DNA from: Planctomycetia bacterium
GTDB taxonomy: Bacteria; Planctomycetota; Phycisphaerae; Phycisphaerales; SM1A02
Assembly: GCA_005792145.1 (NCBI GenBank)
Contig: SXSS01000093.1
Location: forward strand, 1-34,655
Length of the DNA stretch: 34,655 bases
Direction of reading: 5' to 3'
The first letter of the stretch is position 1. Each line of letters begins with the position of its first letter. This document shows, one piece after another, positions 1 through 34,655 of this stretch. The notes beneath the pieces are model-generated. The model made no database searches. It saw nothing but the letters and a program-made list of their open reading frames with translations, and was not told where the DNA came from. The position numbers and the translations under genes were made by a program.

Positions 1-89
1 CTTCACTCTTGGGTTGGCGTGCAAAAGTCGAATTCGAAACAGGTCTTGCGAAAACAATTGAATGGTATCGCTCCAACCGTCACAATTGA
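1..89 (+). CDS. C-terminal fragment of an NAD-dependent epimerase/dehydratase, dTDP-glucose 4,6-dehydratase-like (truncated by window start)
   Basis: Frame 3 reads SLLGWRAKVEFETGLAKTIEWYRSNRHN* (stop 87-89), matching the typical RmlB/SDR tail 'LGW.P...FE.GL..T.EWY..N'. Not in the ORF track because the start lies outside the window. Confidence 0.75.
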   Translation, partial: SLLGWRAKVEFETGLAKTIEWYRSNRHN

Positions 90-114
90 TTTGCCGCGAA
101 AAAAATCCCGCGCA

Positions 115-1662
115 TCAACTCCACGCCGAAAGCAGTATTGCTAAATCGCCCCCACCAACGATTCCATCGTGGTCAATATCTGCTTGCTGCTCACTCGTTC
201 CCCATGCGGTAAGCAAGGTGGCGAGGTCTGCTCCATTCACAAATCCGTCATTATTCAAGTCGCCAGGCAAAGTTGGATTCCCGCCGATCGAACCATCATT
301 TCCAATGCGTTGACCTTTGATATCAGCCAAACCTGTCCCGCCATCACTCCACACAACAACTGTTGCTGCTGATTGACGATATGAAACCATCTTGCTCTTG
401 CTGCTCACGCCATCGACGAGAACAGTTCCGCTTGACCATGCATTAGTTCCGTCCTCATTCAATCGGCGAGCGTAAAGTGAGGCCTGGCCAAATGCCGTCG
501 ATGATTGCCATGCGAATGTTGCTCCACCTCCGCATCGCACTGCGGTGAAGTCCGCGGAATAAAGAGTGGTTGAAGGCAAGAGATTTGCACCAGATTCTCC
601 CCACAATCGAGCTCCGGTTCCATTCAATGCGAATGATTGCGCGGCGACGCTATATGTAGAAGTATTTGGCACTTGCTCTGGCCACACGACATAGATGCGA
701 TTGGTCGGACCATCGGCAGCGAAAGATGGGTTGACACGATTCCGCGTTGTTGTTGCAGTAACGGCAGTTCCATTCGCTCCAAATTGTGCGACGCCTGCCG
801 TATTAAGAACCTGCACATAGCTCTGAAGAGGGCTTGATGTGTACCAACAGAAAACATAGCCGACTCCATAGATCGATTGGCAACTTGGATAATTTCCAAT
901 CTGAAGAGATCCCGTCGAGAACACCACAGATGGTGCTGTGCTTGCTGAGGTCCATCCGAGGACGCCGGTTGGAGAAAGTCGCCACGCTTTAATAGTTTTT
1001 GCACCAGTGAATCCAACTTGGCGCACGCACGAAAGCATCACGCCACCAGTTGAATCCGCAGCGGGCCAGAGATCGGCATTCCAGGTTTGCGCCGTGCCAT
1101 CTTGAATAGTGACAGGTGCCGACCAGATTGTTGCGCCAGTAGCGACATCAAACTTTTGAACTTTACTTGCCGAATTCTCGACCCATGATCCATAGATCGC
1201 TCCATCAAATGGATCTTGGCAAACCTTTGGATTGGCGACAGATGCACCAGCCGTGCCGACCGTTGTCGTCCACAAGATTGCGCCAGAGTCACTGAGCAAA
1301 GAAAAACTGATTCGATCTCCACCAAGTCGATCATCGTTGTATGCAACGGCGAACTGATTTCCGCTGACAACCCACGAACTGTAATCCACTGTCGAGGAAA
1401 AACTACGATCGGCAACTAGCACGCCATTCGCTCCCCACATCGGCACTCCAGATGGATTGAATCGATTCGCGCGAACGTCATATCCACCTGTTGCGTTGTC
1501 GAACCACGACATGCAAAAACCGCCATCAGTCGTGGCGCCAATTTTCGCTTGTACTTGATCGTTCGCTCCTCCACCGAGTGTTGTTGCAGGCGTTGGTGTC
1601 CAAGCCAAGCAAGCCGCCGCAACACAAAGCAAGCATGCACCGATAGCGTTCTTCGTTTTCAC
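115..1662 (-). CDS. Secreted protein with C-terminal dockerin-like (DxNxDG) repeat pair
   Basis: GTG start, N-terminal signal peptide ([23 protein letters not shown]), beta-rich body, C-terminus [22 protein letters not shown]...[21 protein letters not shown]. Confidence 0.85.
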
Positions 1663-1732
1663 AATCTATTATGGCACGGATTGGGTTGACCGCAAAAAAA
1701 CTTGCGCATTTCAGTTCGAGTTCCAATCACTA

Positions 1733-2032
1733 TCAGTCAAAGAGCCCTTTTTCGGCTGGTTTCGATGGGGCAACTTTGCAATGGGTGACTGGGCCGGGGA
1801 AAGATTCATAGTCCGCATTGGGATTTGCGTCGATCCAAGTCACAAATGCCGTGACTTGCGACTCGACCCCAGACTCTCGCCAATGTTCACCAAAGATTGT
1901 CTTCACCCCAAGCCAGATATGAGCGAAAGCGTTGCGATGCGCGAGCGATTCGTGCGGCAAAAGTTTCGGCTGAATACGCGCGCCAACTAGCGCGACTTGA
2001 TCACGAATTGATTTCAGTTGCACCGAGTTCAC
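1733..2032 (-). CDS. Small conserved-looking hypothetical protein (99 aa)
   Basis: GTG start; protein-like composition (LAHRNAFAHIWLGVKTIFGEHWRE...FVTWIDANPNADYESFPGP); TAATTT hexamer 6 nt upstream of the start; the opposing ORF has a better start at 2056, leaving this locus free. Confidence 0.6.
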   Translation of the reverse strand: MNSVQLKSIRDQVALVGARIQPKLLPHESLAHRNAFAHIWLGVKTIFGEHWRESGVESQVTAFVTWIDANPNADYESFPGPVTHCKVAPSKPAEKGLFD

Positions 2033-2038
2033 CCATTC

Positions 2039-2048
2039 AAATTACTCT
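2039..2048. promoter_or_regulatory. Overlapping divergent -10 boxes between the 99-aa gene (-) and the PVC dehydrogenase (+)
   Basis: - strand TAATTT 2044-2039, 6 nt before GTG 2032; + strand TACTCT 2043-2048, 7 nt before ATG 2056. Confidence 0.5.
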
Positions 2049-2055
2049 CTATTCA

Positions 2056-5000
2056 ATGTTGACACACATCATTTTATTGTTGATGGCTTTTGTTCCGCCG
2101 CCGACTGCGGCAACGCCAACGGCTGCCCAGAAGCAAGAGGCCAAGCAAGAAGCGAAACAAGAAGCGAAACAAGAAGCCACACCTGTGATTGTGCCTGATG
2201 GATTCAAGATCGAAATCTTCGCGCGTGAGCCACTCGTCGCCGATCCCGTTGCGATTGATATTGATTCTCAAGGGCGAATCTTTATTGCTGAAAGCGAGCG
2301 GCAAGAACGCGGTGTTGAAGATAATCGCTCGAGCACATTTTGGTTGATGGAGGATCTCACCGCGCAGACCGTAGAAGATCGACTTGCCTATTACGAAAAA
2401 TATAAAGACAAGCGCAAAGGTGGTATGGACTATTACACGGCTTTCGCTGATCGAATTCGCATAGTCCAAGATTCAAACGGCGATGACATCGGCGATCGTG
2501 TCACGAATTTTTCGCGCGATTTTCGCGATCCGCTCGATGGAACGGGCGCGGGCATTCTTGTGGATGGCAACGATATTTTTTATACCTGCATTCCAAATCT
2601 CTGGCGGTTGCGCGATGCGAATGCGGATGGAAAAGCTGACGCAACTGATTCGATGTTCGGAGGCTTTGGCGTGCGCACCGCGCTGCGCGGTCACGACATG
2701 CATGGGTTGACTGTTGGTATGGATGGACGAATCTATTGGTCGATCGGCGACCGTGGATACCACGTGAAGACGCGCGAAGGTGTGGTGCTTGCCGATCCGA
2801 AATCAGGCGCGGTCTTTCGATGCCGTCCAGATGGATCGCAACTGGAAATTTTCGCAACTGGGTTGCGTAATCCGCAAGAACTTGCATTCAACGAATATGG
2901 CGATCTTTTCACAGGCGACAATAATTCAGATGGTGGTGATCGTGCGCGGTTTGTCTATGTGATGGCACAGGGCGAAACTGGATGGGATATGAATTATCAA
3001 ACGCTTGAAGGTGTGAATCAACGCGGACCGTGGAATCAAGAGGGAATTTGGCATGTCCGCACTGGATCTGACGCGCGGTATCCAGCGTGGTCGTTGCCGC
3101 CGCTTGCGCATATCAGCAGTGGTCCGTCTGGACTTGCATACACACCAGGAACGGGAATGCCCAAGGAGTGGGATCGAAGATTTTATCTCTGCGATTTTTT
3201 GGGAAGTGAAACACACAGCAGTGTGATTGCGATTGAAGTCGAGATGGATGGCGCGGGATATAAAGTGAAAAGTTCAAAACCCTTTGCGACGAATGTTCTT
3301 GCGACTGATGTCACTTTCGGTCCTGATGGTCGCGTGTATGTCAGCGCGTGGGGCGGAGGTTGGTATTCAACTCAGAAGGGAGCGATTCATGCGATATGGG
3401 ATCCGATGATGCGTGATGCCGCTGAATCTGTAAAAACTCGGGCAATTTTGAAAGCTGGATTTGCTTCGCGACCAATCAGCGAACTGATCCCGATGATGGA
3501 ACACCGTGATATGCGCGTTCGTCGTGGCGCTCAATTTGCGCTTGCATCGATGGGTTCGCTGAGCACATTGCAATTACTCGCGCTCGCGCAGGCAGGCGAA
3601 GCGGATGGAGGCGATGATGCTGCTGAAACAGATGATCGACTGCGAGTACTGGCGCAGATTCATGCAATTTGGGCGCTTGGAATGCAGGCGAGTGGAATTC
3701 GATGTGCAGCGGTGACCACGCCCGATCCACTTGCGCCAATTGTTTCGATGCTCGATGCAGAGGATGCCGAAGTGCGGACACAAACTGCGCGCACGCTTGG
3801 CGATGCGGGATACATTTCCGCCGCACCAAAGTTGATCGAACATATCGTTGATGAAAATCCTCGAGTGCGTGCTGCGTGTGCGCTTGCATGCGCTCAATTG
3901 GCAACGAAGTCGAAGTCAGAGATGAAAGATGCGATTCCTTCGCTGACTGCCGCGCTCTTCGAAAACGACACAATGGATGCGTTCTTGCGCCACGCGCTTG
4001 TGGTGGGCCTTGCTGGATGCGCAGACTCCGCAAAACTTCAGGAACTCTCGGCGGATCAATTTGCCAGCGTTCGACTTGGAGTTCTGCTTGCAATGCGCAT
4101 TCAGAAAGATCCCGCAATCGCGCGCTTTCTGTTCGATCCAGATTTTCGTATTGCGACGGAGGCAGCGCGTGCGATCTGGGATGTGCCAATTCCAAGTGGA
4201 TTCGCGGCTCTTGCCGCGGCAAGCGGACGACTTGGGGCACTTCCAAACGAATCGAAAAAAGATGTGGTGATTGTTCCTCTTGTCTTCAAGCGCGAAGTCT
4301 GGAAGAACAAAACCGCAGCGTCATCAAAAGCTCTCGAGAGCGCAACTGCATTCGACCACACTGCGGATGAAACTGGCGAAGCAAACGAAGCTGTCGGATT
4401 TTCCGAACATGGAAACAACTATCTACAACGGTTGAGTGGCGTGGTGACTGCGCCAGAAGATGGTGAATATCACTTCTATTTAACTAGCGATGATCACTCA
4501 ATTTTGACTATTCAAGAAGTTGGTGCGCCGAAGAGCGCGCAAGTCATCGCCCGCGTGGACGGATATTCCGATCCAGCAGGATGGGAAAACGATCCCTCGC
4601 AGATTTCCGCTGCGATTCAATTGCAAGCGGGGAAAAAATATCTGCTTGAAGCGCGCCACGCACAAGGCGGCGGTGGAAACCATCTTGCAATCGGTTGGAA
4701 GTTGCCAAGCAGTTCTTTCGAGCGACCAATTGGACGCGTTGAAGTCGATCCGAACATTTCCGCTTTCGCTCGAAGAACAATCGCCGCAAATCTTGCGATG
4801 GGGACTTTGGATGCGGACAGTGAAGGCGCGACAGCGATCGCATCAATCGCTGCGAATCCGAAACTACCAAAAGCGATCAGAATTGAAGCACTCGCCGCAC
4901 TTGGTGAATATCAATCACCTGGTCGACGCGACCGAGTTCATGGGCGCGTGGACCTGGTTGTGCCCGCCGCACGCGATGCACTTGCATTTCGCCGTGCATT

Positions 5001-5874
5001 GACGATGAATCTTCCAATGCTTGCGAAAGATTCTGATGGTGATCTTCGCGCGGGCGCGCTGAAACTTGCGACCGTCGCAGGAATTGCCCTTGATCAGCGA
5101 GCCAATTTGGAAGCTGTTCTGGACTCGAAACGACCGAGCTCCGAGCGTGTTGCGTGTCTTGGACAATTAGCCGCCGCAAAGCACGAGACACTTGGCCAAG
5201 CACTTGATGCATCGCTTGTGTCATCGGATGCAGACTTGCGAATCTCTGCGCGCCAATACATGGCGGCGGTTGACCCAGCGAGAACACTTGATGAGGCGAA
5301 GAAAGCAATCGCCTCTGGCAGCGAGGCTGAACAGCAATCGGCGATCTCTTTGCTTGGTCAATTGACGCGCGCTCCCAATACCGCGTTAAGTCAGAGTGCG
5401 AATCAAGAATTGAACAGCTTGCTTGATCAAATGAACAAAGATTCTGTTGCCGCTGGACTGAGATTGGATTTGATCGAAACAGCGCTCGCGACAGGCGATG
5501 CGAATTCTGCGAAGGTCGCCGCATTGATGTCGCCCAAGCAAGGAACAAGTTTGACCGACTCGCTCTCTCCAAATTTATTGACTGGAGGCGATCCCGATCG
5601 CGGCCGTGAAGTTTTGATGTATCAATCATCTGCCGCATGTTTGCGATGCCACGCGGTTGCTGGTGTCGGCGGACATGCTGGACCAGCGCTTGACGGCGTT
5701 GGGTCTCGGTTGGATCGACACGCGCTCTTACAATCTCTGCTCGAACCGCAAGCAAATATCACTGTGGGATACGGCACAGTTTCTGCAATGCCAGCGATGG
5801 GCCCCCTGCTCAATCCCCGCGAAATGCGAGATTTAGTGGCATATCTCGATTCGCTCAAAAGTGCGCCGAAATAA
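2056..5874 (+). CDS. PVC-type membrane-bound dehydrogenase: beta-propeller + HEAT repeats + PA14 + C-terminal cytochrome c (CLRCH)
   Basis: VPDGFKIEIFAREPLVADPVAIDIDSQGRIFIAE; GDRGYHVKT; HEAT-like repeats; PA14-like region FKREVWKN...YHFYLTSDDHSIL; CLRCHA motif. ORF track starts at 1897, but ATG 2056 gives a signal peptide (MLTHIILLLMAFVPPPTAA). Confidence 0.88.
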   Translation: MLTHIILLLMAFVPPPTAATPTAAQKQEAKQEAKQEAKQEATPVIVPDGFKIEIFAREPLVADPVAIDIDSQGRIFIAESERQERGVEDNRSSTFWLMEDLTAQTVEDRLAYYEKYKDKRKGGMDYYTAFADRIRIVQDSNGDDIGDRVTNFSRDFRDPLDGTGAGILVDGNDIFYTCIPNLWRLRDANADGKADATDSMFGGFGVRTALRGHDMHGLTVGMDGRIYWSIGDRGYHVKTREGVVLADPKSGAVFRCRPDGSQLEIFATGLRNPQELAFNEYGDLFTGDNNSDGGDRARFVYVMAQGETGWDMNYQTLEGVNQRGPWNQEGIWHVRTGSDARYPAWSLPPLAHISSGPSGLAYTPGTGMPKEWDRRFYLCDFLGSETHSSVIAIEVEMDGAGYKVKSSKPFATNVLATDVTFGPDGRVYVSAWGGGWYSTQKGAIHAIWDPMMRDAAESVKTRAILKAGFASRPISELIPMMEHRDMRVRRGAQFALASMGSLSTLQLLALAQAGEADGGDDAAETDDRLRVLAQIHAIWALGMQASGIRCAAVTTPDPLAPIVSMLDAEDAEVRTQTARTLGDAGYISAAPKLIEHIVDENPRVRAACALACAQLATKSKSEMKDAIPSLTAALFENDTMDAFLRHALVVGLAGCADSAKLQELSADQFASVRLGVLLAMRIQKDPAIARFLFDPDFRIATEAARAIWDVPIPSGFAALAAASGRLGALPNESKKDVVIVPLVFKREVWKNKTAASSKALESATAFDHTADETGEANEAVGFSEHGNNYLQRLSGVVTAPEDGEYHFYLTSDDHSILTIQEVGAPKSAQVIARVDGYSDPAGWENDPSQISAAIQLQAGKKYLLEARHAQGGGGNHLAIGWKLPSSSFERPIGRVEVDPNISAFARRTIAANLAMGTLDADSEGATAIASIAANPKLPKAIRIEALAALGEYQSPGRRDRVHGRVDLVVPAARDALAFRRALTMNLPMLAKDSDGDLRAGALKLATVAGIALDQRANLEAVLDSKRPSSERVACLGQLAAAKHETLGQALDASLVSSDADLRISARQYMAAVDPARTLDEAKKAIASGSEAEQQSAISLLGQLTRAPNTALSQSANQELNSLLDQMNKDSVAAGLRLDLIETALATGDANSAKVAALMSPKQGTSLTDSLSPNLLTGGDPDRGREVLMYQSSAACLRCHAVAGVGGHAGPALDGVGSRLDRHALLQSLLEPQANITVGYGTVSAMPAMGPLLNPREMRDLVAYLDSLKSAPK
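2131..2178 (+). repeat. 4 x 12-bp in-frame tandem repeat encoding KQEA
   Basis: aagcaagaggcc / aagcaagaagcg / aaacaagaagcg / aaacaagaagcc. Confidence 0.9.
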
Positions 5875-5894
5875 GTTTCATCTCCAGAAGCGTT

Positions 5895-6746
5895 TCAATG
5901 GCGACCCAAGGTCATTGTCAACGCGGGACCGTTCAACTTGACCGCGTCGATGTCTTTGCCCATTTGGAAAACAACTGCTTCTGGACCTTCAAAATAGCCG
6001 ACGCCTTGAATGTATTGGGCGGCAGATCCATCCCACGAAATTCCCAGCGCAAGTTTGCCGGTGTCATCAATCTTGCCGATGATCGATCCATGTCGCGCGT
6101 TGGATCCAGCGGAACTATCCGCCCAGGCATCATCAACAAGGACGCCAGAAAAATCACCATTCGCTGCAATTGTCGCTGTTCCTGTTCCTGCGTTTCCGTC
6201 GGCGGTATAAAAATTCACAGTCCAGCGCCCGACATATTGAGCCATAAAATTTGGTTGAGTGGTGGTCGGCTTTCCATATGGAGGCCCTGCTGAAACACCT
6301 TGCTCGTGAAGGGCGAATGCGATGTTTCCACCCTTGGCAAAATTTCCATCAGGACCATACTCGCGGATATTGATCCCCATCGAACCAAAAGATGGCGCGC
6401 TGACCACTCCTTCAAATTTTTCGGTTTGACTTGTGCTCCATGCAATCGTGATTTGCGCGACACCCGCTACCAACGAACCAGAAATGATTCCAGTGCGACC
6501 AACTCCGTGCGCGGCTTGCCAGACAGAATCCACAAGTGAACCATTCACCTTTCCATCTGCGCCAATTGAAAGTCGCGCTTGTCCGCCGCTTGTTTGATCT
6601 TGTGCGGTGAAACTGCCCGACCAACGACCAATCGTCGAAACGCTTTGGCCCGCGATCGGACCTGGTTGTGTTGGTGGAGAGTTGCAAGCTCCCAACATAA
6701 AAGTTGCTGCGAGAAAAACAAATCCAGAAATTGATTGAATGGACAT
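5895..6746 (-). CDS. Lipoprotein with two tandem copies of a ~75-aa beta-rich domain
   Basis: MSIQSISGFVFLAATFMLGAC lipobox; internal repeats GRWSGSF...GKVNGSLVDSVW and GRWTVNF...GDFSGVLVDDAW. Confidence 0.75.
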   Translation of the reverse strand: MSIQSISGFVFLAATFMLGACNSPPTQPGPIAGQSVSTIGRWSGSFTAQDQTSGGQARLSIGADGKVNGSLVDSVWQAAHGVGRTGIISGSLVAGVAQITIAWSTSQTEKFEGVVSAPSFGSMGINIREYGPDGNFAKGGNIAFALHEQGVSAGPPYGKPTTTQPNFMAQYVGRWTVNFYTADGNAGTGTATIAANGDFSGVLVDDAWADSSAGSNARHGSIIGKIDDTGKLALGISWDGSAAQYIQGVGYFEGPEAVVFQMGKDIDAVKLNGPALTMTLGRH

Positions 6747-6756
6747 ACGCTGTAAA

Positions 6757-8481
6757 TTACAGCCCAAACGCCGCGAGCACGATGGCGAGATCCAATCCAT
6801 CAACAAAATTATCGCCATTTGCATCGCCACCAGCGGCAGAAGTTCCAAATGCCGCCAAGATAATGGTTAGATCAATTCCATCAACATGCCCGTCTCCATT
6901 GCGGTCGGCAGGGATCGGAGGCGTTCCAAATTCTGTGAATGTCAGAATTGGACCGTCGCCAGTATTTCCAAATGCATCAACTGAGCGCACGGAATAGCTG
7001 ACCAGCGATCCTGCCGTCTGTGCAGGCATCACGCCGCGCCAAAGGCAATTGCCCGTCAATTTCATCGGCACAGACTGCGAAAGAATGCCGCTAGTTCCAA
7101 ATCGAAGGGTCACGCTTCGCGCGTGAAAACCCATGTGACTCGTGTACGCATCTCGAAGTTCGACGCGCACAGGATGCGCCGCGCCAAGAACTGTCCCCGC
7201 AATCACTTGCTCAGTTCGGACATTGACTGGTGGCAATGTGTCGATCGCGCCGTTGTTCATATAGATGCGATTCTGAAATGCGCCACTTTCACCTTGACCC
7301 GTGACGATGTCATAGCGACCATCGCCATCGAAGTCCGCGACCTTCACGTCGAGCGATGAATCCGTTGCGGCGGTAATGATGTTTGTCACTTGAGTAAAGG
7401 CACCCGTTCCGTTGTTTCGATAAATCCGCTTCGTCCCGCCGAGCACCGCGATAACCAAATCAAGATCGCCGTCGTTGTCCATATCGAAAAACTTGCTGTC
7501 GTTATCGTCGACTGAAGGATTGGGAGAAATCGAAGTGGAGACATTGGTCCAAGAAGTACCTAATCCATTTGCATTTTTCGCCAGAAGTTCTGCGTTGCTC
7601 GTTCCAGCATTCGTTCCAATCAAGTCAAGATCGCCATCGCTATCGATATCGCCTGCGTCATACGCATACGCCGTAGTGTCGTTGGGAAAGTTTCCACCTG
7701 CCGCGAAAACTCCAGATCCATTATTTAGCCAAAGGCGACTTTGATTTGGGGTTGTAGCCCGAGTCGCAACAAAGAGATCAAGGTCGTAATCCCCATCTGC
7801 ATCGAAAAAGAGAACATCCATTTGCTGCGCAATGTTGCCAGTTGGAATTCGCCCCGTCGTTGAATCGGTGAATCTTCCTCCGCCATCATTGAGATACAAA
7901 CGCGGTTGCCCCGTTGTACCAAATCGCGTTGTTCCAGAATTGCACAAAGCAATATCAAGATCGCCGTCTGCATCAACATCGCCGAATGTTGCACGGGCTG
8001 TGGATGTGTTCAAGGTTGGAATGCGCGTAGTAGTTTCGTTGGCAAAAACACCCAAACCATTATTTATCAGCAAAAGCATTTGCCGGCTGTAATCCTGACC
8101 AAGCAAGAGATCCATATCTCCGTCGAGGTCCACATCCCCAAATTCCGCACTTCGAAAACATCCTGTGATGCCTGCGACACGTGTGTCGGTCTGATCGCTA
8201 AAAACACCGGCGCCGTTGTTTATATAGATGCGTGGTTTGAGAAGAGTGCCGAGCGACGAATAACCCTGCCCATTGGCGAAGCACATATCCAAATCACCAT
8301 CACTATCGATGTCGGCGACTCCAATCTGATTGGTGTATTCCGCTTGGACTGGAAAGCGCGTGGTCGTCTGATCAACAAATTGAATCTGAGCTTGGGCTTC
8401 TATTGAAGCGACAAAAGTCAAACTCATCGGCAGCAGAGATAAAATAGCGTTTATCCGTGGGCTCATCATTAAAGAAACCAT
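6757..8481 (-). CDS. Secreted FG-GAP/VCBS repeat protein with C-terminal dockerin-like repeats
   Basis: Repeated FGDVDxDGDxDL / DxDxDGDLD motifs; C-terminus DRNGDGHVDGIDLTIILAAFG...GDANGDNFVDGLDLAIVLAAFGL. Start may be 8481 or 8469. Confidence 0.88.
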   Translation of the reverse strand: MVSLMMSPRINAILSLLPMSLTFVASIEAQAQIQFVDQTTTRFPVQAEYTNQIGVADIDSDGDLDMCFANGQGYSSLGTLLKPRIYINNGAGVFSDQTDTRVAGITGCFRSAEFGDVDLDGDMDLLLGQDYSRQMLLLINNGLGVFANETTTRIPTLNTSTARATFGDVDADGDLDIALCNSGTTRFGTTGQPRLYLNDGGGRFTDSTTGRIPTGNIAQQMDVLFFDADGDYDLDLFVATRATTPNQSRLWLNNGSGVFAAGGNFPNDTTAYAYDAGDIDSDGDLDLIGTNAGTSNAELLAKNANGLGTSWTNVSTSISPNPSVDDNDSKFFDMDNDGDLDLVIAVLGGTKRIYRNNGTGAFTQVTNIITAATDSSLDVKVADFDGDGRYDIVTGQGESGAFQNRIYMNNGAIDTLPPVNVRTEQVIAGTVLGAAHPVRVELRDAYTSHMGFHARSVTLRFGTSGILSQSVPMKLTGNCLWRGVMPAQTAGSLVSYSVRSVDAFGNTGDGPILTFTEFGTPPIPADRNGDGHVDGIDLTIILAAFGTSAAGGDANGDNFVDGLDLAIVLAAFGL

Positions 8482-8542
8482 ATCTCGAATTAAGAGAAAG
8501 TCGAGTTTTGTGATGAATTTTTTAACTTTGTTCGGACGATCT

Positions 8543-9415
8543 TTAACGGCGCCGACGAGGCTTCACAAGACTCTTGATCGAAGGCCGAGCCGTATCGCCC
8601 CCTTTCGAGCCAATTGCGCCAGTATTTCGTCCATCTTGACGGCCCTGCCCCGCCGCTGCGCCGCCCGAACCTTGCATCTGCGAATTGAGCTCGCGAATTC
8701 TCTGGCGCATCCGAAGAACGCCATTCACCCCACCACCCTGCAAAAACGCGGAAGCCGCGGCATTCGCCTCTGAAAAGAGACCGTCGAAAGTGATTGTGCT
8801 GGTGGCAACATCGATGCTGATTCCCACAACCCCAAGATCGGAGATGATCGAAATAACCGCATCGATCCGTTCATCATCCTTCGCGACATTGCTTGAGATC
8901 AGCGATGCGAGCGCGCGCGTCGTTGTGATGTGGATCGGCTCATTCAATCGACGCATATCAACAACTGCTTGCATTGCGGGTTCCATCTTGTCTCTCGTCA
9001 TCAATTTCACATCGCGCTGTTCTCCATTGAGCACGAAGACTCGGCTTGAAATATTCGCAAGCGCCATTGCTAATGCACGACCTGTTGCAATGTTGCCTTG
9101 CGAATATGGATCGGAGATATCACGCTGACGCTCCTCCGCAGATAAGACTTTATCGATTGAACCGCCCGTGCCACCTGGCGGAACAGTCAATGCTCGAACG
9201 CCCATTTCGTGCAGAAGCCAGAGGCACCACTGAATGTGTGGATCACTCGTGGCTTGCTCTGACGCAAGTCCTTGACCAAGAAGCCCGCCGATCGATGGCG
9301 CGAGAGGTTGCTTGGCAGCAATCAGTGGCAAAATCGCATTGATAACGCTTCCAAGCGTCTCTTGCGATTGAATTGTCAGTTCGATTTGTTGGCCGTTAAG
9401 AATCATTGATGGCAT
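8543..9415 (-). CDS. Hypothetical protein with Gly/Gln-rich, basic C-terminus (...KPRRRR)
   Basis: Long ORF, protein-like composition, TAGGCT hexamer 6 nt upstream of ATG 9415; family not recognised. Confidence 0.7.
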   Translation of the reverse strand: MPSMILNGQQIELTIQSQETLGSVINAILPLIAAKQPLAPSIGGLLGQGLASEQATSDPHIQWCLWLLHEMGVRALTVPPGGTGGSIDKVLSAEERQRDISDPYSQGNIATGRALAMALANISSRVFVLNGEQRDVKLMTRDKMEPAMQAVVDMRRLNEPIHITTTRALASLISSNVAKDDERIDAVISIISDLGVVGISIDVATSTITFDGLFSEANAAASAFLQGGGVNGVLRMRQRIRELNSQMQGSGGAAAGQGRQDGRNTGAIGSKGGDTARPSIKSLVKPRRRR

Positions 9416-9421
9416 ACAAGA

Positions 9422-9442
9422 AGCCTATCGGTTTCGTACCGT
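9422..9442. promoter_or_regulatory. Compact divergent promoter pair in a 33-bp gap
   Basis: - strand TAGGCT 9427-9422, 6 nt before ATG 9415; + strand TACCGT 9437-9442, 6 nt before ATG 9449. Confidence 0.45.
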
Positions 9443-9448
9443 ATTCGC

Positions 9449-11527
9449 ATGCGGAACCAAAAGTTGCTCGTTCGAATTGTCGCGCTTGTTCTTGCGACAT
9501 GTGCAATCACTTCAAATGCGTGTCCAAAAAGTGATCAAATCGCTCCGCCAGATTTCGCGTGGTGGCGAGAGGCGCGATTTGGAATGTTTGTGCATTGGGG
9601 TTTGTACAGCGAAGCTGGAAGTGTTTGGAAGGGACATTTTCTTCCTGGTTGGAGCGAGTGGATGCTCAACCGCAAAAAAATTCCTCCTGCCGAGTATTAC
9701 GCAGAGTTGATGCCAAGATTTGATCCCGCGGATTTCGACGCCAATGCGTGGGTGCTCGCGGCGAAAAATGCTGGGATGAAATACATCGTGATCACGACAA
9801 AGCACCACGAAGGATTTGCGAATTGGCCAAGCGCCGTCAGCGATCAAGATATTGCGGCGACGAAATTTGGAAAGCCGATCGCGGAAGGCGGGCGCGGTCG
9901 CGATCCACTGCGAGAACTTGCCGATGCGTGCGAAGTCCACGGTTTGAAGTTGGGGTTTTATTACTCGCTGTTGGATTGGGCGCATCCGGACTATCTCCCT
10001 CGCCGAGAGTGGGATGCGCGGCCAATTGATGGAGCGCAATATGCGCGTTACACACAGTTCATGCGAGCGCAAGTGAAGGAACTTCTCGATGGTCGTTATG
10101 GAAAAATCGCCGTGCTTTGGGGCGATGGCGACTGGGAGCATGGGGCGCGCGAACACACCAGCGATGAGATTGTTGCGATGGCTCGTGCGTTACAGCCAGG
10201 AATTCTCGTGAACAATCGTTGGGCTCAGCCAGGCGATTATGCGACGCCAGAAAATTTAATCCCAGATGCAATGCTCGATCGTCCGTGGGAGACATGCATG
10301 ACACTCAATGGGTCTTGGGGATATGCGCGTGATGACCATGATTTCAAATCCGCGCCAGCTGTCTTGCAAAATCTCGCCGACATTATTTCCAAGGGCGGAA
10401 ATTATCTTCTGAACATTGGACCTGATGGACGCGGACGCATCGATCCCGAATCACTCGAGGTGCTCGCAGGGATCGGTCGGTGGATGCAAACACATTCGAG
10501 TTCGATTTATAGAAATGGTCATGCAGATCTTCCTGTTCCAGAATGGGGACGATGGACGATGGGCACAAACCAAGAGGGCCGTACAACATTCAATGCGCAT
10601 CTTTTTTCGCCGCCAAAGTCTGGATTGATTCGTCTTGATGGCGTCATCGATGATCCGATAGCGGTGCGTGTGCTTGGTGGAGAGTTTGCTGCGCCGACAT
10701 TTCGTCGAGAGGGTCCAGACTTGATCGTCAAACTTGATCCTTCTGTTCTTGGTGCGATTGCGAAGGCCTCCGCACATTCTGTGATTGCTTTCGATTTCGC
10801 CTCGCAACCCAGAATCATGACCGCGCCGAAAATCTTGGGCGATGATCGGATGTTTGTTGGCACAACGACTGTGCGCTTCGCAGCGCCGCCGACTGGTGCG
10901 ATGATTCATGTCACGACGGATGATTCGCAGCCAAGCATAAACACACTCGCAATCCAAGCGAATGCACAGGGAGAGTTCGCAATCGTGCTCGACCAAACTT
11001 CGACCTTGCGAGCGCGAACAAGTTGGCAGGGAAATATGAGCGATGCCGAGACTGCGATCACTTTCACTCGCAGCGAATTATCGCCAGCGAAAGCGTGTGG
11101 CGATCGTGTTGGACTCGATGCGCGAGTGATCGCTGGCACATTTGAAATCGTTCCAGCGAACGATGCTTTTTCTGGCTCGACACAGCGAAGCGTGATCGAA
11201 TCGGTTGCGATTCCAGTCGGGGTACCTGCGGACCGATACGCGATACAAATTCGCGGCATGATCGATGTGCCAGCAAGCGGTGTCTATCGATTCGAAATCG
11301 CGAGCGATGACGGAAGCGAGTTATGGATCGACGGCGTACTTGTCATCAATAACGGTGGATTGCATGGAGCCACGCCAAAGGTTGGAGATATCGCGCTTGC
11401 GATTGGCTGTCATGATCTTGATGTTCGAATGTTCGAATCCGTTGGAACTGAAGCACTTGTTCTTCGCTGGCGCCTGCCGATGACGACAAACTTTGCGGAG
11501 ATTCCTGTGCAAGCTTTTCGGCATTAG
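9449..11527 (+). CDS. Alpha-L-fucosidase (GH29) with C-terminal PA14-like domain
   Basis: WWREARFGMFVHWGLYSEAGSVWKG; YIVITTKHHEGFANW; GKIAVLWGDGDWEH; GGNYLLNIGPDGRG; C-terminal GVYRFEIASDDGSELWIDGVLVINNGG...LRWRLP. Confidence 0.92.
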   Translation: MRNQKLLVRIVALVLATCAITSNACPKSDQIAPPDFAWWREARFGMFVHWGLYSEAGSVWKGHFLPGWSEWMLNRKKIPPAEYYAELMPRFDPADFDANAWVLAAKNAGMKYIVITTKHHEGFANWPSAVSDQDIAATKFGKPIAEGGRGRDPLRELADACEVHGLKLGFYYSLLDWAHPDYLPRREWDARPIDGAQYARYTQFMRAQVKELLDGRYGKIAVLWGDGDWEHGAREHTSDEIVAMARALQPGILVNNRWAQPGDYATPENLIPDAMLDRPWETCMTLNGSWGYARDDHDFKSAPAVLQNLADIISKGGNYLLNIGPDGRGRIDPESLEVLAGIGRWMQTHSSSIYRNGHADLPVPEWGRWTMGTNQEGRTTFNAHLFSPPKSGLIRLDGVIDDPIAVRVLGGEFAAPTFRREGPDLIVKLDPSVLGAIAKASAHSVIAFDFASQPRIMTAPKILGDDRMFVGTTTVRFAAPPTGAMIHVTTDDSQPSINTLAIQANAQGEFAIVLDQTSTLRARTSWQGNMSDAETAITFTRSELSPAKACGDRVGLDARVIAGTFEIVPANDAFSGSTQRSVIESVAIPVGVPADRYAIQIRGMIDVPASGVYRFEIASDDGSELWIDGVLVINNGGLHGATPKVGDIALAIGCHDLDVRMFESVGTEALVLRWRLPMTTNFAEIPVQAFRH

Positions 11528-11545
11528 CCTTGAAGCAAAAACGAA

Positions 11546-13369
11546 TCACTTCGCAAGTGGCTGGAGAATGATCCTTCGCAAGTTCATCACTGCAGATCCC
11601 GCCTTCGACAATGGCTTGACCACAATTTCAAAATCGCCCGCAGGGCAAGAGATGATTCCCATGTCTGACGCCTTGAAATCGTACCAGTTTGCGCCAGCCT
11701 GAACGGTCGATTCAACACCCTCAACTCCTGCGTCTGCGACTGAAACGCGAAATCGACTTCCACCTTCAGTTGGAGAGGCGGCGACTTCTGCGATCACTTT
11801 GTATTTTCCTGGAGACTGAAGGCGCAACACCCATCGTGCGGTGCCATCGACATCGGTCCAGTATCCAATGCTGTCGGGCTTTTCTTCATAGATCAAACGG
11901 CCGCGCAACTCGGCGTCCTTCGCCGTCAAATGAAATGTTTGTGTTGCATCTGGGAGAATTGCCTGTGCGATAATTTGAGGTTCGCCAACAATATCGACTG
12001 CGATCACGCTGCTGACATCATCCGGCGCCGTGACTGGAATTGAGATCGACCAACCATCGCCTTGTCGAGATACTTGCGCCGCGAATCCTGTCGCCCCCAA
12101 CAGACGCGCCGAAAGAACTTCGCTGCTCAAACCAGGAATGACGAGCGCGTTGGTATTTCCATCAGCAGATTTCGGCCAATTGAAGACATGGAAATAAAGT
12201 CGCGTCTGACCGTTGGGCAACGGCTTCTTCGTGCATCGTCCCCATGGGAGGCGAACAAATGGACTCGCGTAGGTGCCATAAATTGCATCGCCGTTTGTTT
12301 CCATCCATTGACCGATTCGCATGAGCCGATCGATTGATTCTTGTGGAATCTGACCGTTGGCTTGCGGACCAACATTCAGCAGAAAGTTTCCACCCTTGCT
12401 GGCAATATCACAAAGCATGCGGATCATTTCTTGAGCACTTTTCCAATTATGGTCATCGCTCCTGAATCCCCACGTGTCGTTCATGGTCATACATGTTTCC
12501 CAATCACGACCTGGAAATCCTGTCGAAGGAACTTCTTGCTCAGGAGTTCCATAATCGCCAGCCCAATCCCCTTCGCCGTTCATGCCAGCCATTCCCGATC
12601 GCCCTTTGTCAACGCGATTGTTGATGATGATGTCTGGATCGAGCGATTGAACATACTTTGCAAGATCAAGACCACGCTCGTGCGTCCAAGACTCTTCCCA
12701 TTCTCCGTCGAACCAGAGAATTCCAATCTTGCCATACTTGCCAGAGACCAATTCTTTCAATTGCTCTTTCATATATCCGATGTATCGATCGAAGTCAGCG
12801 TCCTCATCCTTGCGTGGATCCCATGAACGGTGCGGAACATAATCGTCGTGTGTCCAATCCATAATCGAGTGATAAAAACACAGTTGAATGCCGCCGCGCT
12901 CGCATGCACGCGCAAGTTCCAACAAGATATCCCGCTTGAATGGAGTTGCCATCACATCAAAATTTGAAACCTTCGAATTCCAAAGTGCAAATCCATCATG
13001 ATGTTTGCTGGTGATGACGATGTACTTCTGGCCAGCAAGTTTTGCGATGCGAACCCACTCATCCGCATTGAAATCAATCGGGTTGAATTGATCTTGCAAC
13101 TTCATGTATTGCGCCGGCTGAATTTTTCCCGAGTTCAAAATCCACTCGCCTATGCCGGCAATCGACTTGCCGTCCCATTGACCAGCTGGAATTGCGTAAA
13201 GCCCCCAGTGAATGAACATACCGAAGCGTGCGTCGCGGAACCATCCCATGCGTCGATCAAGATCGGCTTTCGCTGCGGTTGGTGCTGGTAGAGCCGGAGC
13301 CTGCGCCAGAGATTTTGTTGGAAAGATCGAGGCCAGAACCACAACGCAACAAAAAATTATTATTCGCAT
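11546..13369 (-). CDS. Alpha-L-fucosidase (GH29), second architecture
   Basis: RDARFGMFIHWGLYAIPAGQW; YIVITSKHHDGFALW; GKIGILWFDGEWEE; GGNFLLNVGPQANG. ATG 13369 gives a signal peptide (MRIIIFCCVVVLASIFPTKSLAQ); the track start at 13537 runs into tlpA-like. Confidence 0.92.
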   Translation of the reverse strand: MRIIIFCCVVVLASIFPTKSLAQAPALPAPTAAKADLDRRMGWFRDARFGMFIHWGLYAIPAGQWDGKSIAGIGEWILNSGKIQPAQYMKLQDQFNPIDFNADEWVRIAKLAGQKYIVITSKHHDGFALWNSKVSNFDVMATPFKRDILLELARACERGGIQLCFYHSIMDWTHDDYVPHRSWDPRKDEDADFDRYIGYMKEQLKELVSGKYGKIGILWFDGEWEESWTHERGLDLAKYVQSLDPDIIINNRVDKGRSGMAGMNGEGDWAGDYGTPEQEVPSTGFPGRDWETCMTMNDTWGFRSDDHNWKSAQEMIRMLCDIASKGGNFLLNVGPQANGQIPQESIDRLMRIGQWMETNGDAIYGTYASPFVRLPWGRCTKKPLPNGQTRLYFHVFNWPKSADGNTNALVIPGLSSEVLSARLLGATGFAAQVSRQGDGWSISIPVTAPDDVSSVIAVDIVGEPQIIAQAILPDATQTFHLTAKDAELRGRLIYEEKPDSIGYWTDVDGTARWVLRLQSPGKYKVIAEVAASPTEGGSRFRVSVADAGVEGVESTVQAGANWYDFKASDMGIISCPAGDFEIVVKPLSKAGSAVMNLRRIILQPLAK

Positions 13370-13373
13370 CAGG

Positions 13374-13943
13374 TCAGCGTACTGCAGTATCTGCCGCTCG
13401 CATCGCTTCCGCCAATTGGGTAAAGCTGTGCGAACCAACCATCGTCTGCGACAAGGTTCCATCGCGGCGGAGAATAAAAATCGTCGGGATTGAGCGCACG
13501 GACGAAAATGGTTTGCCCGTAGGCGGCGCGGGTGCAACCATCGGATACGAAATTGCTTTACCAGTCAGAAATTTTGTCACGGTTGCTTTCGGTTCATTGG
13601 AAACTCCAATGATGACGAGATCATTTGGATACGCCTGTGCGAGTTGTTCCAGAGCTGGAAGAGTCGCTCGACACGGACCGCACCATGTCGCCCAGAAATC
13701 AATAAAGACAATTTTTCCTTTCAATGTCGCGGGATTCAATTCGCGACCATCAAACGAAGTAAATGAATAGTTTGGTCCCGCGACTGGCGCGACTGGTGCG
13801 ACTGGTGCGACTGGTGCGACTGGTGCGACTTTCTCACTTGCAGTCGACGCGTTGAATACAGCAAGAACAATCACGCCTGTAATGGCGACGCTTGCAATCA
13901 AAGATGCAGCGATCTTGAACGACTTTATGCCAATGCTTTTCAT
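13374..13943 (-). CDS. TlpA/ResA-like membrane-anchored thioredoxin
   Basis: N-terminal TM segment; [22 protein letters not shown]. Confidence 0.92.
13780..13830 (-). repeat. ~5.7 x 9-bp tandem repeat (gcgactggt) encoding VAP repeats in the thioredoxin linker
   Basis: Near-perfect 9-bp period; protein [18 protein letters not shown]. Confidence 0.92.
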
Positions 13944-13949
13944 ATGCGT

Positions 13950-13957
13950 CTTATACT
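13950..13957. promoter_or_regulatory. Overlapping divergent -10 boxes serving the thioredoxin (-) and MFS (+) genes
   Basis: + strand TATACT 13952-13957, 6 nt before ATG 13964; - strand TATAAG 13955-13950, 6 nt before ATG 13943. Confidence 0.6.
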
Positions 13958-13963
13958 CGCTCT

Positions 13964-15373
13964 ATGACCGAACCGAATAAGCCCGACAGACGATGGCTGA
14001 CATTGTTTGCCATGACGGGGTCACTCTCAATGATTATGCTTGATTCCACGGTGCTTGGCGTCGCATTGCCAAGTATTCGACAAGATTTGAAATTTGATGA
14101 TTCGTCTTTGGCGTGGGCCGTCAATGGATATCTCCTTGCGATGGCTTCGTGGGTCGCGATTGGCGGAAAGCTTGGTGATTGGATGGGGCGGATCAATGCG
14201 TTTCGTTTGGGCATGATTGGATTTATGATCGCATCAATCGGATGTGCGCTTGCGCCAACTGCATGGGTCTTTATCACCGCGCGAGTTATTCAGGGAATTT
14301 GTGCAGGAACGATGCAACCCGCAAGCGCTGCGATTGTGATCGATATTTATCCTGCAAATCAGCGCGGACGCGCAATGGCGACATATGCCGGTATATCACT
14401 TTTGTTTATGGCGGGCGGTCCGCTGATCGGCGGAGCTCTAGTGCAATTTGCATCTTGGAATTGGTGCTTCTGGCTGAATGTTCCCATCGCACTCATTTCA
14501 ATCGGACTGACATTGACGCTGCGAATGAAATCCACCCGCGCCACAACAGCAAAAACCGACTGGGCATCGATTCTGATCTTGCTTGTCGGTACCCCATTGT
14601 TAGTCAGCGGATTTCAAGAGCTTGGACTTCACGGCCCCACAACAAAACCTGCTTGGCTTTTAATCGTGGTTGGCGGCGTGCTCTTGTTTGTGTTCGCGCA
14701 TCGGCAATTCCGATTGACACAACCGACAATTGATCTGAGGCTCTTTCGAGATCGAGGGTTCTTTGGAGACGCATTCTTATTGTTATGCGTCAGCTTTATC
14801 AATGTGGGCCAAGGAATTTATGGATCCTTATATATGCAAAATTTTCTGGGATTCACGCCAATGCAAGCAGGACTAGGGACGCTTCCGCTGCTTGTCCCCG
14901 TTCTGGGCATCATTCACTTTGCAGGACGAATGTATGACAATCACGGCCCGCGCCGCCCAATCATTTTGGGGCTTTCCTTCGTGCTGACTGGAACGGTGAT
15001 TGAAACAATTGGCGTCTTCGCCCTGAGCTATCCAATTCTTGCGATTGGAATGACTGTGCTCGGAATGGGATGTGGATTTGCAATGAGCCCCGCGAACGCC
15101 GATTCTCTTTCGCGTGCACCGATCGCCCAGCGCGGTGAAGCAAGCGGACTTGTACAAATGATGCGACAGTTTGGATCCACCATTGGCATCGCATTGATGG
15201 TGCTTGTGATGCATGGTTTGGCTTCGCCCACCGCGACAGAAAATGCGCCATCAACATTGACCGCGCGCGATATCGGATTTGGATTTGGTCTTCATGCCAT
15301 CGTTGCGTTGACGGCATTCATAGTTGCATATTTTTGCATTCAGCCAAAGGCGGAACCACAAATGCAAAGTTGA
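13964..15373 (+). CDS. MFS transporter, DHA2 (EmrB/QacA) family
   Basis: LDSTVLGVALPSIRQDL; IGGKLGDWMGR; ARVIQGICAGTMQPAS; multiple TM segments. Confidence 0.92.
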   Translation: MTEPNKPDRRWLTLFAMTGSLSMIMLDSTVLGVALPSIRQDLKFDDSSLAWAVNGYLLAMASWVAIGGKLGDWMGRINAFRLGMIGFMIASIGCALAPTAWVFITARVIQGICAGTMQPASAAIVIDIYPANQRGRAMATYAGISLLFMAGGPLIGGALVQFASWNWCFWLNVPIALISIGLTLTLRMKSTRATTAKTDWASILILLVGTPLLVSGFQELGLHGPTTKPAWLLIVVGGVLLFVFAHRQFRLTQPTIDLRLFRDRGFFGDAFLLLCVSFINVGQGIYGSLYMQNFLGFTPMQAGLGTLPLLVPVLGIIHFAGRMYDNHGPRRPIILGLSFVLTGTVIETIGVFALSYPILAIGMTVLGMGCGFAMSPANADSLSRAPIAQRGEASGLVQMMRQFGSTIGIALMVLVMHGLASPTATENAPSTLTARDIGFGFGLHAIVALTAFIVAYFCIQPKAEPQMQS

Positions 15374-15375
15374 TT

Positions 15376-16470
15376 TCACTCCTCGACGCCAACAACTTGA
15401 TCCGCAGGGATGGTCACGCGAACTTGCTTGCCTGCAAAGAGAGTTGAATGAGGATTCACTTGGAAAACCTTGATGCGTTGCCCATTCGCTTCGACTATGT
15501 GCTGCGCATAAGCCCCGAGATATGTTGACTCAATACATTTTCCAAGAATGATGGTCGCATTGGATCGCGATTGCGTCACCGCGTCGAGTTCATCAATTGT
15601 GATCGTCTCTGGCCGAATCGAGAGCGTGATCCGATCTCCAGCTTTCTTTGTCGGCGGAACAAGAGCACGCATCGTTGCAATCGGCGTGACAACCTGTGCA
15701 AACCCACTTGAGTCGCGCGTCCCCTGCATCTCTCCATAAAGAAAATTTGTTTCGCCAATAAATTCTGCGACAAATCGAGTTCGAGGCCGTTGATAAATAT
15801 CCCTCGGCGCACCGAGTTGTTCAATCTTTCCCGCTGACATCACTGCGATTTGATCGGCAAGTGATAACGCTTCGTATTGATCGTGCGTGACATAGATCAT
15901 CGTGATGCGCAGTTCATTGGAGATCCGCCGAATCTCGGATCGCATTTCAAGACGCAACTTGGCGTCCAAATTTGAAAGTGGCTCATCAAGTAGAAGCAGA
16001 TCGGGACGAAACGCGATGGCGCGTGCCAATGCGACGCGTTGTTGCTGGCCACCAGAAAGTTGGTTGGGAAGTCGATCGGCATATTGGCTCATACGGACAA
16101 GTTCCAGCGATTCTCCAATACGCTTTTTCTTCTCGGCTGATGGCATGCGACGAACGTCCAGACCAAATCCGACATTCTGCGATACGTTCATATGCGGCCA
16201 GAGCGCGTAATTCTGAAAAACCATTCCGGTATTGCGGTTCTCTGGGGGAAGTGCGGTGACATCACGATCGCCAAAGAAAATTCGCCCCGCAGTTGGTTGG
16301 ACGAACCCAGCAATCATCCGCAGAATCGTGGTCTTGCCACATCCCGAAGATCCAAGCAGAAAGAAAAGCGAGCCCGCCGAAACTTCAATACTGACATCTT
16401 CGACCGCGACCGTTTGATCGAATGTCTTGCGAATGTTGATCAGCCGAAGGCTTGTCACGAATGAAAGCAT
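15376..16470 (-). CDS. ABC transporter ATP-binding protein (PotA/MalK/FbpC-like, with TOBE-like C-terminus)
   Basis: Walker A GSSGCGKTT; LSGGQQQRVALARAI; LLLLDEPLSNLDAKLR; H-loop YVTHDQYEA. Alternative GTG start at 16458. Confidence 0.93.
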   Translation of the reverse strand: MLSFVTSLRLINIRKTFDQTVAVEDVSIEVSAGSLFFLLGSSGCGKTTILRMIAGFVQPTAGRIFFGDRDVTALPPENRNTGMVFQNYALWPHMNVSQNVGFGLDVRRMPSAEKKKRIGESLELVRMSQYADRLPNQLSGGQQQRVALARAIAFRPDLLLLDEPLSNLDAKLRLEMRSEIRRISNELRITMIYVTHDQYEALSLADQIAVMSAGKIEQLGAPRDIYQRPRTRFVAEFIGETNFLYGEMQGTRDSSGFAQVVTPIATMRALVPPTKKAGDRITLSIRPETITIDELDAVTQSRSNATIILGKCIESTYLGAYAQHIVEANGQRIKVFQVNPHSTLFAGKQVRVTIPADQVVGVEE

Positions 16471-16519
16471 AGTAAACAGGTGAAATCAGCGAGTGCGCAC
16501 CGTACAATTGCCGCGCGCT

Positions 16520-16888
16520 ATGGTGAATCCTCTTGAACATCTTCATGACCTGCAAAAACGGCGTGGCGCAAGAAGTACAAATACGATCCCTGCCGATTCG
16601 ATCCGCGGTGATATCACTCGACTGAGAACGACTGTCGAAAAACACGCGCAAAGGTTTGGTAACGCCGCTGAATTATGGGAGCGATTCATTCCCGCGAATG
16701 TTCGAGATGACACGCGCCTCTCAGGAATTTCTGGTGGCGTGCTGACGGTCGTGACAGGGTCCGCGGCGACGAGCTATACGCTTGATCGGATATTGCGCGG
16801 CGGGGTTGATGCTGAAATCCGAAATGCAAGCGCAGGCAAAATCACTCGCGTAAGAATGCGCGTTGGGCAAGTCAACCCGCCACAATAG
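16520..16888 (+). CDS. DUF721 family protein (DciA-like)
   Basis: ~120 aa, WERFIPANVRDDTRLSGISGGVLTVVTGSAATSYTLDRI resembles the DUF721 core. ATG 16520 preferred over the track start at 16493. Confidence 0.65.
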   Translation: MVNPLEHLHDLQKRRGARSTNTIPADSIRGDITRLRTTVEKHAQRFGNAAELWERFIPANVRDDTRLSGISGGVLTVVTGSAATSYTLDRILRGGVDAEIRNASAGKITRVRMRVGQVNPPQ

Positions 16889-17297
16889 GAGCGCCACTCC
16901 AATTTTCTGGCAGAGCTTGCACGCGACCATCACGATCAATACATGCGAGAGTTGTTTCGCCGATCACAAGTTCTTCGTCTCCTCTGCAAAGTCGATAGGA
17001 ATGTTCGATCTTCACATGACCAACATCGCGCAGCGTGGTTTCGAGAACCAGCAGTTCGTCGTACTTTGCGGGTTTGCGATATCTGACATCTAAACGCGTG
17101 ACCGCCAGCAAAATTCCGCGCGCTTCAAGATCCGCGTATGTCGAACCACTCGCACGCAACAATTCCGTTCTGCCCATCTCAAACCAAATTGGATAGACGG
17201 TGTGATGCACGACGCTCATCGGATCACACTCGCAGTAACGCGGCCGAATTTCCATTTTATGAACCTGCGCCATTCCTTCTTTTATATCGCAGATCAC
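16872..17297 (-). CDS. Acyl-CoA thioesterase, YbgC/4HBT hotdog family
   Basis: RYCECDPMSVVHHTVYPIWFEMGRTELLR; VRYRKPAKYDELL. Alternative start MEIRPRY at 17255. GTGA overlap with the mnmE stop. Confidence 0.88.
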   Translation of the reverse strand: MICDIKEGMAQVHKMEIRPRYCECDPMSVVHHTVYPIWFEMGRTELLRASGSTYADLEARGILLAVTRLDVRYRKPAKYDELLVLETTLRDVGHVKIEHSYRLCRGDEELVIGETTLACIDRDGRVQALPENWSGAPIVAG

Positions 17298-18709
17298 TTA
17301 CCGATGCAGAACCGCGCGAAGAGCGCGGCGAGCACATCGTCAGGAGTGCGATGACCCGCGACGATTCCCAGCGAATCGAGCGCGTCGCGCAATTCCATCG
17401 CAATAATCTCCGCAGGCTCAGCGGCGCGTCGCCCTGCATCGACGCATGCTTGTGCCGCATCGCGCGCTTGTGCCATCAAACTCTGCGCTTCGGCGAGTGC
17501 AGATCGGTGCCGTTCAAGCAGAACTGGCGCGAGTCTCGATCCGCCAACCCATCCTCCATCATCGACTGCTGCGGTGAGCGCTTCCCGAAGTTCGTCGATG
17601 CCATCACCATTCAATGCGCTTGTGATGCAACCGCCTTGCACTTTGGCACGGGTGTGACTTTGATCATCTGCGCAGTCCGACTTCGTCCACACAGTCATCA
17701 TTCGCGCGCCACTCATCACCGTCGCATCAGTCGAAATTGGGACGCAATTCAATTGCAATGTTGCTGAATCAAATGCGTGCTTCGCAAGTTCTTGCATCTG
17801 CTCTCCAAGGGCATGATGCGGATCTTCGATTCCTGGCAAATCAACCAGCAACACTTCGCGACCTCGATTCAGTTTCAAAGTTTCAATAATCGCGTCACGC
17901 GTCGAACCTGCTTGAGGCGATGTCACAACGCGTTCATGCCCAAGAAGTGCGTTGAAAAGACACGATTTTCCCGCATTCGGCGCGCCACGCAGCGCAATCA
18001 CAGGAAGCGCACGCAGCGATTCTTCAGGAGTTGTTTGATTGACCGCTGCGGAAAGATCCGCCTGAACCGAAGCGATTCCCCTGACGAGATCGACCGCGGT
18101 AATTGCAACAACATCTTCTTGGTCGCTGAAGTCGATGCCGGCCTCAACAAGCGCAAGCAAGCCAATGATTTCCTCCGCGGCTTTGAATGCAATTTGTCTT
18201 ACGCGTCCAGAGCGCAATTGTCGCGCAGCATCCAACTGTGAATCTGATTCAGCCGAAATCGAGAGTGCGATCGACTCCGCCTCCTCCACTTCAAGCGTGC
18301 CACTGAGAAACGCGCGAGCACTGAATTCGCCGGGTGATGCGCGGCGCGCGCATATTGTGCCGAATGCAGAATCGCACAATGTGTTGACCACGGCCGTCAA
18401 GAGTGTCGTGTGACCCGCGAGTAAAAGTTCGACGGTCTCTTGCCCCGTGAAACTTTGAGGAGCAACCATCACCAAAGCAAGCGCGGGTACATCAACCTTT
18501 TCCCCGGAGACTTTGATGCCAATACGAACGGATTGCACGCCACGACGTGCGGTCAATTTCCCTTCAATAAGTCGCTCGTTCACAATTCGAAACGCAGCGT
18601 CACCACTGATGCGCACAATGCCTCGGGCAGCAGAACCTGGCGGCGAAGAAATCGCCGCAATTGCGTCGGAGTTTGATGCAGTTTCGACCCAGTTCGCAGG
18701 GCCAGGCAT
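17294..18709 (-). CDS. mnmE: tRNA modification GTPase MnmE (TrmE)
   Basis: SDAIAAISSPPGSAARGIVRISG N-terminus; G1 GAPNAGKSCLFNALLG; GSTRDAI; DLPG; C-terminal FARFCIGK. Confidence 0.93.
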   Translation of the reverse strand: MPGPANWVETASNSDAIAAISSPPGSAARGIVRISGDAAFRIVNERLIEGKLTARRGVQSVRIGIKVSGEKVDVPALALVMVAPQSFTGQETVELLLAGHTTLLTAVVNTLCDSAFGTICARRASPGEFSARAFLSGTLEVEEAESIALSISAESDSQLDAARQLRSGRVRQIAFKAAEEIIGLLALVEAGIDFSDQEDVVAITAVDLVRGIASVQADLSAAVNQTTPEESLRALPVIALRGAPNAGKSCLFNALLGHERVVTSPQAGSTRDAIIETLKLNRGREVLLVDLPGIEDPHHALGEQMQELAKHAFDSATLQLNCVPISTDATVMSGARMMTVWTKSDCADDQSHTRAKVQGGCITSALNGDGIDELREALTAAVDDGGWVGGSRLAPVLLERHRSALAEAQSLMAQARDAAQACVDAGRRAAEPAEIIAMELRDALDSLGIVAGHRTPDDVLAALFARFCIGK

Positions 18710-18710
18710 A

Positions 18711-20939
18711 TCAGCCTCTGTCTTTGAACTTCTTATTTGTTTGTCGCTTTGACTGGGCGCGTTCCAAGGCCTTCTCGTACAGCTTTCCAATTGCGTCTCG
18801 CGTCTTGGACTTCTTCACAACGACTGGCTGATCCTTTGTCATTTCAATGTATCGGCGCACCATTTTGCTCTCCCAAATTCCAACAAGCGTCGAAGTCATG
18901 ATGTACAAAGTCAATCCGGATGGAGCGGCATAGAGCATAACAGGGAACATAACGACAGTCATGATCCGCATCATTTTCTGTTGTTGTAACTGCTCGGGAG
19001 TTTGCTGAGTCGATGGCGGCGGCGCCATATATTTCTGCTGAATATAAAAAACGCCACCCATCAATAACGGAACAATGTTGATGCTTGCGAGAGAGAAAAA
19101 GTAAAGATTGATCGGTGTTGGAAGTGTGATGAATCGATCTTGCGCGCTGAGATCGCCAAGAAAATTCCATCCACCAAAAAGTTGGAAGACGCCGAAGAAT
19201 GCTGGCTGTTGGCGAAGTTCGAATGCCAGATATAGAACGGCATACAGCGCCATCCAAATTGGCATCTGCAAGAATGTTGGCAGGAATCCACCAAGACATC
19301 CCACTGGATTGACGCCCTTCTCTTTATAGAGCCGCATCTGCTCTTGCTGCATTCGCTTTGGATCATCGCCATATCTCGCCTTGAGCGCATCGAGTTCTGG
19401 CTTCATCTCCGCCATCCCCTTGGTCAAGCGCTGCATCTGCACTTGTGACTTCTTGCTGATCGGATGCAAAATCAGTCGCACAACAAGCACAAGCGCGATG
19501 ATTGCGAGCGCCCAATCAAACACAACATAGTTATGCAGGAAATCCAAGAAGATGACCATCAAATTTGCCAACCACGCAAATGTGCACCACGAACAACATC
19601 CGCCCATCGAATAGACAATAAGCCCCGACATTTCAAGCGCGCTGTATGGAGGGACGGTCGAGAGGATCACATGATCGAGAGGACCCGCAAACACACCCAT
19701 TGAAAAATCCGCTGTCTGCCCTGCAGCAACGGTGCGCGCTGGCGAATGCAACTCAATAAATAATGTTGGCGCTCCTGTTGTATCGGTCGAACTTGGATCG
19801 CCAAGGGAAGCACGAATGGACTCGATCGATGTTGCAAGTGATTTGCTTGGAACACCTGTCGCGGTAGGTGTCATTGGCGCATGCACTGCGAGAGAAAAAT
19901 ATCGGTTCGTGGTTCCAAACCAACTCAGGTGTTGATCTTGTTCCTTCTGCTCTGGACTTGGCCACACATCAAATTTTGCGGCGGCGACATTTGTTACAAC
20001 TGTAGCGCGCTCGAGCATCGCATCGTGGGTGATCACAGAAGTCTGCGCTGGATCGCGCCGTTCGCTCATCAAATATCCAAACTGCAGACGACGAATATCC
20101 ATCATCTCATTCGCCTCCCGCGTCAGATCGCCAGGACCGTATTGCACAATGCTGATCGTGTGTGTGGCGGCGGAAAGATTCTCCACAGTCTGCGAAAGTG
20201 CGATGTCATATCCATCGCCCTGTTTCGCTTGCAGGGTGAAAACACGTCGAATTTTCAGCACTGGCGTTCCCGCATCATCGACGAGAATTGTCTCGAAAGT
20301 TCCAGCAGATTGTTGAGACCAGACAGCGCCAAAGAGCGATGTTGATTGGCCATCGACCTGAATCGAATGGGCGGCCAACATTGGCACGGTGAAATTTACG
20401 AGCGTTCCAACTGGCGCGAGAAAATATCGATTGCTCGCGTCGGGCAATGGCGGAATTGTGTTCGCGCCAGATGCAATTGCTGATGCGTGGCGAATTGCCG
20501 CTATTCGATCAGATGCATTCACCCAAAATTCGCTGAAAACAATTTTGCTAATTCCTGCGCCTGATGTCGAAAAATCAATTGTGAAGCGATCTTTTGCTGG
20601 ATCAAGCGAACCAAGACTTGCCACAGTAGAAGCCGCTGCGCCAGATGGACGAGCTTTCAACTTTGCTGTTGGCACTACTGGAGAAACTGTCGTAGTTGGC
20701 GCATTCGGCGGGATGACCGCGGCAGGTACAGAGACATTGGTCGTCGCAGCAGGCGTAGGCAAAGCAGTTGCATTCGATGCGACCTCTGCGTTCGCAGGAG
20801 GTGTAGTGCTGGCCGCCGGCGAATCCGCGACTTGCTTCGATTTTTCGGCGCTTTTCCCCGTGATGACGATCGTCACAATGCTTGCCGCGAATAAAATCAC
20901 CGACAGCGTTAGAAGTAATTTTCGAGTTCCCGTATTCAT
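18711..20939 (-). CDS. yidC: Membrane protein insertase YidC/Oxa1
   Basis: N-terminal TM and Ala/Thr/Pro linker, large periplasmic domain, KKSQVQMQRLTKGMAEMKPELDALKARYGDD, NPVGCLGGFLPTFLQMPIWMALY, C-terminal TMs and basic tail. Confidence 0.95.
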   Translation of the reverse strand: MNTGTRKLLLTLSVILFAASIVTIVITGKSAEKSKQVADSPAASTTPPANAEVASNATALPTPAATTNVSVPAAVIPPNAPTTTVSPVVPTAKLKARPSGAAASTVASLGSLDPAKDRFTIDFSTSGAGISKIVFSEFWVNASDRIAAIRHASAIASGANTIPPLPDASNRYFLAPVGTLVNFTVPMLAAHSIQVDGQSTSLFGAVWSQQSAGTFETILVDDAGTPVLKIRRVFTLQAKQGDGYDIALSQTVENLSAATHTISIVQYGPGDLTREANEMMDIRRLQFGYLMSERRDPAQTSVITHDAMLERATVVTNVAAAKFDVWPSPEQKEQDQHLSWFGTTNRYFSLAVHAPMTPTATGVPSKSLATSIESIRASLGDPSSTDTTGAPTLFIELHSPARTVAAGQTADFSMGVFAGPLDHVILSTVPPYSALEMSGLIVYSMGGCCSWCTFAWLANLMVIFLDFLHNYVVFDWALAIIALVLVVRLILHPISKKSQVQMQRLTKGMAEMKPELDALKARYGDDPKRMQQEQMRLYKEKGVNPVGCLGGFLPTFLQMPIWMALYAVLYLAFELRQQPAFFGVFQLFGGWNFLGDLSAQDRFITLPTPINLYFFSLASINIVPLLMGGVFYIQQKYMAPPPSTQQTPEQLQQQKMMRIMTVVMFPVMLYAAPSGLTLYIMTSTLVGIWESKMVRRYIEMTKDQPVVVKKSKTRDAIGKLYEKALERAQSKRQTNKKFKDRG

Positions 20940-20967
20940 ATTTTTATTCGTTTCTCATTCTTGATGC

Positions 20968-21780
20968 TCAACGACCTTGGAGAAGTCGTTCGCCGAGCCA
21001 ATCATTCAAATCATCGATGGCTTTGATCTTTTCAACGGTGCGCTCTATGTCATATTCCAAGCGAATGAACTGCACTGAAATTGGTTCGAAATTCTCGCCA
21101 GTTTCCAAGATTGCATACGAAGCGCGTGGATCGAGGTCGCGAGGTTGACCAACCGAACCAGGATTCACGATGACAGAATCCTGCGCTGAAAATTTATAAA
21201 TTCCATCAGTCATTTCAGCGGAGGGAAGAAAATCTGGATCGTCGGTGAATACACCTGGAACATGTGTGTGCCCAACAAGACAGACTCGCGATGGCTTGAT
21301 GCGCGCAAAAATATCCTTGATCTTCTTCGTGCTATTCAGCGGATCTTCGGGAAAGATGTATTCATTGATTGGTCGACGCGGCGAACCATGCACGCAAAGG
21401 AATGGGCCGAATACAACACGAACGCGAAGTTGGCCAAGAAAATCCCATCGACTCACGGCTTCCGCGACGTCATACTCTGCGCCTGATTCGCCATCTTCGG
21501 CCTTCGGCGGCTCTAATTGTCGACGCGTCCAATATGCCGCGGCCTCGGCGGATGCATTGAAATTTGTTGGCTCATACAGCACACCAAAATCGTGATTGCC
21601 CATCAAACTCCACTCGCAACGCTTGGCAACCAGATCGACGCACTCCTTCGGATCAGGCCCATATCCAACGATGTCGCCGAGGGAAAGAATCCGATCAACA
21701 CCCCGGCTGTCGATATCCGCCAGCACCGTTTCGAGCGCGGAGAGATTCGAGTGGACGTCGCTGATGAGTGCAGTTCGCAT
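20968..21780 (-). CDS. Metallophosphoesterase (calcineurin-like, YfcE/PP-type)
   Basis: ALISDVHSNLSALETVLADI; LGDIVGYGPDPKECVDL; MGNHDFGV; GHTHVPGVF; VNPGSVGQPRD. Confidence 0.92.
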   Translation of the reverse strand: MRTALISDVHSNLSALETVLADIDSRGVDRILSLGDIVGYGPDPKECVDLVAKRCEWSLMGNHDFGVLYEPTNFNASAEAAAYWTRRQLEPPKAEDGESGAEYDVAEAVSRWDFLGQLRVRVVFGPFLCVHGSPRRPINEYIFPEDPLNSTKKIKDIFARIKPSRVCLVGHTHVPGVFTDDPDFLPSAEMTDGIYKFSAQDSVIVNPGSVGQPRDLDPRASYAILETGENFEPISVQFIRLEYDIERTVEKIKAIDDLNDWLGERLLQGR

Positions 21781-21857
21781 AGGGTTTCCCGCATATTATT
21801 GAGGGGGAAGGGATACTAGCAAACCTCTCGCGACAGATCGCTAGAATCACCCCCCCT

Positions 21858-23354
21858 ATGACAGATATGAAGCATTATGACCTCATCGTGATTGGAAGCG
21901 GACCTGGCGGTTATGTGGGCGCGATTCGCGCAGCGCAAATGGGTATGAAAGTCTGTTGCATAGAACGCGACAAGCTTGGCGGCGTTTGTTTGAACTGGGG
22001 ATGCATCCCAACAAAGGCTCTGCTGCATAATGCGGAGCTTTACATGGAGGCGATTCGCCACGGCGAGACTTGGGGAATTGAAATCAAACCCGAGCATATC
22101 AAAGTGAATTGGGAAAAAGTCGTCGGGCGAAGCCGTGGCATCACTGGTCAATTGAATGCTGGTATCGCATTCCTCTTTAAGAAGAATAAAATTGATCACA
22201 TTGTCGGTCACGCGAAGATCACCGCAGGCAAGACGGCCGCGGGACCTTGCAAAGTTGAAGTGCGCAAAGCCAATGGAACGTATTACAAGGGTGCAAGCGA
22301 AGGTGATGCACAAATCATCACTGCAGATCGCGTCATGCTTGCAACTGGGGCTGCACCGAAACAACTTCCATTCGCACCATGCGATGGTAAGACGATCATC
22401 TCAAGTTATGAAGCAATGAACCTTCCAACTCGACCAGCTTCGATGTTGATCATCGGATCTGGCGCAATCGGAATGGAGTTCGCATACTTCTATAACGCTT
22501 TTGGAACGAAGGTCACCGTCGTTGAAATGCAGGATCGAATTCTGCCAATCGAAGATGATGACATTTCCGCGGCAGCGATAAAAACATTTACAGCGCAAGG
22601 AATCGCATTCCGAATTGGGTCGAGCGTCAAGGCGATCGACAAGAATCCAAAGGGTGCGAAGGTCACTTTGTATGAAGTGAAAGATGAAAAGAAGACGGAA
22701 ACTTTGGAAGTCGAGGTTGTCCTTGTCGCCGTCGGTGTCGGCGCGCGCTATGACGGTTTGTTCGACCCTTCGCTTGGTGTTCGCATTTGCGATTCAGGTC
22801 CTGCGAAAGGCCACATCTGGACGGACTATCAAGACAAGCCCGAACCTTCATATCAAACAAGTGTTCCTGGTGTGTATGCGATTGGTGATGTCATCGGACC
22901 ACCTTGGCTTGCGCATGTTGCCAGCGAAGAAGCAGTTGCATGCGTCGAACGAATGAAGGGACATCACACGCTTGGTGTGGATTATTCATCGATTCCAGGA
23001 TGCACATATTGCAATCCACAGGTTGCGTCGATCGGTATGACCGAACGCGAGGCGAAGGCGAAGGGATTGAAATATAAAGTTGGCAAGTATCCGCTGAAGG
23101 CGCACGGTAAAGCAATCGCCGTCGGGGCAACCGATGGACTTGTGAAGATCATCACCAGCGAACCATACGGAGAAATTCTCGGGGCTCACATCTTCGGCGA
23201 AGACGCAAGCGAACTGATTGGTGAAATGGGATTGGCCAAACGCCTCGAAGCGACCGCGGAGGACATCATCTCGACTGTCCACGCTCATCCGACAATGCAC
23301 GAAGCGATTCATGAAGCGGCGCTTGCGACTGAAGGTCGCGTGATTCACGGTTGA
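21858..23354 (+). CDS. lpdA: Dihydrolipoyl dehydrogenase
   Basis: DLIVIGSGPGGYVGAIRAAQMG; GGVCLNWGCIPTKALL redox motif; YAIGDVIGPPWLAHVASEE; HAHPTMHEAIHEA. Confidence 0.95.
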   Translation: MTDMKHYDLIVIGSGPGGYVGAIRAAQMGMKVCCIERDKLGGVCLNWGCIPTKALLHNAELYMEAIRHGETWGIEIKPEHIKVNWEKVVGRSRGITGQLNAGIAFLFKKNKIDHIVGHAKITAGKTAAGPCKVEVRKANGTYYKGASEGDAQIITADRVMLATGAAPKQLPFAPCDGKTIISSYEAMNLPTRPASMLIIGSGAIGMEFAYFYNAFGTKVTVVEMQDRILPIEDDDISAAAIKTFTAQGIAFRIGSSVKAIDKNPKGAKVTLYEVKDEKKTETLEVEVVLVAVGVGARYDGLFDPSLGVRICDSGPAKGHIWTDYQDKPEPSYQTSVPGVYAIGDVIGPPWLAHVASEEAVACVERMKGHHTLGVDYSSIPGCTYCNPQVASIGMTEREAKAKGLKYKVGKYPLKAHGKAIAVGATDGLVKIITSEPYGEILGAHIFGEDASELIGEMGLAKRLEATAEDIISTVHAHPTMHEAIHEAALATEGRVIHG

Positions 23355-23403
23355 TACAGCGATAGAACTTTTGAACTAGGTGACAACACCGCAAAACAAG
23401 CAG

Positions 23404-23435
23404 ACTCCCCGTATGAAATCGTTCATACGGGGAGT
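23404..23435. terminator. Perfect 13-bp stem / 6-nt loop hairpin in the lpdA 3' intergenic region
   Basis: actccccgtatga-aatcgt-tcatacggggagt; no strong T-tract follows on +, modest T-rich flank on the - strand. Confidence 0.7.
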
Positions 23436-23500
23436 ACCTGATACTGTGACGGCATTGGCGATGACTCGCCACAGCAATGATGATTCAATACAAAAGTTCG

Positions 23501-23806
23501 CTATCGCTCTTTCTTCTCTTTCCGCATAGGGTCATTCTTTTCGCACCAAACGGCATACATCCGTCGAACGACACGCTCTTGAACGGTGTGCATCCACGCG
23601 CGTCCAAAGTGATCGTCCATAAATGTGACAAATGCTTGCGGGTATGCCTGCGCTCGAAGTGACCAATGCGGCGGTATGCCAAATGCGTTGTTGGTCTGCA
23701 GGCAGAGTGCTCCAACTGCGATCAATGAAAAGGTAAGAAACGAAAATGAGAGTCGCTTCATTGATTTGCGAACCATAGACCATGCAAATTTGTGGGGGAA
23801 TTTCAT
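23501..23806 (-). CDS. Small exported hypothetical protein (~101 aa)
   Basis: ATG 23806 with upstream AAAGGA Shine-Dalgarno-like sequence; signal-like segment KRLSFSFLTFSLIAVGALCLQTNNAFG. Track ORF starts at 23869 inside the upstream gene. Confidence 0.6.
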   Translation of the reverse strand: MKFPHKFAWSMVRKSMKRLSFSFLTFSLIAVGALCLQTNNAFGIPPHWSLRAQAYPQAFVTFMDDHFGRAWMHTVQERVVRRMYAVWCEKNDPMRKEKKER

Positions 23807-23826
23807 ATGGTTTTCCTTTCTGCCTT

Positions 23827-25080
23827 TCAGGCTGTATGCAAAGAGCGAGCGCTCTCGAGGATTCGCCATCCTGTTTCACGAAATGATGGGAATCGACCCA
23901 TCGTGCCTGTCACGGTTCGAACATCGTCGTCGTCTAATAACCATTCGGTTGCGTAGCCAAGTGATTCGTTCATTCTCTGTCGACGCAGATGCTCGAATGT
24001 GAACGCGCGTTCACGCATCGACCAATTTTCCATACGCTCTGCGATTTCCGCGGTCTTGTTGGAAAACACCGCCATATGTCGATGCAATTCTGGACCGCTC
24101 AATCCGCGCAGCACAACATTGCAGCCGAAGATCGCCCACCAACCATAACTCTCCAACCAATCGCCTGGTGGATAGTTGGCGACATCGACAACTTGATCCA
24201 ATCCTGCGGAAAGTGCTTCTGCAGCACGCAGTGGATCCATCACACCAAGCGCGGCGTCGCATTCCAAAATCGCCCCTGTGCAAGTATTGGCGATACCCGC
24301 ATAAGACGCATCATCAAATTCCTTTGCAAGGGTTGAATATGAAGTCAGCGCAATCTGCAAATCTTCTCGAGCGCGCTGCGCGTGCGAATTTCCGCTGAGT
24401 GGATCGGTCTCGATCAATCGGCGCTGGGATTGTCCTCGAACATAATGTCCAAACGCTTCGACAACTCGCTCGGTGCGCGTTTCCGCTGGTCGCGATTGAA
24501 AACGCTCGACGAGCGAATTCGAAACAGAACAAGCTTCAACAAGATGCCAAAGGGCATAATGAGCGTTCGCAAGATTCACCTCGAGCATCATTCGAACATG
24601 AGTGGGAACTCCAGGCTCTGCAAGCCCACGTTGCAAGGCTGCGAGAGCTTTCGTATATCGCCCAAGTCCGTCATACGCTCCCGCGAGACGATTTGCCGCG
24701 GTCGCACGCTCACTTCCAGTATGCGCGGCGAGAAATAAAGCGCGCGATAATTCGGTCATTCGCCGAAATTCGCCAGAGCGATGCGCTTCGATTGCTTCTC
24801 GATCGAGTATTGCAAATCCGCGTTCAGCCATCCTTTCAATTTCTCCATAAGCCTCGGCTTCATCGCGCCAGATTCCTTCCGCAACATCGCCGACATCCCA
24901 GTCGAGCGCTTCTGCAAGTCCAACTACTAAATCGAGTTTGGGATTACCACTTTCCGGAACTACTTTGGATGGCTCGCGCCCAAGCGCCTGAGCTGTTTGA
25001 ATTCTTGTCCACCTGCGATAAATACGCGCAAGATCAACAAATTGGCTGAGTCGATCACGCCGAACTTCATCTCGAGACAT
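23827..25080 (-). CDS. XRE-like HTH + TPR-type regulator
   Basis: N-terminus RIQTAQALGREPSKVVPESGNPKLDLVVGLAEALDWDVGDVAEGIW resembles an XRE HTH, followed by helical TPR-like repeats. ATG 25080 preferred over 25212. Confidence 0.65.
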   Translation of the reverse strand: MSRDEVRRDRLSQFVDLARIYRRWTRIQTAQALGREPSKVVPESGNPKLDLVVGLAEALDWDVGDVAEGIWRDEAEAYGEIERMAERGFAILDREAIEAHRSGEFRRMTELSRALFLAAHTGSERATAANRLAGAYDGLGRYTKALAALQRGLAEPGVPTHVRMMLEVNLANAHYALWHLVEACSVSNSLVERFQSRPAETRTERVVEAFGHYVRGQSQRRLIETDPLSGNSHAQRAREDLQIALTSYSTLAKEFDDASYAGIANTCTGAILECDAALGVMDPLRAAEALSAGLDQVVDVANYPPGDWLESYGWWAIFGCNVVLRGLSGPELHRHMAVFSNKTAEIAERMENWSMRERAFTFEHLRRQRMNESLGYATEWLLDDDDVRTVTGTMGRFPSFRETGWRILESARSLHTA

Positions 25081-25098
25081 AGATACCCCACTTTCTTG

Positions 25099-25153
25099 CG
25101 GACTCCGGGTCCGAAACCGCCGCCTATGCATGCATAAAAGGAGTGAGCGCTCA
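25099..25153. promoter_or_regulatory. Cluster of three inverted repeats upstream of the XRE-TPR gene (putative operator)
   Basis: cggac-tccgg-gtccg (25099-25113), tatgcatgcata (25125-25136), tgagcgctca (25144-25153). Confidence 0.4.
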
Positions 25154-25230
25154 TTTTTCTTACATCTGATTTCTAATTTTTCTTTCGTGCACCACAAAAG
25201 CGCATTCCCCAAACTCTTTACACTCTAAAT

Positions 25231-25863
25231 ATGTCGAATCAACGTACCGATGCTTTGCGCACAGATGGAGTACGCCTCGATGGACTTCTTTTAGTTCTCA
25301 GCGGACCATCGGGTGTGGGAAAAACATCCATCGTCCACGAACTCCTTCGACGCTTTGATGGCGTATTCAGTGTTTCAGCAACAACGCGTCAAGCAGGTCC
25401 TGGCGAAATTGATGGGCGTGATTATAAATTCATCACCGAATCTGGATTTCAGAAAATGATCAACGATGATCTCTTTCTTGAATATGCTCAAGTCTTCGGT
25501 CGCTCTTGGTATGGATCGCCGCGCGAGCCGATCGAGACTGCGCTGAGGAATGGTCGCCTTGCAATTTTGGATATCGATGTGCAAGGGGCGGAAATTGTTC
25601 GTGCAAAATATCCACAGATGTATGGCGTCTTCGTGCTTGCACCTTCGGAAGAGGAGTTACTTCATCGACTTCGACTGCGAGGGCGCGAAGATGAAGCTGC
25701 GATTCAGCGACGCTTCGCGGCAAGCACAAAAGAAATCGCTCGCGCTCGCATCGGAAAAACATATGACGACTTTATTGTCAACGACGATCTTGCCCGTGCA
25801 ACCGATACAATCTGCGCGCTTGTTGCCAAACGAATGGGTGTTGTGGTCCCGCATTCGATTTGA
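25231..25863 (+). CDS. gmk: Guanylate kinase
   Basis: LLLVLSGPSGVGKTSIVHELLRR; VSATTRQAGPGEIDGRDYKFI; AILDIDVQGAEIV. Confidence 0.95.
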   Translation: MSNQRTDALRTDGVRLDGLLLVLSGPSGVGKTSIVHELLRRFDGVFSVSATTRQAGPGEIDGRDYKFITESGFQKMINDDLFLEYAQVFGRSWYGSPREPIETALRNGRLAILDIDVQGAEIVRAKYPQMYGVFVLAPSEEELLHRLRLRGREDEAAIQRRFAASTKEIARARIGKTYDDFIVNDDLARATDTICALVAKRMGVVVPHSI

Positions 25864-25894
25864 TTATTAAAATTGACGATAAATCCCCTTCTTA

Positions 25895-26614
25895 TCAGCG
25901 ATTTAATCGATCGGTGATTCCCGCGATCAACGCAGAAAAAACTGCTTCGGGCTGAGCTGTTGAATCAACCACCAGATATTTTCCAGGTTGCGAACGCGCC
26001 TGTTCCAAATATCCATCGCGGACGCGTCGGTGATACTCAGCGTCTTTCTGCTCCATTCGATCAAGTGCGCGAGCCATTCGAGATTGTGCGGTCTTCCAAT
26101 CAACGTCAAAGACCACAACAAGATCAGGCCACCGGCCACCGATTGCAATATCGCCAACAGAGAGGATGTCTTGTCGCGACAGACCGCCAGCGCTTCCTTG
26201 ATATGCAAGTGTCGACGAGATGAATCGATCAGCCAAGACGAATGCACCACGCGAGAGTGCGGGAAGAATTCGTTCTTCCATCAACTGCGATCGACTCGCC
26301 ATATAAAGGAGCATCTCGCATCGAGTCACCATTTCGGAATTTGCGGGATCAAGCAGCACAGCGCGAATCTTTTCGCCAATGGGCGTGCCGCCTGGTTCTC
26401 GCACTTCAACGGTTTCAACACCTGCGGCTTGTGCAACTTTCGCCACCGCTTGAAATTGAGTGCTCTTTCCACTGCCATCTGGGCCGTCAAAGACGATGAA
26501 TCGCCCAGGAAGAAGAGATGTCCACGCCGAAGCATCCTGCATAACGACAGATTCTAGTCTCGCGCGAATCCGCCGAGTGTGCTCGTCAATTTCAACTTGT
26601 GACTGTGTTTCCAT
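25895..26614 (-). CDS. tmk: Thymidylate kinase
   Basis: RFIVFDGPDGSGKSTQ; VREPGGTPIGEKIR; DRFISSTLAYQG. Confidence 0.94.
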   Translation of the reverse strand: METQSQVEIDEHTRRIRARLESVVMQDASAWTSLLPGRFIVFDGPDGSGKSTQFQAVAKVAQAAGVETVEVREPGGTPIGEKIRAVLLDPANSEMVTRCEMLLYMASRSQLMEERILPALSRGAFVLADRFISSTLAYQGSAGGLSRQDILSVGDIAIGGRWPDLVVVFDVDWKTAQSRMARALDRMEQKDAEYHRRVRDGYLEQARSQPGKYLVVDSTAQPEAVFSALIAGITDRLNR

Positions 26615-26665
26615 CTTGGGATTCTATTTTAGGATTGCGCGCCGCCTCCGTGACCATCGGATCAA

Positions 26666-27469
26666 TCATGCGCTCTCCGTCTCCGTATCTAATTCAGACG
26701 CCACTTCAGCTTCGGCTTTACCAAAGATCGCAGATCCAACTCGAACAATATTTGCACCAGCAAGAATCGCCTCTTCGAAGTCGCCAGACATTCCCATCGA
26801 GAGCAAGTCAAAAGTTTTTCCCCCTTGACCACTCTGCCGCACATCTGTGAAGAGTTCAAATCCGCGATCGAATGTCTGACGCGCTGCTGTTGCGCCACCA
26901 ACAAGCGGTGCCATACACATCAACCCTCGAACACGAATGTTGACCATCGTGTCCAACTGTTGCACAACATGCCGAACTGCAGCGCCAGTAATTCCGTGCT
27001 TTGATATCTCGCCAGAAACATTCACTTCCAGCAAAACATCAATGGGCTGTTCGCGACGTGCTGCTTGGACATGAATTTCCTCTGCCAAGCGCAAACTATC
27101 CACGGATTGAATCAAGCGCGATAACTCGACGGCCTTACGAACCTTGTTGCGTTGAATCGTTCCGATCATGTGCCATCGAACTTCTGGCGCTTGACCACGC
27201 AATTCCCGCAAGCGGACCAAATGTTCGTCAATCTGCGCAACGCGCTGGATCAACTGCTGAACTCGATTTTCTCCAAAGTCCTGCTGACCGAACGAAATCA
27301 ATTCTCGAATTTGCTCAATCGTTGCAGACTTTGAGACAACGACAAGCATGATCTGCTCGGGCTTGCGCCCACTTCGAACAGCTGCCGCTGCGATTCGTTG
27401 CTTCACTTCTTCGTATCGTTCTTTGAGTGTTCCGTCCATAGTTTCTACTCTGGCGATCGCGTCCTGCAT
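26666..27469 (-). CDS. YggS/PLPBP family pyridoxal-phosphate homeostasis protein
   Basis: LVVVSKSATIEQIRELISFGQQDFGENRVQQ; VRWHMIGTIQRNKV; DVLLEVNVSGEISKHG; LSMGMSGDFEEAILAGANIVRVGSAIFG. ATG 27469 has GGAGG upstream. Confidence 0.93.
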   Translation of the reverse strand: MQDAIARVETMDGTLKERYEEVKQRIAAAAVRSGRKPEQIMLVVVSKSATIEQIRELISFGQQDFGENRVQQLIQRVAQIDEHLVRLRELRGQAPEVRWHMIGTIQRNKVRKAVELSRLIQSVDSLRLAEEIHVQAARREQPIDVLLEVNVSGEISKHGITGAAVRHVVQQLDTMVNIRVRGLMCMAPLVGGATAARQTFDRGFELFTDVRQSGQGGKTFDLLSMGMSGDFEEAILAGANIVRVGSAIFGKAEAEVASELDTETESA

Positions 27470-27562
27470 TGCCGAACCTCCAATTTCCCAAGAGTATCCG
27501 ACAGTCCGATGAAGCGCGACACCGAATTCCATCCTGCATCCCAATGATCTATTCTGCTCATC

Positions 27563-29176
27563 GTGAAGCCGCGCATTTCAAATACCCCCTGCGTTCTGAT
27601 TGTTCGGGATGGTTGGGGTCGAAATCCGCATCCTTCGCACGATGCCTTCAATGCGCTGCGCTTGGCCAAAGCCCCTGTCGACGCTCAACTCTCCCGCGAT
27701 TTTCCCACCGTTCTGATTCGAACCAGCGGAGAAGATGTTGGTTTGCCAATCGATTCGAGCGGGCCAGTGATGGGAAATTCCGAAGTCGGCCATCAAAACA
27801 TTGGCGCAGGAAGAATCGTTGATCAAGAACTGATGCGAATCTCCCACGCCATTCGCGACGGACGCTTTGCATCCAACACAACCATGCTCGATGCTTTCAA
27901 GCGCGGCAAGGAAACCGGCCGAAGCGTTCACTTGATGGGATTGGTCAGTGATGGACAAGTTCATAGCGATATCTCGCATCTTGTTGCGCTTCTGGAACTC
28001 GCTCGCAAATGTGACTTCCCAAAGGAACGCCTCTTTGTTCATGTCTTTACTGACGGCCGAGATTGTCCGCCAAAATCTGCGCTGGGATTTATCGAAACGC
28101 TCGAAACTGCGCTCAAAGAAAATGGCGGAAGAATCGCAACGGTGATTGGCCGATTCTTTGCGATGGATCGAGATCATCGCTGGGATCGTGTCATACAAGC
28201 GTGGGAATGTTTGCTTGGAAGAAGCACGCGAATTTGTGACAACGCCGCGGATGCAGTTGAACTTCACTATGCATCGCCAACTTCATCCAGCCAGACCAGC
28301 GACGAATTTATTCCCGCAACTCGAATCTCTGGAGTTGACGGCGCAATCCGCGATGGAGACAGCGTGATCTTTTTCAATTTCCGTGGCGATCGGCCACGAG
28401 AGATCGTGAAGACTTTTCTCTTTTCGGAGAGCGCGTTTCGTGATTTGCCCAATGGTGGATTTGATCGCGGCGCGATTCCAAAGGATTTATTTTTCTGCAC
28501 GATGGCACAGTACGAGCGAGGATTGCCGGTTCATGTGATCTTTGACCGACCTGCTCCGATGAAAGATATTTTGGGATCGTGGCTTGCCGATCATTCCCTT
28601 CGACAATTTCGCTGCGCTGAAACTGAAAAGTTTCCGCATGTCACATTTTTCTTTAACGATTATCGAGAGGATCCATTTCAGGGCGAGACTCGCACAATTA
28701 TTCCAAGTCCGCGTGATATTCCGACATACGACTTGAAGCCAGAGATGAGTGCCGCCGGCGTTCGCGATGCTGTTTTACGCAGAATTGCTGCGAGAGACTG
28801 CGAAGATGTGATCATCGTCAACTTTGCGAATTGCGATATGGTTGGTCACACAGGAAGTTTGCCCGCAGCAATTCAAGCTGTCGAGGTTGTGGATGCCTGC
28901 GTCGGCAAGATCGTTGATGCGGTCTTGGCGCGTGGCGGATCGCTTGTCATCACTGCGGATCATGGAAATGTAGAGCAGATGAAAGATCCGATCACCGGCG
29001 CGCCCCACACAGCGCATACAAATTATGATGTGCCGCTGATGATTGTCGGCAATTCGTTTCGAGGACGATCGCTACGCGTTGATGGCAGACTTGCAGATAT
29101 CGCACCGACGATGCTCGACATGATGGGTATGGCTATTCCAGATGCGATGACGGGTCGATCGCTCTTGTTGCCATAA
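27563..29176 (+). CDS. gpmI: 2,3-bisphosphoglycerate-independent phosphoglycerate mutase
   Basis: CVLIVRDGWG; MGNSEVGHQNIGAGRIVDQ; HVFTDGRDCPPKS; FNFRGDRPREI; ITADHGNVEQM. GTG start. Confidence 0.95.
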   Translation: MKPRISNTPCVLIVRDGWGRNPHPSHDAFNALRLAKAPVDAQLSRDFPTVLIRTSGEDVGLPIDSSGPVMGNSEVGHQNIGAGRIVDQELMRISHAIRDGRFASNTTMLDAFKRGKETGRSVHLMGLVSDGQVHSDISHLVALLELARKCDFPKERLFVHVFTDGRDCPPKSALGFIETLETALKENGGRIATVIGRFFAMDRDHRWDRVIQAWECLLGRSTRICDNAADAVELHYASPTSSSQTSDEFIPATRISGVDGAIRDGDSVIFFNFRGDRPREIVKTFLFSESAFRDLPNGGFDRGAIPKDLFFCTMAQYERGLPVHVIFDRPAPMKDILGSWLADHSLRQFRCAETEKFPHVTFFFNDYREDPFQGETRTIIPSPRDIPTYDLKPEMSAAGVRDAVLRRIAARDCEDVIIVNFANCDMVGHTGSLPAAIQAVEVVDACVGKIVDAVLARGGSLVITADHGNVEQMKDPITGAPHTAHTNYDVPLMIVGNSFRGRSLRVDGRLADIAPTMLDMMGMAIPDAMTGRSLLLP

Positions 29177-29223
29177 AATTTCGTCGCGCTCCAAATTGTT
29201 CGTTGATGAATTACACTCGCCTC

Positions 29224-29811
29224 ATGCCGAAGTCCCATGGCGTGTTTTGTCTCGAGGCTGACTGGTTCGGATTGGTCCGTCCAATGTCCATGCGCCCTGC
29301 GCTCGACTTGATGGAAAGCAGCGATGCGCGGATTCCATATGTCCTTCGCGATGTTGTGACCCGTGCCGAAATCGAGTTCTATTTGCGTCGATCTTTTCAA
29401 GCGAGATACCGTCGCTTCGATTTGCTTTGGTTTGCGATTCATTCTCGACCTGGAGAGCTTCTTCCAGGCGATATGCGAGTTCCACTCGAACGCATCTCGC
29501 TTGATGATTTGGAAGAAATGCTTGCAGGTCGATGCCAAGGTCGCATCTTGCATTTTTCAGGATGCCGCTTTCTAAAAATTCCACCAGCACGGCTGACAAA
29601 GTTTATGAAGCGAACAAAAGCGCTTTGTGTCAGCGGATTTTCGCGCGAAGTCCCGTGGCTCGAATCAACCATATTTGAAACGTATTGGTTGACGCTGCTG
29701 CACTATGAATCTCGATCACGAACGGGAGCGAAACGAGCCATCACACTTATGCGCCGCGAGCAAAAACCACTTTGTAAGAAATTTGGATTCGTCATGCGCG
29801 TTCGAGAGTGA
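29224..29811 (+). CDS. Small CHAT/caspase-like-fold protein (DUF6642-like), function unknown
   Basis: FDLLWFAIHSRPGEL (strand-His) and GRILHFSGCRF (strand-Cys) dyad pattern; ATG 29224 has TACACT 6 nt upstream, so preferred over 29203. Confidence 0.6.
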   Translation: MPKSHGVFCLEADWFGLVRPMSMRPALDLMESSDARIPYVLRDVVTRAEIEFYLRRSFQARYRRFDLLWFAIHSRPGELLPGDMRVPLERISLDDLEEMLAGRCQGRILHFSGCRFLKIPPARLTKFMKRTKALCVSGFSREVPWLESTIFETYWLTLLHYESRSRTGAKRAITLMRREQKPLCKKFGFVMRVRE

Positions 29812-29864
29812 ACCAGCATCGAATTGGGTGAACTATCGACGAACGACTATGATCCAATTCTCCA

Positions 29865-31292
29865 ATGTTGCCAGTCATCGCTATCGTCGGTCGCCCCAAT
29901 GTGGGCAAGTCCAGTCTGTTCAATCGACTCGCTGGCGAGCGCATATCAATCGTTGATCCCACGCCTGGTGTGACTCGCGATCGGATTTCGACAATTATCA
30001 CCATCAATCCTTCCAACGACACCGATGAGGCGGATGCCTTGCCACGCGTCGCCGAACTCTGCGACACGGGCGGCTTCGGAATCTATGTGGCCGAAGGAAA
30101 AAGATTCGATGATGCGGGGGAAGATTTGTCCGCGCTCGCTCCCGATATCGAAGCGCAAATTTTTGCGGCAGTTGAAGGCGCAACCATTGTGCTTTTCACA
30201 ATCGACGCGCAATCTGGAATTACCGCGCTTGACGAAAAAATCGCCCAGCTCTTGAGGCGTGCTGGAAATACGCATCGTGTCATTCAAGTCGCCAATAAAG
30301 TGGATGGACCTTCTTGGGAAGTTCACGCACTCGATGCGGCCAAACTGGGCTTCGGTGATACTTTGTCTGTCTCGACCAAGGCGGGTTCTGGAATTCGGCA
30401 ATTGATGGAAGCACTTTGGACGCGACTGGGATCGCGACCCGATGAGCCGCCAGCATCGCCAGAAATGAAAGTTGCAATCGTTGGTCGACGCAATGCGGGC
30501 AAGAGCAGTCTTGTCAATGCACTCGCTGGGGCGCCGCGCGTTATTGTCAGCGAAATTGCCGGAACAACTCGCGACTCTGTCGATGTTCGATTCGAATCTG
30601 AGGGTCGAATTTTCATCGCGATTGATACCGCTGGCATTCGCAAGCGCAAATCGTGGGCCGATGATGTCGAATTTTATTCCCACAACCGAACTGAGGTTGC
30701 TCTTCGCCGAGCCGATGTCGCGCTGTTGTTGCTTGATGCAACGGAGCCTGTTTCGCAAGTTGAAAAGCAACTTGCTGGAGAATTGGTCGAGGCATACAAA
30801 CCAACCGTCATCGTTGTGAATAAATGGGATCTCGTCGAAGCAAAGCAAACTCCAAATGACTACTTGGAATATCTGACGCAAGAGTTGCCAATGCTCAACT
30901 TTGCGCCACTTGTTTTCATCAGCGCAAAGAACGGCGATGGAACTGCGGATGCAATTGCGATGGCTTTCAATCTGCACACGCAAGCAAGCCACCGCGAAAC
31001 AACGGGAAAGTTGAATGCGCTCGTGCAGAAAATCTTGACCGAACGCGGGCCATCATCGAAACTCGGAACGATTGCCAAGATTTATTACATCTCGCAAATC
31101 GAAACGAATCCACCAACAATTGCGATGGTGGTCAACAAGCCAGAACTTTTCGAAGGCGCATACGAGAAATACCTTCTCAATCGCTTGCGAGAAGAGTTGC
31201 CATATTCAGAAGTGCCGATCAAACTGATCTTCAGCGCGCGACGCAGAGATCCAGATGATGTCAAAAACCGTCGCTCCGCCGGACGCGCCTGA
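29865..31292 (+). CDS. der: Ribosome biogenesis GTPase Der (EngA), double G domain
   Basis: VAIVGRPNVGKSSLFNRLAG... plus second VAIVGRRNAGKSSLVNALAG; GTTRDSVDV; NKWD; KH-like C-terminal domain. Confidence 0.96.
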   Translation: MLPVIAIVGRPNVGKSSLFNRLAGERISIVDPTPGVTRDRISTIITINPSNDTDEADALPRVAELCDTGGFGIYVAEGKRFDDAGEDLSALAPDIEAQIFAAVEGATIVLFTIDAQSGITALDEKIAQLLRRAGNTHRVIQVANKVDGPSWEVHALDAAKLGFGDTLSVSTKAGSGIRQLMEALWTRLGSRPDEPPASPEMKVAIVGRRNAGKSSLVNALAGAPRVIVSEIAGTTRDSVDVRFESEGRIFIAIDTAGIRKRKSWADDVEFYSHNRTEVALRRADVALLLLDATEPVSQVEKQLAGELVEAYKPTVIVVNKWDLVEAKQTPNDYLEYLTQELPMLNFAPLVFISAKNGDGTADAIAMAFNLHTQASHRETTGKLNALVQKILTERGPSSKLGTIAKIYYISQIETNPPTIAMVVNKPELFEGAYEKYLLNRLREELPYSEVPIKLIFSARRRDPDDVKNRRSAGRA

Positions 31293-31303
31293 AGAACCAA
31301 ACT

Positions 31304-32320
31304 ATGTCGATCCAACCCCTTCCAATTTTTGAACGCGATGCGGATCCAAGTTTTCGCTCGCTCGAAACTGATGCGGAGGCTTATGCAAAACTGAAGCCGC
31401 CGACTTCGATTGTTGTGCGAGGCGGGCGTATGAAATGGATCGCCGAGTATCCATACGAAGGCGGCGCGAAGCCCGGATGCGGGACGCGAATGATCGCGCA
31501 CACGCACCGCGGTACGGAGCTGGTGGAGATGCTGACGACTGTTTGCTCCAATTCTGGTTGCTCGAAAAGCGTCTCGCGCCAAGAGGTGTTGGAGTACATC
31601 GAAAATTCTGGTGGGCGCGATTATCCATTCCATCAAGAAGGACGAATTCTGCGCGTCGCAACAACCGAAGACATTGCCCAGTGGAATTCAACGCAGTCCG
31701 AGGTTGCGTCGCTTGGTCCCGTGGCGAAAGAAATTCTACGCAATAGCGGGCTTCCGATGAAATTTGTCGCTGTAGAACCAATTTTCGGTCGTGAATTGTT
31801 GACGATCTATTACTTGAGCGAAGAACGAATCGACTTTCGGGACTTGCTCAAGATTCTTGCCGCTCGTTTTTCCGCGCGAATCGAATTGCGACAGGTTGGT
31901 GCGCGCGACGAAGCGCGATTGGTTGCGGACTATGAAAAATGTGGGCAACACTGTTGCTGTAAGAATTTCTTGAAGGTGCTGAAGCCTATTTCAATGAAGA
32001 GCGCCAAACTGCAAAAGGCAACTCTTGATCCGATGAAAATCAGTGGCAGATGCGGGCGTTTGATGTGCTGCCTGCGATACGAAGATGAAACATACGAAAC
32101 GCTCTCCAAGCGGATGCCGAAGGTGAAGGCTCGGGTTGAAACGCCAGATGGTCCAGGTATTGTGTTGGAGGCGCGCATTCTGGTGCAACTTGTGCTGATA
32201 CGGCTCGAATCCAACGGCCACGAATTTGCGTATCCAATCGAAGATGTCAAAGTCATTTCTCGGCCGGACGAAACCGGAAAAAAACCTCCTACGCCACCCC
32301 AAAATAAACCGAAGTTGTAG
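31304..32320 (+). CDS. PSP1 domain protein, RicT/YaaT-like
   Basis: FRDLLKILAARFSARIELRQVGARDEARLVADYEKCGQHCCCKNFLKVLKPISMKSAKLQ...KISGRCGRLMCCLRYE. Confidence 0.88.
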   Translation: MSIQPLPIFERDADPSFRSLETDAEAYAKLKPPTSIVVRGGRMKWIAEYPYEGGAKPGCGTRMIAHTHRGTELVEMLTTVCSNSGCSKSVSRQEVLEYIENSGGRDYPFHQEGRILRVATTEDIAQWNSTQSEVASLGPVAKEILRNSGLPMKFVAVEPIFGRELLTIYYLSEERIDFRDLLKILAARFSARIELRQVGARDEARLVADYEKCGQHCCCKNFLKVLKPISMKSAKLQKATLDPMKISGRCGRLMCCLRYEDETYETLSKRMPKVKARVETPDGPGIVLEARILVQLVLIRLESNGHEFAYPIEDVKVISRPDETGKKPPTPPQNKPKL

Positions 32321-32332
32321 GATGTTTCAATA

Positions 32333-33946
32333 ATGAATGCCACTCGCGCGAGCGAACACGCGCCCCAAACAACGAGCGGCATCATCGACACAATACAGTC
32401 GCTGATCGTCGCCTTTGTTTTCGCGATGGCATTCCGCGGATTTATTCTTGAGGGTTTTGTGATTCCAACTGGATCGATGGCGCCAACTTTGATGGGCGCT
32501 CATGTTCGTCTGCGAAGTCCTGTGACGGGATATGAATATGCCGCGGATAGCGCCGAACTCATTATGGCGGCGATGAGCAAGATGCAAGGTCCTCGGCCGA
32601 TTTTCGATCCGATGATTACTCGGCAGCTTCCTGTGCAGATGTTGCCAAACGAAGAACTCGCGACAGAAAGCCGAATGGGCGATCGTGTGTTGGTTCTGAA
32701 ATATCTCTTCCCATTCACCGCGCCAAAGCGCTGGGATGTTGTGGTTTTTAAGAATCCGACAGATCCTGTTGGTGATGCGGTGTATTACATCAAGCGACTT
32801 GTGGGCATGCCAGATGAAACGCTTTTGGTTGCCGATGGCGATATTTTTACTGGTCCAATCTCCGCAAGCGCAGACGAACTACGCATTCAGCGCAAGCCGG
32901 AATATGTTCAACGCGCAGTTTGGCAACCAGTCTATGACAGCGACTTTCAGCCAACAGATATTCCACGACTCGAATCTGCCTTGCGTCGAAATTGGGCGGG
33001 CGCACCGTGGACTGCGTCAGAAGGTTGGAAAATTCGCGGGGATCGAGCGTGGACTTGGGAGAAGAAAACTGCCGCAAGTTTGACTTGGTCAAATGAAGTT
33101 CTCGCACTCGATGATTGGAACGCCTACAACATTTATCGCCGTGAAGTCCCGCTCTTTCCCACAGCTGATCTCAGTATCGCCGCAGCGATCGACGTGACAG
33201 ATGCAAGCGCATTTCGTACGACGCTCAACTTGACGGCGCGCGGAATGCTTTATCAGTTCGACTTTGCCAATGGCCAAGTCGTGCTCTCCGTGCAACAAGC
33301 AGAATCGCAAGAAGTGATTGCGACCGTCACGCGGCCATTCATTCCCAAGTCGAACACGCCGCTCTGGTTGGAGATGTGGCATGTCGATCAAGAAATGTCC
33401 GTGTTCGTCGATGGCGAACGCATCGCTGATCTGCAATATGACTTCGGTGGATCCATCAAAAGAATTCTTGCCTCACACTTTGGGCGATCGCTCGAACAGG
33501 TGCTTTCAAATCCAATGGGACAACGTCCAACTCCAACGGGAATCCAGTGGACATTCGATGGCGCGCCATTCACGCTTCGGCGCGTCGAGGTGAAACGCGA
33601 TCTGTACTATCGCCCAGATTTTTTAAGCGCGAATAATCAATTTCCTACCAACGGTCCCGCGATTGCAGGACTCGCATTTGCGACGGATCCAACGACTCTT
33701 TCCAGAGTGAAGCCTGGTGAATATGTCATGTTTGGTGACAACAGTGGCGCAAGCAAAGATTCAAGACTCTGGGGTCGACCACATCCTCTGGTCGTAGGCG
33801 AACTCGGAATTGAAAGTCCATTCATCGTTCCAAGTCAAATGGTCATTGGCAAGGCTTGGTCTGTGTATTTTCCAGCGCCACTCGCGCTCACTCCTGGCGG
33901 ACGATCATTCATCCCAGACATGGGGCGCGTGAGATTCATTCGCTAG
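32333..33946 (+). CDS. lepB: Signal peptidase I with large internal insertion
   Basis: FVIPTGSMAPTL (catalytic Ser48); YYIKRLVGMPDE (candidate catalytic Lys154); YVMFGDNSGASKDSRLWG box E. Confidence 0.9.
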   Translation: MNATRASEHAPQTTSGIIDTIQSLIVAFVFAMAFRGFILEGFVIPTGSMAPTLMGAHVRLRSPVTGYEYAADSAELIMAAMSKMQGPRPIFDPMITRQLPVQMLPNEELATESRMGDRVLVLKYLFPFTAPKRWDVVVFKNPTDPVGDAVYYIKRLVGMPDETLLVADGDIFTGPISASADELRIQRKPEYVQRAVWQPVYDSDFQPTDIPRLESALRRNWAGAPWTASEGWKIRGDRAWTWEKKTAASLTWSNEVLALDDWNAYNIYRREVPLFPTADLSIAAAIDVTDASAFRTTLNLTARGMLYQFDFANGQVVLSVQQAESQEVIATVTRPFIPKSNTPLWLEMWHVDQEMSVFVDGERIADLQYDFGGSIKRILASHFGRSLEQVLSNPMGQRPTPTGIQWTFDGAPFTLRRVEVKRDLYYRPDFLSANNQFPTNGPAIAGLAFATDPTTLSRVKPGEYVMFGDNSGASKDSRLWGRPHPLVVGELGIESPFIVPSQMVIGKAWSVYFPAPLALTPGGRSFIPDMGRVRFIR

Positions 33947-33960
33947 CCCGCAGAACCACC

Positions 33961-34655
33961 GTGCGCATTTCCGTTCCAGTCGCGGATGGATTTCTTCTCG
34001 TGTGCGCTGTGCTGTGGGGTGCTGGATTTGTTGCGCAAAGAATCGCCACGCAAGAGATGGGCGATACTCCATTCACATTCAACTCCGCTCGATTTCTGCT
34101 GGGTGCAATACTTTTATTCCCATTCATTGTTCGCCGAACTTCTGCGCGAACCAAAGTGACCATGACAGGTGGAATCATCGCGGCGTGCGTGATGTTGCTC
34201 GCCGCGTCGCTTCAACAAAAAGCGATGTCGACAGTCACAGCGGGAACTGCGGGATTCATCACTGGCACATATGTCATTTGGACTCCGCTGCTTGGATTGT
34301 GCTGGGGGCAACGCGTCACCGCTCGCGTGTGGATTGGCGCAGTGCTTTCTCTCGTCGGACTTTGGTTCCTGACAATGCAAGGTGGGCGCGAGTTTTCAGC
34401 TGGAGATCTCTATCTCTTGGGCTGTGCAATTGCGTGGGCGCTGCATGTCCATGTCATTGGATGGGCCGCGATGCGCGGCGACGCGCTGGGCATTGCATTC
34501 GTGCAATTTTTGGTGACAGGAATTCTTTCGGGAATCATTGCGATCGGTATCGAACCAGTCTCTATCGATCTGTTACGCATGGGTTCAGGCGCAATAGCAT
34601 TTTCCGCTGTCTTTTCTATTGGCATCGCATTTACGCTGCAGGTGCTTGCACAAAC
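33961..34655 (+). CDS. EamA/DMT-family transporter (3'-truncated by window end)
   Basis: Open frame from GTG 33961 to the window end: VRISVPVADGFLLVCAVLWGAGFVAQRIATQEMGDTPFTFNSARFLLGAILLFPFIV...AGFITGTYVIWTPLLGL. Absent from the ORF track because there is no stop in the window. Confidence 0.85.
   Translation, partial: MRISVPVADGFLLVCAVLWGAGFVAQRIATQEMGDTPFTFNSARFLLGAILLFPFIVRRTSARTKVTMTGGIIAACVMLLAASLQQKAMSTVTAGTAGFITGTYVIWTPLLGLCWGQRVTARVWIGAVLSLVGLWFLTMQGGREFSAGDLYLLGCAIAWALHVHVIGWAAMRGDALGIAFVQFLVTGILSGIIAIGIEPVSIDLLRMGSGAIAFSAVFSIGIAFTLQVLAQ

Follow-up and report, generated by a model that had tools for sequence, protein, structure and literature searches.

Bacterial bidirectional promoters that arise from the symmetry of the -10 element are known (Warman et al. 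2021, Nat Microbiol 6:746, as cited in PMC12825309 and PMC10268837). They are defined by a pair of divergent transcription start sites (TSSs) lying 7-25 bp apart (PMC12825309, PMC10268837). The commonest register in enteric bacteria is 18 bp, with positions -7 and -11 coinciding, and this register is not obligatory (PMC10268837). Five bidirectional promoters of E. coli show no competition at basal activity, and interference appears only when one direction is strongly activated (PMC12825309). Leaderless transcription units, in which the -10 element lies just upstream of the ATG, are described in Mycobacterium tuberculosis (PMC3898074) and in Deinococcus-Thermus (as cited in PMC5397173). The comparative survey of PMC5397173 includes only one genome of the Planctomycetes. 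Divergent genes with overlapping promoters also occur in the control regions of the EcoRV and CfrBI restriction-modification systems (PMC5333194).

The window analysed here is the whole 34,655-nt stretch of contig SXSS01000093.1 from a Planctomycetia bacterium (GCA_005792145.1; G000 below). It contains a 20-bp gap (13944-13963) between divergent thioredoxin and MFS transporter genes. Like the promoters of Warman, Grainger and colleagues, this gap has overlapping -10 elements on opposite strands between divergent genes, and the predicted TSS separation of 18-21 bp falls inside the 7-25 bp definition. Unlike those promoters, both RNAs are mRNAs predicted to have no or almost no leader; the word "leaderless" is absent from PMC12825309 and PMC10268837. 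The 18-bp register of E. coli and Salmonella differs from the 21 bp of register A at this site (see below) and from the commonest short-gap class in this genome, in which the opposing boxes share TA (23 bp with 6-nt spacers). As in the leaderless units of M. tuberculosis and Deinococcus-Thermus, a TAnnnT hexamer precedes the ATG by about 6 nt with no Shine-Dalgarno motif. Unlike in those units, two starts face apart over one shared -10.

The RNA polymerase sites of the two divergent genes overlap so that one would exclude the other, as in EcoRV and CfrBI. Those systems are regulated (EcoRV by its C protein), whereas here the divergent partner is not a regulator gene and none is adjacent. The EcoRV C transcript, unlike those predicted here, is not leaderless (PMC5333194). 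A doubly leaderless divergent promoter as a conserved, recurrent module was not found in the literature searched, which covered few subscription journals. The new element would be that a known type of promoter recurs here in a conserved form with both transcripts leaderless, and this form is ordinary within its own genome.

Structure of the thioredoxin/MFS gap

The minus-strand gene (13374-13943) encodes a 189-aa TlpA/ResA-like thioredoxin-fold protein with an N-terminal hydrophobic segment (Pfam Thioredoxin/AhpC-TSA; NCBIfam ResA-like match below cut-off). The plus-strand gene (13964-15373) encodes a 469-aa MFS transporter of the DHA2/EmrB type (Pfam MFS_1, E 2e-49; TIGR00711, E 9e-60, below cut-off). 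The gap is bounded by the thioredoxin start codon (CAT, 13941-13943) and the MFS start codon (ATG at 13964). Both ATGs, as called in the initial annotation, match the ortholog N-termini in seven congeners. The gap consists of ATGCGT (13944-13949), CTTATACT (13950-13957) and CGCTCT (13958-13963). These letters, their coordinates and the 6-nt spacers on both sides are exactly as the initial annotation gave them.

The -10 element of the MFS gene, TATACT (13952-13957, plus strand), has a 6-nt spacer to the ATG and scores +9.0 against the genome's own -10 profile. On the minus strand, the candidate -10 of the thioredoxin gene in register A is TATAAG (13950-13955). It also has a 6-nt spacer and shares TATA (13952-13955) with TATACT. 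This hexamer lacks the -7 T, and its profile score is poor (-0.4). The layout, described initially as almost perfectly symmetric, is thus near-symmetric, with an imperfect minus-strand hexamer. An alternative minus-strand -10 in register B, GAGTAT (13953-13958), has a 9-nt spacer and contains both the -11 A and the -7 T. Register A, at the modal spacing, predicts a TSS at the A of the thioredoxin ATG and a TSS pair 21 bp apart. Register B places the TSS about 3 nt before the ATG and the pair about 18 bp apart. The reciprocal coincidence of -7 and -11 would hold if the minus strand uses GAGTAT, and would not with TATAAG. Both forms are mildly enriched before other starts (TA...G at spacers 6-10, 1.9-fold, p 8e-4; GA.TAT, 2.7-fold, p 0.025). 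By either register, the thioredoxin leader is predicted to be 0-3 nt.

Besides the boxes in the gap, there is no TAnnnT, TATAAn or TATAnT within 150 nt upstream of either start, and no -35 consensus is visible on either side. Shine-Dalgarno scores are negative at both starts, and the 6-nt spacing on both sides equals the modal spacing of the genome.

Two other features lie within the thioredoxin coding sequence. A short tandem repeat at 13781-13830 (gcgactggtgcgactggt...) encodes a repeated VAP-type linker between the N-terminal hydrophobic segment and the domain. At the 3' end, a TACGCT -10 (13376-13381) is positioned 6 nt before the start, at 13369, of the downstream fucosidase gene. Two genes of the alpha-L-fucosidase family lie tail to tail beside the site, at 9449-11527 (plus) and 11546-13369 (minus).

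Conservation within the genus

Nine genomes, including this one, keep the gene pair with a gap of 20-24 bp and a shared -10 core, which answers the conservation check proposed in the initial annotation. The gaps of G000 and G013 are identical, and that of G012 has two extra bases. The gaps of G008, G002, G016, G018 and G005 have few changes. All eight of these genomes have a 20-22 bp gap and hold TTATACTC. In the same comparisons, the four-fold degenerate sites of both genes are 32-69% identical. The gap core is therefore not a product of chance, since it is kept where synonymous sites have diverged to this extent.

In the ninth genome, G007, the gap reads CAT-GAACACTC-ACATTACACT-CGAACC-ATG between an intact thioredoxin frame and the MFS gene. 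Each strand has a complete TAnnnT box there, TAATGT at 8 nt and TACACT at 6 nt, and the two boxes share TA.

In seven further congeners, no thioredoxin ortholog was found next to the MFS gene, and all of them keep TATACT-N6-ATG. With the G007 variant counted, the plus-strand -10 of the MFS promoter is present in 16 genomes. The exceptions to the 6-nt spacer are G016 (8) and G005 (3 or 6, according to the choice between two adjacent ATGs). The opposing hexamer is TATAAG or TATAAA in eight of the thioredoxin-bearing genomes, versus TATAGA or TATAGG in the seven without thioredoxin. G at that hexamer position is rare among the -10 elements of G000 (0.10). This pattern points to the leaderless MFS promoter as the older element and to retention of the opposing box wherever the thioredoxin gene is present. 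The thioredoxin-bearing genomes could be a single clade, in which case the contrast between A and G may reflect one ancestral change. In most of these genomes the core is flanked by GCG and CGC arms, which are changed in G002 (CGG/CGA) and in G007.

The plus-strand promoter is well supported by its full -10, its modal spacing and its presence in 16 genomes. The minus-strand promoter is less certain.

A second pair and cross-genome patterns

A second divergent pair is present on contig 37 of G000 (L099, 18728-18751), where an M42 aminopeptidase gene and a GcvT-domain gene are separated by a 22-bp gap of the form CAT-N6-AGTCTATGAT-N6-ATG. Of 19 genomes in the genus, 14 carry the general pattern, CAT-N6-AnnnTAnnnT-N6-ATG, at a place where its end coincides with the GcvT-domain start. 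The orthology of these GcvT-domain genes was checked by comparing the coordinates of protein matches with those of the pattern, down to 56% protein identity, and the M42 aminopeptidase neighbour was identified in G000 only.

Across 61 genomes, the TA-shared pattern has 25 matches in the genus, 14 of which are this one orthologous pair. The remaining 11 compare with five in the control, a weak excess. With one pair so dominant, these counts speak for conservation and not for an enrichment in general. The TATA-centred pattern has few matches. In another family of the same order (f2), each of G037, G042, G046 and G050 carries CAT-N6-AnnnTAnnnT-N6-ATG with an almost identical core (AGCGTAGACT, in one or the other orientation). 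These four sites are probably one orthologous divergent pair.

Start signals and short divergent gaps across the genome

The genome-wide analysis covered 1.12 Mb of G000, a genome of 2.5 Mb in 152 contigs of which the window is contig 47, with genes called by codon usage. At spacer 6 before in-frame ATGs there are 73 TAnnnT hexamers, versus a background of about 10 per position, and at spacers 7-11 there are 20-43 per position. After iterative refinement of starts, a -10 of the form TA[CGT]N[AC]T precedes 292 of 731 starts (288 in a first run). This proportion, 40%, is an estimate because the starts were refined with the same motif; the raw spacer count is free of that circularity. Spacer 6 is the mode among the -10-bearing starts (87 sites). 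In the control, a -10 precedes 83 of 6377 internal ATGs (1.3%). Only 40 of the 731 starts are Shine-Dalgarno-like. Given the sharp spacer peak and the few Shine-Dalgarno starts, leaderless-type -10 boxes are the commonest start signal found.

Translation without a Shine-Dalgarno leader appears to be usual for the lineage. TANACT-N6-ATG exceeds its reversed control in most, although not all, of 61 relatives. The -10 signal before starts is weaker in two relatives of higher GC content (0.4 Mb each of G027 and G046 was sampled). No -35 consensus was found across the leaderless class of G000. Exact TATACT and TATAAG are rare at the 6-nt spacing among ATG candidates, so the thioredoxin/MFS site is supported by its conservation and by the TAnnnT class in general.

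The 1.12 Mb contains 120 divergent pairs. Their gaps are at most 60 bp in 41 pairs and at most 30 bp in 17, and the 25th percentile is 49 bp. In 26 of the 41 gaps of 60 bp or less, -10 boxes are present on both sides. Opposing hexamers share the central TA exactly (AnnnTAnnnT) in seven pairs. An A four bases ahead of a -10 completes the opposing box. It is present at 19 of 41 leaderless-type starts whose divergent neighbour is no more than 40 bp away and at 36 of 230 elsewhere (Fisher p 3e-5, short divergent gaps versus other contexts). In G027, a family relative with 67% GC, all 52 divergent gaps are longer than 60 bp.

The initial annotation viewed the layout at 13944-13963 as unusually minimal. 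Within this genome it is not, as gaps of 18-37 bp with a -10 box for each gene are found in many divergent pairs. Uniqueness of the layout to this site was likewise rejected, similar short two-sided gaps being frequent in the genome.

The window contains two other short divergent gaps. At 9415-9449, a 33-bp gap carries TAGGCT (minus) and TACCGT (plus), both of which are complete, lie 6 nt from their own ATG and do not overlap. The plus-strand gene of this pair is an alpha-L-fucosidase with a PA14 domain. At 27532-27563, a 30-bp gap separates the genes for a protein with an alanine-racemase N domain and a phosphoglycerate mutase (iPGM, GTG start). Here TATTCT lies at 7 nt on the plus strand, and the minus strand has only GATCAT at 11 nt.

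Discussion

The modal 6-nt spacing and the genus-wide conservation make a -10 shared by two genes the best-supported reading of the gap, as initially proposed, with "leaderless" widened to "leaderless or near-leaderless". We give a probability of roughly 0.7 to the gap being a bidirectional, sigma-70-type promoter core from which both transcripts are leaderless or nearly so. Because the TATACT box is near-palindromic, RNA polymerase could also load in the opposite orientation, through TATAAG or GAGTAT, and would then transcribe the thioredoxin gene. Each transcript would start at its own ATG or within about 3 nt of it and would be translated without a Shine-Dalgarno leader. As the -10 elements overlap, the core would take one polymerase at a time, and initiation would alternate between directions, with exclusion per event. 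The analysis shows the sequence and its geometry, the -10 spacing signal across the genome and the conservation between species; the TSS positions, two-way use by polymerase, leaderless translation and interference at 13944-13963 are all inferred from these.

The claim that the two genes are mutually exclusive per event thus holds only in part: a bound polymerase would exclude a second one, but the five E. coli promoters do not compete at their basal level (PMC12825309). Coupling is therefore expected only under strong induction, and interference between directions would occur only when one side is strongly driven. Since the leaderless class has no -35 consensus, upstream DNA embedded in the coding sequence of the partner gene may cost little.

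It is also conceivable, although unlikely, that the gap contains only the MFS promoter and that a promoter within the MFS coding sequence drives the thioredoxin gene, whose mRNA would have a normal leader. The missing -7 T of TATAAG is consistent with this, and the MFS gene alone would explain most of the core, because its promoter exists without thioredoxin in the seven congeners. However, TATAAG is the only minus-strand TAnnnT, TATAAn or TATAnT within 150 nt upstream of the thioredoxin start. The base that completes the minus-strand TATAA is not needed by the plus-strand hexamer, and it is present in eight thioredoxin-bearing genomes and absent from the seven without thioredoxin. The gap of G007 also contains a complete minus-strand -10.

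Alternatively, a regulator of both genes might use the conserved GCGTCTTATACTCGC chiefly as its operator, and the promoters would then be incidental. Regulators commonly control MFS efflux genes, and the GCG and CGC arms, kept in most thioredoxin-bearing genomes, would fit an operator just as well. This is improbable, as the arms change in G002 and G007 where the -10-like boxes stay, and the divergent partner is not a regulator gene; an operator would in any case be compatible with a promoter. Least probable of all is that the short gap simply results from genome compaction, its symmetry having no function beyond the sharing of AT-rich bases. The small genome, its generally short divergent gaps and the lack of such gaps in the GC-rich family relative agree with compaction. 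Compaction accounts for the origin of such gaps but not for a core conserved despite synonymous divergence, nor for the preferential sharing of TA by opposing -10s in short gaps.

The shared, bidirectional promoter core is therefore preferred at this site. For the lineage as a whole, the chances are about even that it uses a recurrent module, approximately 20-27 bp long, whose single -10 dyad (AnnnTAnnnT or TATA-centred) serves two back-to-back leaderless mRNAs. Such a module would be conserved for specific gene pairs across the genus, and the choice of orientation would set the protein ratio without a 5' UTR.

In these genomes a -10 box is a commoner mark of a gene start than a Shine-Dalgarno motif, which is a caution for gene finders. 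Dozens of candidate sites are present in the genome, and some are kept across species. If both transcripts start in the core, the thioredoxin/MFS gap would be close to the smallest possible promoter for two genes. It would lack UTRs and any promoter DNA private to one gene, and upstream elements would lie within the partner's coding sequence. The orientation in which polymerase binds may then, by itself, set the output of the paired genes.
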